Positions 1 to 64,000 of a stretch of DNA of 64,000 nucleotides are shown piece by piece (positions within the stretch are counted from its first letter, which is position 1; each line of letters begins with the position of its first letter). The DNA is taken from assembly GCF_022701295.1 (NCBI RefSeq), contig NZ_CP033204.1:2852001-2916000 (forward strand), read 5' to 3'. Source of the DNA: Sphingopyxis sp. YF1. GTDB taxonomy: Bacteria; Pseudomonadota; Alphaproteobacteria; Sphingomonadales; Sphingomonadaceae. The translations under genes were made by a program, and so were the position numbers. A model generated the notes under the pieces. That model saw only the letters and a program-made list of their open reading frames with translations. It ran no database searches and had not been told where the DNA came from.

Positions 1-226
1 GCTCCAGCATCGCCCCGATCTTGGGCGCGGCGTCGCGGTGCCAGGGGTGCGTGACCAGAAATCCGGCGATCGTGCCCCCGGCCTCGAAGATGCGGCACCC
101 GTCGGGATAGAGGGCCAGCCGCTCGGCGTAGACCGCGAGCGGCTCGGTGAAGACCCCGTGCACTTCGTCGGCGATCGCGACGACCGCGGACAGGTCGGCC
201 GCGCGCATCGGACGCCAGCCGCTCAC
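1..226 (-). CDS. GNAT-family N-acetyltransferase, partial (C-terminus off the left edge)
   Basis: Only the first ~75 codons are present. The protein opens with a short strand and a helix (RPMRAADLSAVVAIADEVH), then an aromatic- and acidic-rich segment, then the strand GTIAGFLVTHPW. This is the usual start of a GNAT acetyltransferase (beta1, alpha1-alpha2, beta2-beta3). The acetyl-CoA binding loop lies outside the window, so the fold is inferred. The GTG start overlaps the TGA of the upstream thioesterase gene (GTGA), which indicates translational coupling. Substrate unknown. Confidence 0.6.
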   Translation of the reverse strand, partial: MSGWRPMRAADLSAVVAIADEVHGVFTEPLAVYAERLALYPDGCRIFEAGGTIAGFLVTHPWHRDAAPKIGAMLE

Positions 227-621
227 GCCGCGTCCCCGAACGGCGCCACGACCTCGGCGGTGACGCGCAGCGGCCGGCCGCTCGCCTTGTCGAGCAGCGC
301 CCACACCGTCCGCGCGCGGACATGGACCTTTCCGTCCGCGCCGGTGAATTCCATGAAGCGGTCGAACTTCGCCCCCTGCGGCTTGTCGGCGACCCACGTC
401 CGCGCGGTCACCGTCTCGCCCGGGCCGAGCGCGCGCAGATAGTCGATCTCGTGCCGCACCACGACCCAGACATAGGCATCCTTGTGCGCCTGCGGCGCTG
501 CGGCGTCCCAATGGCCCGTCGCGACCTGCTGGATCCACTGGACCCAGACGGCATTGTTGACATGGCCGAGTTCGTCGATGCTCTCGGGCGTGGCGGTGAG
601 CTGGAGGGTAAAGTCTTTCAT
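223..621 (-). CDS. Acyl-CoA thioesterase, 4HBT hotdog-fold (YbgC/FadM type)
   Basis: A 132-residue single-domain hotdog protein, the normal length for this family. Near the N-terminus the segment ELGHVNNAVWVQWIQQ carries the HVNN-type signature of single-domain 4-hydroxybenzoyl-CoA thioesterases, followed by the central helix and the strand set VRHEIDYLRALGPGETVTARTWV. Such enzymes hydrolyse acyl-CoA thioesters in the cytoplasm; chain preference cannot be read from sequence. The ATG at 621 fits the family N-terminus. It is co-transcribed with the overlapping GNAT gene downstream. Confidence 0.85.
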   Translation of the reverse strand: MKDFTLQLTATPESIDELGHVNNAVWVQWIQQVATGHWDAAAPQAHKDAYVWVVVRHEIDYLRALGPGETVTARTWVADKPQGAKFDRFMEFTGADGKVHVRARTVWALLDKASGRPLRVTAEVVAPFGDAA

Positions 622-637
622 GCCTGTTGCTTAGCAT

Positions 638-788
638 CCCCCTCCCGCCTGCGGGAGGGGTTGTGAGACTTGCGAACTTGTTCGCTAGTCGCAGCGGGGT
701 GGGCATGCAGCGAGGCCGGTTTGCCCACCCCGCTGCGGCTAGGCAGCAAGCTGCCAAGCCTCGCTACCCCTCCCGCAAGCGGGAGGGG
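638..788. repeat. Dispersed intergenic inverted repeat
   Basis: Two imperfect inverted arms of about 65 bp. Each has a short self-complementary tip (CCCTCCC...GGGAGGG) at the outer end and the motif GCAGCGGGGTGGG towards the middle. A half copy with the same motif lies at 48705-48774. It sits between the convergently pointing ends of its neighbours' regulatory space and encodes nothing convincing. It resembles the short palindromic elements scattered through sphingomonad genomes. Confidence 0.7.
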
Positions 789-792
789 AGGA

Positions 793-2040
793 CTACGCCA
801 ATTCGACCGTCGTCACCATATAGCCCGCCTCGCGCAACGCGGCGACGAGGCTGTCGAGATGCTCGCGGTCGCGTGCCTCGCACTCGATGTCGGTGATCAG
901 CCCCTTGGCGGGCAGCGTCGTGAAGATGCGCTGGTGATAGATTTCGATGATGTTGACCTGTTTCTCGTCGAACAGCTTCATCACCTTGAACAGCGCGCCC
1001 GGCCGGTCCTGCAGGCGGATACGCAGCCGCGCGATGCGCCCCGAGCGCGCGAGGTCGCGCAGCAGCACGTTGGCGAGCAGCCGCGTGTCGATATTGCCGC
1101 CGGTGAGCACCAGCCCGACCTTGCGCCCCGCAAACTCCTCGGGATGTGCGAGCATCGCCGCGAGCCCCGCCGCACCCGCGCCCTCGACCACGGTCTTTTC
1201 GATCTGGAGCAGCAGGCTGACGGCGCGTTCGAGATGGCGTTCGGCGACGAGCACGATATCATCGTTGAGCCCCGCGACGAGCTTGCGCGTGTAGCTTCCC
1301 GGCTCCTTCACCGCGATGCCCTCGGCCAGCGTATCGCCTTCGCACGCCATGTCGACGCCGTTGAGCTCGGCGTACATCGACGGATAGAGCTCGGCCTGCA
1401 CCCCGACGAGGCGCATGTCGTTCTTGATCCCGCGCGCCGCCGTGCCCATGCCCGCGAGCAGCCCGCCGCCGCCGATCGGCACGATCAGCGTGTCGAGTTC
1501 GGGCACATCCTCGAGCATTTCGAGCGCCACCGTCCCCTGCCCCGCCGCGACGTGCGGGTGGTCGAAAGGATGAACGAAGGTCAGCCCGCGTTCCTTTTCG
1601 AGCACGCGCGCATAAGCATAGGCGTCGTCGAACTTCTCGCCGTGGAGGACGATCGTCGCGCCGTGGCTTGCGGTCTGCGATACTTTCACCTGCGGCGTCG
1701 TGCTCGGCATCACGATCGTCACCGGCACGCCGAGGCGCTTGCCGTGATAGGCGAGGCCCTGCGCATGGTTGCCCGCCGACGCCGCGATCACGCCGCGCGC
1801 CTTCGCCTCGTCGTCGAGCAGCAGCAGCGCGTTCAAGGCACCGCGTTCCTTGTACGCCGCGGTGAACTGCAGATTCTCGAACTTCAGCCACACCTCGGCG
1901 CCGACCATTTCGGACAGGGTCTGCGAATGGAGCGTCGGCGTGCGCACGACCGCGCCGTTAATTCGCCCCGCCGCCGCGCGCACATCGTCCAATGTGATCG
2001 CCGGAAGGTCGGCAGCGGCAAGGGTGGGCTGGTCTGTCAT
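793..2040 (-). CDS. ilvA: Threonine ammonia-lyase with C-terminal ACT domain
   Basis: A 415-residue fold-type II PLP enzyme that deaminates threonine to 2-oxobutyrate, the first step toward isoleucine. The PLP lysine is K64 in AAYKERGA. The loop SAGNHAQG (88-95) contacts the substrate and the Gly-rich GGGGLLAG loop binds the cofactor phosphate. Residues ~335-415 form one ACT-like regulatory domain (RPGALFKVMKLFDEKQVNIIEIYHQR). The single ACT and ~400-residue length match the shorter IlvA/TdcB class, so a catabolic role is also possible. It is monocistronic, with a dispersed repeat directly downstream. Confidence 0.9.
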   Translation of the reverse strand: MTDQPTLAAADLPAITLDDVRAAAGRINGAVVRTPTLHSQTLSEMVGAEVWLKFENLQFTAAYKERGALNALLLLDDEAKARGVIAASAGNHAQGLAYHGKRLGVPVTIVMPSTTPQVKVSQTASHGATIVLHGEKFDDAYAYARVLEKERGLTFVHPFDHPHVAAGQGTVALEMLEDVPELDTLIVPIGGGGLLAGMGTAARGIKNDMRLVGVQAELYPSMYAELNGVDMACEGDTLAEGIAVKEPGSYTRKLVAGLNDDIVLVAERHLERAVSLLLQIEKTVVEGAGAAGLAAMLAHPEEFAGRKVGLVLTGGNIDTRLLANVLLRDLARSGRIARLRIRLQDRPGALFKVMKLFDEKQVNIIEIYHQRIFTTLPAKGLITDIECEARDREHLDSLVAALREAGYMVTTVELA

Positions 2041-2145
2041 AGGGGTGCGGCCCTACTGTTTCCCGCGCGCGAGGGAAACCCCCGTTCTCTCCGTTCCTTT
2101 CAGCGAGGGGTGGTTCTCGTCCCCAACCATGGTTATGGACCCGGA

Positions 2146-3024
2146 ATGAGCGAACAAAAATTGCGCATCGCCTTCATCGGCACCGGCGTCATGGGCGGGC
2201 CGATGGCGGGGCATCTGGCCCGCGCCGGCCACCGCGTCACCGTCTACAACCGCACGCGGGCCAAGGCCGACGCCTGGGCCGCGCAATATGGCGGCACCGC
2301 GGTCGCCACCCCCGCCGAAGCCGCGGCCGGCGCCGACGTCGTGCTCACCTGCGTCGGCAACGACGATGATCTCGCGCAGGTGACGCTCGGCCGCGACGGC
2401 GCGTTCAAGGCGATGACCGCGGACGCGTTGTTCGTCGACCACACGACCGTTTCGGCGCGGATCGCGCGCCAGCTCTCGGTCGAGGCCGAGGGGCTCGGGC
2501 TGCTGTGCCTCGACGCCCCGGTCTCGGGCGGCGAAGCGGGGGCGCAGAACGGCACCCTCTCGATCATGTGCGGCGGCCCGAAAGCCGCGTTCGACGCCGC
2601 CGAGCCGGTGATGAAGGCCTATGCCGGGCGCATCGTCCATATCGGCGGCCCCGGCGCGGGGCAGACGACCAAGATGGTCAACCAGATCGCGATCGCCGGC
2701 GTGCTGCAGGGCCTGTCGGAGGCGCTGCGCTTCGCGCAGGCGTCGAAGCTCGACACCGACAAGGTGTTCGAGGCGGTGTCGGGGGGCGCCGCGGCGAGCT
2801 GGCAGATGCTCAACCGCTGGGGCACGATGGCGAAGGACGAGTTTGATTTCGGCTTTGCGGTCGACTGGATGCGCAAGGACCTGGGCCTCGCGCTCGACGA
2901 GGCGCGGGTCAACGGCGCGACGCTACCGGTCGCCAGCCTCGTCGACCAGTTCTACGCCGATGTGCAAAAGGCGGGCGGCGGCCGCAAGGACACCAGCTCG
3001 CTCGTGACGAGGATGCCCAAATGA
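2146..3024 (+). CDS. NAD(P)-dependent oxidoreductase, 3-hydroxyisobutyrate dehydrogenase family
   Basis: A 292-residue beta-hydroxyacid dehydrogenase. It has the N-terminal Rossmann motif FIGTGVMGGPMAGHL (G12, G14, G17), the substrate-binding segment DAPVSGGEAGAQNGTLSIM, and the catalytic lysine K176 in GQTTKMVNQI, with the conserved Asn three residues on. The all-helical C-terminal half is complete. Family members oxidise 3-hydroxyisobutyrate, tartronate semialdehyde or related acids; the exact substrate is not determinable. The start follows the motif register. The stop overlaps the next ATG by 4 bp (ATGA), so it is operonic with the amidohydrolase. Confidence 0.85.
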   Translation: MSEQKLRIAFIGTGVMGGPMAGHLARAGHRVTVYNRTRAKADAWAAQYGGTAVATPAEAAAGADVVLTCVGNDDDLAQVTLGRDGAFKAMTADALFVDHTTVSARIARQLSVEAEGLGLLCLDAPVSGGEAGAQNGTLSIMCGGPKAAFDAAEPVMKAYAGRIVHIGGPGAGQTTKMVNQIAIAGVLQGLSEALRFAQASKLDTDKVFEAVSGGAAASWQMLNRWGTMAKDEFDFGFAVDWMRKDLGLALDEARVNGATLPVASLVDQFYADVQKAGGGRKDTSSLVTRMPK

Positions 3025-4670
3025 AGCGCCTTCTGCCTGCCTCGCTCGCCGCCCTCGCGCTTACCGCGCCCGCGCACGCCGACACGCTCGTCGACAATGT
3101 CAACGGCATCACGCTCGACAAGGACGGCAAGCTCGTCCGCTTCACCGGCATGGTCATCGGCACCGACGGCAAGGTCAAACAGCTGCTCGACCGCAAGGAC
3201 AAGCGCCCCGAGCGCCCCGATTTCAAGGAAGACGGCAAGGGCCGCACGCTCATTCCCGGGCTGATCGACGCGCACGGCCACGTCATGGGGCTCGGCTTTT
3301 CGCTGATGCTGCTCGACCTCAGCGAGACGCGGTCGCTCGAGGAAGCGCAGGCGGCGATCCGCAAATATGCCGCCGACAATCCCGAAATGCCGTGGATCAT
3401 CGGCCGCGGCTGGAACCAGGAGAAATGGGGCCTCGGCCGCTTCCCGACCGCCGCCGACCTCGACGCGGTGGTTCCCGACCGCGCGGTGTGGCTCGAACGC
3501 GTCGACGGCCACGCCGGCTGGGCGAACAGCGCCGCGATGAACGCCGCAAAGATCGGCGCGACGAGCAAGGCGCCCGAGGGCGGCCGGATCGAGATGGCGG
3601 GCGGCAAGCCGAGCGGCGTGTTCGTCGATGCCGCGATGAGCCTGATCGACAAGGCCAAGCCCAGGCCGCTGGCGCGCGACGTCGACCGCGCGCTCTATCT
3701 CGCGCAACAGAAGCTGCTCGAACAGGGGATCACGACGATCGCCGACATGGGCACGACGATCGGCGAATGGCAGGCCTATCGCCGCGCCGGCGACAAAAAG
3801 CAGCTCGCGGTGCGCATCCTCAGCTACGGCGGCGACATCGACAATATGGCGCTGATCGCGGGCGGCGAACCGACGCCTTGGCTCTACGACGACAAGCTGC
3901 GCATGGTCGGGGTGAAACTCTATCTCGACGGCGCGCTCGGCTCGCGCGGCGCGTGGCTGAAAGCGCCGTACAGCGACGCGCCGGGACAGCGGGGCCTGCC
4001 GCTGCTCACCCCCGCGCAGCTGCGCAACAAGATGGTGCGCGCGTCGATGGACAAGTTCCAGGTCGCGATCCACGCGATCGGCGACGCCGCCAATGCCGAA
4101 GCGCTCGACGCGATCGCCGACCTCGACGCCGACCTGCCCGGTGAACGCCGCTGGCGCATCGAGCATGCCCAGATCATCGACCCCGTCGACATTCCGCGCT
4201 TCGCGCAATTGAAGGTCATCGCCTCGATGCAGCCGGTGCACCAGACGAGCGACCGGAGCATGGCCGAAGCGCGTCTCAGCCCCGACCGGCTGAAGGGCGC
4301 CTATGCGTGGCGCAGCCTGTCGGCGTCGGGTGCGCGGCTCGCCTTCGGCTCCGACGTTCCGGTCGAAAGCGCCAACCCCTTTGCGGGGCTCGCCGCCGCC
4401 ATCTCGCGCACCGACGCCGACGGCCAGCCCTTCGGCGGCTGGCGCCCCGAGGAAGCGGTGAGCCGCGAGGTCGCGCTCGACGGCTTCACGCGCACCGCCG
4501 CCTTCGCGGGTTTCGCCGAGGACCGCATCGGCACGCTGATGCCCGGGATGCGCGCCGACTTCCTGATCGTCGGCACCGACCCGATGCTCGCCGGCCCCGA
4601 CGAGATTCGCCGCATGGTGCCGCTCGAAACCTGGATCGGCGGCTATCGCTACTACAAGAAGGGCGACTGA
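3021..4670 (+). CDS. Secreted YtcJ-like amidohydrolase
   Basis: A 549-residue protein with a Sec signal peptide (MKRLLPASLAALALTAPAHA, cleavage near residue 20), so probably periplasmic. The metallo-dependent hydrolase fold is clear: the metal motif in LIPGLIDAHGHVMGLGFS, later metal ligands in AIHAIGDAAN and WRIEHAQIID, the catalytic-region aspartate in LAFGSDVPVESANPF, and the C-terminal beta domain closing with RADFLIVGTDP. The YtcJ family covers amide and ester hydrolases with mostly unknown substrates. It overlaps the upstream dehydrogenase gene and is followed 4 bp later by manA. Confidence 0.85.
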   Translation: MKRLLPASLAALALTAPAHADTLVDNVNGITLDKDGKLVRFTGMVIGTDGKVKQLLDRKDKRPERPDFKEDGKGRTLIPGLIDAHGHVMGLGFSLMLLDLSETRSLEEAQAAIRKYAADNPEMPWIIGRGWNQEKWGLGRFPTAADLDAVVPDRAVWLERVDGHAGWANSAAMNAAKIGATSKAPEGGRIEMAGGKPSGVFVDAAMSLIDKAKPRPLARDVDRALYLAQQKLLEQGITTIADMGTTIGEWQAYRRAGDKKQLAVRILSYGGDIDNMALIAGGEPTPWLYDDKLRMVGVKLYLDGALGSRGAWLKAPYSDAPGQRGLPLLTPAQLRNKMVRASMDKFQVAIHAIGDAANAEALDAIADLDADLPGERRWRIEHAQIIDPVDIPRFAQLKVIASMQPVHQTSDRSMAEARLSPDRLKGAYAWRSLSASGARLAFGSDVPVESANPFAGLAAAISRTDADGQPFGGWRPEEAVSREVALDGFTRTAAFAGFAEDRIGTLMPGMRADFLIVGTDPMLAGPDEIRRMVPLETWIGGYRYYKKGD

Positions 4671-4674
4671 CCCG

Positions 4675-5502
4675 GTGAGCGTCACGCGCCTGATCCCGCG
4701 CCGCGTCGCCAAGCCGTGGGGCCGCGACGACATCGGACCGCTGTTCGATGCAGGCGGCGAGCGGATCGGCGAAATCTGGTTCGAGCTTCCCGAGGGAAGC
4801 GCCGAACCCGCGCTGCTCGTCAAATATCTCTTTACCTCCGAAACGCTGTCGGTGCAGGTCCACCCCGACGACGCGCAGGCGCGCGGCGCGGGCGCGGCGC
4901 AGGGCAAGGAGGAAGCGTGGCTCATCCTCGACGCCGATGACGACGCGGTGATCGGGCTCGGGCTCGAACAGCGCGTCAGCCCCGAACAATTGCGCGCCGC
5001 CGCGCTCGACGGCAGCATCGAGGAGCTGATCGACTGGAAACCCATCGCCCCCGGCGATCATTTCCACGTCACCCCTGGGACCATCCACGCGATCGGCGGC
5101 GGGCTGTCGCTGATCGAGGTGCAGCAATATGCCGACATCACCTATCGCCTCTACGACTATGGCCGTCCGCGCGAATTGCATCTCGACGAAGCGATGGCTT
5201 GCGCCGAGGCGGGCCCCTATCTGACCGCCAATCTGCGCACGCCGGTCGCGGTCGGCATCGACCGGCTGGTCGACGGCCCCAAGTTCGGCATGGCCGAAAT
5301 CCATAGCGAGGATTTCGCGGCGCTCCCCGACCTCGGCGCGCGCGGTCCGGTCTGGTTCGTCCCCATCGACGGCGAAGGCACGCTCGACGGCCGAGCGTGG
5401 CAACCCGGCGAATGCTGGCTGCTCGGCGACGCCGCCGACCTCGCCGCGCTGGCGGGGCGCGGCCGCGCGCTGGTCGCGTGGGCCACGGCGGCGACAGCAT
5501 GA
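4675..5502 (+). CDS. manA: Class I mannose-6-phosphate isomerase, short form
   Basis: A 275-residue cupin enzyme that interconverts mannose-6-phosphate and fructose-6-phosphate. Zinc-site motifs are visible: LSVQVHPDDAQA, the downstream glutamate in KEEAWLILDAD, and the histidine in VTPGTIHAIGGGLSLIEVQQYADITYRLYDY. Long ManA proteins are ~400 residues; the ~275 form is common in alphaproteobacteria. The start is GTG, placed so the protein begins just before RLIPRRVAKPWGR. It lies in the operon with the amidohydrolase and a flavoenzyme; the functional link is not obvious. Confidence 0.85.
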   Translation: MSVTRLIPRRVAKPWGRDDIGPLFDAGGERIGEIWFELPEGSAEPALLVKYLFTSETLSVQVHPDDAQARGAGAAQGKEEAWLILDADDDAVIGLGLEQRVSPEQLRAAALDGSIEELIDWKPIAPGDHFHVTPGTIHAIGGGLSLIEVQQYADITYRLYDYGRPRELHLDEAMACAEAGPYLTANLRTPVAVGIDRLVDGPKFGMAEIHSEDFAALPDLGARGPVWFVPIDGEGTLDGRAWQPGECWLLGDAADLAALAGRGRALVAWATAATA

Positions 5503-6755
5503 CGTCGCGCCGCGCGCTGCTCGGCGGCCTCGCCGCGCTGCCCGTCGCGGCCAGCGCCGCCGCGGCCGAACGCAAGGAGCGCAAGGCGAAAAAGCGCAAG
5601 GACGCCGGACCGACGGTTCAGCATGTCGACGTCGCGGTAATCGGCGCGGGGGTCTTCGGCGCGTGGACCGCGTGGCACCTGCTGCGCGCGGGCAAGAGCG
5701 TCCGCCTGTTCGACGCCTATGGCGCCGGCCACGCGCGCGCCTCTTCGGGCGGCGAAAGCCGCGTCCTGCGCATGGGCTACGGCGCCGACACAATCTATTC
5801 GGACATGGCGCGCGACTCGCTGCCCTATTGGAAGAATGTATCGGACAGCGCGAGCGCCCCGATCTTCCACAACACCGGCGTCCTCTGGTTCGCGCCGCAG
5901 GGCGACGCCTACACCGCGCAATCGCTCGCCTGGCTCCAGGCGAACCGCGTACGCCACGAGCATGGCGACGTCGCCTGGCTCCAGAATAAATACCGCCAGA
6001 TCCAGTTCTATCAGGGCGAAAGCGGCATCCTCGAGACCGAAGCCGGCGCGCTGATCGCCGGACGCGGGGTGCAGGAGGTGATCGCCGACGCCGGAATCGC
6101 GGTCGAGCGCGTCGTCATGCCCGCCCCCCTCCTGTCGAAGAAGATCCAGCGCCACACGCTGCCCGACGGCGGCACCGCCGATCATCTCGTCTATTGCTGC
6201 GGGCCATGGCTCGCCGAGCTCTTCCCGCAGCAGCTGATGTACAAGATCGTCGCGACGCGGCAGGAGGTCTATCATTTCGGCGCGCCGCAGGGCGACACGC
6301 GCTTCGCCCCGCCCGAGCTGCCGGTGTGGGCCGATTTCAACAACGGCCGCATCGTCTATGGCATCCCCGACCTCGAAGGCGCGGGGTTCAAGATCGCGAT
6401 CGATGCGCACGGCCCGGTGATCGATCCCGACACGCTCGACCGCCAGCTGACCCCCGCGGGTATCGCCGAGGCGCGCGCCTATCTCGCGCGGCGCTTCCCG
6501 GGCCTTGCCGATGCGCCGCTGATCGGCGGCCGCGTCTGCCAATATGAAAACAGCTCGAACGGCGACTATCTGATCGATCGCTTTCCCGGTCAACCGCACG
6601 TCTGGCTCGTCGGCGGCGGATCGGGGCACGGCTTCAAGAACGGCCCCGCGGTCGGCAAGCGCGTCGCCGCACATATCCTCAATGCGAACCTCGCGATCGA
6701 ACCGCGCTTCGCCTTCGCAACCAAGGGCACGGCGGCGGCGCGCACGGTTTTCTAG
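5499..6755 (+). CDS. Tat-exported FAD-dependent oxidoreductase (DAO / sarcosine oxidase-like)
   Basis: A 418-residue protein with an N-terminal twin-arginine-type leader (SRRALLGGLAALPVAASAAAA), a Lys/Arg-rich linker, then the FAD motif VAVIGAGVFGAWTAWHLL. ASSGGESRVLRMGYG resembles the substrate/FAD region of the D-amino-acid oxidase and sarcosine oxidase group, and WLVGGGSGHGFKNGPAVGKRVA is the C-terminal FAD loop. It likely oxidises a small secondary amine or amino acid in the periplasm; substrate unknown. ATG overlaps the manA stop by 4 bp. Confidence 0.8.
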   Translation: MTSRRALLGGLAALPVAASAAAAERKERKAKKRKDAGPTVQHVDVAVIGAGVFGAWTAWHLLRAGKSVRLFDAYGAGHARASSGGESRVLRMGYGADTIYSDMARDSLPYWKNVSDSASAPIFHNTGVLWFAPQGDAYTAQSLAWLQANRVRHEHGDVAWLQNKYRQIQFYQGESGILETEAGALIAGRGVQEVIADAGIAVERVVMPAPLLSKKIQRHTLPDGGTADHLVYCCGPWLAELFPQQLMYKIVATRQEVYHFGAPQGDTRFAPPELPVWADFNNGRIVYGIPDLEGAGFKIAIDAHGPVIDPDTLDRQLTPAGIAEARAYLARRFPGLADAPLIGGRVCQYENSSNGDYLIDRFPGQPHVWLVGGGSGHGFKNGPAVGKRVAAHILNANLAIEPRFAFATKGTAAARTVF

Positions 6756-6823
6756 GCCGTGCGCAGAAAAGTTGCCGGTTCCCCGGCCTCGTGCCAGACC
6801 GGTCCCGCAGCGATGGAGGGGTG

Positions 6824-7147
6824 ATGACCGAAGCACCATATGCGGAACGCAGGTTTGAGCTCGATGGCGAGGAATTGGTTGTCCGCTTCTTCGCGCCATC
6901 GAGAGCCCCCGGAGGCGAATTCCAGTGCCGCTATCTTGTAGGATGGCCGGAGCGAGAGTTTCGCCGGTATGCGAGCGGGGAAGATGGTGTCCAGGCGCTC
7001 CTGCTCGCCATGCGGACGGTCCATTCCGAACTGGTCGAGAGTGAGGCTTACAAGGCTGGACTCCTGACTTGGTGCGGACAGGCCGATCTCGATCTCCCGC
7101 CGACTTGGGATGCCGGTCCGCTATACGATCCGCCGCGGCAGGCTTGA
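6824..7147 (+). CDS. Hypothetical protein, ~107 residues
   Basis: A small soluble protein with no motif I can name with confidence. The N-terminal half is beta-rich with acidic and aromatic residues (RRFELDGEELVVRFFAPS, CRYLVGWPEREF), followed by the helix GVQALLLAMRTVHSELVES. The start is set by GGAGGGG eight bases upstream; an in-frame ATG 33 bp earlier lacks such a site. It resembles small uncharacterised DUF proteins of Proteobacteria. Codon use is slightly less GC-biased than neighbouring genes. Confidence 0.6.
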   Translation: MTEAPYAERRFELDGEELVVRFFAPSRAPGGEFQCRYLVGWPEREFRRYASGEDGVQALLLAMRTVHSELVESEAYKAGLLTWCGQADLDLPPTWDAGPLYDPPRQA

Positions 7148-7294
7148 GCCGTTCCTACCGCCGCCGTTCCGGTTCAGGGGCCAATCAGCCGATACGACGA
7201 ACTGGCCGAGTCCTTCTCGCCATGGCCCGGCCTGCGCCCGTTCGGCTGTGACGCCGCGTTTATGAGACGGGGGCCTGATTTCGCCCTTGCAAGG

Positions 7295-7376
7295 CCTCGG
7301 GGCTTGACCCGGGGGACGCGGCGATCCAGACCCCGGGTAAACCACCCTCGATTGCTTCGCTACGCTCGCAACGACG
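7295..7376. repeat. Dispersed intergenic repeat
   Basis: GACCCGGGGG ... CCCCGGGT arms followed by GATTGCTTCGCTACGCTCGCAACGACGG. The second half is shared with the copy at 8550-8647 (ATTGCTTCG...CTCGCAATGACG). It marks the same family of short repeats found throughout the window. The ~250 bp between 7147 and 7396 hold no other convincing feature. Confidence 0.65.
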
Positions 7377-7395
7377 GGGCAAGAGCGGGGCTCCG

Positions 7396-8544
7396 ATGAA
7401 ACTCACCGACTGCCACAATATCGACGATTTCCGCGCGCTCGCGAAGCGCCGCCTGCCCTGGCCGGTGTTCGACTATATCGACGGCGCCGCCGACGACGAG
7501 GTCACGCGCCGCCGCAACCGCGAAGCGTTCGACGCCTGCGATCTTGTCCCGCGCGTGCTCGCCGGGGTCGACTCCGTCGACATGAAAACGACCTTGTTCG
7601 GGCGCGAGATCGCGATGCCGCTCTTCCTCTCGCCGACCGCGCTCCAGCGGCTGTTCCACTGGCAGGGCGAGCGCGCGGTGCTGCGCGCCGCGGCGAACGC
7701 CGGCACCGTCGCGGGGATCTCCAGCCTCGCGACGATCGGCCTCGCCGAGGCGGGCGCGCTCACCGATGGCCCCAAGCTGTTCCAGCTCTACGTCCACCAC
7801 GACGAAGGGCTCAACCAGGCGATGCTCGAAGCCGCGCGCGAAGCGAAATTCGACGCGGTCGCGCTCACCGTCGACACGATCGTCGGCGGCAACCGCGAAC
7901 GCTGCCTGCGCTCGGGCTTCACCTCGCCCCCGCGCTTCACGGCGCGCAACCTGCTGAGCTATGCGATCAAGCCCGGCTGGGGGCTCAACTATGTCCTGCG
8001 CGAGAAGTTCAGCCTGCCCAACCTCGCGACGCACGTGTCCGAAGGGTCGAGCGTCCCCAAATCGGTCGCCGAATATTTCACCTCGATGCTCGACCAGAGC
8101 CTCGACTGGAAACGCGCCGAGGCGATCCGCAAAAAATGGGACGGCCCCTTCTGCCTCAAGGGCATCGTCGCGGTCGAGGATGCGCGCCGCGCGGTCGACA
8201 TCGGCGCCAGCGCGATCATGGTGTCGAACCATGGCGGGCGCCAGCTCGACGGCAGCCGCGCGCCCTTCGACGCGCTCGCCGAGATCGTCGACGCGGTCGG
8301 CGACCGGATCGAGGTGATCTGCGACGGCGGCATCACCCGCGGGACGCATGTGCTCAAGGCGCTGTCGGTCGGTGCGAAGGCCTGCTCGGGCGGCCGCCTC
8401 TACCTCTACGCGCTCGCCGCGGCGGGCGAGGACGGCGTGACGCGTGCGATCGCCCAGCTGCGCGCCGAGATGGAACGCGGGATGAAACTGATGGGCGCCA
8501 AGAGCCTCGCCGACCTGTCGCGCGACAATCTGCGCTGGCGGTAA
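7396..8544 (+). CDS. lldD: FMN-dependent L-lactate dehydrogenase / alpha-hydroxy-acid oxidising enzyme
   Basis: A 382-residue TIM-barrel flavoprotein of the LldD/glycolate oxidase family, which oxidises L-2-hydroxyacids (usually lactate to pyruvate) and passes electrons to the respiratory chain. Diagnostic segments: VFDYIDGAADDEVT at the N-terminus, MPLFLSPTALQRLFHWQGE, the FMN region KLFQLYVH, ALTVDTIVGGNRERCLRSGF, the lysine strand CLKGIVAVEDA, the catalytic histidine and substrate arginine in MVSNHGGRQLDGSRAP, and the phosphate loop VICDGGITRGTHVLKAL. Full length. The specific 2-hydroxyacid is uncertain. Monocistronic between repeats. Confidence 0.85.
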   Translation: MKLTDCHNIDDFRALAKRRLPWPVFDYIDGAADDEVTRRRNREAFDACDLVPRVLAGVDSVDMKTTLFGREIAMPLFLSPTALQRLFHWQGERAVLRAAANAGTVAGISSLATIGLAEAGALTDGPKLFQLYVHHDEGLNQAMLEAAREAKFDAVALTVDTIVGGNRERCLRSGFTSPPRFTARNLLSYAIKPGWGLNYVLREKFSLPNLATHVSEGSSVPKSVAEYFTSMLDQSLDWKRAEAIRKKWDGPFCLKGIVAVEDARRAVDIGASAIMVSNHGGRQLDGSRAPFDALAEIVDAVGDRIEVICDGGITRGTHVLKALSVGAKACSGGRLYLYALAAAGEDGVTRAIAQLRAEMERGMKLMGAKSLADLSRDNLRWR

Positions 8545-8549
8545 CCCAG

Positions 8550-8647
8550 TTCGTCATCGCGACCCCGGCGTAAGCCGGGGGAAGCAATCCAGGGCGGGTT
8601 TACGCCACTCTGGATTGCTTCGTCGCTTCGCTCCTCGCAATGACGAA
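8550..8647. repeat. Dispersed intergenic inverted repeat
   Basis: Outer arms TCGTCATCGCGA and TCGCAATGACGA enclose CCCGGCGTAAGCCGGGG and the inner pair AGCAATCCAG / CTGGATTGCT. It lies between the convergent ends of lldD (+) and creD (-), where it could also serve as a bidirectional terminator. It belongs to the family seen at 7295-7376. Confidence 0.75.
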
Positions 8648-8658
8648 GAAGAGGAGCG

Positions 8659-10131
8659 CTAAGCCGCCGCCTCCTTCTTCCCCACCCCGCCCCAGTCGAC
8701 GCCGCGCGTCATGTACATCACCCCCGCGAGCGCGATGAACATCAGCACCGACCCGATCAGCAGCGAGTATGCCTCGAGGTTGAGCAGCACATAGAGCAGG
8801 GCGTAGAGCCCGATCAGCATCGCCGCGAGGAAGCGCGCGCGTTTCCAGCTCCGCAGCACCGCCGCGCTATACGCCGCGAGCAGCCCGATGATCGCCCCCG
8901 ACGCGGCGAGATAGGCGGGGGTGAAGCCGATCACCTCGGCAAAGGCGAGCAGCAGCACGAAGAACAGCACCAGCGCCACCCCGGTGAGCAGATATTCGGC
9001 CGCCGCGACGCGCGCGCCCGCGATCACGTCGAACATCAGGAAGGCGACGAAGGTGAAACCGATGAACAGGAAGCCGTATTTGATGCTGCGGTCGACCTGG
9101 CTGTACAGGTCGACGGGCTCGATCAGGCTGATCGCGACCGCCTTGGCGGTGCCGCCCGACGCTTCCGCCGACGCGGCCGCATCGGCGACCGCGGTCTCGA
9201 CCGCCATCGCATCGGTGCGCCCGCCGCCGCCATAGCTGACGTTGGGCGCCGACAGGTCGCCGGTCAGCACCTGCGCCTGCCCCAGGGCGAGGTTGGGGAT
9301 CGCATAGGTCGCGGTGAAACCCTCCGCGCCGACCTTGCGCGTCGCGGGCAGGAAGTCGCCGCCGAAGCTCGGGTTCGGCCAGCTCGATTTGACCGTCCAG
9401 CGCGTGTCGACCCCGCGCGGCACCAGCCGGAAATCGCCGAGACCGCGCACCCCGATCCGGTAGTCGACCTTCATCGGCGCCGCACCGGTCCAGTCGACGA
9501 AGGCGAAGGTCCCCGAATTGCCCGTCGAGAGCAGCCCCTTGCCCGGCTGGAGCGGCACCGCGGCGCCGTTGACCGCAAGGCTGTTGCCGTCGACCAGCCC
9601 GCGCGCATCGCTGATCCCCAGCCGCAGCTCGGCGCGGTCGAGCAGCAGCGCCTCGCGCGCCACGCCGTAGCGCGCGATGTCGGCGGGCAGCACGAAATCG
9701 GCGCGTCCCGCGATCTGGCTTTCATAGACGACGGTCTCGTAGATCGCCTTGCGGCGCTTCTCGGGCTTGATGACGACCTCGGCCCTGTTTGTCTGCGGCG
9801 ACAGATAGAGGTTCCTGACCGTCTCGACCGTGCGCGTCACGTCGCGGCCATTCTCGGTCACCGTCTGCTGTTCGGTGGCGCGATAGGGGATGACGATCAC
9901 CGGCCCCGCGATCGTCTGCTGGCCGCCCCAGCCCTGCCCGATCGACGCCTGCGCGGTCTCGGCCTGCTGCTGGCGGTCCCACAGCAGGCCATAGACCATC
10001 AGCAGCGGCACCATCAGCGCGACCGCGATCAGCACCGCGATCGCCAGCTTCACCCCCGGGCTGCGCTCGCGCTTCTCGCGCTCCCCCCACGGCGACGGCG
10101 GGACGGGGGGAACGGATGCGCGCTCGGTCAT
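8659..10131 (-). CDS. creD: Inner-membrane protein CreD family
   Basis: A 490-residue membrane protein. After a Pro/charged N-terminus there is one membrane helix (KLAIAVLIAVALMVPLLMVYGLLW), then a large periplasmic beta-rich domain, then a C-terminal block of membrane helices (GFLFIGFTFVAFLMFDVIAG, a hydrophobic pair around VALVLFFVLLLAFAE, and two more). This layout and the DRSIKYGFLFIGFTF motif are typical of CreD, an envelope-integrity protein of unknown biochemistry. No CreBC two-component genes are adjacent. The start is placed at 10131, with AAGGAAA seven bases upstream; the frame stays open further upstream without a ribosome site. Confidence 0.85.
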   Translation of the reverse strand: MTERASVPPVPPSPWGEREKRERSPGVKLAIAVLIAVALMVPLLMVYGLLWDRQQQAETAQASIGQGWGGQQTIAGPVIVIPYRATEQQTVTENGRDVTRTVETVRNLYLSPQTNRAEVVIKPEKRRKAIYETVVYESQIAGRADFVLPADIARYGVAREALLLDRAELRLGISDARGLVDGNSLAVNGAAVPLQPGKGLLSTGNSGTFAFVDWTGAAPMKVDYRIGVRGLGDFRLVPRGVDTRWTVKSSWPNPSFGGDFLPATRKVGAEGFTATYAIPNLALGQAQVLTGDLSAPNVSYGGGGRTDAMAVETAVADAAASAEASGGTAKAVAISLIEPVDLYSQVDRSIKYGFLFIGFTFVAFLMFDVIAGARVAAAEYLLTGVALVLFFVLLLAFAEVIGFTPAYLAASGAIIGLLAAYSAAVLRSWKRARFLAAMLIGLYALLYVLLNLEAYSLLIGSVLMFIALAGVMYMTRGVDWGGVGKKEAAA

Positions 10132-10268
10132 GCGGGATTTCCTTTCGCTCGATTCATCGACAAAATGGAACGGTTCGTCGCGATCGTCAAGCGACTTGCC
10201 ATGCGTCGCGGGGCTGCTATCGCTGCGTCGGTGTATCACGCCACATGGGATGAAAGGTTGCGGCGGCC

Positions 10269-11846
10269 ATGACGGCGGACGGGGCAGAGGCGCTGGATGC
10301 GCGTCCCTATGACATTTTCATCAGCTACAGCCGCGCCGATGCCGATCGGGCGACGCGGCTGCGCGACCTGCTGATCGCGCGCGGCCACGCCGTCTTTTTC
10401 GACGCCGAGGGGATCGACGCCGGCGCCGAATTTCCCGACGTCATCGACCGCGCGGTCAAGGGTGCGAAGGTCGTGCTCGGCTGCTGGACCCCCGCCGCGA
10501 TCCAGCGCCGCTGGGTCCGCATCGAAAGCCGCATCGGGCTCGACCGCGGCTCGCTGGTGGCGATCGGGCTCGAGAAAATGGACCCCGAGGCGCTGCCCGC
10601 CGAATTCTACAACGTCAATGTCGTCGACCTGTCGACCTTCGACGGCAATGCGGCGCATCCGGGCTGGCAGCGCGTGCTCGCGGCGATCGACCGGCGCCTG
10701 TCGGGCGGCGGCAGCGCAGCCGGCGCCGCGGCGGACGAAACGCCGCCCGGCCCGGCGCCCGCGGCGCGCCGCCGCCGCCTGTCGCCGCTCGCGCTCGGCG
10801 GCGCTGCGGCGCTCGCGATCGCCGCGGTCGCCGGTGGCGGCTGGTATTACAGCGCGCACCTCGCCGCCTTCGATCAGGCCGCGGTCGAGGCGAGCCTCGA
10901 CAGGACGGTCACCGCGACCGAACCCGTCATCGCCAACGCCGTCGTCAGCGCGCTCGGCGACACCGAGGGTTCGACCAACGGCAAGATTTTCTGGGGACTC
11001 GCCCAATTGTTCGCGGTCGACACGGGGCGCGATCCTGCAAAGCTCGCGCGCTTCGACGCCGCGGTCGAAAAATTCCTCGGCGCCGGCTGCCACTGCGTGA
11101 TCGTCGAGGGCGCGCCCTTCACCTTCGTCTCGCTGTGGACGCTCAAGGCCTATGGCGCCGCCGGACGCGCGCCGCCCGCATCCGTCGTCGACGCGCTGCT
11201 CGCGGCGCAGAATCGCGAGGGCTGGTGGTCGAGCGCGATGGACGCCGCCGACCGCCCCGACAATGCCGCGACCTATGTCACCGCCTTTGCGGTCATCGCG
11301 CTGCGCGAGGCCGACGCGGCGGTCGCGGGCGACGCGGCGCTCCAGGCCAAAATCCGCACCGCGCGCAGCCGCGCGGTCGAATGGCTGAAGCGGCGGCGTC
11401 CGAAATCGGGGGTCAACTGGGCCGACTATCCCGACAACAGCCTGCGCACCGAGGCCCCGTCGATCTCGGCGATGGCGACGCTCGCGCTGCTGCCCGAGGT
11501 CGGCGAGGCCGAGGCAAGGGAGATCGCGGCGGGCTTCGTCGCGGGGATCGACAAGCTGTCGCCGATCGACCGCAATTTTTCGACCGACGTCATGGTCGCG
11601 CGCGCCGGCGGCGAAACCTATATCGACACCTATCGCCACGTCCCCGCGGGGTGGGAAATCCACGCGCTCGCGAAAAGCTATTCCCTGCTGTCGGGCGACG
11701 CGGCGGCAAAGGCCGGACGCCTGCTCGACGAGGCGCGGCAAATCAGCCTCTCCGACCCCCAGCTCGCACGGCAGGACTGGATGCTCGCCGACCAGTATAT
11801 GGGCCTGCGCGGTGCCCGCGATGCGCTGGCGGAAAGCAAGCGCTAG
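10269..11846 (+). CDS. TIR domain - transmembrane - alpha-helical repeat fusion protein
   Basis: 525 residues in three parts. Residues ~12-150 are a TIR domain: PYDIFISYSRADADRATRL opens it, HAVFFDAEGIDAGAEF is the BB-loop region, and RRWVRIESRIG carries W82 and E86 in the WxxxE arrangement that includes the NADase glutamate of SARM1-type TIRs. A Pro/Arg-rich linker leads to one membrane helix (~176-198, LALGGAAALAIAAVAGGGWYY). Residues ~215-520 are helical with repeats such as QNREGWWSSAMDAADRPDNAATYVTAFAVIAL and a matching block 100 residues on, resembling the alpha/alpha toroid of squalene/prenyl cyclases. It stands alone. Function (NAD depletion or signalling) is inferred. Confidence 0.7.
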   Translation: MTADGAEALDARPYDIFISYSRADADRATRLRDLLIARGHAVFFDAEGIDAGAEFPDVIDRAVKGAKVVLGCWTPAAIQRRWVRIESRIGLDRGSLVAIGLEKMDPEALPAEFYNVNVVDLSTFDGNAAHPGWQRVLAAIDRRLSGGGSAAGAAADETPPGPAPAARRRRLSPLALGGAAALAIAAVAGGGWYYSAHLAAFDQAAVEASLDRTVTATEPVIANAVVSALGDTEGSTNGKIFWGLAQLFAVDTGRDPAKLARFDAAVEKFLGAGCHCVIVEGAPFTFVSLWTLKAYGAAGRAPPASVVDALLAAQNREGWWSSAMDAADRPDNAATYVTAFAVIALREADAAVAGDAALQAKIRTARSRAVEWLKRRRPKSGVNWADYPDNSLRTEAPSISAMATLALLPEVGEAEAREIAAGFVAGIDKLSPIDRNFSTDVMVARAGGETYIDTYRHVPAGWEIHALAKSYSLLSGDAAAKAGRLLDEARQISLSDPQLARQDWMLADQYMGLRGARDALAESKR

Positions 11847-11931
11847 AACCGTCGAGAAAGGCGGCGGTGCGGGGCTCTCCCAAGGATACGCTCCCCAATG
11901 CCCCCGCCGACCGTCCGCCGGTCGCTCACAA

Positions 11932-12795
11932 TCAACCGGGCGTCGATGCTCCCGCGCCGGCACCTCCGGTCCGCAGCAGCATCGATTGCCCCGCGACCGC
12001 GAGCAGCGCGCCGTCCTCCGCGAACAGATGTGTCGCGACATGCGCCACGCCGTCGCCGATCCCCTCGACGCGCATCCGGGCCAGCACCCACGTGCCCACC
12101 GGCGCGGCGGTGAAGCGGATCATGTTGTCGAGGCTGCTCCCGCTCGCCGGCCGGCCCAGCGCGCCCGGGAGCGCCAGCGCCGCGCAGTCGGCGATCACCG
12201 CCAGCCTGCGGCGGTCGAGCGGCGCGCCATCGCGCGGACGGACCCAGCACGACAGGTCGGCATCGCCCGGTCCCGTCCACCCCGCGCGGTCGGGAAATTC
12301 GCCCTCCGCCAGCCGGAATTCGAGCAGCGCGTTGAGGTTCGACGACAGCAGGCGCGCGACCGAGCGTTCGGGGCAGGCAGCGGGCGGCGCGACCGCCGGC
12401 CGGACGACGCCCTGGTACAGCACCGCGGCGTCGCGGCGCCCGCAGGCGCCGTGTCCCTGGACGAACAGGGCCTCGCCGCACCAGCCCGTCACCCCGCACT
12501 GCCGCACCGAGCGGCCATCGGCGGCCAGCGCGACATCGAAGCGCAACCGGTCGCCCGGGCGCGCCTGCGCGATGAACTGCAGCGACGCGAAGATCGCGGG
12601 CAGCGCGGTTCGCCGTTCCATCGCCTCGATCGCGGCGGCGAGCGCGATGCCGCCGAACAGGAACTGGCGCCCCGGCGGTCCCACGCACAAGGGCTCGGGC
12701 ACGCCCGCCGCGAAGCGGGCATCGCCCTCCCCCGCCCGCAGCGCGAGCAACGGCGCGCGGCGCGGCATCATCGCGTCAAACGATCCGCCGGTCAT
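11932..12795 (-). CDS. Acyl-CoA thioesterase, TesB-like double hotdog
   Basis: A 287-residue protein with two hotdog-like halves. The N-terminal half has GPPGRQFLFGGIALAAAIEAMER and FASLQFIAQARPGDRLRFDVAL. The C-terminal half has LDRRRLAVIADCAALALPGALGRPASGSSLDNMIRFTAA ending in GTWVLARMRVEGIGDGVAHVATHLFAEDGALLAVAGQSML, which carries the TesB-type Asp/Thr/Gln region. It probably hydrolyses an acyl-CoA made by the other genes of this minus-strand cluster. The ATG at 12795 overlaps the preceding gene by 20 bp; ATGs at 12771 and 12768 are also possible. Confidence 0.75.
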   Translation of the reverse strand: MTGGSFDAMMPRRAPLLALRAGEGDARFAAGVPEPLCVGPPGRQFLFGGIALAAAIEAMERRTALPAIFASLQFIAQARPGDRLRFDVALAADGRSVRQCGVTGWCGEALFVQGHGACGRRDAAVLYQGVVRPAVAPPAACPERSVARLLSSNLNALLEFRLAEGEFPDRAGWTGPGDADLSCWVRPRDGAPLDRRRLAVIADCAALALPGALGRPASGSSLDNMIRFTAAPVGTWVLARMRVEGIGDGVAHVATHLFAEDGALLAVAGQSMLLRTGGAGAGASTPG

Positions 12796-14014
12796 AGGCG
12801 GCGACCCGCGCCGCGAGCTGCGCCGCGCGCGCGTCGGCGTCGACCCAGCGCGTGTCGGCGGGCAGTTCGCTTTTCAGCCGGTCGACGCGGGTCAGATGCA
12901 GCGTCGATGCGATCGCCGGGCCGTCTGCGCGCATCCGTTGCCAGCGCAGGATCGAAAACACATGCTCGTGCCCCCCGGTATCGAGCCAGTTCCACACCCC
13001 CGGATCGCGCCGTGCGATGACGACGCGGATGCGGCCGTCGCGATCGATCGCCGACTGCGCGGCGGTCAGGCTCGACTGGATGCGGTGATAGTCGCGCGAG
13101 CGGTAGAGCCATTCGGTGAGCTGCACCGCGGCATAGCCCGCCCCCGCGGGGTCATATTCGAGGATCGCGGCGTCGTCGGGGCCGAGGCGATAGCTGCCGT
13201 TCGAAATCCCCTGAGTCACCAGCCCGCCGCCGGCGCCGCGAAAGGATTGCGGCGGCGTGATGCTATTGGGGGCGAGGCCGCTCCACACATTCTGGAACCA
13301 GAAATAGAGATAGAGGTCGCCGAGCGCGTGCTCGACGCCGCGCGTCGCCATCTCGTCGACGGTGACCGGCGCCGCCTTCGCGTCGCCCAGCCGTTCGATC
13401 GAAAGCTCCAGCGGCGTCTCGGTCGCCCAGTCCATGATCGAATCGCGCACGAACAGGAATTTGACGCCCGGCCGGGTGACCAGCCGGTTCGGTCCCGCAT
13501 CGCCGCTGCCGTCGTCGATCCACAATTCGAAGCTTCCGTCGTCCGCCAGCTCGAGTTCGTGATCCTCGAGCGTCTGGATCGTCTGCGACGTCCCGTAGTT
13601 GGCGGTCAGCGTGAACGAGATGTTCGCGGGCTTCGCATCGCGGATGCGCCCGGCGATGCGGTACCGCGTGCCGTGCTCGACCCCGGCAAGCCGGTAGCAA
13701 TTGTCGGGATTGTCGCCGCCCGTGCGCGCGCCGGGCACGGCGTGCCCGAACCAGTCGTGGGCGGGCATGAAGTTGCGCACGAAGCGCGGATGCTGCGCGT
13801 CCGAAGCCGCCGCCTTGAACAGCCAGTTGTTGAGATATTCGTCGGCGAAGGCGCCGAGCAGCGGGCGCGATTCGGCCGGGATGCGGTCGCCGTATCCGCG
13901 CGCGAAGAGCATTTCGATCTGCGTCCGCGCCGCGGCGACGCGCTCGTCGCCCCGCATCGCGCACACATCCGCCTCGGCGACGAACTGGCCGGGGTTGGCG
14001 ATGGGATTGGTCAC
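12776..14014 (-). CDS. DUF1214-like protein (paralogue of the gene at 23611)
   Basis: A 412-residue soluble protein without a signal peptide. The central beta-rich part (TRYRIAGRIRDAKPANISFTLTANYGTSQTIQTLEDHEL) and the C-terminal signature RDPGVWNWLDTGGHEHVFSILRWQRM match the product of 23611-24795 (EDPGVPNWLDTGGRTRGVVQGRW). This pattern is seen in DUF1214-type proteins, whose reaction is unknown. It sits next to a sulfotransferase-like gene, an arrangement repeated at 21953-24795. It overlaps the sulfotransferase gene by 4 bp. Confidence 0.65.
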   Translation of the reverse strand: MTNPIANPGQFVAEADVCAMRGDERVAAARTQIEMLFARGYGDRIPAESRPLLGAFADEYLNNWLFKAAASDAQHPRFVRNFMPAHDWFGHAVPGARTGGDNPDNCYRLAGVEHGTRYRIAGRIRDAKPANISFTLTANYGTSQTIQTLEDHELELADDGSFELWIDDGSGDAGPNRLVTRPGVKFLFVRDSIMDWATETPLELSIERLGDAKAAPVTVDEMATRGVEHALGDLYLYFWFQNVWSGLAPNSITPPQSFRGAGGGLVTQGISNGSYRLGPDDAAILEYDPAGAGYAAVQLTEWLYRSRDYHRIQSSLTAAQSAIDRDGRIRVVIARRDPGVWNWLDTGGHEHVFSILRWQRMRADGPAIASTLHLTRVDRLKSELPADTRWVDADARAAQLAARVAAYDRRIV

Positions 14015-15207
14015 TGGCGTTTCTCCCGCTCGATGGAAAAGCGTTCGATATAGGGAGCGAAGGCGGCCTCGATCGCCGCTTCGTCGAGGCCGTAGTCGGC
14101 GAGCCGATAGGCGCGCTTCGGCGCCGCGGCGTGGGGATCGGTTTCGAGGTGCCGCGCCATCGCATCGCGCGCGTCGGCGGTGAAGCCGATCCCGAGCTCG
14201 TCATAGACGCGCGCGACGGTGGCAAGCGGATCGGTGACCAGATCGGTGAAACGCACGTCGCTCACGCAGGCTTCGACGCCCTCGCAGTCGCGCCATGCCG
14301 CATATTCGCCCGTCGCATGTTGCCACGCCGCAAGCTGCTGCGCGCCGATCGCCGCCGGGTCGACCGCATCGTCCGAAAAGAGCGCGCGCAGCCTCGCGAA
14401 GAGGCTGGCGATCGACGGGATGACCTTGCCCGGGTCGCGATGGTTCACATAGAGGCGCGCGTCGGGAAAGGCGATCAGCAGCTCGCGCCAGGCGAACAGA
14501 TGCCCCGGCCCCTTGAGCGCCCAGCGCCGCGGCGGCCCGCCCGCCTGCAGATATTGCATCACCCCGACCTGCCACGCGAAGGCCGAGGGCATCTTGCCGG
14601 CAATCGCGGCCTGATAGCGGGGCACGTTCCAGTAGACGCCATAAAGGCTGCCGAGATTGCCTTCCTGCAGGAAGATGCATTCCTCGGGCAGCTCCGATCC
14701 GAAAGGATGGATCGCGGTGACGTCGGGCGCGGTCATGCCCTGAAAGGCGAGGATGCGGGCGTAGAGCGCGGCGCGGTCGCCGCCGTCCGCCAGCGGTGCC
14801 GGCATCGCGGCTTGCCACGCCGGCACCGCGCGGTTGGCGGGGTCCCGCGCGAACAGCCCGTGGAGGAAGGTCGTGCCCGCGCGCGGCATGCCCGATCCGA
14901 TCAGCGGCGCGGCGATCCGCTCGGCATCGGCGCCCTTCGCCGCCTTGCGTGCATCCAGATAGCCGAGTCGCGAGACAAGCATCGTCATCAGGCGGCTGTG
15001 CGTCCGGCTGCGCCCGGTCGCGGTCAGCGCGGCGCTTGCCTCGATTTCGTCGCAGAGCAGCGCGAAATCGTGGCGGAAGCGGTCCTCGCCCCAGCGCCTG
15101 CCGCCCCAGTCGGACAGCCCCGTGCGCGCCTCGGCCTCGGCGAGCAACGCCGCGGCCGCGAGCGGCGCCGCGAAACCGGCGAGCGCCGACGCATAGGCGT
15201 CGCTCAT
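14011..15207 (-). CDS. Sulfotransferase-family protein
   Basis: A 398-residue protein with the P-loop-like PAPS motif at APLIGSGMPRAGTTFLHGLF, the 3'-phosphate region YVNHRDPGKVIPSIASL, and the intervening LKGPGHLFAWRELLIAFPDARLYV. These are typical of the Sulfotransfer_3 family found in sphingomonad and actinobacterial catabolic clusters. Members are often annotated only by fold, and sulfate transfer is not assured. The ATG overlaps the SDR stop (ATGA), so it is translated with the SDR and DUF1214-like genes. It is related to the product of 21953-23110. Confidence 0.75.
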   Translation of the reverse strand: MSDAYASALAGFAAPLAAAALLAEAEARTGLSDWGGRRWGEDRFRHDFALLCDEIEASAALTATGRSRTHSRLMTMLVSRLGYLDARKAAKGADAERIAAPLIGSGMPRAGTTFLHGLFARDPANRAVPAWQAAMPAPLADGGDRAALYARILAFQGMTAPDVTAIHPFGSELPEECIFLQEGNLGSLYGVYWNVPRYQAAIAGKMPSAFAWQVGVMQYLQAGGPPRRWALKGPGHLFAWRELLIAFPDARLYVNHRDPGKVIPSIASLFARLRALFSDDAVDPAAIGAQQLAAWQHATGEYAAWRDCEGVEACVSDVRFTDLVTDPLATVARVYDELGIGFTADARDAMARHLETDPHAAAPKRAYRLADYGLDEAAIEAAFAPYIERFSIEREKRQ

Positions 15208-16025
15208 TCGCCGGTCACCCGTTCGTAGGCGGCGAGCGGGCCGACCTGCGTTACCCCGCCGTCGACGGGCAGCGTCACCCCGGTGACGAAGCGGCTTTCG
15301 GGACCGGCGAGAAACAGCGCCGCCTGCGCGATGTCCCACGCGTCGCCCTCGACCCCGAGCGGCGCGATCGCGCTGCGGATGCGGCGGCGCTCGCCCTCCA
15401 GATGCGCGGCGACCATCGGGGTGACGATATGCCCCGGCGCGACGCAATTGGCGCGAATGCCGTCGCGCCCGTACATGACCGCGAGCTCGGCGGTGAGCTG
15501 CTGCACCGCCGCCTTGCTGGGGCCATAGGCGGCGTTGCCGTGCGCGCGGATGCCGGCAACCGACGAGATGTTGACGATCGCCCTGCCCTGCCCCGCCAGC
15601 AGCGCGGGCATCGCGTGGCGGCACATGTTGTAGATCGTGCCGAGGTTGACCGACAGCACGCGGTCGATGTCGGCGTCGGCGACGTCGTGCAGCCGCCCCG
15701 CGCCCGCGCCGATGCCGATATTGTTGACGAGCACGTCGAGCCCGCCGAGCCAGCCCAGGCTCTCCGCGACCATGCGCGCGGCGTCGGCGGGGTCGGCGAC
15801 ATTGCCCGCGACCACCAGCCCCTCGCCGCCCAGTTCGCGCACCAGCGCCAGCGTCGCCTCGGCCCGATCGGCCTCGATATCGAGCAGCGCGACGCGCGCG
15901 CCCTCGGCGGCGAACAGCGCCGCAATCGCCTTGCCGGTACCGACCCCGTCGCCGAGCGTGCCGGCGCCGGTGACGATCGCGCGCCAGCCGGCAAGCCGGC
16001 GGTGAAAGCTTATGGGCTGGGGCAT
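15204..16025 (-). CDS. Short-chain dehydrogenase/reductase
   Basis: A 273-residue classical SDR. Cofactor motif AIVTGAGTLGDGVGTG, NNIG motif in DVLVNNIGIG, catalytic Ser in IVNISSVAG and the catalytic YxxxK in AAYGPSKAAVQQL; the C-terminus ends LPVDGGVTQVGP as usual. The acidic residue after beta2 (LLDIEADRAEA) favours NAD(H). It oxidises or reduces a hydroxyl/keto group on the cluster's unknown substrate. It is 28 bp downstream of the acyl-CoA synthetase gene on the same strand. Confidence 0.85.
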   Translation of the reverse strand: MPQPISFHRRLAGWRAIVTGAGTLGDGVGTGKAIAALFAAEGARVALLDIEADRAEATLALVRELGGEGLVVAGNVADPADAARMVAESLGWLGGLDVLVNNIGIGAGAGRLHDVADADIDRVLSVNLGTIYNMCRHAMPALLAGQGRAIVNISSVAGIRAHGNAAYGPSKAAVQQLTAELAVMYGRDGIRANCVAPGHIVTPMVAAHLEGERRRIRSAIAPLGVEGDAWDIAQAALFLAGPESRFVTGVTLPVDGGVTQVGPLAAYERVTGE

Positions 16026-16052
16026 GGCAGTTCCTTCGTTCGGCGGTGTTCG

Positions 16053-17675
16053 TCAGTCGGCGGCGGCGACCATCTCGCGCAGCTTCGGCTTGACCACCTT
16101 GCCCATCGCGTTGCGCGGAAAGGCGTCGAGGAAACGCCATTCGTCGGGTATCTTGTAGCGCGTCAGCCTTTCGCGGCAGAGCGCGACGAGTTCGGCCTCG
16201 ATCGCCGCGGGGTCGAGGTCGGCGTGGGCCAGCTGGATGCACGCCACCGTCAGCATGCCCATGCGCAGGTCGGGCTTGCCGACCACCGCGCAGTCGGCGA
16301 CGCCGTCGTGCCCGTGCAGCACGCGCTCGATCTCGGCCGGATAGACGTTCGATCCGCCGCGCAGGATCAGTTCGGAGCTGCGGTCGGCGATCGTCAGCCA
16401 GCCGTCAGCGTCGAGGCTGCCGTGATCACCCGAATGGACCACCCCGCCGCGCAGCAGCGCCGCGGTCTTGTCCGCCTCGCGCCAGTAACCGAGCGGCGGC
16501 GTGTAGACATTCGCCCATTCGCCCGCCTGCGTCGCCGAAAAACAGACTTCGCCGACGGTACCGGTGGGCACCGGGTTTCCGTCGCCGTCGCGGATCGAGA
16601 TATCGAGATGCGGCAGCGCATGCCCGCTCGCGCCGTCGGGGGGCACCGCATCGAAGCTGTGCGCAACCACCGTCGGCGCCTCGGTCAGCCCGTAGGAGGG
16701 CGAGACATGATAGCCGTGGCGCCGGAAGAAGGCCGCGCGGATCGCGTGCGGCAGCGGCGCGCCGCCCGACGCCATGCGGAAATGTTCGGGCAGGTCGAGA
16801 TCGGCCTGGAGCAGGTCGTAGATCATCGTCGGCACGAACGCGACCTGTCCGACGCGCTGGTCGCGGATCCAGCCGATCAGCGGCTCGATCTTGATCGACG
16901 GCGCGAACAGGAAGGGCTTGCACGCAAGGAAGGCCGACACCGGGCCGAGGATCATCACGTTGGTGATCGTCAGCGGCAGCGCCGATCCGCGCCGCGCCTC
17001 GGGCGTCATCAGCCCGTGCGCGAAGGCCGCGGCGGGCACGACGATCATGTTGTGCTGGCTGTGGACGACGCCCTTGGGCACGCCGGTGGTGCCGCTGGTG
17101 TACATGATCGCCGCGGGGGCGAAGGGATCGATGTCGGGGGCCGGAGCCACCGCATTCGCCGCGTCGGCGAGCGCCGCGTGCCAGCCGCCGTCGCGCCCCG
17201 GCGCATCGAGGATCCAGACATGCGCCAGTTCGGGCGCGCCGTCGCGCAGCGCCACGACCTGTTCCTCGAGGCTCGCGTCGGTCAGCAGCAGCGTCGCGCC
17301 GCTGTGCGCCAATATGTAGCGCTTGTCGTCGGGCGGCAGGATCTTGTTGATTCCCACCCACACCGCGCCGAGCCGCATCGCCGCGAAAAAGGCGATCACG
17401 AGACTGTTTTCATTGCCGAGCGACGCCGCGACTCGATCGCCCGGCCGAATCCCGGCCGCGTCGAACAGCGCCGCCGCGGCGGTGACCGCCGCCGCCAGCT
17501 CGCCGAAATCATAGCGGCCCTGCGCGTCGACGAGCGCCTCGTCGCCGGGACAGGCCGCCGCGGCGCGCGCGATCAGGCTCGCGACGTCGCGCGGCGCGCG
17601 GGGGGGATCGATGCGGGCCGGGGGGCCCTGCAAACCGAGCGCAGCATATTCCTCTTCCGTCATAACCCTCGCCAT
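16053..17675 (-). CDS. AMP-forming acyl-CoA synthetase (class I adenylate-forming enzyme)
   Basis: About 540 residues with all core motifs: the P-loop-like IMYTSGTTGVPKGVVHSQHN, the A5 motif YGLTEAPTVVAHS, the A7/A8 hinge HSGDHGSLDADGWLTIADRSSELILRGGSNVYPAEIERVL, and the A10 lysine in FPRNAMGKVVKPKL. It activates a carboxylic acid to its CoA ester at the expense of ATP. The acid is unknown; a fatty or cyclic acid fits the neighbouring SDR and thioesterase. I place the start at 17675, after AGAGAGA; 17696 and 17663 are in-frame alternatives. It is the first gene of the minus-strand set and divergent from 17807. Confidence 0.85.
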   Translation of the reverse strand: MARVMTEEEYAALGLQGPPARIDPPRAPRDVASLIARAAAACPGDEALVDAQGRYDFGELAAAVTAAAALFDAAGIRPGDRVAASLGNENSLVIAFFAAMRLGAVWVGINKILPPDDKRYILAHSGATLLLTDASLEEQVVALRDGAPELAHVWILDAPGRDGGWHAALADAANAVAPAPDIDPFAPAAIMYTSGTTGVPKGVVHSQHNMIVVPAAAFAHGLMTPEARRGSALPLTITNVMILGPVSAFLACKPFLFAPSIKIEPLIGWIRDQRVGQVAFVPTMIYDLLQADLDLPEHFRMASGGAPLPHAIRAAFFRRHGYHVSPSYGLTEAPTVVAHSFDAVPPDGASGHALPHLDISIRDGDGNPVPTGTVGEVCFSATQAGEWANVYTPPLGYWREADKTAALLRGGVVHSGDHGSLDADGWLTIADRSSELILRGGSNVYPAEIERVLHGHDGVADCAVVGKPDLRMGMLTVACIQLAHADLDPAAIEAELVALCRERLTRYKIPDEWRFLDAFPRNAMGKVVKPKLREMVAAAD

Positions 17676-17689
17676 CGAAGCGTATCTCT

Positions 17690-17730
17690 CTTGCATTAAA
17701 GTCTATATGATTATGATATATTCGTGCAAG
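17690..17730. promoter_or_regulatory. AT-rich divergent promoter/operator region
   Basis: The only strongly AT-rich stretch for kilobases. CTTGCA and TGCAAG flank TATAT...ATATA in a roughly symmetric arrangement between the divergent acyl-CoA synthetase and E2-type genes. A TTGCAT/TATGAT pair could act as a -35/-10, but the spacing (15) is short. The regulator could be the LuxR-type protein at 19761 or one outside the window. Confidence 0.35.
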
Positions 17731-17806
17731 AGCGGAGTCCGTCCCGCTGCACATTCCTGTGCGGGACGGCGTCGGCAATCAAGCGCCGGAACAGCGAGAG
17801 GACAAG

Positions 17807-18520
17807 ATGACCCAGCCTTCCCCCGAAGAAGAATTCGCCGCCTTCGGACCCGTCGAGGCGGCACCGATGAACAATTTCCAGAAGGTCGTCGCGCGGCGCC
17901 TGACGCAGAGCTGGACCCAGATTCCGCACGTCACGCACCACGACGCGGTCGATGTCACCGCGCTCGACGCGCACCGCAGGACCCTCCCCGCGGGGGTCAA
18001 GATTTCGCCGCTGATCTATCTCGTCAAGGCGCTGGCCCGGGCGATGGCCGCTTATCCGCAGTTCAACGCCTCGCTGTCGCAGGACGGCAAGACGCTGGTG
18101 CGCAAACTTTATTGCCATATCGGCATCGCGGTCGACGGACCGCTCGGGCTGCTCGTCCCGGTGCTGCACGACGCCGACCGGAAGGATGTCGCGGCGCTCG
18201 CCGGCGAGCTTGCCGCCCTCAGCGCGCAGGCGCGCGACAAGGGGCTGCCGATGAGCGTCATGTCGGGCGGGTGCATCACGATCACCTCGCTCGGCGGGAT
18301 CGGCGGCACCGGCTTTACCCCGATCATCAACCAGCCCGAGGTCGCGATCCTCGGCGTCACGCCGTCGCGTGTGCAGCCGGTGTGGGACGGGTCCGCCTTC
18401 CAGCCGCGATCGATGATGCCGCTGTCGCTGAGCTATGACCACCGCGTGATCAACGGCGCCGACGCTGCGCGCTTCGTGAAAGCGATCGGGCAGGCGCTGG
18501 CACAACCGGAGTTGCTGTGA
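17807..18520 (+). CDS. Stand-alone 2-oxoacid dehydrogenase E2-type acyltransferase domain
   Basis: 237 residues comprising only the catalytic (CAT-like) domain of dihydrolipoamide acyltransferases. It starts FAAFGPVEAAPMNNFQKVVARRL, continues IPHVTHHDAVDVT, and ends SLSYDHRVINGADAARF with H212 and N216; Asn in place of the usual Asp also occurs in Azotobacter E2p. The lipoyl and E1/E3-binding domains that precede this domain in true E2 proteins are absent, and no E1 or E3 gene is nearby. It may transfer acyl groups from CoA to another acceptor. The ATG is preceded by AGAGGA; the next gene overlaps by one base. Confidence 0.75.
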   Translation: MTQPSPEEEFAAFGPVEAAPMNNFQKVVARRLTQSWTQIPHVTHHDAVDVTALDAHRRTLPAGVKISPLIYLVKALARAMAAYPQFNASLSQDGKTLVRKLYCHIGIAVDGPLGLLVPVLHDADRKDVAALAGELAALSAQARDKGLPMSVMSGGCITITSLGGIGGTGFTPIINQPEVAILGVTPSRVQPVWDGSAFQPRSMMPLSLSYDHRVINGADAARFVKAIGQALAQPELL

Positions 18521-19302
18521 TGACCGACGCGACGACCGACGAACTGGTGCTGCGCACCGATGCCGATGGCGTGGCGACGCTGACGCTCAACCGCCCCGAA
18601 AAGCGCAATGCGATCAACCGCGAGCTGTTCCGCACGCTGCGCCGCCACCTGCTCGCCCTGCACGATGACCGTATGATCGGGCTCGTCGTGATCGCCGGCG
18701 CGGGCGATCATTTCTGTGCGGGGCACGACCTCTCCGAAAAACCGCACGCCGACGCGCTCGGCTGGCTGCGGCGCGAGGTGCAGACGCTCGAACTGCTGAC
18801 GCGGCTGCGCCAGCCGGTGATCGCCGCGGTGCGCGGGACCTGTTTCACCGGCGGGCTCGAACTCGCGCTCGCGGCCGACTTCATCCTCTGCGACGAAAGT
18901 GCGCGTTTCGCCGACACCCACGGCAAATGGGGGCTGGTTCCGGGCTGGGGCATGTCGCAGCGGCTGCCGCGGCGCGTCGGCCAGGCGAAGGCGCTCGAGA
19001 TGATGATCACCTGCCGTCCCTATGGCGCCGCGGATGCGCTGGCGATGGGGCTCGTCAACCAGTGCGTGCCCGCGGGCGAACTCGACGCCGCGGTCGGCGA
19101 GCTTGCGGCGACGATCCTCGCCAACAGCTGGCACAGCAATGCCGAGAACAAGCGGCTGGTCTACAACACCGACGGCATGCGCCTCGCCGAAGGGATCGAC
19201 CACGAGATCATGCGCAACGCAGGCTTCGACCGCGACGCCGCGGCGCGGCGCCAGCGCTTCCACGACCGGCCGCGCGGCGATGCCGGCTCCGACAGCCGAT
19301 AA
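18520..19302 (+). CDS. Enoyl-CoA hydratase/isomerase (crotonase) family protein
   Basis: A 260-residue crotonase. The oxyanion-hole segments are HFCAGHDLSEKP and GTCFTGGLELALAADF, which retains the first catalytic glutamate. The region that normally supplies the second glutamate (QPEILLG type) reads DTHGKWGLVPGWG, so a plain hydratase mechanism is doubtful and an isomerase, hydrolase or lyase activity is possible. ATG at 18520 shares a base with the upstream stop (TGATG); a GTG three bases earlier is equally placed. Second gene of the plus-strand pair, followed by a hairpin terminator. Confidence 0.8.
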   Translation: MTDATTDELVLRTDADGVATLTLNRPEKRNAINRELFRTLRRHLLALHDDRMIGLVVIAGAGDHFCAGHDLSEKPHADALGWLRREVQTLELLTRLRQPVIAAVRGTCFTGGLELALAADFILCDESARFADTHGKWGLVPGWGMSQRLPRRVGQAKALEMMITCRPYGAADALAMGLVNQCVPAGELDAAVGELAATILANSWHSNAENKRLVYNTDGMRLAEGIDHEIMRNAGFDRDAAARRQRFHDRPRGDAGSDSR

Positions 19303-19307
19303 AAAGC

Positions 19308-19331
19308 GAGCCGGTCCCGAAAGACCGGCTC
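19308..19331 (+). terminator. Hairpin terminator after the crotonase gene
   Basis: Perfect 9-bp stem GAGCCGGTC / GACCGGCTC with loop CCGAAA, six bases after the stop codon. The U-tract is weak (ATTGGAGTTG), so termination may be partial. Confidence 0.65.
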
Positions 19332-19434
19332 GATTGGAGTTGCCCTGATTGGAGGTTCGGATGAACCAACAATCATATAACTAATATAACTCTATGATTC
19401 GTACAAGGTCTGATTTTTGACCAGAAGCGGAGGT

Positions 19435-19582
19435 TCGCTCCTCCCTGTGGCGAAGCCATGGGGAGGTGACAGCGTGCAGCGCTGACGGAGGGGCCATGGC
19501 GCAACGTTGCTGGCCCCTCCACCACCGCCTGCGGCGGCGGTCCCCCTCCCCATCGCTGCGCGACAGGGAGGAGCGGGGTCGC
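19435..19582. repeat. Dispersed intergenic inverted repeat
   Basis: Arms of CTCCTCCCTGTGGCGAAGCCATGGGGAGG type and its inverse (CCCCTCCCCATCGCTGCGCGACAGGGAGGAG), with an inner GGAGGGGCCA / TGGCCCCTCC pair. With the next element it fills most of the 458-bp gap between 19302 and 19761. I see no gene there. Confidence 0.7.
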
Positions 19583-19606
19583 TTCGACCGGCTACGGCCC
19601 TGTCTT

Positions 19607-19687
19607 TCATCGTCGCCCCGGACTTGATCCGGGGTCCATGACTTCGACGCTGCTATGGATCCCGGATCAAGTCCGGGATGACGAAGT
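19607..19687. repeat. Inverted repeat of the CCGGACTTGATCCGG family
   Basis: TCATCGTCGCCCCGGACTTG...GGGTCCAT is followed by the inverse ATGGATCCCGGATCAAGTCC...GGATGACGA. Related units occur at 49791-49883 and 50243-50272. This sequence is one of the most frequent intergenic repeats of sphingomonads. Confidence 0.75.
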
Positions 19688-19760
19688 CAGGCAGGAAAGC
19701 CCGCTCCCCACCCCGAAACCGCCCCGGCACCGGCCTGACGAACGCCACGCCCCACCTTGC

Positions 19761-20852
19761 TCAGTCGAGCACCGCCACGCTGGTCAGGATGCGCTGGATC
19801 AGCTCGCCCTGCCGCGCGGTGCCGGTACGCGCATAGATATCCTTCGAATAGGTGCGCGCGGTCTGTTCGGTGATGCCGATCTCCGCCGCGGCTTCGGCGA
19901 GCGCGCGGCCGTTGGCGAGCAGCATCGCGAGGCGCGCCTGCGTGTCGCTCAGCCCGAACAGCGCCGCGACATGCGCCGATATGTCGCGCTGCGGCGGGCG
20001 CCGCCCCGACAGGTACAGCGTCAGCCGCGCCGCGCGCGGCCCCGCGTCGACGCGCGGCGGCGACGGCACGAGCAACAGGTCGATGCCGTCGGCATCGCCA
20101 AGATGGATCGCTTCGGCCTCGCCCGACGCCAGCGCCGCGGCGATGCGCTGCGGCAGGTCAACCTTGCGGTCGATCGCGTGCGGGCGGTCACCGTGGATGA
20201 CGAGAGCGCCAGCGGTGTCGATCCAGCGCTGCGCGGCATCGTCGACCCCCACCACGCGGCCGGTCGAATCGAGCGTCACGACGCCGAAGGCGAGCAGGTC
20301 GGCAGCGCGGCGATACGCGGCGGTCTCGGTCGCCTGCGCGAGCAGCGCCGAATAGCAGGACAGCGCCGGTACCAGCGCGCGCGTCAGCCGCTCGCACAGC
20401 CGGCGGTCGTCGGCGTCGAAATCGGGCATCGCCGCGCTGCGCGTGACCGTGACCCAGATGTTGCACCCGCCGGGCTCGACGACGCGAAAGATCAGGAAAT
20501 GTTCAAGGTCGGCGGCGCGCAGGAAATCCTCGCGGAACGCATCGCGCGCCAGCGCCGCGATGCCGTCGAGCTCGGCATAGGCATAGACCCGCCCCGGCTG
20601 CATCGCGAAATAGGGAATGGGGTCTGCGTCGGCAAAGCGCGCGCGATAGCGGTCCCACAGCCAGTCGGGCGGCGCCGGCGCGTCGTGGACCTCGATCCCG
20701 CTCGCGCGATCGGCATCGGCGCGGCGAAAGATCAGGTTGGCGAAGTTGCCGCCGAGCCGCACGCGCAGCCGGCGCACGAAATCCGACCAGGGCGGGCTGT
20801 CGATCGGCCCCGCCTGGACCGCCAGCAACAACGCTTCGAGTTCGTCGTCCAC
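19761..20852 (-). CDS. LuxR-family transcriptional regulator
   Basis: About 363 residues. The C-terminal ~65 residues are a LuxR/GerE helix-turn-helix (ALFGLSDTQARLAMLLANGRALAEAAAEIGITEQTARTYSKDIYARTGTARQGELIQRIL). The N-terminal part (~1-280) has no receiver motif and looks like a PAS/GAF-type sensor (AAADLLAFGVVTLDSTGRVVGVDDAAQRW). I take GTG at 20852 as start because CGGAGAGG lies just upstream; ATG at 20873 lacks a ribosome site. It is divergent from the alcohol dehydrogenase operon, which it may control. Confidence 0.8.
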   Translation of the reverse strand: MDDELEALLLAVQAGPIDSPPWSDFVRRLRVRLGGNFANLIFRRADADRASGIEVHDAPAPPDWLWDRYRARFADADPIPYFAMQPGRVYAYAELDGIAALARDAFREDFLRAADLEHFLIFRVVEPGGCNIWVTVTRSAAMPDFDADDRRLCERLTRALVPALSCYSALLAQATETAAYRRAADLLAFGVVTLDSTGRVVGVDDAAQRWIDTAGALVIHGDRPHAIDRKVDLPQRIAAALASGEAEAIHLGDADGIDLLLVPSPPRVDAGPRAARLTLYLSGRRPPQRDISAHVAALFGLSDTQARLAMLLANGRALAEAAAEIGITEQTARTYSKDIYARTGTARQGELIQRILTSVAVLD

Positions 20853-20866
20853 TATCCTCTCCGCCC

Positions 20867-20880
20867 TTCCCATTTGGGAA
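20867..20880. promoter_or_regulatory. 14-bp perfect palindrome between divergent luxR-type and adh genes
   Basis: TTCCCATTTGGGAA is perfectly symmetric and lies 15 bp upstream of the preferred regulator start and 60 bp upstream of the adh GTG. It is a candidate operator for the adjacent LuxR-type regulator. If the regulator started at 20873 instead, the palindrome would span its start codon. Confidence 0.4.
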
Positions 20881-20939
20881 TATGCCCCGCCTCTTTGCGA
20901 ATCCTATACAGGAAAAAACAGCTTCGGGAGAGACGAGAC

Positions 20940-21956
20940 GTGAAAGCGGCCCTGTTCAAGGCGGTGGGCACCCCCCTCGCCATCGAGGACCTGCCCGACC
21001 CCGAACCCGGCGCGGGCGAGGCGGTGATCCGCGTCGCGCGCTGCGGCGTGTGCGGTACCGACCTCCATTCGACGAGCGGCCACGGCTACACGCTGCCCGC
21101 CGGCGCACAGCTCGGCCACGAATATGCGGGCGAGGTCGTCGCGGTCGGACGCGGGGTCGAACGGCTGAAGGTCGGCGATCATGTCGCGGCGCTGCCCGTC
21201 GTCGGCTGCGGCGAATGCGACGCCTGCCGCACCGGCATCGACGTGCTCTGTTCGCGCTGGAAGGGCTATGGAGGCGGGCTCGCCGACTATGCGAAGATCA
21301 GCGAGCGCGGCGCGACGATCCTGCCGCAGACGCTGTCGCTCGCCGACGGCGCGCTGGTCGAGCCCTTCGCCGTCGGGCGCCGCGCGGTCCGCCTCGCCAA
21401 CCCCGCGCCGGGCGACCGCGCGCTGATCATCGGCCCCGGTCCGATCGGTCTCGCGGTGCTCTTCTGGCTGCGTCGCGCCGGCGTCCGGTCGGTCGCGCTG
21501 CTCGCCAGCAGCGACCGCCGCCGGCCGCTCGCCGAGGCGATGGGGGCCGACAGCTTCATCCTCGAAGGCGAAACCGCGCAGCAGGACATCGTCGCCGCAC
21601 TCGGCGGCGCGCCCGATATCGTGTTCGAATGCGCGGGCGTCCCCGGCACCATCGCGCGCGCGATGGCGCTCGTGCGGCCGCAGGGGCAGGTCGTCTCGCT
21701 CGGCTTCTGCATGGTGCCCGACCAGTTCGTGCCGGGCATGGCGCTGATGAAGGACGTCAGCCTTCGCTTCTCGCTCATCTACACGCGCGACGATTATGCC
21801 GAATGCGCCGCCGCGCTCGACGCCGACGGCGACCGCGCGCGCGCGATGGTGACCGAGACCGTCGCGCTCGCCGACGCGCCCGCCGCCTTCGAACGGCTGC
21901 GCGCCGGAACCGGCGGCGGCGGCAAGCTGCTCGTCGATCCGTGGCGCGGCCGGTGA
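20940..21956 (+). CDS. Zinc-dependent alcohol dehydrogenase (MDR family)
   Basis: A 338-residue medium-chain dehydrogenase. The catalytic zinc site appears as RCGVCGTDLHS and GHEYAGEV; the structural zinc cysteines are present but spaced as CGECDACRTGIDVLC; the cofactor fold has ALIIGPGPIGLAVLFWLRRAG. It oxidises an alcohol or polyol with NAD(P)+; the substrate is unknown. The start is GTG, with GGGAGAG upstream. It is the first gene of a five-gene plus-strand operon (to 25271), ending in a GTGA overlap with the sulfotransferase-like gene. Confidence 0.85.
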   Translation: MKAALFKAVGTPLAIEDLPDPEPGAGEAVIRVARCGVCGTDLHSTSGHGYTLPAGAQLGHEYAGEVVAVGRGVERLKVGDHVAALPVVGCGECDACRTGIDVLCSRWKGYGGGLADYAKISERGATILPQTLSLADGALVEPFAVGRRAVRLANPAPGDRALIIGPGPIGLAVLFWLRRAGVRSVALLASSDRRRPLAEAMGADSFILEGETAQQDIVAALGGAPDIVFECAGVPGTIARAMALVRPQGQVVSLGFCMVPDQFVPGMALMKDVSLRFSLIYTRDDYAECAAALDADGDRARAMVTETVALADAPAAFERLRAGTGGGGKLLVDPWRGR

Positions 21957-23110
21957 GCGGCTGGCGGAAGCGCTTCGACGCGCTGCACGAAGCCGCGGTT
22001 GCCGCGACGGGGCACGAGGACTTCGGCGACACGGGCTATCATGCGCCGATGCGCGTGCTGCTCGACGCGATCGACGCCAATCCGCCGCAGGGCGCGGCGG
22101 TCGAGGCGGCGGTGGCAGGAACGATCGGCGGCGCGCTCGCCGGCCGGCTGGTCACGCAGGCGGGATGGAACGCCCATCCGGACCATGCCGCCGAACCGGT
22201 CGCGCGCCCGCTGATCGTCATCGGCCTGCCGCGCACCGGCACCACCGCGCTCCACCAGCTGCTCAGCCAGGACCCGCAGTTCCAGGGTTTCGAACGCTGG
22301 CTCACCGCGAACCCGATGGTGCGCCCGCCGCGCGACACATGGGACGCGCATCCGCTGTTCCAGGCGACGCAGGCGCGGATCGCGGCGATGCGCGCACGGG
22401 CGCCCGCGATCATGGCGGCGCACTCGGCCGAAGCCGACGAGGTCGACGAATGCCTGATGCCGATGGCGCAGAGCTTCATCTGCAACTGGTTCGCCTCGAA
22501 CATCGACGCGCCCGCCTATGACGCCTGGTTCCGCGCCGCGGACGAGACGCCGTCCTTCCTGCGCTACAAGCGGGTGCTTCAGCTCGTCGGGCTGGGCGAC
22601 GCGCGGCCGTGGCTGCTGAAAAATCCCAGCCACGCGTTCGGCATCGACGCGCTGCTCGCCGCCTTTCCCGACGCCTGCATCGTCCAGACGCACCGCGACC
22701 CCGCCGCGTCGATCGCGTCGCTGATGAGCCTGCTCGGCGGCATCCGCGAACTGATGGCGGGCGGGCCGATCGACCGCGCCGCGCTGCTCGCGCGCGAAAG
22801 CAGCTTCTGGGCCGAAGCCGCCCGGCGCAGCATGGCGGCGGCGGATCGCGATCCGGCACGATTCGTCCATGTCCGGCAGGAGGATATCCGCGCCGATCCG
22901 CTGGGCGTCGTCACGCGCATCTACGGCCATTTCGGCATCGCGATGTCGGCCGAGGCCGAGCGCCGCTACGCCGCCTGGGCCGCCGCCAACCCGCCCGACG
23001 GGCGCTCGTCGCACAGCTATCGCGCGGTCGACCGCGGCCCCGTCGACGACCTCTTCGCCGACTATATCGCGCGCTTCGACCTGAAGCGCCCCGTTCCCGC
23101 AGGAGCCTGA
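21953..23110 (+). CDS. Sulfotransferase-family protein (second copy)
   Basis: A 385-residue member of the same family as 14011-15207. It has the PAPS loop RPLIVIGLPRTGTTALHQLLS, LKNPSHAFGIDALLAAFPDACIV, and QTHRDPAASIASLMSLLGG, with a C-terminal YIARFDLKRP like the YIERFSIER of its paralogue. It starts with GTG overlapping the adh stop. Its position just before a DUF1214-like gene (one VOC gene between) mirrors the minus-strand cluster, so the two sets may act on related substrates. Confidence 0.75.
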   Translation: MSGWRKRFDALHEAAVAATGHEDFGDTGYHAPMRVLLDAIDANPPQGAAVEAAVAGTIGGALAGRLVTQAGWNAHPDHAAEPVARPLIVIGLPRTGTTALHQLLSQDPQFQGFERWLTANPMVRPPRDTWDAHPLFQATQARIAAMRARAPAIMAAHSAEADEVDECLMPMAQSFICNWFASNIDAPAYDAWFRAADETPSFLRYKRVLQLVGLGDARPWLLKNPSHAFGIDALLAAFPDACIVQTHRDPAASIASLMSLLGGIRELMAGGPIDRAALLARESSFWAEAARRSMAAADRDPARFVHVRQEDIRADPLGVVTRIYGHFGIAMSAEAERRYAAWAAANPPDGRSSHSYRAVDRGPVDDLFADYIARFDLKRPVPAGA

Positions 23111-23111
23111 G

Positions 23112-23597
23112 ATGAGCATCCCCGTCCTTTTCAAACAGCATTTCCAGATCGCCTATGTCGTGCGCAACCTCGCCGCCGCCCGCACGCGGCTCGCGCGCGA
23201 GTTCGGGGTCGCCGAATGGGATGTCATGGACATGGCGGCGCTGATGGGTCCCGGCCACGGCACCCGCTACATCGGCAACAGCTTCGCCGGCGACACGATG
23301 ATCGAACTGATCGAACCCGACCCCGCGGGCGATTCGATCTACCGCGACTGGATCCCGGCCGAAGAGGACGGCGTCCGCCTGCACCATCTCGGCTTCCTCG
23401 TCCGGAGCGACGAAGACTTCAAGGCCGCGATCGCGCAACTCGGCGCAGCGGGCTATCCCACCGCGGTCAGCGGCAGCTTCGGCGACGCGCTCGACTATCA
23501 TTATGCCGACACCACCGCGCTGCTCGGCCATTATTACGAACTCATCAACCTCAAGCCCGCGGGCGAGCAATTCTTTGCCCGCATCCCGCGCAACTAA
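23112..23597 (+). CDS. VOC (glyoxalase/dioxygenase) superfamily protein
   Basis: 161 residues in two beta-alpha-beta-beta-beta modules: QIAYVVRNLAAARTRLAREFGV at the N-terminus and LHHLGFLVRSDEDFKAAIAQLGAAGY in the second half, ending HYYELINLKP. The metal-ligand positions (His near the start, Glu near the end) are present. VOC proteins act as isomerases, dioxygenases, epimerases or binders; nothing here fixes the reaction. It starts one base after the preceding stop and is followed 13 bp later by the DUF1214-like gene. Confidence 0.8.
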   Translation: MSIPVLFKQHFQIAYVVRNLAAARTRLAREFGVAEWDVMDMAALMGPGHGTRYIGNSFAGDTMIELIEPDPAGDSIYRDWIPAEEDGVRLHHLGFLVRSDEDFKAAIAQLGAAGYPTAVSGSFGDALDYHYADTTALLGHYYELINLKPAGEQFFARIPRN

Positions 23598-23610
23598 GGG
23601 GGCAACCGCC

Positions 23611-24795
23611 ATGTCGACCGGCCCCGCCGTCCCGATGGAATGGGAACGCTTCATCGAACTGATCTCGGGCATCGATCGCAGCCTTCAGCATGTGATCGAC
23701 CCCGCCGACCCCTGGCTCAAGCAGGAAGCGATCCAGCAGATGGCGATGAGCCTCGCGCAGGGCTATGCTCCGATCGTCGCGCAGGACAGCCGCGTCCCGG
23801 GCTTCTTCACCTTCCTCAACCCGGTGATCAAGTCGGCGGCGCCCAACCCCGACTATATGTACCGCACCAGCTTCGTCGAGGGCGACGGCACCTATCGCCT
23901 GTCGGGGTGGCGGGGCACGACGCTGTTCCTGCACATCGGCATCGGGTCGGGTTATATCGGCGTCGACGACAAGCCGGGACCGTCGGTCGGTCATATCGAC
24001 GCCGACACGCTGACCTTCGACGATCAGGGGCGCTTCTCGGTGATCCTCAGCGCCGAACGCCCCGCGGGCTACGACGGCGACTGGTACGCATTGCCCGCCA
24101 ATGCCCGCACGATCGGCATCCGCGAGGCGAGCTACGACTGGGAGAATGAGGTCGACAGCCGCCTCGCGATCGAGCGGCTCGACGACGCCGGCGGCTTCAC
24201 CCGCCCCACCCCCGAAGAGATCGCGCACCGCCTCGAACGGCTCGCGGGCTTTCCCGAACGCTACGCCCAGCTCTTTGTCCATTTCGTCAAGACGCTGAGC
24301 CGGCACCCCGTCAACACCGTCGTGCTCAACAGCTGGTCCGACATCGGCGGCCTCGCCGGACAGACCTACTACGAAGGACTGTTCGAATTTTCGGAGGGCG
24401 AGGCACTGATCCTCGAGACCGACGTGCCCGACACGGTGCGCTACTGGGCGGTGCTGCTCGCCGACCCGCTGTTCAACACGATCGACTGGGAGAAATGCCA
24501 GTCGAGCCTCAACGGCTTCCAGGCGCGGCGCGACGCCGACGGCAGGTTCCGCGCGGTGATCGCCGCCGAGGATCCCGGCGTCCCCAACTGGCTCGACACC
24601 GGCGGGCGCACCAGGGGCGTCGTCCAGGGCCGCTGGTATCAGGCGAGCGCGGCGCCGACCCCGACGCTGCGGCGCGTCAGGCTGTCGGAGCTGCGCGACC
24701 ACTTGCCCCCCGACACGCCGCAGGTCGACCGCGCGGCGCGGCGCGAGAGCCTGCGCGCACGCTTCCGCGGCGCGCAATTCCGTCGCAAATGGTGA
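23611..24795 (+). CDS. DUF1214-like protein (paralogue of the gene at 12776)
   Basis: A 394-residue soluble protein. The N-terminal helical part (IDRSLQHVIDPADPWLKQEAIQQMAMSL) leads to beta-rich DGTYRLSGWRGTTLFLHIGIGSGYIG, a helical Pro-rich segment, then DTVRYWAVLLADPLFNTIDWEKCQSSLNG and the shared signature AAEDPGVPNWLDTGGRTRG. Conservation of this C-terminal block with the 12776 product suggests the same unknown activity. Its 3' end overlaps the next VOC gene by 7 bp. Confidence 0.65.
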   Translation: MSTGPAVPMEWERFIELISGIDRSLQHVIDPADPWLKQEAIQQMAMSLAQGYAPIVAQDSRVPGFFTFLNPVIKSAAPNPDYMYRTSFVEGDGTYRLSGWRGTTLFLHIGIGSGYIGVDDKPGPSVGHIDADTLTFDDQGRFSVILSAERPAGYDGDWYALPANARTIGIREASYDWENEVDSRLAIERLDDAGGFTRPTPEEIAHRLERLAGFPERYAQLFVHFVKTLSRHPVNTVVLNSWSDIGGLAGQTYYEGLFEFSEGEALILETDVPDTVRYWAVLLADPLFNTIDWEKCQSSLNGFQARRDADGRFRAVIAAEDPGVPNWLDTGGRTRGVVQGRWYQASAAPTPTLRRVRLSELRDHLPPDTPQVDRAARRESLRARFRGAQFRRKW

Positions 24796-25271
24796 TCGCG
24801 CCGCCGGGGCTCGTCCCGTACCAGATCGGCGTCATGGTCGCCGATCTCGACGCTGGCATCGACCGCTACCGCCGCCTGCTCGGCCTTTCGGGCTGGAAGC
24901 ACATGGATACCGACTATGTCGCGCGCTACCGCGACTGGGAGGGGCGGATCGCCAACCGCAACGCCTTTGCGCCATGGGGTCCGATCCACCTCGAAATGAT
25001 CGAGCCCGGCATCGGCGAGGGCAATGCGCGCGAATGGCTCGATACGCGCGGCGAAGGCATTTTTCACGTCGGGGTCGCGGTCGACGACATGGCGGATCGC
25101 CCGGTGGCGGCGGGCGTCGTGTTCGAGGTGCAATCGCAGCGCACGCCCGGCGGCCGCCCGGCGATCGTCCACCTCAACACCGTCGCCGAACTCGGCTTTT
25201 TCCTCGAACTCGCATGGCGCCCGCTGGCCGAGCGGCTCGACGCGTGGGTCCGGTCCGAAGCCGTTTCCTGA
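24789..25271 (+). CDS. VOC superfamily protein (second)
   Basis: 160 residues, glyoxalase-like. It has QIGVMVADLDAGIDRYRRLLGLSGW at the start, the central IHLEMIEPGIGEGNAREWLDTRGEG, then IFHVGVAVDDM and a C-terminal VAELGFFLELAW carrying the expected Glu. It is related in length and motif order to 23112-23597 but is not a close copy. The ATG lies inside the preceding gene; a GTG three codons on is less likely. Last gene of the plus-strand operon. Confidence 0.8.
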   Translation: MVIAPPGLVPYQIGVMVADLDAGIDRYRRLLGLSGWKHMDTDYVARYRDWEGRIANRNAFAPWGPIHLEMIEPGIGEGNAREWLDTRGEGIFHVGVAVDDMADRPVAAGVVFEVQSQRTPGGRPAIVHLNTVAELGFFLELAWRPLAERLDAWVRSEAVS

Positions 25272-25297
25272 AACGAAACGGCGGCGCATGCGGCGCC

Positions 25298-25966
25298 TCA
25301 ACCCCTGTCGGCGAGCGCCAGCAGCCCCGACCGGTCGCGGATCGCGACCCCGCCATAGGCGGGCGCGATCAGCCCCTGTCCGGCGAGCTGTCGCAGCAGC
25401 CCGTTCATGTGCTGGCGCGATACGCCGACGATGCGCGCCAGCTCGTCCTGCGTCGTGTCGAACCGCCCGTCGACATGCCCCCGTCCGCCCGCCAGAAACA
25501 GCGCGAGCCGCGCCAGCGCGGGCAAGGCGCGGACGCGCGCCGCTTCGCGCATGCCGAGCCGGTGATGCATGCAGTTGAGCAGCGCGAGCCCTCGCCACAG
25601 GTCGGGCACCACCGCGGCAAGCCCGGCGATCGCCCCCATCGGGACGGTCAGGATGCGCGCGGGGCCCGCCGCGATCGCATCGTGCGGGCGCTCGCGGCCG
25701 TCGATCACCGACAGTTCGCCGAACCAGCGGCCGGGCCTGACGATCATGTTGACGAGTTCCTGCCCCGCCGCCGGATAGCTGACCAGCCGTACCCGCCCGG
25801 TCACGACCGCGTGCAGCCCGTTCGGCGGATCGCCGATGCGATAGACATGCGTGCCGTCGTCGATCGTCCGCGCCTGCGCGCCAGCCAGCAGCCCCGCGCG
25901 CTGGTCGCCCGGAAGCGCGTCGAACCAGCTGTCGGCGACGAGATGATCGGCAGTCCCCATGCCCAA
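25298..25966 (-). CDS. Crp/Fnr-family transcriptional regulator
   Basis: 222 residues. An N-terminal cyclic-nucleotide-binding-type beta-roll (DDGTHVYRIGDPPNGLHAVVTGRVRLVSYPAAGQELVNMIVRPGRWFGELSVIDGRERPHDAIA), a dimer helix, and a C-terminal winged helix-turn-helix (TTQDELARIVGVSRQHMNGLLRQLAGQGLI). No FNR-type cysteine cluster is present, so it is not an Fe-S oxygen sensor; the ligand is unknown. It is convergent with the VOC operon and divergent from the deacylase gene, with a palindromic site in the shared intergenic region. Confidence 0.85.
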   Translation of the reverse strand: MGMGTADHLVADSWFDALPGDQRAGLLAGAQARTIDDGTHVYRIGDPPNGLHAVVTGRVRLVSYPAAGQELVNMIVRPGRWFGELSVIDGRERPHDAIAAGPARILTVPMGAIAGLAAVVPDLWRGLALLNCMHHRLGMREAARVRALPALARLALFLAGGRGHVDGRFDTTQDELARIVGVSRQHMNGLLRQLAGQGLIAPAYGGVAIRDRSGLLALADRG

Positions 25967-25986
25967 GGCTGGCCGTCCGCCGGAAC

Positions 25987-26006
25987 AATGTCAACCACAT
26001 GACATT
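25987..26006. promoter_or_regulatory. 20-bp perfect palindrome, candidate Crp/Fnr-type operator
   Basis: AATGTCA and TGACATT are separated by six bases. This is the half-site length and N6 spacing of Crp-family operators (compare TGTGA-N6-TCACA). It lies 21 bp upstream of the crp-like gene and 55 bp upstream of the deacylase gene, so it could serve autoregulation and control of the deacylase. Confidence 0.6.
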
Positions 26007-26060
26007 TTGCGATGCCCGCCGATGCTATGCCCGCGGCAGAACGGCGACAGGGAGAGCATC

Positions 26061-27788
26061 ATGGCCGATTATGATCTGGTGATTCGCGGCGGAACGATCG
26101 TCGACGGCCTCGGCAATCCCGGCGCGGTCGGCGATCTCGCGGTGCAGGACGGCCGCATCGCCGCGATCGGCCGGGTCGACGGCCGCGGGCGCGAGGAGAT
26201 CGATGCCACCGGCCGCATCGTCACCCCCGGCTTCGTCGACGTCCACACCCACTATGATGGACAGGCCTTGTGGGAGACGCGGCTCGCCCCCTCCTCCAAC
26301 CATGGCGTGACGACGGTGCTGATGGGCAATTGCGGGGTCGGCTTCGCGCCGTGCAAGCCCGACCAGCGCGACATGCTCGTCGCGGTGATGGAGGGGGTGG
26401 AGGATGTGCCCGAAGTCGTGATGACCGAGGGCCTGCCGTGGAACTGGGAGACCTTTCCCGAATATCTCGACGCCCTCGACGCCCGCGCGCTCGACGTCGA
26501 CGTCGCGACGCAATTGCCGCATTCAGCGCTGCGCGTCTTCGTGATGGGCGCCCGCGCCGCCGATCACGAGCCGCCCAATGCGAACGATCTGGCACAGATG
26601 CGCGCGCTCACCACCGAGGCGATCCGCGCCGGTGCGCTGGGGGTCAGCACCTCGCGCAACCTGATGCACCGCACCAAGGCCGGCGAACTCGCACCCAGCC
26701 TGTTTTCCGAAGAGGATGAGCTGACCGCGCTCGCGCACGGCCTGCGCGACGCCGATGACGGGGTGTTCCAGATCATCCCGCGCGTCATGGGGCCGGCGCG
26801 CGACGAATTCGCGCTGATGCGGCGGCTCGCCGAAGCCGCCGGGCGCCCGCTTTCCTATTCGCTGCTCCAGATGCCCGCCGGCGACCCCGCCGAATGGCGC
26901 GCGTCGCTCGACGCGCTGACCGACGCGCGCGACGCGGGGCTGCCGATCCGCGCGCAGGTCGCGCCGCGGCCGGTCGGCATGTTCTATGGTCTCGACCTCA
27001 GCTTCCATCCCTTTTCGATGCACCCGAGTTTCCGCCCGCTGCTCGACCGCCCGCTCACCGACAAGGTCGCGGCGATGCGCGATCCCGATTTCCGCGCGCG
27101 GCTGCTCGCCGAACAGCCCGAGGACAGCAATCCGGTTTCGCTCGCCACGGTCAAGGCGTTCCGCTTTGCCTATCCGATGGGCGAAACCCCCGACTACGAA
27201 CCCGACCTTGCCGACCGGATCGACAATCGCGCCGCCGCACTCGGCCTGTCGGCGGAGGAATATGCCTATGACCTGCTCCTCGAACAGGACGGCCGCGCGC
27301 TGCTCTACCAGCCGGGTGCCAATTATCGCGACGGCAACCTCGACGCGGTGCACACCATGCTCGCTCACCCCGGCACGGTCGTCGGGCTCGCCGACGGCGG
27401 CGCGCATTACGGCATGATCTGCGACGCGAGCTTTCCGACCTTCTATCTCAGGCGCTGGACGGTCGACGCCGCGCCGGGCCAGCGCATCGCGCTCGAAACG
27501 GCGGTCGCGGCGCTGACCAGCGAGCCCGCCGACATGATCGGCCTCGGCGACCGCGGCCGGCTGACGGTCGGGGCAAAGGCCGACATCAACATCATCGATC
27601 TCGCGGCGCTGCGCCTGCACAATCCGTCGGTGGTCAACGACCTGCCCGCGGGCGGACGGCGGCTGCGCCAGCTCGCCGACGGCTACGACGCGACGATCGT
27701 GTCGGGGGTCGTCACCTACCGCGGCGGCACGCACAGCGGCGCGCTGCCCGGCCGGCTGGTGCGCGGCGCGCGGCGATTGGCGGCGTAA
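26061..27788 (+). CDS. N-acyl-D-amino-acid deacylase family amidohydrolase
   Basis: A 575-residue metal-dependent amidohydrolase of the D-aminoacylase group. It has YDLVIRGGTIVDGLGNPGAVGDLAVQDGRIAAIG at the N-terminus, the metal motif FVDVHTHYDGQALW, the cysteine region LMGNCGVGFAP typical of D-aminoacylases, GLADGGAHYGMICDAS near the C-terminus, and the closing beta domain (AKADINIIDL). It probably removes the acyl group from N-acyl-D-amino acids or similar amides. No signal peptide. GGGAGAG sits just upstream of the ATG. Confidence 0.8.
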   Translation: MADYDLVIRGGTIVDGLGNPGAVGDLAVQDGRIAAIGRVDGRGREEIDATGRIVTPGFVDVHTHYDGQALWETRLAPSSNHGVTTVLMGNCGVGFAPCKPDQRDMLVAVMEGVEDVPEVVMTEGLPWNWETFPEYLDALDARALDVDVATQLPHSALRVFVMGARAADHEPPNANDLAQMRALTTEAIRAGALGVSTSRNLMHRTKAGELAPSLFSEEDELTALAHGLRDADDGVFQIIPRVMGPARDEFALMRRLAEAAGRPLSYSLLQMPAGDPAEWRASLDALTDARDAGLPIRAQVAPRPVGMFYGLDLSFHPFSMHPSFRPLLDRPLTDKVAAMRDPDFRARLLAEQPEDSNPVSLATVKAFRFAYPMGETPDYEPDLADRIDNRAAALGLSAEEYAYDLLLEQDGRALLYQPGANYRDGNLDAVHTMLAHPGTVVGLADGGAHYGMICDASFPTFYLRRWTVDAAPGQRIALETAVAALTSEPADMIGLGDRGRLTVGAKADINIIDLAALRLHNPSVVNDLPAGGRRLRQLADGYDATIVSGVVTYRGGTHSGALPGRLVRGARRLAA

Positions 27789-27865
27789 GCGGCGTGCGTT
27801 CGATATAAACCGTCAGCCCTGAGCCTGTCGGGCTTCGGGATGGTGCTGATTTATCGCTCGCCGCG

Positions 27866-29521
27866 CTAGTCGCGCATCGCCCGGATTTCGTCGTCGCGCC
27901 CGGTCATTTCCCAGCGGATCAGCGAAATGGGGATCGATCCCGCCGCGCGGAAACGATCGTGGAAGCGCTTGATGTCGAACGCGTCGCCTTCCTGCATCGC
28001 AACGTCGGCGAGCAGCTTTTCGAGTTCGACCTTGCCCATATAATAGCCGATGCCATAACCCGGCTGGCGCAGGTAGAGCTCGATGTCGAACTGCGCGACC
28101 GCGTCGCCCGGCTTCATCCATTTGGGCGTGCGCGCGATCAGCGATTCATTCGCCTGGCTCCACGTCCATTCGTTCGCCTGCATCTTGAGCTCGGGCATCA
28201 CCCGCGCCGCGCGCTTGGCGCCGAGGATATAGTCGATCTCGCGCGTCTTCGGCCGGTCCTCGAGCATCCCCGCCTGGACGATCAGCTCCTCCAGATAAAA
28301 GGCCCAGCCCTCGTTGCGCAGGCCGTTGACGAAGAACAGCCGCGGTGCGCCGCGCACCGGCCGCGTGTCGCGCGCCGCCTGCAAGGCGTCGAAGGCGTGC
28401 CCGGGCAGATTGTGCGCGCGCAGCGGGCGGCCGTCGCGGAATTCGGCCTGAAAAAAGAAATGGAGATGCAGCGGCGGATCGAACAGACCCGGCTTCGACG
28501 GGTCCTTTTCGAACGGGAATTGATACGGCCCTTCCTCGGGGTCGTGCCGGACATAGTCGGGGATGGTGACCCAGTCGCCGTCGCGCAGGAAGGCGAGCAG
28601 ATCCTCGTCCTCGACCTTGCGCTTGGCGTCGAATTCCTCGCGGGTCGCGACGGGTTCGGGCATCGCGATGGCGCGGTTGCGATGCTCCTCGATCTTCAGG
28701 AAGGCGAGCTGGCGCTGATATTCGCGCTCGCCGATCACCCCGATCTCTTCGGGGGTGTAGGGGAGCAGCAGGACATTCTTCAGATACCAGGCATAATTGT
28801 CGCGGCCGACGCCGCCGTGCGCGGGCAGCCCCGCCTCGATGCCTTCGAGCCAGGCCTTGAACTCCGCCGCCGCCGCCTGCGCGCGCCGTGCCGGCGCTGC
28901 GAGCGCGGGCTGCACCTTCGCCGCGCGGTCGGCGAGTTCGCCATAGACGTTCACCTCGACCGCCTTCTGCGCGATGGCGAGCCGCGCAAGGTCGCCGCGC
29001 GCGTCGATCAGGTTCGCCCGCGCCTGCCGCAACGCCTCGGGCACCGCGTCGAGCTGCGCCTTGAAGGCGGCGGTCTTGTCCTTGGCCAGCGGCAGCTTGG
29101 GGATCGCGATCGCGCCGTGCATCTTCGGCCCGAAGCCAAGGTTGGTGGTGCTGTAGAAGGCGGGGTCGCGCTTCCACGGCTCGACGACGCGATGCTGGAA
29201 TTCCAGCCCGCGCATCTCGGCGAGCACGACCATATAATCGACGCGCTGCGCCACCGGCCAGCCGCTGTCGTCGATCGCCTTCAGCCGCGCCTGGAACGTT
29301 TCCAGCCCGGCCTTCTGCTTCGCCATCGCCACGGGCGAATAGTCGGGAACCCCCTTCACCATCGGCGGCGCGACGAAGGCGCGGAATTCGGCATAGAGCG
29401 CGAGCAGGTCCGAATAGCCCGCGGGCGCCGCCTCGCTCGCCGCGGCCGGCGGCACCGGCGCGGCGGTCATGAACAGGGGCGCGGCCATCAGGGCAGCGGC
29501 CAGTCGCAGCGTCTTCGTCAT
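27866..29521 (-). CDS. DUF885 family protein, exported
   Basis: 551 residues with a Sec signal peptide (LRLAAALMAAPLFMTAAPVPPAAA). The helical body and the segment FFVNGLRNEGWAFYLEELIVQAG match DUF885 proteins, often called putative metallopeptidases. In those the preceding motif is HExxPGH; here it reads RAHNLPGHAFD (residue ~367), so the HE pair is replaced and zinc catalysis is doubtful. The start is fixed by GGGAG upstream and by the leader. Convergent with the deacylase gene. Confidence 0.75.
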   Translation of the reverse strand: MTKTLRLAAALMAAPLFMTAAPVPPAAASEAAPAGYSDLLALYAEFRAFVAPPMVKGVPDYSPVAMAKQKAGLETFQARLKAIDDSGWPVAQRVDYMVVLAEMRGLEFQHRVVEPWKRDPAFYSTTNLGFGPKMHGAIAIPKLPLAKDKTAAFKAQLDAVPEALRQARANLIDARGDLARLAIAQKAVEVNVYGELADRAAKVQPALAAPARRAQAAAAEFKAWLEGIEAGLPAHGGVGRDNYAWYLKNVLLLPYTPEEIGVIGEREYQRQLAFLKIEEHRNRAIAMPEPVATREEFDAKRKVEDEDLLAFLRDGDWVTIPDYVRHDPEEGPYQFPFEKDPSKPGLFDPPLHLHFFFQAEFRDGRPLRAHNLPGHAFDALQAARDTRPVRGAPRLFFVNGLRNEGWAFYLEELIVQAGMLEDRPKTREIDYILGAKRAARVMPELKMQANEWTWSQANESLIARTPKWMKPGDAVAQFDIELYLRQPGYGIGYYMGKVELEKLLADVAMQEGDAFDIKRFHDRFRAAGSIPISLIRWEMTGRDDEIRAMRD

Positions 29522-29564
29522 CGAATACTCCCTGTCATGTCGGCCCGATGCGGCCCGTCGGTTG

Positions 29565-30734
29565 TCAGAGGCTGTTGAAGAAGCGGCCGAGCCGCTCCAT
29601 CGCCTCGGTCACGCGCGCTTCCGATTCGGATCCGAAGCAGACGCGCAGATAACCTTCGCCGCTCGGGCCATAGAAGCTGCCCGATTCGACGACGACATGC
29701 GCTTCCTTGAGGATCGCCATCGCGAGGTCGGTCGAGCTCTTGCCCGTTCCGCTGATGTCGGGAAAGGCATAGATGGTGCCCTCGGGCTCGGCGCAGGTGA
29801 CGCCGGGCATCTGGTTGAGCGCCTGCACGACGATGTCGCGCTTGCGCCGGTCGGCCTCGACCAGTGCGTGCATCGCGTCCTGCGGCCCCTCGACCGCGGC
29901 GCGCGCGCCTTCCTGGACAAAGACGTTGACGTGCGTCACGTCGGTCATCGCGATGCGCAGGATCGCGGGCATCAGCGCCGCATCGGCGGTCAGATAGCCG
30001 ATCCGCCAGCCGTCCATCGAATAGGCCTTGGTGAAGGCGAAGCAGGTGATCGTGCGCTCGCGCATCCCGGGCAGGCTGGCGATGCTGATATGCTCGGCGC
30101 CGCCATAGGTGATATATTCATACACCTCGTCCGACAGCACGAGCAGATCGTGCTTGATCGCGAGGTCCGCGACCTCCTGCAACTCGGCGCGCGAATAGAC
30201 GCGGCCGGTCGGGTTGGCGGGGTTGATCAGCACGATCATCCGCGTCTTGTCGGTGATCTTCGCCGCGATCCGCGCTTTCGAGATCGCAAAATTGTCGGCC
30301 TTGTCGAGCTCGGCGATCACCACCTTGCCCCCCGCGATCTCGGTCTTGCCGATGTGCTGCGGATAATAGGGATCGAGCAGGATGACCTCGTCGCCCGGAT
30401 CGATCGCCGCCATGAAGGCCGCGAAGGAGGCGTGGGTCAGCCCGTTGGTGACGAGGATCTCGTCGGCCCCGTAGTCGAGGCGGTTGAAGTCGCGCAGCTT
30501 GCGCGCCAGCGCCTCGCGGAACGACAGCGTGCCGCGAAAATCGCCATAGTGGACGATACCCGCGTCGAGCGCCGCCTTCGCGGCCTCCTTGATGTGCAGC
30601 GGGGTGTCCGCATGCGGCCGGCCGAACTCGAGATGGATCAGGTCGACGCCCTCGGCGTCGAGCTTCGCCGCCTCGTCGTACATGCCAAAACTTTTCTTCG
30701 ATCCCGTCGCGAGACGTTGTGCCGGCCACTTCAT
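29565..30734 (-). CDS. Class I/II pyridoxal-phosphate aminotransferase
   Basis: 389 residues, fold-type I. It has LEFGRPHADTPLHIKEAAKAALDAG at the start, VTNGLTHASFAAFMAAIDPGDEVILLDPYYP, the cofactor Asn/Asp in LINPANPTGRVYSRAEL and LLVLSDEVYEYITY, the Schiff-base lysine in FAFTKAYSMDGWRIGYL, and the C-terminal substrate arginine in GEGYLRVCFGSE. Substrate unknown; it resembles aspartate/aromatic-type enzymes. GGAGGATCG precedes the ATG. It is divergent from the aromatic-CoA operon and shares its regulatory region. Confidence 0.85.
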   Translation of the reverse strand: MKWPAQRLATGSKKSFGMYDEAAKLDAEGVDLIHLEFGRPHADTPLHIKEAAKAALDAGIVHYGDFRGTLSFREALARKLRDFNRLDYGADEILVTNGLTHASFAAFMAAIDPGDEVILLDPYYPQHIGKTEIAGGKVVIAELDKADNFAISKARIAAKITDKTRMIVLINPANPTGRVYSRAELQEVADLAIKHDLLVLSDEVYEYITYGGAEHISIASLPGMRERTITCFAFTKAYSMDGWRIGYLTADAALMPAILRIAMTDVTHVNVFVQEGARAAVEGPQDAMHALVEADRRKRDIVVQALNQMPGVTCAEPEGTIYAFPDISGTGKSSTDLAMAILKEAHVVVESGSFYGPSGEGYLRVCFGSESEARVTEAMERLGRFFNSL

Positions 30735-30788
30735 ATTCGATCCTCCGAGCGATTCCCTACACGTGAATAATTGTGTGATAAAGGATAT

Positions 30789-30814
30789 TTCAAGCTTAAA
30801 ATTTTAGGCTTGAA
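30789..30814. promoter_or_regulatory. 26-bp dyad, candidate MarR operator
   Basis: TTCAAGC (30789-30795) and GCTTGAA (30808-30814) flank an AT-rich near-palindromic core (TAAAATTTTA); one position pair is mismatched. It lies in the 137-bp region between the divergent aminotransferase and monooxygenase/reductase genes, the place expected for an operator of the MarR protein encoded in the operon at 33945. Confidence 0.6.
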
Positions 30815-30871
30815 GCTTCTTGTGCCGCGGCTTAGGAATCGACGCATCAATCCCCGATGGAGTCTCTTGCA

Positions 30872-33172
30872 GTGAAGATTGCCTGCGTGGGCGGCGGACC
30901 GGCCGGCCTCTATTTCGCGATCTCGATGAAGCTGCGCGACCCCGCGCACCAGGTCGATGTGTTCGAACGCAACCGCGCCGACGACACCTTCGGCTGGGGG
31001 GTCGTCTTCTCGGACCAGACGGTCGAGAATCTGATGGCGAACGACCCCGTCAGCGGCGCGACGATCCGCGACGAATTCACCCACTGGGACGATATCGACG
31101 TCCATATCCATGGCGAATGCGTCCGTTCGACCGGCCATGGTTTCATCGGCATCGGCCGCAAGCGCCTGCTCCGGATCATGCAGGACCGCGCGCGCGAACT
31201 CGGCGTCGGGCTGCATTTCGAGCATGAAGCGAGCGCCGACCTCGCCGAATGGGCCGACTACGACCTCGTCATCGCCGCCGACGGCGCGAACAGCCGCATC
31301 CGCGACGCCTATGCCGAACATTTCGACATCGACATCCAGACGCGCCGCAACAAATATATCTGGCTCGGCACGCACAAGACCTTCGACGCCTTCACCTTCG
31401 CCTTCGAACAGCTCGAAGAGGGCTGGGTGTGGGCGCACGCCTATCGTTTCGACGACAATCTTTCGACCTTCATCGTCGAAATGGCGCCCGAAACCTGGGA
31501 GAAGCTCGGGCTCGACCGGCAGGGCCCCGACGAGGCGATCGCGTGGAGCGAGCGCGTCTTCGCCAAATATCTGGACGGCAACAGGCTGATGACGAACGCG
31601 TCGCACCTGCGCGGGTCAGCGGCGTGGCTCAATTTCCGCCGCATCATCACCGGACGCTGGTCGTACGACAAGCTCATCCTGCTCGGCGACGCCGCGCACA
31701 CCGCGCATTTCTCGATCGGATCGGGCACCAAGCTCGCGATCGAGGATGCGATCAAGCTCGCCGAGGTGCTGAGCCGCCCCGGCCTCGATCGCGCCGCCGC
31801 GCTCGCCGAATATCAGGCCGAACGCAGCGTCGAGGTCCTGAAGCTCCAGAACAGCGCGCGCAATTCGACCGAATGGTTCGAAACGCTCGACCGCTACCTG
31901 CCCTTCGCGCCGATCCAGTTCGCCTATTCGCTGCTCACCCGCTCGCAGCGCGTCAGCCACGAGAATCTCCGGCTGCGCGACAAGGGCTGGCTCGAAGGCG
32001 TCGAGCGCTGGTTCCAGTCGCAGGCCCCCGGCGGTCGGGACCGGAACGCACCGCCGATGTTCGCGCCCTACCAGCTGCGCGAGATGACGCTCGAAAACCG
32101 CATCGTCGTGTCGCCGATGGCGATGTATTCGGCCGAGGACGGCACCCCCGGCGATTTCCATCTCGTCCACTATGGCACGCGGGCGCAGGGCGGCGCGGGA
32201 CTGGTCTATACCGAAATGACCTGCGTCTCGCCCGAGGCGCGCATCACCCCCGGCTGCCCCGGCATGTACGCCCCCGACCATGCCGCCGCGTGGCGCCGCA
32301 TCGTCGATTTCGTCCACCGCGAGAGCCAGGCGAAAATCTGCCTTCAGCTCGGCCATTCGGGCGCCAAGGGATCGACGAAGATCGGCTGGGAGGGGATGGA
32401 CGAGCCGCTCGACACCGGAAACTGGCCGCTGATCGCCGCGTCCGACGTGCCGTGGAGCGCGGCCAACCAGCCCCCGCGCCCGATGACGCGGACCGATATG
32501 GATCAGGTGCGCGACCAGTTCGTCGCCGCGACGCGCATGGCGATCTACGCCGGGTTCGACATGATCGAACTGCACGCCGCGCACGGTTATCTCCTGTCGA
32601 GCTTCATCACCCCGATGCAGAACCGCCGCACCGACGATTATGGCGGCAGCCTCGAAAACCGGCTGCGCTTCCCGCTCGAGGTGTTCGCCGCGATGCGCGA
32701 GGCGTGGCCCGCCGACCGCCCGATGTCGGTGCGCATTTCGGCGACCGACTGGATGGGCGACCAGGGCGTGACCCCCGACGAGGCGGTGCGGATCGCCGAG
32801 GCGTTCCACGCCGCGGGCGCCGACCTGATCGACGTCTCGGCGGGGCAGACCTGGGCCGATTGCACGCCGGTCTACGGCCGCATGTTCCAGACCCCCTTCG
32901 CCGACCAGATCCGCAACGAAGCACGCGTATCGACGATGGCGGTCGGCAACATCTTCGAGACCGACCATGTCAATTCGATCCTCGCCGCGGGCCGCGCCGA
33001 CCTCGTCGCGCTGGGCCGCCCGCACATGATCGATCCGATGTGGACGCTGCGCGCCGCCGCGCAGCACGAATATCGCGGCGCCGCGGTGCCGCCCGCCTAT
33101 CTCAACGGCATGGGCCAGCTCGCGCGCAACATGAAGCGCGCGGCCGAACAGGAAGCGGCCCTGCGGGGCTGA
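30872..33172 (+). CDS. Fused FAD monooxygenase / old-yellow-enzyme reductase (salicylyl-CoA 5-hydroxylase or 2-aminobenzoyl-CoA monooxygenase/reductase type)
   Basis: About 766 residues in two enzymes. The N-terminal ~375 residues are a class A flavin monooxygenase: [21 protein letters not shown] at the start and [27 protein letters not shown] for FAD. Residues ~385-766 are an OYE-type NADH:flavin oxidoreductase: [71 protein letters not shown]. This fusion is characteristic of 2-aminobenzoyl-CoA monooxygenase/reductase (known from Azoarcus evansii) and of proteins annotated salicylyl-CoA 5-hydroxylase/oxidoreductase. GTG at 30872 has GGAG nine bases upstream; ATG at 30857 does not. Confidence 0.85.
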
Positions 33173-33186
33173 GACAGGAGGCAGCG

Positions 33187-33948
33187 ATGCGGCTCGAACA
33201 TGTGCATGCCGTCGTCACCGGCGGCGGATCGGGGATCGGCGCCGCGGTGGCGCAGGCGCTCGCGGCCGAGGGCGCGCGGCTGACGCTCGTCGGGCGCCGC
33301 CGCGACGCGCTCGACGCGGTCGCCGCGACGCTTCCCGGCGCGCACGTCGCCCCCGCCGACGTCGCCGATCGCGCCGCGGTCGATGCCGCCTTTGCGTCGG
33401 CGCGCGCCGCGCACGGTCCGATCTCGATCCTGATCAACAACGCCGGCGTCGCGCCGAGCGCGCCCTTCGCGCGCGTCACGGCGGAGGCGTGGCGCACGAC
33501 GATGGCGGTCAATCTCGACGCGCTCTTTCATTGCTGCCAGGCGGCGCTGCCCGACCTGCTCGCCGCGCCGGCCGGACGCATCGTCACCGTCGCCTCGACC
33601 GCGGGGGTCAAGGGCTATGGTTATACCGCCCCCTATGTCGCCTCGAAGCACGGCGCGATCGGGCTGATGCGCGCGCTCGCCACCGAATTCGCCGCGACCC
33701 CGCTCACCGCCAACGCCGTGTGCCCGGGCTTCACCGACACCGATATCGTCGGGCAGGCGGTCGCCAATATCCAGGCCAAGACCGGCCGCAGCGCCGACGA
33801 GGCGATCGCCGAGCTGACGCGCTACAATCCGCAGAAACGGCTGATCGAGCCCGCCGAGGTCGCCGAAGCGGTGCTCTGGCTCTGCCTGCCCGCCAGCCGT
33901 TCGGTCACCGGACAGGCGGTGATGGTCGCGGGCGGGGAAGTGATGTGA
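33187..33948 (+). CDS. Short-chain dehydrogenase, 3-hydroxyacyl-CoA dehydrogenase-like
   Basis: A 253-residue classical [11 protein letters not shown] cofactor loop (12-18), NNAG in [10 protein letters not shown], the catalytic Ser in [12 protein letters not shown], and YVASK for Tyr/Lys; the PGFTDTDIV segment is typical. The Arg in [11 protein letters not shown] after beta2 suggests NADP(H). In an aromatic-CoA operon it most likely performs a 3-hydroxyacyl-CoA or cyclic alcohol oxidation. AGGAGG lies upstream of the ATG; the stop overlaps the GTG start of marR. Confidence 0.85.
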
Positions 33949-34442
33949 CCAAGGTCGCTCCGATCCGCGAAAAGCACGACGGCGCGCTCGACGATCGCGG
34001 CAACGTCCGCCTCTGGCTGCGCATGCTGACCTGCACCACGGTGATCGAAAAGCGTCTCAAGCGGCGCTTTTCGGACCAGCACGGCATCACCCTGCCGCGC
34101 TTCGACGTGATGGCCGCGCTCGATCGCCACCCCGAAGGCATGACGATGGGGCAATTGTCGGCGGCGCTGCTCGTGTCGAACGGCAATGTCACCGGCGTCG
34201 TCCAGACGCTCGCGCGCGACCGCTATGTCAGCATCGCCCCCTCCCCCAGCGACGGTCGCGCCTCGATCGTCCGCCTGACGCAGGAAGGCCGCGACTGCTT
34301 CGCGGGGCTCGCGGACGCGCATCACGACTGGATCGACGCGATGCTCGCGGGGCTCACCCGCGACCAGCGCACGACGCTTTACGATCTCCTCGGCGCGCTC
34401 AAAGATTCGCTCGCCGCCGACCATGGAAAGGAAGAGGCATGA
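33945..34442 (+). CDS. MarR-family transcriptional regulator
   Basis: 165 residues. The winged helix is clear: [74 protein letters not shown], including the DGR wing tip. MarR regulators of aromatic-CoA pathways typically repress until an aryl-CoA binds, which fits its place inside the operon and the dyad at 30789-30814. It starts with GTG overlapping the SDR stop (GTGA) and ends with ATGA into the crotonase gene. Confidence 0.85.
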
Positions 34443-35248
34443 ATCCCGAAAGCTTTTCGCCCGAACATTTCGGCTGGCAGTTCGAAGGCGGTGTCGCCAC
34501 CGTCACGCTGAACCGCCCCGACCGCAAGAACCCGCTGACCTTCGAAAGCTATGCCGAACTGCGCGACACCTTCCGCGCGCTCGTCTATGTGCCGGCGGTC
34601 AAGGCGATCGTCGTCACCGGCGCGGGCGGCAATTTCTCGTCGGGCGGCGACGTCCATGAAATCATCGGCCCGCTCACCGAAATGGCGATGCCCGAACTCT
34701 TGAACTTCACGCGCATGACCGGCGATCTGGTCAAGGCGATGCGCGCCTGTCCGCAGCCCGTGATCGCCGCGATCGACGGCATCTGCGTCGGCGCCGGCGC
34801 GATCATGGCGATGGCGTCGGACCTGCGCATCGCGACCCCGGCGGCCAAGACCGCCTTCCTCTTCACCCGCGTCGGCCTCGCCGGCTGCGACATGGGCGCC
34901 TGCGCGATCCTGCCGCGCATCATCGGCCAGGGCCGCGCGTCGGACCTGCTCTACACCGGCCGCATGATGGGCGCCGAGGAAGGCGAGCGCTGGGGCTTCC
35001 ACAACCGCATCGTCGACGCCGACGTATTGCTCGACGAAGCCACCAAGCTGGCACGATCGCTCGCCGCCGGCCCGACCTTCGCGCACGGCATCACCAAGAC
35101 CCAGCTCAGCACCGAATGGTCGGTCTCGGTCGAAACCGCGATCGAGATGGAAGCGCAGGCGCAGGCGATCTGCATGGCGACCAAGGACTTCCGCCGCGCC
35201 TTCGAAGCCTTCGCCGAAAAGCGCACCCCCGAGTTCGCGGGCGACTGA
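34439..35248 (+). CDS. Enoyl-CoA hydratase/isomerase (crotonase) family protein
   Basis: A 269-residue crotonase. Oxyanion-hole loops [11 protein letters not shown] and [17 protein letters not shown]. The first classical glutamate position is Ile (GAGAIMA rather than GxxELA), and the second region reads [15 protein letters not shown] with an Asp, so this is not a standard hydratase. The same AGCDMGA-type segment occurs in crotonases of aromatic-CoA and cyclic pathways, suggesting ring hydration, isomerisation or C-C cleavage. Start and stop overlap both neighbours by 4 and 1 bp. Confidence 0.8.
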
Positions 35249-36414
35249 TGGCCGACCGCAGCTTCCTCGACTGGCCGTTCCTCGACGACGGTCACCGCCG
35301 CCTCGCGATCGAGCTCGACGACTGGTGCAGCGCGAACATCGCGCACGATCATTCGGACGACATCGACGGCGAATGCCGCAAGCTGGTGCGCGCGCTCGGC
35401 GACGCCGGCTGGCTGCGCTACTGCGTCCCCGCCGCCTATGGCGGGGTGCACGACAGCCTCGACATCCGCTCGCTCGCACTGATCCGCGAAACGCTCGCGC
35501 GCCACTCGGGGCTCGCCGATTTCGCCTTTGCGATGCAGGGACTCGGCTCGGGCACGATCAGTCTCTTCGGCACCGAAGCGCAGAAGCAGGCCTATCTGCC
35601 CGAGGTCGCGGCGGGCCGGAAGATCGCGGCCTTCGCGCTCACCGAGCCCGCGTCGGGGTCGGACGTCGCATCGATGGACACCACCGCCGAGCGCACGGCG
35701 GGCGGCTATGTCGTCAACGGGGCAAAGACCTATATCTCGAACGGCGGCATCGCCGACTATTATGTCCTCTTCGCACGCACCGGCGAGGCGCCGGGCGCGA
35801 AGGGCGTGTCGGCCTTCATCGTCGACGCCGACACCGCGGGCCTTGCGGTGACCGAGCGCATCGCGGTGATCGCGCCGCACCCGCTCGCGACGCTGACCTT
35901 CACCGGCATGACGATCCCCGAAACCGCGTTGCTCGGCGAGGCGGGACGCGGCTTTGCGCAGGCGATGGCGACGCTCGACATCTTCCGCACCACCGTCGGC
36001 GCCGCGGCGCTCGGCTTCGCGCGCCGCGCGCTCGACGACGCCACGGCGCGCGCGAAGCTCCGCAAGCTCGGCGCCGGGACGCTCGCCGACAATGCGGTGA
36101 CCCAGTCGAAGCTCGCCGAAATGGTGCTCGACGTCGATACGTCGGCGCTCCTCATCTATCGCGCCGGCTGGCTCCGCGACGTGCGCGGCGAACGCAACAC
36201 GCGCGAGGCCGCGCTCGCCAAGCTCCACGCGACCGACAGCGCGCAGGTGGTGATCGACAAGGCGGTGCAGATGTTCGGCGGGCTCGGCGTCACCGTCGGC
36301 ACGCCCGTCGAGGCGCTCTATCGCGAGGTGCGCGCGCTGCGCATCTACGAAGGCGCGTCGGAAGTGCAGAAGGTCGTCATCGCACGCCAGCACCTCGCCC
36401 AGAGCGCGCCCTGA
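35248..36414 (+). CDS. Acyl-CoA dehydrogenase
   Basis: 388 residues with the standard three-domain ACAD fold: [23 protein letters not shown] (FAD/substrate loop), [43 protein letters not shown], and the catalytic glutamate E368 in [17 protein letters not shown]. It introduces a double bond into an acyl-CoA ring or chain produced by the fused monooxygenase/reductase. The ATG shares a base with the upstream stop (TGATG), as does the next gene, so translation is tightly coupled. Confidence 0.85.
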
Positions 36415-36818
36415 TGTTCGAAACCAGCCTGCCGCTGCGCTTCGCGCACTGCGATCCGGCGGGCATCGCTTATTATCCGCGCTATTTCGAACTGTGCGAC
36501 GCGGCGATCGAGGACTGGACGGCGGCGGTGCTCGGCATCGACCGGCGGACGCTGCACCTCGATATGGGCCTCGGCCTGCCGACGGTCAGCCTGCACGCCG
36601 ATTTCGCCGCGCCGAGCCGGCTCGGCGACCGGCTCGACTTCACCGTCGCGGTCACCCGCGTCGGGCGCAGTTCGATCGACCTCGCGGTCGACGTCGCCTG
36701 CGCCGGTACGCCGCGCTTCGCGGTGCGCTTCACGCAGGTGCTCACCAATCTGGCCGAAGGCAGCTCGCACGCCTGGCCGCCCGACCTCCTCGAACGACTG
36801 AACAAGGAATTGTCATGA
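36414..36818 (+). CDS. Acyl-CoA thioesterase, 4HBT family
   Basis: A 134-residue hotdog protein with the 4HBT signature [22 protein letters not shown], in which the aspartate is the catalytic acid of 4-hydroxybenzoyl-CoA thioesterase-type enzymes. In this operon it may release CoA from stalled aryl-CoA or ring intermediates, a housekeeping role found in benzoyl-CoA and phenylacetyl-CoA pathways (PaaI, BoxD-like). It overlaps the dehydrogenase gene by one base and the RidA gene by four. Confidence 0.85.
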
Positions 36819-37222
36819 CCGCCCACCAAAGCCTTCTCCCCCCCGGCTGGAAACGCCCGCGCGGCTACGCCAACGGCGTCGCGGCCACCGGCCGCATGGT
36901 CTTCACCGCCGGCGTCGTCGGCTGGGATGCCGAGGAACGCTTCGTCGCCGCCGATCTCGGCGGCCAGTTCCGCCAGGTGCTGCTCAACACGCTCGCGATC
37001 CTCGCCGAAGCCGGCGCGGGGCCCGAACATATCGTGCGCATGACCTGGTATGTAACCAGCCGCGACGAATATCTCGCCAGCCTGCCCGCGATCGGCGACG
37101 CCTATCGCGAACTGATCGGCAAGAATTTCCCGGCGATGGCCGTCGTCGAGGTCGTCGCGCTGGTCGAGGCCGAAGCGAAGATCGAGATCGAGACGATCGC
37201 CGTCGTCCCCGACGCCGCCTGA
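36815..37222 (+). CDS. RidA (YjgF/YER057c/UK114) family protein lacking the catalytic Arg
   Basis: 135 residues, one RidA fold: [53 protein letters not shown], and [28 protein letters not shown]. RidA proteins that hydrolyse 2-aminoacrylate-type enamines/imines use an Arg (R105 in Escherichia coli RidA) in PARSxVEV; here that position is Met108 (PAMAVVEV). Imine deamination by the known mechanism is therefore unlikely, though an enamine intermediate is exactly what a 2-aminobenzoyl-CoA route would yield. Role unresolved. Confidence 0.8.
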
Positions 37223-37236
37223 GCAAGGACAGCAAG

Positions 37237-38412
37237 ATGCAAAAATTCGACTGGGCCGATCCCTTCCTCCTCGACGATCAGCTCGAGGACGACGAGCGCA
37301 TGATCCGCGACAGCGCGCGCGCCTATGCGCAGGACCGCCTTGCGCCGCGCGCGATCGAGGCGTTCGCGACCGAGAGCACCGATCCCGAAATCTTTCGCGA
37401 GATGGGCGAGCTCGGGCTGCTCGGCCCGACGATCCCCGAAACCTATGGCGGCGTCGGCGCCTCCTATGTCGCCTACGGCCTCGTCGCGCGCGAGGTCGAG
37501 CGCGTCGATTCGGGCTATCGCTCGATGATGAGCGTGCAGTCGAGCCTCGTCATGTACCCGATCCACGCCTTCGGGTCGGAAGCGCAGAAGCGGCGCTACC
37601 TGCCGAAGCTCGCGAGCGGTGAGTGGATCGGCTGCTTCGGCCTCACCGAACCCGATGCAGGCAGCGATCCGGGCGGGATGCGCACCCGCGCCACCAAGGT
37701 CGACGGCGGCTATCGCCTGTCGGGGACCAAGACGTGGATCTCGAACGCACCGATCGCCGACGTCTTCGTCGTCTGGGCCAAATCGGACGCGCACGGCGGC
37801 GCGATCCGCGGCTTCGTGCTCGAAAAGGGCATGAAGGGCCTGTCGGCGCCGAAGATCGAGGGCAAGCTCAGCCTGCGCGCCTCGATCACCGGCATGGTCG
37901 TGATGGACGAGGTCGAGGTGTCCGACGACGCGCTGCTCCCCGAAGTCGAGGGACTGAAAGGTCCCTTCTCGTGCCTCAATCGCGCGCGTTACGGGATCAG
38001 CTGGGGCGCGCTCGGCGCCGCCGAATTCTGCTTCCACGCGGCGCGCCAATATGGGCTCGACCGGCACCAGTTCGGCCGCCCGCTCGCCGCGACGCAGCTG
38101 TTCCAGAAAAAGCTCGCCGACATGGAGACCGACATCGCGCTCGGCCTGCAGGCGAGCCTGCGCGTCGGGCGGCTGATCGACGCGGGCAGGTTCGCGCCCG
38201 AGATGATCTCGATCGTCAAGCGCAACAATGTCGGCAAGGCGCTCGATATCGCCCGCGCGGCGCGCGACATGCACGGCGGCAACGGCATCAGCGGCGAATA
38301 TCAGGTCATCCGCCACGCGATGAACCTCGAAACGGTCAACACCTACGAGGGCACGCACGACGTCCACGCGCTGATCCTCGGCCGCGCGATCACCGGCATC
38401 GCCGCTTTCTGA
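37237..38412 (+). CDS. gcdH: Glutaryl-CoA dehydrogenase-type acyl-CoA dehydrogenase
   Basis: 391 residues. GCDH hallmarks: [16 protein letters not shown] with R95 at the position of the carboxylate-binding arginine, [26 protein letters not shown], and the C-terminal [25 protein letters not shown] with catalytic E371. The enzyme dehydrogenates and decarboxylates glutaryl-CoA to crotonyl-CoA. As the last gene of the operon it would drain a C5-dicarboxylyl-CoA made by ring cleavage and beta-oxidation. It starts 14 bp after ridA with AAGGA upstream. Confidence 0.85.
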
Positions 38413-38450
38413 GCCCCCGGAGCGCCCCCGCCTGCGGGCGGCGGGCGCCC

Positions 38451-38496
38451 CCTTGCCGCCCCTCCGGTCGCCTTTCGGCGCGGCGGGGCGGCAAGG
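38451..38496 (+). terminator. GC-rich hairpin after the aromatic-CoA operon
   Basis: 12-bp perfect stem CCTTGCCGCCCC / GGGGCGGCAAGG with a 22-base loop, 38 bp downstream of gcdH. There is no U-tract, so it may be a processing or attenuation structure or a repeat relic rather than an intrinsic terminator. Confidence 0.4.
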
Positions 38497-38555
38497 CTTG
38501 AAAGCGCGCGCCGGGGTGCCACCCGCCCCGGAAAACCGCAAGATTTCCTTCATCA

Positions 38556-38571
38556 TTAACGCGATGATAAC
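38556..38571 (+). promoter_or_regulatory. CtrA-type box (TTAA-N7-TAAC, one mismatch)
   Basis: TTAA, seven bases, then ATAAC against the CtrA consensus TTAA-N7-TTAAC. It lies 40 bp upstream of the GTG of the EAL-domain gene in an otherwise GC-rich region. A CtrA/SciP circuit is expected, since sciP is in the window at 60300. Confidence 0.4.
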
Positions 38572-38610
38572 CATCGGCCGATAGGCACGACCGGCAATTG
38601 CCGGAGACGT

Positions 38611-40908
38611 GTGCGCGTGCCACTTGTTGTCAACAGGATGATCGTCAGCTGGCGGACTCTCGGGCTCGCGCTGCTGCTCAGCATCCTCGTCGGCGTCTCG
38701 ACGGCGGGCGAGCTTGCCGACCGGATGATCGCGACCGCGACGAGCCGGCTCGGCGATCGCCCGGTTTCGGGCGATATCGTCATCGTCGCGCTCGACGACC
38801 GCACCCTCGGCCAGACCCCAGGCGGCAGCTTTTCGATGACCCAATATGCCGAGGTCATCGACGCGATCGACAAGGCGGGCGCGAAGCGCATCTTTCTCGA
38901 TTTCTTTTTCGACCGCCGCGAATCGGATCCCGATTTCTCGCGCCTGACCGATACGGTGCGCCGGCTCGGCGACCGCGCGGTGCTTGCCGTCGCGACCAAA
39001 TCGATGCCGGGCACCGACCGCACCCGCTCGATCTTTCCCAACCCCGCCTTCGGCGAAGAGGCGCAGCTCGCGAGCATCGCGTGGGATTATGAATTCTGGC
39101 AGGTCTGGTCGGTGCCGATCACCTATGTCGCCGACGGGCGCAAGCTCCCCAGCTTCGCCTCGCTGCTCGGCGGCAAGACCTCGCCCGAGCCCCGCAGCTT
39201 CCGGCTCGACCTGTCCTACGACACCGACAGCATCCCCCAATATGGCGCCGCCGACCTGCTCGCGGGGCGCGTCGATCCCGCCCGGCTCAAGGACAAGGAC
39301 GTCATCTTCGCGCCGACCGCCTCGACCTTCCAGGACGCGCATTACCTCCCCGGCCACGATCTCGTGCCCGGCGCCTATATCCATCTGATCGCGGGCGAGA
39401 CGCTCAAGCGCGGCAACCCGGTCGATATCGGCTGGATCCCCCCGCTCGCGGCGATGCTGCTCACGCTCCTCGTCGCGCTGCTGCCGCGCTTCCAGCGCTG
39501 GTACGCGCCGATCGCCTTCGCCGCGGTGGGCGCCGCGATCGTCGGCAAGGTCCTGCTCGCGACGCTGCTCGTCACCTCGTCGATCGGCGCCTCGCTCTTC
39601 CTCGTCGCCGCGGTCAGCGCCAATGTGTCGCGCAAGCGCCGCCGCACCTCGGCCCAGCGCGAAAACCCCGTCTCGGGTCTCCCCAATTTCGAGGCGCTGC
39701 GCGGCCAGGCGCCGTTCGGCAGCGCCACGATCATCGCCGCGAAGCTCGTCAATTTCGAGGATCTCGCCGCCTTCCTGCCCGGGCAGGGCAGCCAGCAGCT
39801 CGTCGACCAGGTCGCGCGCCGCCTGACGCTGGCGTGCCACGGCACCCAGCTCCATCACGATCTCGACGGCACCTTCGCCTGGCTCGTCCCCTATTATCAG
39901 CACAGCCAGATCGAGGGGCATCTCGCCGGGCTCGCCGCGCTGTTCAACGCCCCGCTGACGATCGGCGAGTTACGCGTCGACGTCGCGATCGCCTTCGGGG
40001 TCAACGACGAATTCGAAGGGTCGAACGCGCAGCGCCTCGCCGCCGCGCTCGTCGCGGCCGAACGCGCGGTGCGCACCCGTGCCTTGTGGACCAAATATGC
40101 GCCGCGGCAGAAGGAAGACGCCGGCTGGCAGCTCAGCTTCCACTCGCAGCTCGAGGACGCCCTCACCGGCGGCGACATCTGGGTCGCCTTCCAGCCGCAA
40201 TATGACATCCGCACGCACCAGCTCGTCGGGGTCGAGGCGCTCGCGCGCTGGACGCACCCGACGCGCGGCCCGATTCCGCCCGACGAATTCATCGTCCAGG
40301 CCGAAAAGAGCCAGGACATCTATCGCCTCACCCTGTTCGTGATGGACCAGGCGATCCGTTCGGCCGCCCAGCTCCAGGAACGCGGGCTGCGCATCCACAT
40401 GTCGGTCAACCTCTCGGCGACGCTGCTCGACCACGCCGACCTCGTCGGCACGATCCGCGTCATGCTCACTGCGCACCATCTGCCCGCCGAGATGCTGACG
40501 ATCGAGATCACCGAAACCGCGCAGATCGAAAACAGCCGCCAGGCGCGGCAGACGCTCGCGCAGCTGCGCCGCGCCGGCATCCGCCTGTCGATCGACGACT
40601 ATGGCACCGGCCAGTCCAACCTCGAATATCTCACCGAGATCGAGGCCGACGAGATCAAGATCGACAAGCGATTCGTGATGACGATGCGCGATTCGCAGCG
40701 CAACTTCGAAGTCGTGAAATCGACGATCGATCTCGCGCACCGCCTCGGCGCCGTCGCGGTCGCCGAAGGCATTGAAGACGCCCCGACGATGGCGCTGCTC
40801 GCCGAACTCGGATGCGACGTTGGCCAAGGTTATCACCTTGGAAAGCCGCAGCTATTTTCCGAACTCGCGGCCCGTCTCGCCACCCCGCCCCACAGCCGCT
40901 CCGCCTGA
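38611..40908 (+). CDS. CHASE2 - degenerate GGDEF - EAL c-di-GMP phosphodiesterase
   Basis: 765 residues. An N-terminal membrane helix precedes a periplasmic CHASE2-type sensor (DIVIVALDDRTLGQTPGG, FLDFFFDRRESDPDFSRL), then three membrane helices (~275-335), a cytoplasmic GGDEF-fold region (~345-500), and an EAL domain (~510-755). The GGDEF signature position reads LDGTFAW, so no cyclase activity is expected. The EAL domain keeps E542-A-L, NLSATLLD, EITETA, SIDDYGTGQSNL, KIDKRFV and QGYHLGKP, so it should hydrolyse c-di-GMP. The start is uncertain: GTG 38611 follows GGAGA; ATG 38638 is an alternative. Confidence 0.8.
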   Translation: MRVPLVVNRMIVSWRTLGLALLLSILVGVSTAGELADRMIATATSRLGDRPVSGDIVIVALDDRTLGQTPGGSFSMTQYAEVIDAIDKAGAKRIFLDFFFDRRESDPDFSRLTDTVRRLGDRAVLAVATKSMPGTDRTRSIFPNPAFGEEAQLASIAWDYEFWQVWSVPITYVADGRKLPSFASLLGGKTSPEPRSFRLDLSYDTDSIPQYGAADLLAGRVDPARLKDKDVIFAPTASTFQDAHYLPGHDLVPGAYIHLIAGETLKRGNPVDIGWIPPLAAMLLTLLVALLPRFQRWYAPIAFAAVGAAIVGKVLLATLLVTSSIGASLFLVAAVSANVSRKRRRTSAQRENPVSGLPNFEALRGQAPFGSATIIAAKLVNFEDLAAFLPGQGSQQLVDQVARRLTLACHGTQLHHDLDGTFAWLVPYYQHSQIEGHLAGLAALFNAPLTIGELRVDVAIAFGVNDEFEGSNAQRLAAALVAAERAVRTRALWTKYAPRQKEDAGWQLSFHSQLEDALTGGDIWVAFQPQYDIRTHQLVGVEALARWTHPTRGPIPPDEFIVQAEKSQDIYRLTLFVMDQAIRSAAQLQERGLRIHMSVNLSATLLDHADLVGTIRVMLTAHHLPAEMLTIEITETAQIENSRQARQTLAQLRRAGIRLSIDDYGTGQSNLEYLTEIEADEIKIDKRFVMTMRDSQRNFEVVKSTIDLAHRLGAVAVAEGIEDAPTMALLAELGCDVGQGYHLGKPQLFSELAARLATPPHSRSA

Positions 40909-40934
40909 CCTCCCAAAAGCCGCCACTCTGGTAC

Positions 40935-40973
40935 TAATGGACATAGTTAAGACTCGCTTTACCATATCCATTA
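40935..40973. promoter_or_regulatory. AT-rich dyad upstream of the 20-residue ORF
   Basis: TAATGGA (40935-40941) and TCCATTA (40967-40973) are inverted copies 25 bases apart. They are followed by TTAAGGTATATGATTGG, which contains TATGAT as a possible -10. The dyad and AT-richness contrast with the surrounding GC-rich DNA and suggest a regulated promoter for the downstream small gene. Confidence 0.4.
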
Positions 40974-41036
40974 AGGTATATGATTGGTTAACTGCTCTGC
41001 GTGGGCAGTGCATGCAGTGCATCAAGGAGACATCCC

Positions 41037-41099
41037 ATGGGTTGGTTCTGGAGATGGATGGGCGGCGGCGGCACCGGTAGCGGTGGCGGTCAGGCCTGA
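41037..41099 (+). CDS. Small ORF encoding a 20-residue Trp/Gly-rich peptide
   Basis: AAGGAGA, six bases, then ATG: one of the best ribosome sites in the window. The peptide has an aromatic N-terminus (MGWFWRWM) and a Gly-rich tail with one Ser, Thr and Gln (GGGGTGSGGGQA). An intrinsic terminator begins 20 bp after the stop, and an AT-rich dyad lies ~65 bp upstream, so promoter, ribosome site, ORF and terminator form a complete ~200-bp unit. The transcript might instead be a regulatory RNA. The peptide could bind membranes through its Trp cluster; function unknown. Confidence 0.55.
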   Translation: MGWFWRWMGGGGTGSGGGQA

Positions 41100-41118
41100 T
41101 CCGAACGAAATAGAGAAA

Positions 41119-41149
41119 GGGCCTCGGCATCGCCGGGGCCTTTTTTTTT
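41119..41149 (+). terminator. Intrinsic terminator of the small-ORF transcript
   Basis: Stem GGCCTCGGC / GCCGGGGCC (one G-T pair) with a 3-base loop, preceded by AAA and followed by nine T. The following ~277 bp (41150-41426) show no supportable gene. Confidence 0.85.
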
Positions 41150-41426
41150 CGTTGGGGCATGGTAAACATCGGAGATTTTCGTCGACAAGACGACGGTCTC
41201 GTTCCTCGTGGCGGGCCCGATTCCGGTTGCGACGCTCGTCATTGGCCCCTCGCCTATCGATTTATGTCACGACACGACAACGGCATCGGCGAAGCGCGGT
41301 TCGCAAGCATTCTCCGCCCCCGCGAAGGACGCGGGGCACCTGTCAGCACCGCCAAGCCGGAGGTGGAGCGGAAGGGTTTCTAGTTCAGAGCGGCGCCGAC
41401 GCCACCCCGACCCGCTGTCGTCCGCA

Positions 41427-42383
41427 TCAGGAGCGGGGGAGTTGCCCATTGCCCGGCAACCCGGGGAGGATCGGAGACGGCTGTTGCAACAGCTTGCTTC
41501 CGTGGCAGTTTTTGTACTGCTTGCCGTCTCCGCACGGGCACGGCGCGTTGCGGTGGACCTTGGGCACCGCCATGGGAGCCGGCTCGTCGCTAACGTCCTC
41601 AACCGTGAAGTCGGTCATGGCGATCCCGCCGCCGCCGGGATGGATGGACACCATGGAAGGCATGCGCACACTGAACTGGTTGACCATGGTCGAACCGCCG
41701 CCTTCGATCGGGCGCACGGGATCGGAATACAACAGGATAGAATCGAGTTGCTTGCCCACGGTGCCCGCACTTTTCGGATCGTCCGCCACCTTGCGCACCA
41801 TCCCTTCCAGCATGGCACGCATCCCGGCTGCGGGCATGCCGGCCTTCAGCCCCTTCCGAATCCGGTGCTCGAACCGGACAGCGGCAGGTCCGCCGCTCCC
41901 CATGACGCCAACCCACGTCCAATCATCGGGCGCATTGTCGGCGACGCCTGAATAGCGTGTGCCAAAGGGCCCGTGGGGGTCGTCCAAGTTGGAAATTTCC
42001 GCCGCCAACCCTTTGGGCGGATCGATCGAAATATTATAACCGATAATCGATATGATCAGCGCTTTTCGGTCGGGCGCCAATATCTTAATGGGTATTGTCG
42101 TCGTGAAAAGCTTGGTGAGTTCGGTCGCCAAGCCATCGAGCATCTGGACCGGATCCGTATTTTCCTTTGCCAAATTGATGAGCGTGGTCATCAACCATGT
42201 TTTCGTCGCGTGAGAGCCGATCGTCGCAAGACCGGCAAAGGCAACGGAAAAGCGGAAGTTCGAAAAAACGAGCGAGAAACATTTCTCATGCTCGTCATCC
42301 ACGACGAGGCCATCGGCCGTCAGGCGACGATCGGTAACTTGCACGACGAAATCTTTGTTCATGGCGGCGAGGATCAGGGTCAC
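41427..42383 (-). CDS. Proteasome-like Ntn hydrolase with C-terminal SEC-C zinc motif
   Basis: 318 residues. From the GTG start (GGAG nine bases upstream) the second residue is Thr. Numbering it Thr1 as in HslV, the protein has Asp17 in VQVTDRRLT, Thr21, and Lys33 in DDEHEKCF, followed by SVAFAGLATIGSHAT, which aligns with HslV's AGFAGGTADAFT. This is the exact Thr1/Asp17/Lys33 spacing of HslV and proteasome beta subunits. Residues 279-295 (NAPCPCGDGKQYKNCHG) are a SEC-C zinc finger as in SecA. No ATPase gene is adjacent. Alternative starts further upstream would bury the Thr. Nucleophile role inferred. Confidence 0.65.
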   Translation of the reverse strand: MTLILAAMNKDFVVQVTDRRLTADGLVVDDEHEKCFSLVFSNFRFSVAFAGLATIGSHATKTWLMTTLINLAKENTDPVQMLDGLATELTKLFTTTIPIKILAPDRKALIISIIGYNISIDPPKGLAAEISNLDDPHGPFGTRYSGVADNAPDDWTWVGVMGSGGPAAVRFEHRIRKGLKAGMPAAGMRAMLEGMVRKVADDPKSAGTVGKQLDSILLYSDPVRPIEGGGSTMVNQFSVRMPSMVSIHPGGGGIAMTDFTVEDVSDEPAPMAVPKVHRNAPCPCGDGKQYKNCHGSKLLQQPSPILPGLPGNGQLPRS

Positions 42384-42485
42384 ACGGACTACTCCGATGA
42401 TTTGGTCACCGACATGACACGGCGGAGCCCTCCGCGCCATCGCTCCCTGTCCGACGGCAGCCGGCGCTCGCTCGCGCAGCCCAAG

Positions 42486-42510
42486 AAAAAGGGAGCGGTC
42501 GCCCGCTCCC
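42486..42510 (-). terminator. Intrinsic terminator of the blaI-M56 operon
   Basis: Reading the minus strand: GGGAGCGG, loop GCGA, CCGCTCCC, then TTTTTC. It lies ~65 bp after the M56 stop. Confidence 0.8.
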
Positions 42511-42573
42511 TTTCCCCGCCCCTGCCGCATGCGCCCACCGGGGAGAAGGCGCGCGCGGCATGATCGAAACCCG

Positions 42574-44295
42574 TCAGTCGTGCTTCTGCTCGAGCTCGGC
42601 GATCGCCCGGTCGAGGTCGGCGGCGACCTTCGCGCGCATCGCGTCGGACATCTGCCGCCCCGCCTGCGCTTCGGAAAACTGCGCCCGCGCCTTCTTCAGC
42701 GCCGACAGCTGCGCCGTACGGTCGCCCGGCGCGCCGCAGCGGATCATCATCACGCGGCTGTGCCTGGCGCCATCCTTGTCGTCGCGATCGACCAGCGGCA
42801 CCGGCACCGCCCCCTTGCCGCAATGCGCGACGCTAAGCGCCTTGCCGTCGCCCGGCGACCAGCTCATGGGCGGGATCGGGGGCATCGGGGGGATGGGCGC
42901 CAGAGCGGTGCGAAAGCTTTCCTTGCGCTTCGCCTCGAGCTTGTCGGCAATCGCTTCGGCCTGGGCGCCGGCGATGCCCTGTTCCTTCAACGTCGCAAGG
43001 ATGTCGTCGCGCGACAGGCTGCCCGGCATGCGGAATTCGAACCGCTTCGCCCCGGCCTCCCCCGGCGCAACCATCGTGACATGCGCCGGCGTCTCGCCGT
43101 CGCGCTCGCGGATCATGATGCTCCGCACTTCACGGCGCTTGCCATGCCTGGCGGCGTCGGTGCCCGCGCCGTCGTCGTTCGAGGTAAAGATCATCACGCC
43201 ATGGCCATCGCCGATCGCGTCGGGCGCGGCGGGGGCTTCGGGCGGCGGCGGTGCGTCGGGCGCGGCCGGGGGAGCGGGCGGTGCCGGCGGCGGCGGCGGT
43301 GCGGGCAGGTCGCTGTCCTGCACGCTCGCGCTCGCGATCCCGGCGGGCACCAGCGTCGCGGTCGTCGCGAGCACCGCAAGCGCCGTGCCGCCGACGAGCA
43401 GCCGGCCGACCAGCCCGCGCTCCTTCGAAATATCCTGCTGCATCAGCATCGTCAGTCTCTCCTGCAGATTGTCGTGGACCGCCATCGGCGCCGCGAGCGA
43501 CAGCCGCGATCCGACCGCCGCCTTCGCGATCGCGGTGGCGTAGCGCGCGGTGCGCACATCGCGCGGCGCGACGTCGCTCATCGTCAGCACGCGCGCATCG
43601 CACGCCGCCTCCTGGTCGAAACGGAAGGCGCGGATGGCGCGCCAGGCGAAGGGGTTGAACCATTGCACCGCGAGCAGAAGCAGCGCCGCGCTGTTCGCCC
43701 ACAAGTCGCCGTGGCGGTGATGCGCCAGCTCGTGGTCGATCGCCAGCGCGCGCTCCTCGGCGACATAGCGCGCAAAGAAATCGCGCGGCACCGCGACATA
43801 GCGATGCCACAGGCCAAAGGCGACCGGGCCGTCGACCGCCTCGCTCATCACCAGCCGGATCGTGCCGATCGGTTCGAGCGCGACCGCGCCCGTCAGCACC
43901 GCCCGCCGGAAACGCTGGTGCGACAGCGTCGCCGTCGCGATCACCGCGACCAGCCCCGCCGCCCACAGCGCGAACAGCCACGGCAGCAGGTCGGCGAACG
44001 ACCAGAGCGGCGCCGCCTGCGAAACCGGCAGCGCGGGGGTGCCGGTGCCCGCCGCCCCGGCCATGTCGACCAGCACGATATCGGCCACCGGCGCCGCGGC
44101 CTGAGGGGCAACGGGCTCGGCAAAGGGCAGCGGCGGCAGCACCAGCCGCAACGCGGGCACCGCCCACAGCGCATAGGTCAGCCGCGGTCCGAAATGGCGC
44201 GCAAAGGGCTTGCGGATCAGCAGGACCGCGAGGACGAGCAGCGCGGTGGTGACGAGCGTGTCGGCCCACGCCTGAAAGAGCATCGCGGCGCTCAT
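42574..44295 (-). CDS. M56-family (BlaR1/MecR1-like) membrane metallopeptidase
   Basis: 573 residues. Four membrane helices in the N-terminal ~350 residues frame a cytoplasmic zinc protease domain with HELAHHRHGD (H188, E189, H192) and a downstream FRFDQEAACDARVL that supplies the third ligand. The C-terminal part after the last helix is periplasmic, opening with a Pro/Ala-rich stretch (~APPPPPAPPAPPAAPD), and lacks a penicillin-binding domain, unlike BlaR1. Stimulus sensing by this tail would trigger cleavage of the BlaI-like repressor. The ATG overlaps the blaI stop by 4 bp. Confidence 0.85.
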   Translation of the reverse strand: MSAAMLFQAWADTLVTTALLVLAVLLIRKPFARHFGPRLTYALWAVPALRLVLPPLPFAEPVAPQAAAPVADIVLVDMAGAAGTGTPALPVSQAAPLWSFADLLPWLFALWAAGLVAVIATATLSHQRFRRAVLTGAVALEPIGTIRLVMSEAVDGPVAFGLWHRYVAVPRDFFARYVAEERALAIDHELAHHRHGDLWANSAALLLLAVQWFNPFAWRAIRAFRFDQEAACDARVLTMSDVAPRDVRTARYATAIAKAAVGSRLSLAAPMAVHDNLQERLTMLMQQDISKERGLVGRLLVGGTALAVLATTATLVPAGIASASVQDSDLPAPPPPPAPPAPPAAPDAPPPPEAPAAPDAIGDGHGVMIFTSNDDGAGTDAARHGKRREVRSIMIRERDGETPAHVTMVAPGEAGAKRFEFRMPGSLSRDDILATLKEQGIAGAQAEAIADKLEAKRKESFRTALAPIPPMPPIPPMSWSPGDGKALSVAHCGKGAVPVPLVDRDDKDGARHSRVMMIRCGAPGDRTAQLSALKKARAQFSEAQAGRQMSDAMRAKVAADLDRAIAELEQKHD

Positions 44296-44660
44296 GACTT
44301 GAGCTTCCGGAGCAGCGCCTCGATCTCGGCGATGTCGCTGTCGGTCAGCGCCTCGCGTTCGGCGAGGTGCGCGATCATCGGGCTCACCCGGCCGCCGAAC
44401 AGCCGGTCGACGAAGCGCTGCGATTCCTCGCCGACCGCCTCGGCGCGTTCGACCGCGGGACGGTACAGGTAGCGCCGCCCTTCGGCCTCGGCGGCGACCG
44501 CGCCCTTCTGGACGAGGCGCGCGAGCAGGGTCTTGACCGTGGCGAGCGTCCAGCCGTTCGCGGTGCCGACGCTTTCCGCAAGCTCGGCCGCGGTCTGCGG
44601 GGATTCGTCCCACAGCGCGGTCAGGACCTGCATCTCGGATTCGCTTGCGCGTTCAGCCAT
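44292..44660 (-). CDS. BlaI/MecI/CopY-family transcriptional repressor
   Basis: 122 residues. The winged helix SESEMQVLTALWDESPQTAAELAESVGTANGWTLATVKTLLARLVQKGAVAAEAEGRRYLYRPAV is typical of BlaI, with a C-terminal dimerisation helix. It represses its own operon until cleaved by the co-encoded M56 protease. GGGAGGGG lies upstream of the ATG. The target signal is unknown: there is no beta-lactamase gene nearby. Confidence 0.85.
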   Translation of the reverse strand: MAERASESEMQVLTALWDESPQTAAELAESVGTANGWTLATVKTLLARLVQKGAVAAEAEGRRYLYRPAVERAEAVGEESQRFVDRLFGGRVSPMIAHLAEREALTDSDIAEIEALLRKLKS

Positions 44661-44695
44661 GACGGAACCCCTCCCTCGGCTTGTGTCTGCAATAC

Positions 44696-44711
44696 GACTA
44701 CAGATGTAGTC
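44696..44711. promoter_or_regulatory. BlaI-type operator
   Basis: Perfect palindrome GACTACA-GA-TGTAGTC containing the TACA/TGTA core of Bla/Mec operators, 36 bp upstream of the blaI-like start codon. Strong candidate for autorepression. Confidence 0.75.
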
Positions 44712-44902
44712 AATAGACTGAACGCTTGCTGAACGGAACGAAAGGAGGAGGAGCGGCGGGGCGATGCTTCGGCCCCCCGCCCGCACCCCGCCCGCACCAG
44801 GCCGACGGCACGGGCGGGCCCTGTCGGGATTTTTGACACCCGCGCGGCGCGGTAAGGAATCGCTAACCAGCCGAGGCCGCACAAAAGCACGGCGGCCCGA
44901 AT

Positions 44903-44919
44903 CTGGCACGCGCCTTGTA
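44903..44919 (+). promoter_or_regulatory. Sigma-54-like -24/-12 element
   Basis: CTGGCACG-CGCC-TTGTA matches the consensus TTGGCACG-N4-TTGCW except for C/T at the first base and T for C in the -12 GC. Spacing is exact. Transcription would start near 44931, just before two tandem hairpins. No sigma-54 activator gene is in view. Confidence 0.35.
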
Positions 44920-44943
44920 TGATCATCGATGTTCCCGAGTGTT

Positions 44944-44992
44944 CCGCTCACTGGAGCGGCAGGAGGCATCGGTCTGGTCCCCGATGCCTCCT
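44944..44992 (+). other. Two tandem perfect hairpins, possible small RNA
   Basis: CCGCTC-ACTG-GAGCGG (44944-44959) is followed directly by AGGAGGCATCGG-N8-CCGATGCCTCCT (44961-44992). The AGGAGG lies in the 5' arm of the second stem, so a ribosome-binding-like sequence is sequestered. No U-tract follows. It could be a small RNA or a leader structure. Confidence 0.35.
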
Positions 44993-45333
44993 GTCCCCAC
45001 CCGGGAAATCCCCACTTGCCCCCGAAGCAGACGGGGGGCGGAGCGGCCGCAAGGCCCCGCCCCCCGGACGCCTCCTCCCTCCCCTCGATGGCGGCCGCAC
45101 CGGCGCCGCGATGCCCGGCCGCCCGATGCGCCCCCGCACCCCCGTTTCCGCATCGGGTGGCAAGCGATTTATTTTGCTTCGCGCCGTTCGGCGCCGACCG
45201 TATCGGCGAAGCCCGCGGAAAGCCGTCGATCGGGTCCGCGAAGCGTGCCTCGCGAACGACGAAACGAATCGGAAGAGCGACGAGTCGAGTCCTCAATCTG
45301 TCATTTACTCTCTTGCATCGCCGCGCCGACGTG
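44993..45333. other. Intergenic, no gene supported
   Basis: Several open frames cross this GC-rich stretch on both strands, but none has a ribosome site, sensible composition or recognisable motif. No terminator or repeat of the window's families is visible. It forms part of the ~850-bp gap between blaI and nrdA. Confidence 0.5.
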
Positions 45334-45382
45334 GCACTATAGGTGGTGGGTCGACCGCAGGGGGCACCCCAATAATTTGTAT
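45334..45382 (+). promoter_or_regulatory. Pair of NrdR-box-like sites upstream of nrdA
   Basis: Site 1 at 45334-45349 (GCACTATAGGTGGTGG) and site 2 at 45367-45382 (CCCCAATAATTTGTAT) each match 11 of 16 positions of the NrdR consensus ACACWATATATWGTGT. They are 17 bp apart, close to the usual 15-16. They lie ~180 bp before the nrdA ATG. NrdR would repress nrdAB when dATP/ATP is bound. Confidence 0.4.
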
Positions 45383-45561
45383 TTGGCTGGAAGTGGCGGA
45401 TTTCCGTCGCCCATCGCATATGGGCACGGGAAAACCCTGCTTGCGCCCAAAAATAACTGCCCCGGCGACGGGTTTAGATGCTAGGATCGGGGCTTCGCCC
45501 TGAGTCGAACAAGACAGGAACAAAACGCGCCGCGCGCGCGTTCGGAACGAGGGCGATCGAG

Positions 45562-47508
45562 ATGGATTTTCGCGAGACGGAACGGGTGGAGACAGGCGAC
45601 GTGGCGACGGTGGAATTGACGAAGAACGAGGCTCCGGCGAGCACCGAATCGACGCCCGATTCGGGTCCCGCGGTGAAGCTCAACGATTCGGGCGAGCCCA
45701 AGGTGCACGCGCGCCGCTTCGCGATCGTCACCGACAAGAGCCGCGACGCGCTGCTCACCGATTTCGGCAAGGAAACGCTCGAAGACCGTTATCTGCTCCC
45801 CGGCGAATCCTATCAGGATCTCTTCGCGCGCGTCGCCGACGCCTATGCCGACGATCAGGATCACGCGCAGCGCCTCTACGACTATATCTCGAAGCTGTGG
45901 TTCATGCCCGCCACCCCCGTTCTCTCGAACGGCGGCACCGGCCGCGGCCTCCCGATCTCCTGCTACCTGAACTCGGTCGACGACAGCCTCGAGGGCATCG
46001 TCGGCACGTGGAACGAGAATGTCTGGCTCGCCTCGCGCGGCGGCGGTATCGGTACCTATTGGGGCGCGGTGCGCGGCATCGGCGAACCCGTCGGTTTGAA
46101 CGGCAAGACCAGCGGTATCATTCCCTTCGTCCGGGTGATGGACAGCCTCACCCTCGCGATTTCGCAGGGCAGCCTCCGCCGCGGTTCGGCCGCCTGCTAT
46201 CTCGACATCTCGCACCCCGAGATCGAGGAATTCCTCGAGGTCCGCAAACCCTCGGGCGACTTCAACCGCAAGGCGCTCAACCTCCACCACGGCGTCCTCA
46301 TCACCGACGAGTTCATGGAAGCCGTCCGCGACGGCAAGGAATTCGACCTCCGCTCGCCGAAGGACCAGAGCGTCCGCGGCACCGTCGACGCGCGCGGGCT
46401 GTTCCAGAAGCTCGTCGAGACGCGCCTCGCGACCGGCGAGCCGTACATCATCTTCATCGACCAGGTGAACCGCATGATGCCCAAGCATCATCGCGACCTC
46501 GGACTCAAGGTCACCACCTCGAACCTCTGCTCGGAAATCACGCTGCCGACCGGCCGCGACCATCTCGGCAACGATCGCACCGCGGTCTGCTGCCTTTCGT
46601 CGCTCAACCTTGAAACCTGGGACGAGTGGAACGGCGACAAGCGTTTCATCGAGGATGTGATGCGCATGCTCGACAACGTCCTCCAGGACTATATCGACCG
46701 CGCCCCGCCCGAAATGGCGCGCGCCAAGTACAGCGCGAGCCGCGAACGCTCGGTCGGCCTCGGCGTGATGGGCTTCCACAGCTTCCTGCAGGCGCGCGGC
46801 CTGCCCTTCGAGGGCGCGATGGCGAAATCGTCGAACCTCCGCGTCTTCAAGCATATCCGCGCGCAGGTCGACGCGGCCTCGATGCTGCTCGCCAACGAGC
46901 GCGGCCCGTGCCCCGACGCCGCCGATCAGGGCGTGATGGAGCGCTTCAGCTGCAAGATGGCGATCGCGCCGACCGCGTCGATCAGCATCATCTGCGGCGG
47001 CACCAGCGCGTGCATCGAGCCGATCCCCGCGAACATCTACACGCACAAGACGCTCTCGGGCAGCTTCTCGATCCGCAACCCGCACCTCGAAGCGCTGCTC
47101 GTCGACAAGGCGAAGAACAGCGACGCGGTGTGGAACTCGATCCTCGAACGCGGCGGCAGCGTCCAGCACCTCGACTTCCTGACGCAGGACGAGAAGGACT
47201 GCTACAAGACGAGCTTCGAGATCGACCAGCGCTGGCTGCTCGAACTCGCCGCCGACCGCACGCCGTATATCGATCAGGCGGCGTCGCTGAACCTGTTCAT
47301 CCCCGCCGACGTCGAGAAATGGGACCTGCTCATGCTCCACTACCGCGCGTGGGAACTCGGCATCAAATCGCTCTATTATCTCCGCTCGAAATCGGTGCAG
47401 CGCGCCGGCTTCGCGGGCGGGGTCGAGGCCGACAACACGCCCGAAGCCGCGAAGTTCGAACTCAGCGCCGAGAGCACCGATTACGACGAGTGTCTGGCCT
47501 GTCAGTGA
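45562..47508 (+). CDS. nrdA: Ribonucleoside-diphosphate reductase alpha subunit, class Ia
   Basis: 648 residues; reduces ribonucleoside diphosphates with the radical delivered by NrdB. Active-site motifs: LPISCYLNSVDDS (first redox Cys), TTSNLCSEITLP (Asn, thiyl-radical Cys, Glu), AVCCLSSLNLETW (second redox Cys), IKSLYYLRSKS (radical-transfer tyrosine pair), and the C-terminal ECLACQ shuttle cysteines. The N-terminal ATP-cone of ~90 residues found in Escherichia coli NrdA is missing: after an acidic, Pro/Ser-rich leader the catalytic part begins at VHARRFAIVT. Start at 45562 after GAGGGCG; the frame is open to 45478. Confidence 0.9.
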   Translation: MDFRETERVETGDVATVELTKNEAPASTESTPDSGPAVKLNDSGEPKVHARRFAIVTDKSRDALLTDFGKETLEDRYLLPGESYQDLFARVADAYADDQDHAQRLYDYISKLWFMPATPVLSNGGTGRGLPISCYLNSVDDSLEGIVGTWNENVWLASRGGGIGTYWGAVRGIGEPVGLNGKTSGIIPFVRVMDSLTLAISQGSLRRGSAACYLDISHPEIEEFLEVRKPSGDFNRKALNLHHGVLITDEFMEAVRDGKEFDLRSPKDQSVRGTVDARGLFQKLVETRLATGEPYIIFIDQVNRMMPKHHRDLGLKVTTSNLCSEITLPTGRDHLGNDRTAVCCLSSLNLETWDEWNGDKRFIEDVMRMLDNVLQDYIDRAPPEMARAKYSASRERSVGLGVMGFHSFLQARGLPFEGAMAKSSNLRVFKHIRAQVDAASMLLANERGPCPDAADQGVMERFSCKMAIAPTASISIICGGTSACIEPIPANIYTHKTLSGSFSIRNPHLEALLVDKAKNSDAVWNSILERGGSVQHLDFLTQDEKDCYKTSFEIDQRWLLELAADRTPYIDQAASLNLFIPADVEKWDLLMLHYRAWELGIKSLYYLRSKSVQRAGFAGGVEADNTPEAAKFELSAESTDYDECLACQ

Positions 47509-47520
47509 CGCTCCCGCCGC

Positions 47521-47595
47521 GTGCCCCCCGGCGAAAGCCGGGGCCCAGCGCGCAGTAACGCAACATCCGACTGGACCCCGGCTTTCGCCGGGGCA
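47521..47595. repeat. Inverted repeat between nrdA and nrdB
   Basis: Arms GTGCCCCCCGGCGAAAGCCG and CGGCTTTCGCCGGGGCAC surround 40 bp. This is the CCGGCGAAAGCCGG family of intergenic repeats. In the transcript it can fold into a long stem between the two coding regions and could set their relative expression. Confidence 0.75.
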
Positions 47596-47627
47596 CACCA
47601 CCCGAGACAAGACCCGAGGATAAGCCG

Positions 47628-48692
47628 ATGTCCCTTCTCGAAGCCCGCAAGACCTACAAGCCCTTCGAATATCCGTGGGCGTTCGATTTCTGGAAGCGCC
47701 AGCAGCAGATCCACTGGGTTCCCGAGGAAGTGCCGCTGGGCGAGGATTGCCGCGACTGGGCGCAGAAGATCAGCGACCACGAGCGCAACCTGCTCACCCA
47801 GATCTTCCGCTTCTTCACCCAGGCCGACATCGAGGTGCAGGATTGCTACCACGAAAAATACGGCCGCGTGTTCAAGCCGACCGAGATCAAGATGATGCTG
47901 ACCGCGTTCAGCAACATGGAAACGGTGCACATCGCGGCGTACAGCCACCTGCTCGACACGATCGGCATGCCCGAGAGCGAATATGGCATGTTCCTCGAAT
48001 ATGACGAGATGCGCGCCAAGCACGACTATATGGGCACCTTCGGCGTCGACAGCGACGAGGATATCGCGCGCACGCTCGCGATGTTCGGCGGCTTTACCGA
48101 GGGGCTCCAGCTCTTTGCCAGCTTCGCGATGCTGATGAACTTCCCGCGCTTCAACAAGATGAAGGGCATGGGCCAGATCGTCAGCTGGTCGATCCGCGAC
48201 GAAAGCCTCCACTGCGAAGGCATCATCAAGCTGTTCCACACCTTCGTGAAGGAACGCGGCTGCCTGACCAAGGCGGTGAAGGAAGACATCATCGACACCT
48301 GCCAGAAGACGGTGCGGCTCGAGGATGCGTTCATCGACCTCGCCTTCGAACAGGGCCCGGTCCCCGGCATGACGCCCAAAGAGATCAAGCGCTACATCCG
48401 CTACATCGCCGACTGGCGCCTCGGCCAGCTCGGTTTCCAGCCGATCTACATGATCGAGGAACACCCGCTCCCCTGGCTCGCCCCGCTCCTCAACGGCGTC
48501 GAGCACGCCAACTTCTTCGAAACGCGCGCGACCGAGTATAGCAAGGGCGCGACGCGCGGCGACTGGAACACCGTCTGGTCGAGCTTCGACAACCGCAAGA
48601 AGGCGAAAGCCAACGACGACGGCGCCGCGGCGCCCGACGCCGATGGCGACGGCGAGGACATGTTCGCCAAGGCCGGCATCGCCGCGGAGTAA
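47628..48692 (+). CDS. nrdB: Ribonucleoside-diphosphate reductase beta subunit, class Ia
   Basis: 354 residues, ferritin-like. Di-iron ligands appear as D67 (FFTQADIEV), E98 and H101 (SNMETVHIAAYSH), a Glu in GFTEGLQLFASF, and Glu/His in IRDESLHCEG. Y105 in HIAAYSH is at the position of the radical Tyr122 of Escherichia coli NrdB, so a tyrosyl radical is expected. The C-terminus is acidic (GDGEDMFAKAGIAAE) and ends in a tail that docks on NrdA. Start 119 bp after nrdA, separated by the repeat. Confidence 0.9.
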   Translation: MSLLEARKTYKPFEYPWAFDFWKRQQQIHWVPEEVPLGEDCRDWAQKISDHERNLLTQIFRFFTQADIEVQDCYHEKYGRVFKPTEIKMMLTAFSNMETVHIAAYSHLLDTIGMPESEYGMFLEYDEMRAKHDYMGTFGVDSDEDIARTLAMFGGFTEGLQLFASFAMLMNFPRFNKMKGMGQIVSWSIRDESLHCEGIIKLFHTFVKERGCLTKAVKEDIIDTCQKTVRLEDAFIDLAFEQGPVPGMTPKEIKRYIRYIADWRLGQLGFQPIYMIEEHPLPWLAPLLNGVEHANFFETRATEYSKGATRGDWNTVWSSFDNRKKAKANDDGAAAPDADGDGEDMFAKAGIAAE

Positions 48693-48704
48693 CCCGCCCT
48701 CCAA

Positions 48705-48774
48705 AACCCCTCCCCTTCAGGGGAGGGGCAGCGAGACTTGGTGGCTATGCCACCTAGTCGCAGCGGGGTGGGCC
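48705..48774. repeat. Dispersed repeat related to 638-788
   Basis: CCCCTCCCCTTCAGGGGAGGGG hairpin followed by GAGACTTGGTGGCTATGCCACC and TAGTCGCAGCGGGGTGGG; the last part is identical to 685-703. It directly follows nrdB and may terminate or stabilise its mRNA. Confidence 0.7.
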
Positions 48775-48826
48775 TCCAACGTCAGCGCGACAGGCCCACG
48801 CCCGACAACAGGATAAGACCACCCAA

Positions 48827-49060
48827 ATGACCGACAAGAAACCCAAGCTCAAACTGCTGGTCCTCAGCCAGCCCCAGCGCGCGACCCTCGAAGGCCTCTC
48901 GAACCGCCGCCCCCAACTCCCCACCGACCCCGTCCGCGACGAGCTCGTCACGCTTGGCCTCGTCGTCAAGCAGGGCGCCAAATGGGCGCTGACCCTGACG
49001 GGCAAGAAGGTCCTCGCGGCAGGATCGAACCGGCGGAACTCGGGCGGGTTTTCGGTTTGA
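48827..49060 (+). CDS. Hypothetical protein, 77 residues, possible winged-helix
   Basis: A small basic protein. LKLLVLSQPQRATLEGLSNRR, then PVRDELVTLGLVVKQGAKWALTLTGKKVLA reads like the second half of a winged-helix DNA-binding domain (recognition helix, then two strands). No clear family. It is the only candidate gene between nrdB and the DUF4145 gene and has normal high-GC codon use. Confidence 0.5.
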   Translation: MTDKKPKLKLLVLSQPQRATLEGLSNRRPQLPTDPVRDELVTLGLVVKQGAKWALTLTGKKVLAAGSNRRNSGGFSV

Positions 49061-49103
49061 GTGAAAATCGCGTCCAAATTATGCACTTAGCGAGGTAAAC
49101 TCA

Positions 49104-49760
49104 ATGCCATTAGAGTTTTCTCACAATTGCCCTTATTGCAAAACTGATAAGATTGGCTTTACCAGTCGTTATGATTGGAAAATTCCAAACACTTCAAGCC
49201 AAAAATTTATATTGACGACATGCAATGGATGCCATGGCGGAGTCATTTTTCTTTTTGGTTTAAGCAACCACACATCCGACTACGACTTCAACAAGGCCAG
49301 TGGTAATTTGGAATTCAATGGCTTGCGACCGATAAAATCTTGGCCTCAGACCGCCCACAACGACGTCCCGGAAGACATACCCGCCCAGTTGTCGGGGCTT
49401 TTGTCTCAAGCAGTCAAATGCCTTCGACAGGGCGCATGGGATGCGGCGGGGATGACCTTCAGAAAAGTGATAGACATATCTACAAAGTTGCTAGACCCAT
49501 CTCTTTCAAAGAAGATGCTTGCCTCCCGTATAGACGAATTAGAAAAATCGGGAAAACTGACACCCGACATTAAAGCTTGGGCACACGAGATACGGCTTGA
49601 CGGCAACGAAGCCGCGCATGAGGATGACCCATTTACCAAGGATCAAGCAGAAGCTCTTAGCTCATTTGTTGATGCCTATCTCAGGTATATCTATTCCTTG
49701 CCAAAAATGGTCGAAAGAAGTCGCGAAAGGCGTAACTTAGGCCAAGGCCAATCAACCTAA
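49104..49760 (+). CDS. DUF4145 domain protein
   Basis: 218 residues. The N-terminus has two CxxC pairs (CPYCKTDKIGF and TTCNGCHGGV) that could form a zinc ribbon. Residues ~100-190 match DUF4145 (DIPAQLSGLLSQAVKCLRQGAWDAAGMTFRKVIDISTKLL, then IRLDGNEAAHEDDPFTKDQAEALSSFVDAYLRYIY). The domain is often found with restriction or defence genes, but no partner is present. The gene is markedly more AT-rich than all its neighbours, consistent with recent acquisition. Function unknown. Confidence 0.75.
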   Translation: MPLEFSHNCPYCKTDKIGFTSRYDWKIPNTSSQKFILTTCNGCHGGVIFLFGLSNHTSDYDFNKASGNLEFNGLRPIKSWPQTAHNDVPEDIPAQLSGLLSQAVKCLRQGAWDAAGMTFRKVIDISTKLLDPSLSKKMLASRIDELEKSGKLTPDIKAWAHEIRLDGNEAAHEDDPFTKDQAEALSSFVDAYLRYIYSLPKMVERSRERRNLGQGQST

Positions 49761-49790
49761 AGAAGTACGCGCAATAGTTTGGCAAACCGC

Positions 49791-49883
49791 ATGGATGCCG
49801 GATCAAGTCCGGCATGACGATCCGAAGAGTATTCTCTATTCCAACCCAACCTTCGTCACCCCGGACTTGATCCGGGGTCCATC
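49791..49883. repeat. CCGGACTTGATCCGG-family repeats
   Basis: One hairpin unit (GGATGCCGGATCAAGTCCGGCATGACG, given here as arms GCCGGA / TCCGGC) and one inverse unit (CGTCACCCCGG, ACTTGATCC, GGGGTCC) separated by 36 bp. Related to 19607-19687 and 50243-50272. Confidence 0.75.
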
Positions 49884-49903
49884 GCCGCCCTAGCCTCCAC
49901 CCC

Positions 49904-50218
49904 ATGCACGCCGACTTCCAGCCCTGCGCCTATATCATGGCCAGCGCGCGACACGGAACGCTCTACGCGGGCGTCACCTCGCACCTGATCCAGCGCATCT
50001 GCCAGCACCGCGACGGCAGCTTCGACGGCTTCACCAAACGTTATAGCGTCAAGACGCTGGTGTGGTTCGAACTCGCCGGCACGATGCACGCCGCGATCAC
50101 GCGCGAAAAGCAGATCAAGAACTGGCAGCGCAAGTGGAAGATCGATTTGATCGAGGCAGCGAACCCGGATTGGCGCGACTTGGCCGAGGAACTTGGCCTG
50201 CCGCCGCTCGGCACGTGA
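49904..50218 (+). CDS. GIY-YIG nuclease family protein
   Basis: 104 residues, a single GIY-YIG domain. It has CAYIMASARHGTLYAGVTSHLIQRICQHRDG, where the motif pair is AYI ... LYAGVT with Arg and His downstream, and REKQIKNWQRKWKIDLIE. This is the short UPF0213/YhbQ-like form, typical of sphingomonads and encoded in many copies. It may cut or repair DNA. It is flanked on both sides by copies of the same dispersed repeat. Confidence 0.8.
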   Translation: MHADFQPCAYIMASARHGTLYAGVTSHLIQRICQHRDGSFDGFTKRYSVKTLVWFELAGTMHAAITREKQIKNWQRKWKIDLIEAANPDWRDLAEELGLPPLGT

Positions 50219-50242
50219 CGCCGACCCTCTGCCCCTCCCGCA

Positions 50243-50272
50243 TTCGTCATGCCGGACTTGATCCGGCATCCA
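50243..50272. repeat. CCGGACTTGATCCGG-family repeat, single unit
   Basis: CGTCATGCCGGACTTGATCCGGCAT forms one hairpin (ATGCCGGA ... TCCGGCAT), 25 bp after the GIY-YIG stop. The following ~190 bp to 50466 hold no supportable gene. Confidence 0.7.
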
Positions 50273-50465
50273 CTCCAGCGCGTACCACATGGCCCCCGGA
50301 TCAAAGCGAACGAGGCACGCGCCTCGTTCGCGGGCGACGCAAGAGGGGTCGCGCTTCGCGTCTTCGCGCGAAACCCGATTACCGCGATCCTGGCGCGCGC
50401 CCCGCCCCCCAGGCGAAGCGCCGGCCCCCCGCCCGAACGCCTCGCCCCCGGCCGGTCGCCCTCGC

Positions 50466-51086
50466 CTACAGCCCGATATTCGCGGTCGGCAGATAGCTCA
50501 TTTCCCAGTCGCCGCCGTCGCGTTCGAAACGCAGGATGGTGCCGTCGATCGACCACATCAGCGCGCCGTCGCCCCGGCCGCCGCCGCCGCCCAGCATTCC
50601 GCCGACCGCGTTCATCGCGGTCGCGCCGCCCAGCTCGCCCAGGCCGCCGTCGCCGCCGAGCAGACCGCCCGCGCCCTGCGGCACACCCGCCGCACCCAGC
50701 GCCTGGTTGACGACTCCGCCGGTGATCCGCCCGAGCAGCCCGCCGCCGCCGCCCGATCCGCCCGCCTCGCCATCGATCCTGTGCGCCGGCCGACCATATT
50801 TGCCGATCAGCGCGCTATACAGCCTGTCGGCGCATTTCTTGTCCTCGCCCGTCACCACGACGCTGTCGACGACCCCCGCGTCGAGCATCACCCGAACCTC
50901 GCTCTTACACCCCCGGATCGGCTCATATTTCTTGATCTCGACATATTTCGACTTGCGGTTGGCCTTGGGGTACAGCCTCATCACCTCCTTGACGGTCATC
51001 CCCGCTTCGACATTCTGCCACAGCGGGGCAGCCGTCGCCGGGGTGGCGATGAAGGTTGCGGTTGCCAGCAGGATCAACTTCTTCAC
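50466..51086 (-). CDS. Exported hypothetical protein with Gly-rich middle
   Basis: About 206 residues. From the GTG at 51086 (GGAG nine bases upstream) it has a clean signal peptide KKLILLATATFIATPATAA. The mature part begins LWQNVEAGMTVKEVMRLYPKANRKSKY, a motif seen in small secreted proteins related to SmpA/BamE-like folds, then a Gly-rich stretch (~110-180), and ends LRFERDGGDWEMSYLPTANIGL. An ATG 15 bp upstream would spoil the leader. Function unknown. Confidence 0.6.
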   Translation of the reverse strand: MKKLILLATATFIATPATAAPLWQNVEAGMTVKEVMRLYPKANRKSKYVEIKKYEPIRGCKSEVRVMLDAGVVDSVVVTGEDKKCADRLYSALIGKYGRPAHRIDGEAGGSGGGGGLLGRITGGVVNQALGAAGVPQGAGGLLGGDGGLGELGGATAMNAVGGMLGGGGGRGDGALMWSIDGTILRFERDGGDWEMSYLPTANIGL

Positions 51087-51473
51087 GATATCAAACTCCA
51101 TGGGATCGCGCCGGGGCGCAGCCGGCAGCACGGGGCGCCGGGTGGTGGAAACAGCGGCTGTCCGGGGACTGCCGCAAGGCAACAGGAAAATGGAGGGGAC
51201 GCGCCGCGATCACGCGGCAGCCGCGAAGGCGCGCCGGCGTCCGGCCGGGCCAGCCCGTCCTCTTAAAAACTATATGCTACAGATATTTAGACCCTCCAAC
51301 CCCGGGCGGGGACATAGACTCCGCCCCGGACCTGTCAAGCATGGTCGTCCCGCATCGCGCCGCGCCGCCCGCGCGAAGCGGGCCAGGCGCCGGGATCGCC
51401 GCCGCTTGCCTGTCCTCGCCGCCCAATACCGGGTCCGGGATGACGAAGCGGGGGAGCCCACGCCCCCCCTCCC
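51087..51473. other. Intergenic, no gene supported
   Basis: GC-rich with an AT-rich patch (AAAACTATATGCTACAGATATTT at ~51265-51290) that may hold a promoter, and a degenerate half of the repeat family (GGTCCGGGATGACGAAG at ~51431). Nothing else recognisable. Confidence 0.4.
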
Positions 51474-51977
51474 TCAATTCATCGCCGACCCCGCCGGAAA
51501 CCCGCGCACCCCCGCGACCGCGAACATCACCCCGCCGCGCACCGCTTCGGGCGAATCTTCGAGCATGTAGAGCGGCGCCAGCGCGCGCGTGACCTCGCTG
51601 TCGTCGTCGACGACCAGCCGCAGCGACGCGATGCCGATCCCGTTCCTGGCCACCACCACGTCGCGGATCAGCGCCAGCGGCCAGCTTTCGCTGCCGCGAT
51701 AGAGCAGCGACCCGTCGTGGCGGATATGGCTGGCCCGCCGCCGCCACAGCCGCCGGAAATGGACGACCCCCGCCAGCGCCGCCGCGATCAGCACCGTCAC
51801 CGCCGGATTGCCCGCGACGACGGCGCGCAGCACCTCGGCCGCGCCGTCGTCCCACGCGCCGCTGGCCTGCCGCACCGCCAGCCCCGCCGCGGCGAGGCCG
51901 CACAGCAATTGCCCCGCCAGCAGCGGCTTTGCGCGCAGCCGGCCGATCACCACCATCTTGCGTTCCCAATGTTTCAT
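51474..51977 (-). CDS. Hypothetical membrane protein
   Basis: 167 residues. A basic N-terminus (KHWERKMVVIGRLRAK) precedes two membrane helices (LLAGQLLCGLAAAGLAVRQ and AVTVLIAAALAGVVHF), then a cytoplasmic beta-rich C-terminus (ASHIRHDGSLLYRGSESWPLALIRDVVVARNGIGIASLRLVVDD) that resembles a PH-like/DUF domain. The start at ATG 51977 lacks a strong ribosome site. No family assigned. Confidence 0.5.
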   Translation of the reverse strand: MKHWERKMVVIGRLRAKPLLAGQLLCGLAAAGLAVRQASGAWDDGAAEVLRAVVAGNPAVTVLIAAALAGVVHFRRLWRRRASHIRHDGSLLYRGSESWPLALIRDVVVARNGIGIASLRLVVDDDSEVTRALAPLYMLEDSPEAVRGGVMFAVAGVRGFPAGSAMN

Positions 51978-52106
51978 CGCCGCGCACGATAGCAGCGCGG
52001 CGGCGCGGCGCCAGCACCGCGTGACGGCGCCCCGCCCCGCACGCGCGGCGAAAGCCCTCGACGGCGCGATTTTCATGCTATGCTCACGCGCGAAAGGAGA
52101 CTCGCC

Positions 52107-52253
52107 ATGCACGCCGTGACCGAAGGCGACCGCCGCAAGGAAATCCGCGTCCTTCTCCACCAGATTCAGGCGCACCCCGAACGCGACTGGAGCGCGGCCC
52201 GCCGCCGCCTCGCCACCCTCACCAAACTCGTCGCGCGCCCGAAACCGCACTGA
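52107..52253 (+). CDS. Small ORF, 48 residues, basic
   Basis: AAAGGAGA lies six bases before the ATG. The peptide starts MHAVTEGDRRKEIRVLLHQIQAHPE and ends with an Arg/Lys-rich helix (ARRRLATLTKLVARPKPH). Strong helix propensity, no Cys, no membrane segment. Sphingomonads carry many such short proteins; function unknown. Confidence 0.6.
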   Translation: MHAVTEGDRRKEIRVLLHQIQAHPERDWSAARRRLATLTKLVARPKPH

Positions 52254-52330
52254 CACGCCCATCCGGTTGATTGAACCGGAACGGGGCGATTGGAACTTGT
52301 GGATTCGCCGGCCCATGGCATTCTTTGGCC

Positions 52331-52933
52331 GTGCGCGCGTCAACATATATCTATGGCTTGATCTACCCCGCTTTCCTCGGGACGTTTCTCGTTTCGGCCC
52401 TGTCTCTCCCTGTCGGCGACTGCGTCACGTTCGGGATCATAATTGCAGCTCTGCTCTATTTTATCGCGCAATATGGCGAGGGCGCGACCGCAGCTCAGCG
52501 GAATAAAACGGGCGATGGCGACGCGTTCGGCTGGCCGGAGATGCTATGCGAACTTTTCGAGATCTGCGTCATGACAATGGCTTTTGGGGCATTGGGTTTG
52601 TTCGAACGCCCCCCAGGCTCCCTTGCAAATGCCGTCTTCGCCGATCCGTCGCTCGAACGCCACTGGTGCTGGCTCGCGATTGCCTTCCTGCACCCCCCAA
52701 TCTCCCGCATCTTTCTGTCCTCGCGCGGGCGGTCATGGGCGCAGCGCAACGGATCGCTCAGGGCAAACAGACTCCTTGTTGGTCTTTCGGGCATCGCCGC
52801 CGCCGGAGCCGTCATCGGCGGTTGTGGCTTTCCCCGTGCCGGCCTCGCTCTGATCAGCGTGTCTCTCTTCTTCTATTTCGTTTTGTTCATTCTCTGCCCT
52901 GCGTGCGGCGAGGGGCCGAAAACAGCCGCCTGA
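52331..52933 (+). CDS. Hypothetical membrane protein
   Basis: About 200 residues with five or six membrane helices (around IYGLIYPAFLGTFLVSALSL, VTFGIIIAALLYFIAQYG, LFEICVMTMAFGALGLF, LLVGLSGIAAAGAVIGGCGF and LISVSLFFYFVLFILCPAC). No family recognised. GTG 52331 is my choice; the frame also opens at a TTG at 52271, and neither has a clear ribosome site. Codon bias is weaker than in neighbouring genes. Confidence 0.5.
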   Translation: MRASTYIYGLIYPAFLGTFLVSALSLPVGDCVTFGIIIAALLYFIAQYGEGATAAQRNKTGDGDAFGWPEMLCELFEICVMTMAFGALGLFERPPGSLANAVFADPSLERHWCWLAIAFLHPPISRIFLSSRGRSWAQRNGSLRANRLLVGLSGIAAAGAVIGGCGFPRAGLALISVSLFFYFVLFILCPACGEGPKTAA

Positions 52934-53050
52934 TCAGCACCCTTCGGCCGGAACAGGCATTCGTCGCGCCGCTGCGCCGTCCCGCCGCGCACCGGGCAAC
53001 GCGCGCGTCGCCGCCCGGTTTCTCTCCCGACCATCCTCGGGAGAACAGCC

Positions 53051-53503
53051 ATGCGGACCATCCTCACCCTCACCGCTACGGGCGCCATCGTCGCCGCGAT
53101 GCCCGCCTTCGCCCAATTCGGGGTCGATGTCGGCGCCCAGGCCGGCGCGCGCGTCGGGGTCGATCCGGCGGGCACCGTTGGCGGCGTCACCGGCCGCCTC
53201 GGCACCACGGTCGACCGGCTCGACGGCGCCGCCGACCGCGCGATCGACGCCACCGACCTCAGCCCCGCCACCCGCGACCATGTCCGCACCGGCGCCGAGC
53301 TTCGCGATTCGAGCGGCCATTCCGTCGGCACGGTCCAGAGCCTCGACGGCGACATCGCGATCGTGGTGCGCGGCGGCAAGCTGTACAATGTGCCGCTATC
53401 CGCCATCTATCACGATGCCAGCGGCCGGGTGAAAGGCCTCGTCACCAAATTGCCGCGCGCCGATTTCAAGGCGCGCGCCGCCGGCGGCGTGGCGATCGAC
53501 TGA
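53051..53503 (+). CDS. Exported hypothetical protein (PRC-barrel-like)
   Basis: 150 residues with a signal peptide (RTILTLTATGAIVAAMPAFA, cleavage before QFGVDV). A Gly/Val/Asp-rich middle is followed by ELRDSSGHSVGTVQSLDGDIAIVVRGGKLYNVPLSAIYHDASGRVKGLVTKL, a small all-beta unit like a PRC barrel. Probably periplasmic. GGGAG is upstream of the ATG. Function unknown. Confidence 0.65.
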   Translation: MRTILTLTATGAIVAAMPAFAQFGVDVGAQAGARVGVDPAGTVGGVTGRLGTTVDRLDGAADRAIDATDLSPATRDHVRTGAELRDSSGHSVGTVQSLDGDIAIVVRGGKLYNVPLSAIYHDASGRVKGLVTKLPRADFKARAAGGVAID

Positions 53504-53562
53504 GCGCGCGCCGACGGCGGCCGCCCCGCCTCCCCGGCCCGGCCCGGCCCGGTCCTGCGTGC

Positions 53563-55137
53563 CTATCGCGCGGGCGTGCCGGGGAAGCCGGGGCCGGCGA
53601 CCACATTGATCTCGCGGCTGCCGCCCATCGGGATCACGCTGCGCCCGAACCACACATAGCGCGCGGTCGGTGCGTCGAGGTCGCGGTCGTAGCGCGCCGT
53701 GGCCGCCGCGCGGTCATAGCCCATCCAGCCCAGTGTCGCGGGAAAGATCTGGCTCGCTGAATGCCCCGCGCGCGGCGCCGCGGCATAGCGCGCCGCCTGC
53801 GCGGGCGGCAGGAAGGCGAGCAGCGGCACGCGAAACTCGTCGGCGACCGGCGCGTGGCTGCAATGCGGCAGTGCCCCCGGCGCCAGATTCTGGCCGTGGT
53901 CCGACGTATAGACGATCGCGACCGCGTCGCGGTCGACCCCGGCGAGCAGTGCCTCGAAAAAGCCGCGCTTCGACCAGCTCAGCGCGGTGTCATATTGCCG
54001 CGGCACCGGACTGTCGTCGGGAATGGTGCCCGCGGGATAATGGTCGCGATACTGGAAATGGACACCGCGCAGCACCGCCAGAGTAAAGCTCTTGCCCGGC
54101 TCTTTCATCTTCCGGTTCAGATATCCGGCGATGCGCAAATCGGTGTCGATCCCGCCCGCCATCGGGTGCAGTTCGTCGATCAGCGCCGCTTCGGGCGCGA
54201 GCAGCAGGTTCTGCGGCGCGCCCACCGCCTGCCCGTCGATCAGCCGGGTGCGATATCCGGCGCGCCGCGCATAGCCCCAGATCGACGGCGTTCGCCGCAA
54301 GTCGGTGCGCCTTCCGACGTTCAGCACATCGACGCCCGAGCGCAGCGCGACCTGCGCCGGCGCGCTGCAATTGCCCAGCGCCGCCGCGGTTCCGAAATCG
54401 CTGTGCGGCACCTTCGCCAGCATCGGCGCCACGAGCCGCCCGAACGGCGCCGCCGCAACGCTCTCGTCGACCAGCCAGACGATATGCCGCGGCGCCCCCG
54501 CGGTGTCGGGAACCGCCGTCACCGCATCGCGCGGCGGTGGCGGCGCCGCGGTCGCCAGTTCCCACGCCAGCCCGTAGAGATTGCGTTCGGCGCCCTCGGG
54601 CCAGCGTTCGAGCGGCCGGATCAGCAGCGCCGGCAGCACCAGCGCCGCCACCGCCGCGATCCTCCAGCCGCGCCCCGCGGGCACCAGCGCCGATCGCCGC
54701 AGCGCGTGCCGCGCCGCCGCGAACAGCGCCACCGCGGCGACGCTCTGCGCGAGCGCGAACAGCAACGGACCCGCGAATTCGCCCGCGGCATTGCCGGCCT
54801 GCCGCGCCTCCGCGATCAGCCAGGCGAGCGATCCGGCGCCGAGCAGTTCGCCGACAAGTCCGCTATATCCGATATTGACGAGGATCGACGCGCCCGCGAG
54901 CCCCAGCAGCACCAGCATCCAGCGCCGCGGCAGCCAGACCAGCGCCGCCAGCAGCCCCGCGCCCTGCGCCGCGAGCGTGGCAAAGGCGCGCGCCGCATTC
55001 TGCGGATCGCCCGCCGCGAGCCGGTACGCAACATCATGCGTCAGCTGGAACCGGTTGGCGACCGCATAGCCGAACGCGAACAGCAGCAGCCCGGCGGCGA
55101 TCCACATCGCCCCCGCCCCGCGGCGCCGCCCCGCCAT
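53563..55137 (-). CDS. Membrane sulfatase-fold hydrolase/transferase
   Basis: About 524 residues. Five N-terminal membrane helices (~10-180), then a periplasmic alkaline-phosphatase/sulfatase-type domain: IVWLVDESVAAAPFGR (metal Asp/Glu), GNCSAPAQVALRSG at the nucleophile region, and VAIVYTSDHGQNLAPGALPHCSHAP with metal Asp/His. The layout resembles EptA-like phosphoethanolamine or LtaS-like transferases, which modify envelope lipids. The nucleophile (Thr in EptA) is a Ser or Cys candidate here and not certain. ATG 55137 has GGGGCGAGG upstream; ATG 55161 does not. Confidence 0.7.
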   Translation of the reverse strand: MAGRRRGAGAMWIAAGLLLFAFGYAVANRFQLTHDVAYRLAAGDPQNAARAFATLAAQGAGLLAALVWLPRRWMLVLLGLAGASILVNIGYSGLVGELLGAGSLAWLIAEARQAGNAAGEFAGPLLFALAQSVAAVALFAAARHALRRSALVPAGRGWRIAAVAALVLPALLIRPLERWPEGAERNLYGLAWELATAAPPPPRDAVTAVPDTAGAPRHIVWLVDESVAAAPFGRLVAPMLAKVPHSDFGTAAALGNCSAPAQVALRSGVDVLNVGRRTDLRRTPSIWGYARRAGYRTRLIDGQAVGAPQNLLLAPEAALIDELHPMAGGIDTDLRIAGYLNRKMKEPGKSFTLAVLRGVHFQYRDHYPAGTIPDDSPVPRQYDTALSWSKRGFFEALLAGVDRDAVAIVYTSDHGQNLAPGALPHCSHAPVADEFRVPLLAFLPPAQAARYAAAPRAGHSASQIFPATLGWMGYDRAAATARYDRDLDAPTARYVWFGRSVIPMGGSREINVVAGPGFPGTPAR

Positions 55138-55263
55138 TCTCCTCGCCCCTTCGCGTGCCATTGGGCGAAGAGGTTAAGCGAAACATGTTGAGAAATCACG
55201 AAATGAAGCGGCCGCACGCCAGCCCCGCTGCAGCGCGGGCGACGCCGCGCGGCCCGCCCGCCG

Positions 55264-55521
55264 TTATTCGGCTTCCTCGAACAGGCCAGCCGCATTGGCG
55301 GCGGTCGCCGACAGCCGCACCGTATCGCCCTCGACGGCGGCGACGAGCCCCGCGGGGAGATAATGATGCCTGGCGCCCGCACCGTCGCCCGCCTGCGGGC
55401 TGTCGGCCTTGGTCAGCTTGATGCGCTCGCCGTCGAGCCGGTCGACGGTGCCGATATGGACGCCGTCGGCGCCGACGACATTCATATCTTCCTTGATCGC
55501 GCTATGGTCATGCTCGGCCAT
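55264..55521 (-). CDS. DUF2171 family protein
   Basis: 85 residues. IKEDMNVVGADGVHIGTVDRLDGERIKLTKADS is the DUF2171 core, a short beta-sandwich related to PRC-barrel units, followed by HHYLPAGLVAAVEGDTVRLSATAANA. Cytoplasmic, function unknown, often stress-related in alphaproteobacteria. GAGGAGA precedes two adjacent ATGs (55524 and 55521); I take the second for spacing. Confidence 0.75.
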   Translation of the reverse strand: MAEHDHSAIKEDMNVVGADGVHIGTVDRLDGERIKLTKADSPQAGDGAGARHHYLPAGLVAAVEGDTVRLSATAANAAGLFEEAE

Positions 55522-55683
55522 CATCCGTCTCCTCGACATCGGTTTCCCCGCCGCGCGCCGTGACGACTCCACGGCAGCGACAGCGATCATACGCGACGGC
55601 GCGGCTTTCGATCCACAGCATCGACGATCCGCCCCAAAGTCGCGCCGCTTCCCAAGCCCGTGGCGGCGCGCTAGCCTGCCGCG

Positions 55684-56382
55684 ATGCACCTTTTCCGTCC
55701 TTTCGCCGCCCTCCTCCTTCTCGCCGCGCCGCTTCCCGCCCTCGCCTGCTCGGTCGCGCCGGGTTACCGCGTGCCGACCAACATGCAGCTCGCGGCCGAT
55801 GCCGAGCTGATCCTGCTTGCCACGGTGTCCGGCGGCACGACCGATCCCCGGCGCCCCGACGACATGGCGATCACGCTCGCGCCGGTGGCGGCGCTCAAGG
55901 GGGCCGTGCCCGACCGCCCGCTGACCCTGCCATTCATGCTCGCGAACGGCGGCGACACGCTGCTCAGCAATCCCTACGACCTTGAAAGCGCGCATCCGCA
56001 AAGCTTCGCGGGCGCGTGCGTTCGCTACGCCTTTCCGCTCGGCACGCGCGCGCTCTTCTTCCTGAAACACCGCGAGGGCGGCGGCTGGACGAGCGCAGGC
56101 GGCGCCTTTTCGCGCTGGGCCGAGGATGTCCTGACCGACGAGGCACCCTGGCTCCGGGCGGTGCGCTTCTATCTCGAGGTCGAGGCGCTGCCCGAGGCCG
56201 ACCGGCACGCGGCGCTGGTCGCGCGTCGCGATGAATGGCGCGCCCTGACGGACGATCCTGTCGCACAACTGCTCGCGGATGACATCGACCGCCAGCTCGC
56301 CGGACCGAACAAGCCGCTGCGCGAGGAACTGCCGACGATTGACGACAATGGACCGGCCACGGACGCCGGGCAGGCGAACTGA
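55684..56382 (+). CDS. Exported hypothetical protein
   Basis: 232 residues with a signal peptide (HLFRPFAALLLLAAPLPALA) directly followed by CSVAPGYRVPTNMQLAADAELILLATV. The mature part resembles TIMP/netrin-like or small cell-surface proteins that begin with Cys and contain a second Cys (FAGACVRYAF), which could form a disulfide. No assigned family. Clear leader and good codon bias support a real gene. Confidence 0.6.
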   Translation: MHLFRPFAALLLLAAPLPALACSVAPGYRVPTNMQLAADAELILLATVSGGTTDPRRPDDMAITLAPVAALKGAVPDRPLTLPFMLANGGDTLLSNPYDLESAHPQSFAGACVRYAFPLGTRALFFLKHREGGGWTSAGGAFSRWAEDVLTDEAPWLRAVRFYLEVEALPEADRHAALVARRDEWRALTDDPVAQLLADDIDRQLAGPNKPLREELPTIDDNGPATDAGQAN

Positions 56383-56564
56383 CACACCAGCCAATAGTCA
56401 TCGCGCCCGCCTGCCACCCCCTTGCCGAAATCCAGACGAGCCCGGTCGGCATGCGAACAGGCGAACAAGGATATCCTGCCGCGGCGCCATTTTGACCGAA
56501 GTCAATGCGTGGCAGCGCTCGCCGGGCAATGCACGGACATCACGGCCGCCAAAGGAGCACCGCC

Positions 56565-56681
56565 ATGTCCGATCATCTTCTTCAGACACCCGTCCTGATC
56601 TTTGCCTTCATGATGCTGTCGTTCCTCGTCATTCTGGGACCGATCGCCGCGGGCGACCTGATCCGGTCGCGCAAGGATTGA
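56565..56681 (+). CDS. Small ORF, 38-residue single-pass membrane peptide
   Basis: AAAGGAG six bases before ATG. One membrane helix (VLIFAFMMLSFLVILGPIAAGDLI) with a short polar N-terminus (SDHLLQTP) and a basic C-terminus (RSRKD), which by the positive-inside rule would leave the tail in the cytoplasm. Small membrane peptides of this type often bind larger transporters or respiratory complexes; no partner can be named. Confidence 0.6.
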   Translation: MSDHLLQTPVLIFAFMMLSFLVILGPIAAGDLIRSRKD

Positions 56682-56766
56682 TGTACCGCGACGCGTGCTC
56701 CGCGCCGGACAAGCTGCGGTGTCCCGCAGTTCCGGCCGGAGCCGCCACGATTGAAACCGGCGGCCG

Positions 56767-57078
56767 CTAGGGTGCGCCGCGGGGCTCGTCGTCCTCGATC
56801 CCGGCCTCGCCGAGTTCGCCCTCCTCGTCGTCGTCGCTACGCTCGCCGCGATAGGCGTCCATGTCGATCCGACCCGACCGCTCCATCTGGTGCATATGGT
56901 CGACCAGATCCTGGACATCATCGCCTTCGCCGTGCGCAGCGGGCTTTTCGCTGTCCTCGAGCCGCCGCCCTGCTCGTGCATCCCCGGCTACGGTCTGCGC
57001 CTGTGCGTCTTCGTCCTGCTGCTCGCGGTTCAGCGCTTCGGGGGCATCGTCGTTCGCCGGGATGGGCTTGGCGGTCAT
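56767..57078 (-). CDS. Acidic hypothetical protein
   Basis: 103 residues, strongly acidic and hydrophilic (EALNREQQDEDAQAQTVAGDAR, DDVQDLVDHMHQMERSGRIDMDAYRGERSDDDEEGELGEAGIEDDEP). Probably largely disordered or a small adaptor. AAAAGGAG sits upstream of the ATG. A similar acidic DUF occurs near stress genes in sphingomonads, but I cannot name it. Confidence 0.6.
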   Translation of the reverse strand: MTAKPIPANDDAPEALNREQQDEDAQAQTVAGDARAGRRLEDSEKPAAHGEGDDVQDLVDHMHQMERSGRIDMDAYRGERSDDDEEGELGEAGIEDDEPRGAP

Positions 57079-57135
57079 GGCCGGGACTCCTTTTGCGGAA
57101 TAGCCAGGCAACGCGCCGCGGGGCGCCTCCGTTCC

Positions 57136-57828
57136 TCAGGCCGCGTCGGCCAATATTTTTCGTTCGATCACCCGGATGAAAACCTCCGGGTCCTGGGCGC
57201 CCGGTACCAGCATTCGCCCGCCGAGGATGAAGGCCGGCACCCCGGTGACATTCTGGTCGGCCCAATAGCGCTCTTCGGTCCTTACCATCTCGCCGAACTC
57301 GTCGCCCGCGAGGATTGCCGCCGCGCGCGCGCGATCGAGCCCGACCGACGCCGCGACATCGGCGAGCACGGCGGGATCGCTCACGTCGCGGCCGTCCGTA
57401 AAATGCGCGGTGAACAGCGCCAGCTTCAAGGCGGTCTGCACGCCCGTTGCCGCGGTCTGTTCGGGATCTTCGATCGCTCCCGCCCAGGTCAGCAGGCGGT
57501 GCGCATCGAAACTGTTGCGCATCCGAAAATCGGGGCCGCGATTGAAGGCAAAGCCCAGTTCATCTGCGATCCCTGCCATCCGGCCGCTGTTGGCGCGGCT
57601 CTGTTCGGCGCTGATGCCATATTTGCGCATCACATGGCTCGCGGCATCTTCGCCCTCGCGCGGCATATCGGGGTTGAGCTCGAAAGGGTGCCACTGGACG
57701 CGAAAGGCGATCCGGCCCTCGAAATGCTCCATGACCTTGCGGAACTTCAGCCAGCCGATGATGCACCAGGGGCACATCACGTCGGACACGATATCGACGC
57801 TGAGACGGGGAATCGGGGAACTGGTCAT
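57136..57828 (-). CDS. DsbA-family (FrnE-like) thiol oxidoreductase
   Basis: 230 residues with a thioredoxin fold and inserted helical domain. The active site is CPWC (19-22) in IVSDVMCPWCIIGWLKF; the cis-Pro loop is NVTGVPAFILGG near the C-terminus. No signal peptide, so it acts in the cytoplasm like FrnE and 2-hydroxychromene-2-carboxylate isomerase relatives. AAAGGCG upstream of the ATG. Confidence 0.85.
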   Translation of the reverse strand: MTSSPIPRLSVDIVSDVMCPWCIIGWLKFRKVMEHFEGRIAFRVQWHPFELNPDMPREGEDAASHVMRKYGISAEQSRANSGRMAGIADELGFAFNRGPDFRMRNSFDAHRLLTWAGAIEDPEQTAATGVQTALKLALFTAHFTDGRDVSDPAVLADVAASVGLDRARAAAILAGDEFGEMVRTEERYWADQNVTGVPAFILGGRMLVPGAQDPEVFIRVIERKILADAA

Positions 57829-57955
57829 GACGCGCCTTTCCGGCGCGACCGCAAAGCCGGCCGCGGATCCGACCCTAGCACTTCCGGCCCGGCGGGAAAC
57901 AGGCGCCAATTCGGAAAATGCGGCAAATAAATGCGATCCGCGACAGGTTGCTGCG

Positions 57956-58105
57956 CTAGCTCCGGACGGCGGCGCGCCGGTCGGTCGCCGAACGGCGGTC
58001 GACGCCCGAGCGGCGCTCGGGTCCGGTATAATTGGGATCGACGGCCTTGCGCCGGTCCGCGCGGCGACGGCCTGCGCCGCTCCGCTGTTCATATTCGGGT
58101 TCCAT
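57956..58105 (-). CDS. Small ORF, 49 residues, Arg-rich with DRR repeats
   Basis: AAGGAGGG lies five bases before the ATG. The peptide contains PEYEQRSGAGRRRADRRKAV, then PERRSGVDRRSATDRRAAV: several R-R-x-x-x-D-R-R units as found in the linkers of PilZ-type and other c-di-GMP proteins. It is predicted to be disordered and highly basic and may bind RNA or DNA. A real, short, conserved-looking gene with strong initiation signals. Confidence 0.6.
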   Translation of the reverse strand: MEPEYEQRSGAGRRRADRRKAVDPNYTGPERRSGVDRRSATDRRAAVRS

Positions 58106-58182
58106 CTGGTCCCTCCTTCTCCGCCCCACCGACGGAAGGAGTGTCTATCGCAGCAAGGCGATGAGAAATGGTTAACGGCCGC

Positions 58183-58599
58183 CTAGGCGGCCGGAGCGCC
58201 GCTCGCCGCACCCGATGCCGGGCGCGACAAGACCCACCAGGCCCCGACCATCAGCAGCAGCGACAGCGCCTCGATGATCATCCCCTGCACGATTCCGGCG
58301 TTGGTCGGATCGCCCATTGCAACCCCGACCAGCCGTCCGGCGAGCGCCGTGCCATAAAGCGCCGCCGGTACCAGCAGCGCGCGCAGCCATCCCGGCACCA
58401 GCGCCCCGAGCGCCGCCGCACCCGCCGATACCAGGAAAAAGGCCGAAAGGTCGGCGCGCAGCGTGTTGATCGCAACGCCGCTGATCGTGAAACCGAAGGT
58501 CTCGGTATAGCTTGCCGGGTCGAGGAACCCGCGCGCGCCGACGATGAAAAAGAAAAGCGCCCAGAGCAGGACGGCGCCGCGCAAGACCCAGTTGACCAT
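58183..58599 (-). CDS. Small integral membrane protein (DUF4345-like)
   Basis: 138 residues with four membrane helices: WVLRGAVLLWALFFFIVGARG, then a loop with DPASYTETFGFTISG, then FFLVSAGAAALGALVPGW, LLVPAALYGTALAGRLVGVAM and the final MIIEALSLLLMVGAWWVL. Length and helix pattern fit DUF4345-type proteins of unknown function. GGGGAG precedes tandem ATGs (58602 and 58599). Confidence 0.6.
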   Translation of the reverse strand: MVNWVLRGAVLLWALFFFIVGARGFLDPASYTETFGFTISGVAINTLRADLSAFFLVSAGAAALGALVPGWLRALLVPAALYGTALAGRLVGVAMGDPTNAGIVQGMIIEALSLLLMVGAWWVLSRPASGAASGAPAA

Positions 58600-58653
58600 C
58601 ATATTCTCCCCTTGTTGCACCGCAGGCTGCGGCATCGGGGACGAAAGCGCAAT

Positions 58654-59802
58654 CTATTCCGCGGCGAATGTTTCCTCGATCCAGCCGCCGCCGAGCACGC
58701 GGCTTTCGTTCGCGGCGTCATACAGCACCGCCGCCTGCCCCGGCGCGACGCCATATTCGGGCGCCGCGAAGACCAGTCGCTCGCCTTCGACGCGCGCCGG
58801 AACCGGCTTCGCCATGCTGCGCACCTTGGCGAGCACGTCGCGGCCCGAAACATCGGCGAGCCAGTTCGCCTCGCCCAGCCGCGCGCCCGCCACCGCGAGC
58901 GCACGCCGCGGCCCGACGACGACTTCCTTCTTCGCGGCATCGAGGCGCACGACATACAGCGGTTCGGCCTGTCCGCCGATCTCGATCCCGCGCCGCTGCC
59001 CGACCGTGTAGTGGATCAGCCCCTTGTGCGCGCCGAGCACCGTGCCGTCGACATGGACGATCGCGCCCTGATCGTCGGCGTCGGGACGCAGCTTGCGCAC
59101 CAGCGTCGCATAGTCGCCGTCGGGAACGAAGCAGATGTCCTGGCTGTCGGGCTTGCCCGCGACGCCGAGGCCGAGGTCGCGGGCGATCTCGCGCACGACG
59201 CTCTTTTCGAGCCCGCCCAAGGGGAAGCGCAGGAAATCGAGCTGTTCCTGCGTCGTCGCGAACAGGAAATAGCTCTGGTCGCGCGCCGGGTCGACCGCGC
59301 GGTGCAATTCGGCCCCGGCCGGCCCCGTCACGCGCCGCACATAATGACCGGTCGCCAGACAATCAGCGCCCAGATCCCTCGCGAGCTGGAACAGGTCGGT
59401 GAACTTCACCCCCATGTTGCAGCGAACGCAGGGGATCGGCGTGCGTCCGGCCAGATATTCGTCGGCAAACTGATCGATCACCGTGTCGCGAAAGCGGCTT
59501 TCATGGTCGTGAACATGGTGCGCGAAGCCCAGCCGGTCGGCAACCGCCCGCGCGTCGCGAATATCCTGCCCCGCGCAGCACGCACCGACGCGCTTCGCCT
59601 TGGCGCCATGATCGTAAAGCTGCAGCGTCACCCCGATCACCTCGGCGCCCGAGCGCGCCGCAAGCGCCGCGACCACGCTCGAATCGACTCCGCCCGACAT
59701 GGCGACGACGATTCGCCGGCCCTTCATCGGTTCGGCGAGCTGAAAATCGGCCCGGGCGAGCCCGGCGGGGACGGCAATCGTGTCGATCATGATCGGCGCC
59801 AT
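58654..59802 (-). CDS. mnmA: tRNA 2-thiouridine(34) synthase MnmA
   Basis: 382 residues. It thiolates U34 in the anticodons of tRNA-Lys, -Glu and -Gln using sulfur passed on from IscS. The PP-loop is [16 protein letters not shown]; catalytic Cys region [30 protein letters not shown]; second Cys in [17 protein letters not shown]-terminal beta-barrel ends with [25 protein letters not shown]. Start ATG 59802 or 59790 (IDTIAV); both give the complete fold. Stand-alone gene. Confidence 0.9.
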
Positions 59803-59934
59803 CTAGGGACAAATGCGCCGAAATGCCAGCTTTCCTGCGCCCCCTGTCAAGATATTGACGCCGGTTAAGCTTCGCTAACGAGGCATGAAATGGGCATTTA
59901 CCGAGCCTTAGGTCGTTCGGACTAGACCGATGGC

Positions 59935-60303
59935 ATGAACCTCGCGCCCTCCGATCTTCCGCGCCTTGCCGGTGCTGCCAGCCTGTCGACGCCCGGCTTC
60001 GACATCATCCTGGCGGTGTCGGGTGCACGTCAGGCTGCGCTGCCGACCGCGATGCTGGCCGGGCGCGAATCGCTTGCCGGAACCGCCGCCGCGCGGCGCG
60101 CGCTGCTGTGCGGAACGATCGCAAAGGACCGCGCGTTTGGGCCGCGTCCGGCGCGATTCTTCGACCTGTCGGACGAGGGGAACATCCTGTCCGAAAGTCT
60201 GAACAAGCTGTTTACCAGAGGGTTTCAGTCGATGTTGAAACCCGGGCCTCTAGACGAGTCTTCGCCGGACCACCCCCTGTCCGGCGGCGAAAAAGTGGAA
60301 TGA
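59935..60303 (+). CDS. Hypothetical protein overlapping sciP
   Basis: 122 residues with no recognisable family. Codon bias is strong over the first ~80 codons and the frame is open to the sciP start, overlapping it by 4 bp (ATGA). No ribosome site precedes the ATG. The C-terminal third (SLNKLFTRGFQSMLKPGPLDE) has weaker bias and may contain the sciP promoter. It could be a genuine partner or a leader. Confidence 0.45.
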   Translation: MNLAPSDLPRLAGAASLSTPGFDIILAVSGARQAALPTAMLAGRESLAGTAAARRALLCGTIAKDRAFGPRPARFFDLSDEGNILSESLNKLFTRGFQSMLKPGPLDESSPDHPLSGGEKVE

Positions 60304-60605
60304 ATATGATCGAGAATCAGAAAATCCGTCCGGCTCAGGTCATCGGCCCCCTCGGGGAACCGCTGACGCTCGACACGCTGCCCCCCGCGAACACCACGCG
60401 CTGGGTCGTCCGTCGCAAGGCGGAGGTCGTTGCGGCGGTAAACGGCGGCCTGCTGACCGTCGACGAGGTGTGCGAACGCTACGGCCTGACGCTCGAGGAA
60501 TTCGCCGGCTGGCAACGCTCGATCGACCGCAGCGGCATGCCCGGCCTGCGCGTCACGCGTATCCAGCATTACCGCGATCTATACGAACGCCAGCAGCGCT
60601 TCTAA
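60300..60605 (+). CDS. sciP: CtrA inhibitor SciP (DUF1153)
   Basis: 101 residues. DUF1153 is unmistakable: VIGPLGEPLTLDTLPPANTTRWVVRRKAEVVAAVNGGLLTVDEVCERYGLTLEEFAGWQRSIDRSGMPGLRVTRIQHYRD. In Caulobacter SciP binds CtrA and blocks its promoters in part of the cell cycle; it is conserved across alphaproteobacteria and is a strong taxonomic marker here. The ATG shares ATGA with the preceding frame; 60306 is an alternative start. Confidence 0.85.
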   Translation: MNMIENQKIRPAQVIGPLGEPLTLDTLPPANTTRWVVRRKAEVVAAVNGGLLTVDEVCERYGLTLEEFAGWQRSIDRSGMPGLRVTRIQHYRDLYERQQRF

Positions 60606-60627
60606 TCGCGCGCGACAACCAGCAGAA

Positions 60628-60654
60628 GGGCGCCTCCGGGCGCCCTTTTTTTTT
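60628..60654 (+). terminator. Intrinsic terminator of sciP
   Basis: Stem GGGCGCC / GGCGCCC, loop TCCG, then nine T. It lies 22 bp after the sciP stop. Confidence 0.9.
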
Positions 60655-60812
60655 GACTTGGGCACAGTCTGCGAAGGGACGGGAGCAGGCGCGAGAGGGG
60701 GCGATGCGCACGCCATCCCCGATCGTCGGCTCTCTGCCGCGTGACATTTTGGTTGCAACTCAATTGTTCACCCCGCGTTAAGCCCCCGAGTCAACTTTTG
60801 GAGTCACTCGAT

Positions 60813-61088
60813 ATGCGCAAGATGTTCATTACGCTCGCCGCCACCTCGGCCCTCGCGCTGGGCGCCTGCCAGAGCCCGGCCGCCGACAAGGTCGAGGATC
60901 AAGCCGAAGCTAAGGCCGACGCGATCGACGACCAGGCCGACGCGATGCCCGAGGGGCCCGCCAAGGAGGCGATGGAGCAGAAGGCCGACGTCGTCGAGGA
61001 AATGGGCGAAGAAAAGGCCAATGCGATGGACGACAAGGGCGAGATCGCCCCGTCCGAAACCGGCGTCGGCGACACGCAGAAGAAATAA
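60813..61088 (+). CDS. Small lipoprotein
   Basis: 91 residues with a type II signal peptide and lipobox (FITLAATSALALGAC); the mature Cys is residue 19. The mature chain is acidic and helical (KVEDQAEAKADAIDDQADAMPEGPAKEAMEQKADVVEEMGEEKANAMDDKG), with heptad-like Ala/Glu/Asp spacing, so probably a coiled coil in the periplasm. GGAG nine bases before the ATG. Function unknown. Confidence 0.8.
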   Translation: MRKMFITLAATSALALGACQSPAADKVEDQAEAKADAIDDQADAMPEGPAKEAMEQKADVVEEMGEEKANAMDDKGEIAPSETGVGDTQKK

Positions 61089-61115
61089 GGGCTGCCTCCC
61101 CTAAAGGGCAGGGTG

Positions 61116-61144
61116 AAGGGCGCCGGGCGATTCCGGCGCCCTTT
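61116..61144 (+). terminator. Hairpin terminator after the lipoprotein gene
   Basis: Stem AAGGGCGCCGG / CCGGCGCCCTT with loop GCGATT, followed by a short T run (CTTTGT). Confidence 0.75.
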
Positions 61145-61321
61145 GTCGTGCGCGCGCGCTTTTCCGGAAATATGCCGGACCTGTGAGCGGAGTCACCGCG
61201 GCACCGCGCAGCGCCCGCTATTCACGGTCCGTGGGACGAAAACGCTTCGGCGACGCCCCATCGCTCCACCCTCCCGCCGCCGTTCGCGACCACGATGGCG
61301 GGAGGGACTAGCCCCGCACGC

Positions 61322-61951
61322 TTACCGGTCCAGCGCCGCGAACACGTCCTGCACCCCGCGCGCATCGGTATCGGCGCGCAGCAGCGCAAGGCTCGCCGCG
61401 ACGTCGAGCCGGTAGTCGGCGACCCCCGCGCTCTCGCCTCGCCAGATTGCGCCGAGCGCCTTGATCAACCGTTTCGCCGCCGCATTTTCGCTCAGCATAT
61501 GCACGTCGAGCGCCTCGATGCCTTCGGCACGACACTGGAGCAGCAGCGCGGCGGTCATCATCCGCGCCAGCCCCAACCCGTGAAAGGCGTCGAGCACCGC
61601 CACCGAATATTCGCCCACCGGCCCACCCGGCCGGTCGCGCACCGCGTGCACTGCTCCGATCGCGGGTTGGCCTTCGCATTCGGTACAGATCGCACCCCAG
61701 CCGATATGGTCGTGCCCGTCGACATCGAGCAGCCGCTCGATCACGGGATCGGGCAGCATCGGCGCACATGAAAAGAAACGCAGGTAGCGGGCCTCGGCCG
61801 ACAGCGTCTCAATTCCCGCCCGCAGCAGCGGCTCGTCATCAGGGGTGATCGTGCGCAGGCACACGGCGGTGCCGTCGGCCAGCCGGCTGTGCACGGCGAT
61901 ATCGCCCAGCGCGGGGCGCGGCTGCGGCCTCGAAGCGGCTCTCTCGTCCAT
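61322..61951 (-). CDS. GNAT-family N-acetyltransferase
   Basis: 209 residues. GTAVCLRTITPDDEPLLRAGIETLSAEARYLRFF at the N-terminus and VGEYSVAVLDAFHGLGLARMMTAALLLQCRAEGIEALDVHML, which carries the acetyl-CoA pyrophosphate loop (FHGLGLARMM), followed by ENAAAKRLIKALGA. It acetylates an unknown small-molecule or protein amine. AGGAGG lies just before the ATG at 61951. The frame runs on upstream without a credible start. Confidence 0.8.
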   Translation of the reverse strand: MDERAASRPQPRPALGDIAVHSRLADGTAVCLRTITPDDEPLLRAGIETLSAEARYLRFFSCAPMLPDPVIERLLDVDGHDHIGWGAICTECEGQPAIGAVHAVRDRPGGPVGEYSVAVLDAFHGLGLARMMTAALLLQCRAEGIEALDVHMLSENAAAKRLIKALGAIWRGESAGVADYRLDVAASLALLRADTDARGVQDVFAALDR

Positions 61952-62195
61952 CGCGCCTCCTGCACCGACGATAGCAGGCATCACAATACTGGCAACACCC
62001 TGCCGCGCGTCGATAAAGCGCATGGAATGAGGGCCTTGGAAATCTGCCCGCGCAGATCGATCACCGTTCAGGCCGCCCCTTCGCCCGGTCGGCGCGCCGC
62101 CGGAATCCCCGATTGGTACAGTGATCGGTCTTCTTTGGCATTGGCCCGAATGCCCCATGCCTTTACTTGGCAGTAACCAAATCTAGGGGGATTCG

Positions 62196-62912
62196 ATGAA
62201 CATCCGCATACTGCCCATCCTCGCCGCCGCCGCGCTCGCGTCGCTGCCCGGCGTCGCGCATGCAGACGTCATCACGCTCGGAAGCGGCGACCTCAACAAG
62301 AGCTTCACCGTCGACTACAACGGCTACACCGGCAGCGGCGCGATCGACGGACTGACGTCGCAGATCGTCTTCACGCTGACCGGCACGACGGCGAACAGCT
62401 ATACGCTGAGCTATGCGGTCGCGAACAATTCGGGCACGCCGATCACCGGTTCGCGCGTGTCGGGTTTCGGCTTCAATACCGACCCGACGATCAGCGGCGC
62501 GTCGAGCACCGGCACCTACAGCGTGACCGCGCTCAACTCGAACGTGCCCAACGTCGGCACCGTCGACGTGTGCTTCAAGGGCGGCGGCGGCACCAACAGC
62601 TGCGCCGGAGGCGGCGGCGGCGGTGTGAGCCTCGGCGATTCGGGTTCGGGCACACTGACCCTGTCGTTCGCCTCGCCCGTCACCTCGCTGACGCTCAGCG
62701 ACTTCTTCACCCGCTACCAGTCGATCAGCGGCGCGGGATCGACCACGTCAGCGGTCGGCAGCGGTACGATCAGCACCTCGTCGGGCGGCACCTCGTCGGG
62801 CGGGACGCCGGTTCCCGAACCCGGCATGTTCGGCCTGTTCGCGCTGGGCGTCGGCGCATTGATGTTGCGCCGCCGGCGCGGTGCAGGCGCGCCCCAGCTC
62901 GCGACCGCCTGA
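62196..62912 (+). CDS. PEP-CTERM sorting-domain protein
   Basis: 238 residues with a signal peptide (NIRILPILAAAALASLPGVAHA) and a C-terminal PEP-CTERM: PVPEPGMFGLFALGVGALMLRRRR, with the PEP at 207-209. Between them is an all-beta Ser/Thr/Gly-rich domain with NNSGTPITGSRVSGFGFNTDPTISG, resembling the cistern-type PEP-CTERM proteins of sphingomonads. Exosortase (EpsH/XrtA) should cut at the PEP and hand it to the surface/EPS system. GGGGGATTCG precedes the ATG. Confidence 0.85.
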   Translation: MNIRILPILAAAALASLPGVAHADVITLGSGDLNKSFTVDYNGYTGSGAIDGLTSQIVFTLTGTTANSYTLSYAVANNSGTPITGSRVSGFGFNTDPTISGASSTGTYSVTALNSNVPNVGTVDVCFKGGGGTNSCAGGGGGGVSLGDSGSGTLTLSFASPVTSLTLSDFFTRYQSISGAGSTTSAVGSGTISTSSGGTSSGGTPVPEPGMFGLFALGVGALMLRRRRGAGAPQLATA

Positions 62913-62934
62913 TCGGGCTGGTCCGCGACCGCGA

Positions 62935-64000
62935 TCAGCGGTTCGCGGCCTCCCAATGCGCCCTGATCGCGGCGTTGCCCGGCGCGAGCCGATGAGCCTT
63001 GGCGAGATAGGTCCGCGCCGCGGCGCGATCCTTGCCCGACGACCAGAGCACCCAGCCGAGACTGTCGAGCACCGATGCATTGTCGGGCGCCTGCTTGAGC
63101 GCATCCCGCAGCAAGGCCACTGCCTTGTCGGACTGACCGTCCTGAAAATACGCCCAGCCCATATTGTTCAGGATCATCGCGTCGGGCCGGACACCCTCGC
63201 GCTCGATCAGGGCCTCGTAGGCGATGATCGCGCCCTTCCAGTCCCGCGCTGCCAGCGCTTGGTCGGCCCGAACGAACAGATTGGCCGTCCGCTCGGCTGA
63301 GGGCTTCGTGGCACGCGCGGCATAGGCGGCGGCGGCGTCCGCCTGCCCCGCAGCCTTCGCATGACGGGCCAGCGCCGCAAGCACCGCCCGCGACGCGCCG
63401 GGGCCGTCGGCGAGCGGCTTCAACGTCGTCACCGCCCGTTCGGGATCGCCCGACGCCGCATAGGCCGCGGCCAGCGTGAGCGCCGCATCCTCGTCGCGCG
63501 CGCCGCTCGCCAGATAGCGCGACAGTTCGGCAATCGCGATGTCATGGTTGCCCGCCGCCATCGCGACCTGCCCCGCGAGCAGCTGGATCGCCGGACGGTC
63601 GCCGGCGAGTTGACGCGCTGCGAGCAATTTTTCCTGTGCCTCCTGCGCGTCGCCGCGCAGCAGCGCCAGCCGCGCCGCGGCGATCGTCGTCGCCGGCGAC
63701 TGCGGCGCGATCCGGCGCAGTCGCTCGACCACGCCGGTCAGTGCTTCCTTGTCCTTGGCCGCCGCGAGCAGTTCGGCCTGCGCCGCAAGCGGTCCGCTGT
63801 TCAGCGGGTTCCGCTTCTCCGCCGCGGCATAATGTGTCAGCGCGCCGCTCACATTGGCGCGCCGCTGCGCGATCGCACCGGCCGCCATTTCGATTTCGAA
63901 ACCATTGCCTTTGGCCTCGCGCGCGGCGCCGACCAGCCGCTCGGCCTCGGACAGATCGCCGCGAAGCATGGCAAGACGCGCAGCCACCAGCTGAAGCCCC
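62935..64000 (-). CDS. TPR protein, PrsT-like (PEP-CTERM/exosortase-associated), partial
   Basis: At least 355 residues and continuing past the right edge: the frame is open to 64000, and the GTG at 63987 is internal. It is a chain of tetratricopeptide repeats (for example PATTIAAARLALLRGDAQEAQEKLLAARQ and DAMILNNMGWAYFQDGQSDKAVALLRDALKQAPDNASVLDSLGWVLWSSGKDRAAARTYLAKAHRLAPG). The end matches PrsT, the TPR lipoprotein of exosortase-linked EPS loci. Its position beside a PEP-CTERM protein supports this; the two genes are convergent. Confidence 0.75.
   Translation of the reverse strand, partial: GLQLVAARLAMLRGDLSEAERLVGAAREAKGNGFEIEMAAGAIAQRRANVSGALTHYAAAEKRNPLNSGPLAAQAELLAAAKDKEALTGVVERLRRIAPQSPATTIAAARLALLRGDAQEAQEKLLAARQLAGDRPAIQLLAGQVAMAAGNHDIAIAELSRYLASGARDEDAALTLAAAYAASGDPERAVTTLKPLADGPGASRAVLAALARHAKAAGQADAAAAYAARATKPSAERTANLFVRADQALAARDWKGAIIAYEALIEREGVRPDAMILNNMGWAYFQDGQSDKAVALLRDALKQAPDNASVLDSLGWVLWSSGKDRAAARTYLAKAHRLAPGNAAIRAHWEAANR

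Follow-up and report, generated by a model that had tools for sequence, protein, structure and literature searches.

Within the window, by which we mean the whole 64,000-nucleotide stretch of Sphingopyxis sp. YF1 DNA that was analysed, the minus strand carries at 41427..42383 a gene for a 318-residue protein that joins a proteasome-like domain to a SEC-C motif. Its frame is open for 318 residues from a GTG start at 42383, a GGAG ribosome site (42392..42395, minus strand) is located 8 bases 5′ of the GTG, and the product begins Met-Thr. Counted from the residue after the initiator, the protein has Thr1, Asp17, Arg19, Thr21, Lys33 and Gly50, the last within VAFAGLA. The codon of Thr1, the predicted catalytic N-terminal nucleophile once Met is removed, lies at 42378..42380, that of Asp17 at 42330..42332, that of Lys33 at 42282..42284, and that of Gly50, which we take to correspond to the oxyanion Gly47, at 42231..42233 (all on the minus strand). 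The earlier note had proposed this GTG start with a proper ribosome site and Thr as the next residue, the exact HslV/proteasome numbering of Asp17, Thr21 and Lys33 counted from that Thr, and an AFAG segment where HslV has GFAG. These readings held, with the refinement that the oxyanion-type Gly is residue 50 in the Sphingopyxis protein versus 47. An upstream ATG at 42530 would give a longer in-frame ORF, and in the start-site alignment a longer start is annotated for some rows; that ATG is an unlikely start, since M or V immediately precedes Thr/Ser in 56/56 rows reaching there. The proteasome-like Ntn domain covers about residues 1–262 from Thr1 (41595..42380, minus strand) according to the AlphaFold2 model ma5f1f971c448, VIA-align and Foldseek, and the SEC-C metal-binding motif CPCGDGKQYKNCH (41502..41540, minus strand) follows at the C-terminus with the pattern CxCx8CH, that is C281-P-C283-x8-C292-H293. 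PF02810 SEC-C, at 24.3 bits versus a cut-off of 20.4, was the sole Pfam family over cut-off in the protein, and the motif also matched the SecA zinc-finger chains 1ozb, 1sx0 and 1tm6, in agreement with the SecA-type C-terminus that had been noticed before.

The AlphaFold2 model was confident (pLDDT 90.3, pTM 0.86), and the PDB matches listed, 50/50 by Foldseek and 50/50 by VIA-align, were all proteasome or Anbu chains. The structure prediction that had been suggested as a check thus returned a proteasome-like fold, and a chance fold or another fold was ruled out by the model together with VIA-align and Foldseek. HslV, BPH and connectase chains were not among the best 50 VIA-align matches listed, which excludes nothing. 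The label ‘HslV-type’ in the earlier note stands for the residue spacing and not for membership of HslV, the fold matches listed being 20S and Anbu chains. In the model, helices 60–74 and 78–95 are present as an H1–H2 pair. The marks of a proteasome-like family in the sense of PMC8665760, were found in the protein, namely Thr1/Ser1 with Asp17, Lys33 and an oxyanion Gly, and, in the predicted model, an Ntn beta-sheet core flanked by the helix pairs H1–H4. Sequence comparison by itself ties the protein only weakly to the proteasome. PF00227 Proteasome matched residues 4–53 with 11.9 bits (E 0.17), below its 22.4-bit gathering cut-off, and was matched up to E 1 by 7/59 family members, with a best value of 4.6e-4. 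Among PDB sequences the family profile reached proteasome chains at E 0.44 or worse; compared with 7 HslV rows it gave E 5.2e-5 and probability 67, in register from residue 2, and compared with a single HslV row, the one caught by the search pattern among 20 loci, E 1.1e-4 and probability 56. Reversed-profile controls gave E 0.16–0.41 for the SEC-C family and 0.0087 in one comparison of sisters. Anbu was not found by profile comparison (E 0.089), and the true pair HslV–Anbu was likewise missed (E 0.2), indicating that these thin profiles are blunt. We consider it very likely that the fold and the nucleophile of the window protein are correctly assigned, and no observation of the kinds that the earlier note listed as refuting was made.

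Searching 5.8 billion proteins yielded 62 relatives, and a profile search gave 109 matches, among which P0086–P0125 were read as tail-only and SecA-like. A later protein search, with alignment A3, added at least 13 matches. Both larger protein searches were seeded with SEC-C proteins, and SEC-C-less members of the same clade are perhaps under-sampled in them. In the 59-row alignment A1, Thr1 was T in 55 rows and S in one (3 gaps), and the position before it was M in 54 and V in 2 (3 gaps), which is what a start codon would give. Asp17 and Lys33 were each conserved in 58/58 rows (one gap each), Gly50 in 59/59, and the SEC-C Cys, Cys, Cys and His each in 59/59; this joint conservation of catalytic and SEC-C residues excludes chance. 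A 101-row set comprised further SEC-C members and SEC-C-less sisters, 76 rows having SEC-C by motif and 25 lacking it. Here the conservation of Thr1, Asp17 and Lys33 that the earlier note had named as a check was borne out: Thr1 was T in 96/97 rows with a residue (1 Ser, 4 gaps), and Asp17 and Lys33 were each found in 98/98 (3 gaps). Gly50 was present in 99/99 (2 gaps) and Arg19 in 95/98. Omitted from the 101 rows were the fragments P0060–P0063 and P0080, the tail-only P0086–P0125, the broken-frame locus L018, L085 and L086, for which the motif pattern recovered no frame, and L070, which is the same gene as L084. Among the 25 motif-less rows, P0084 (194 residues) and L022, being short or cut, are uninformative on the tail, and two more have decayed tails, P0075 having lost the first SEC-C cysteine and P0078 the end of the motif. 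Column 162, which we tentatively take to be the counterpart of proteasome Ser129, was Ser in only 10/76 SEC-C rows, and no conserved Asp was seen in the alignment for Asp166, likewise tentatively mapped.

In an 88-row tree built from the Ntn domain without the tail, a branch of SH-aLRT 98 separated all 71 SEC-C rows and the 2 decayed-tail rows from the remaining 15 motif-less rows. On the 101-row tree, the SEC-C label required 3 changes versus about 22.5 in shuffles. A genome scan with a tail-free alignment, which samples more fairly, found 11 loci, of which four have SEC-C (L012–L015), six do not, and L022 is cut by a contig end; L018, among the six, was excluded from the tree, and the other 10 loci were on the sides matching their tail status. 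From these sequences, the trees fit one fusion and two later decays. The SEC-C side holds records titled Hydrogenophaga, Gammaproteobacteria, Chlorobiaceae and Flavobacteriaceae, and the flavobacterial member retains the ligands in its tail, LCWCPSGKKYKYCH. Because a single SEC-C side spans those taxa, the tail appears to have joined once in our sample and to have been kept over deep divergence, and the pairing of proteasome fold and SEC-C looks old and conserved.

SEC-C-less sisters occur in Actinobacteria and in Gordonia phages, and profile–profile comparison links them strongly to the SEC-C family (E 2e-34). The best viral fold match of the window protein was a protein of Gordonia phage Nymphadora (E 1.1e-13), and a sister was present in nine near-identical Gordonia phage records. 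In one of these, Eviarto gene 30 (L087:6001-6870, annotated hypothetical) is such a sister, with minor tail genes on one side of it and the excise/integrase region on the other. In the same genus as the window, genome G039 has a SEC-C-less sister at L046:6628-7539 that retains Thr1, Asp17 and Lys33 and adjoins ORFs read as transposases; P0126 and P0127 of Sphingobium sp. OAS761 resemble it. From host range and phage occurrence, we guess that the SEC-C-less sisters are possibly the published DAH family (PMC8665760).

The whole protein was found in only 1/80 genus genomes, the window's own. The genus search was dominated by SecA tails, with 78/80 genomes matching; the match was full length in G000 and restricted to residues 1–126 in G039. 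With the tail-free profile, 2/385 class genomes and 3/398 phylum genomes matched, the window's own included, at most 6 candidates per genome being scored in both scans. Partial matches to the tail-free profile were also seen in two further phylum genomes (L085 in G751 and L086 in G589). The gene lies in a strain-specific insert of ∼4 kb with approximate limits 41150..45206, which is absent between the same flanks in 4/5 relatives (L044, L045, L047 and L048, flanks 134–452 bases apart); the fifth, L043, which has the closest CHASE2-EAL protein (91%), matches to 41146 and then diverges. No clear mobile-element ends were found among repeats at the insert edges. The G+C content of the gene is 59.4% versus 68.1% for the window, and its GC3 is 0.74 versus 0.88 in the CHASE2-EAL gene and nrdA. 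On the minus strand within the insert are also an M56 (BlaR1-type) peptidase gene (42574..44295; PF05569 E 2.2e-44 on the longer ORF, start taken as Met at 44295) and a BlaI-type penicillinase repressor gene (44292..44660; PF03965 E 2.5e-30 on the longer ORF, start taken as Met at 44660). Together with CHASE2-EAL and ribonucleotide reductase these are the four scanned neighbours, none of them hslU, which lies about 1.2 Mb away, as expected from the earlier statement that the gene is not beside hslU. Across the window and L012–L015, with 9 neighbours Pfam-scanned, there was no common neighbour gene hinting at a substrate. Separately, window positions 41037–41099 (plus strand) hold a 20-residue ORF, MGWFWRWMGGGGTGSGGGQA, after which come a G+C-rich hairpin and a run of T. 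A small ORF resembling it is present in 5/5 relatives examined (L043, L044, L045, L047 and L048), so that the stretch from the CHASE2-EAL gene to nrdA may encode a conserved microprotein.

Stand-alone proteasome homologues are already in the literature. PMC8665760 reports 22 new proteasome-like families that have no ATPase partner and no known function, among which RPC and DAH have unexplained C-terminal domains, and this 2021 survey found no functional lead. The terms ‘SEC-C’, ‘SecA’ and ‘zinc’ are absent from its main text. No published description of a proteasome-like protein fused to SEC-C was found in the literature searched, most subscription journals lying outside it. Hence the ‘new arrangement’ of the earlier note needs to be divided: homologues that stand alone with no ATPase neighbour are published (PMC8665760), and the novelty is the SEC-C fusion. 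For most relatives of the proteasome, the classic machines apart, no substrates are known. The present enzyme carries a built-in recruitment module of studied behaviour, the SecA counterpart of which binds SecB and ribosomes (PMC6620043), so that the substrate and location of a stand-alone proteasome homologue become directly testable. It also offers a single-chain, propeptide-free Thr1 enzyme for expression and for probing with proteasome inhibitors.

The reading that we favour is an amidase or ligase with a Thr nucleophile and no propeptide, docked by its SecA-type tail. The evidence for its fold and active site is good; its activity, assembly, metal and partner are what we infer. Methionine aminopeptidase would take off the initiator Met and expose Thr1, with neither propeptide nor self-processing. 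Together with Lys33, Asp17 and the oxyanion turn at Gly50, Thr1 would then react with an amide or peptide bond to give an acyl-enzyme, and release would be by water, as in a protease or amidase, or by an amine, as in a ligase such as connectase. The kept helix pairs H1–H4 would permit, without showing, assembly into a ring or dimer. The SEC-C tail may dock the enzyme at the source of its substrate, by analogy with SecA most plausibly the ribosome, a nascent chain or a SecB-like chaperone. According to PMC6620043, SecA requires its finger to bind SecB, the finger co-sediments with ribosomes, and this is disrupted when its cysteines are modified; the finger alone has relatively low affinity for ribosomes, and SecA without it binds them tighter. 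Carried over from SecA, the low affinity and the tighter binding on removal would count against borrowed docking, and docking of the tail to ribosomes or nascent chains is possible, though on the doubtful side. Taken as a whole, a stand-alone member of the proteasome-like Ntn superfamily, fused once in our sample to a SecA-type SEC-C module and working as proposed, is likely, and the window protein is probably catalytically active. A catalytically dead structural or scaffold protein with a proteasome fold, like the proteasome alpha subunits, would accord with the unconserved Ser129 equivalent as we place it, but few positions in the domain are as well conserved as Thr1, Asp17, Lys33 and the oxyanion Gly, the SEC-C-less sisters included, and we regard this as very unlikely.

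One alternative to a protease is a specific protein ligase or transpeptidase of the archaeal connectase kind, with SEC-C binding the partner that is joined or modified. It has a precedent in connectase, which shares the superfamily and the catalytic residues (PMC8665760), and no ATPase partner was seen among the scanned neighbours; yet connectase lacks helices H1–H2 in the same account, whereas the model has both, and no conserved substrate gene adjoins, leaving this alternative rather unlikely. Similarly improbable is a phage-linked or anti-phage enzyme on mobile DNA whose target during infection would be a protein of the phage or of the host, with the SEC-C tail as its docking module. The gene is rare and scattered and lies in an insert here, in L015 a phage-type integrase gene lies some 4 kb away from a SEC-C member, and the Gordonia phage records provide both the best viral fold match and a sister that, in the one record examined, is near excise and integrase genes. 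However, the neighbours in L012 and L014 look chromosomal, an ORF in L013 read as terminase-like had no Pfam match, and no defence gene was recognised beside the gene in the window. A defence-system assignment from PADLOC was rejected, as 7/7 matches were within residues 256–300, in the tail. The window protein had no match in 72,556 plasmid records (the L012 query gave 3 weak matches), and a phage search with it found one record, through the tail only. A further elaboration of the favoured amidase or ligase is a co-translational Thr protease or ligase parked by its metal finger on ribosomes or nascent chains, which would cut or join a specific partner without an ATPase; because the gene is on mobile DNA and has phage sisters, this partner may be a protein that phage or host produces in the course of infection. 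We know of no proteasome relative with such a co-translational, ATPase-free mode, and we offer it as a long shot.

Compared with known systems, the window protein shares with HslV the Thr1/Asp17/Thr21/Lys33 spacing, but HslV rows have ‘VIAGFAGAT’ where it has ‘VAFAGLA’, and in the model it is longer, with extra C-terminal strands and SEC-C. The genome's HslV, which is over the NCBIfam cut-off, adjoins hslU (contig 1675034-1676869), and this partner is not adjacent to the window gene, so HslV was rejected as the family name. In the relatives L053, L057 and L058, HslV is extended at its N-terminus ahead of GTTI; the window protein has no such extension. Unlike 20S proteasome beta, it has no propeptide and its PF00227 score is below cut-off, and no alpha-subunit or ATPase gene was found among the scanned neighbours. 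PF00227 genes in the genome number two, HslV and a putative Anbu, and the alpha partner is absent, which argues against 20S beta as the family name. The second of these genes, located elsewhere in the genome, is over the PF00227 cut-off and not named by NCBIfam; its start, MTYCVG, and the motif SDTRTNAG lead us to presume that it is Anbu. Anbu does not fit the window protein, as the long C-terminal helix H5 is missing and no helix of at least 5 residues follows residue 200 in the model. The window gene would be the third proteasome relative in this genome. Connectase was likewise set aside as a family name since the model retains the H1–H2 helix pair. The actinobacterial, proteobacterial and phage sisters have the same Ntn domain and the same Thr1/Asp17/Lys33/Gly, but they are without SEC-C and on other tree branches. 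Finally, the SecA C-terminal metal-binding domain is alike in CxCx8CH and flanking residues (1ozb, E 3.4e-7), and what differs is the partner of SEC-C, a proteasome-like enzyme in the window protein versus the translocation ATPase in SecA.
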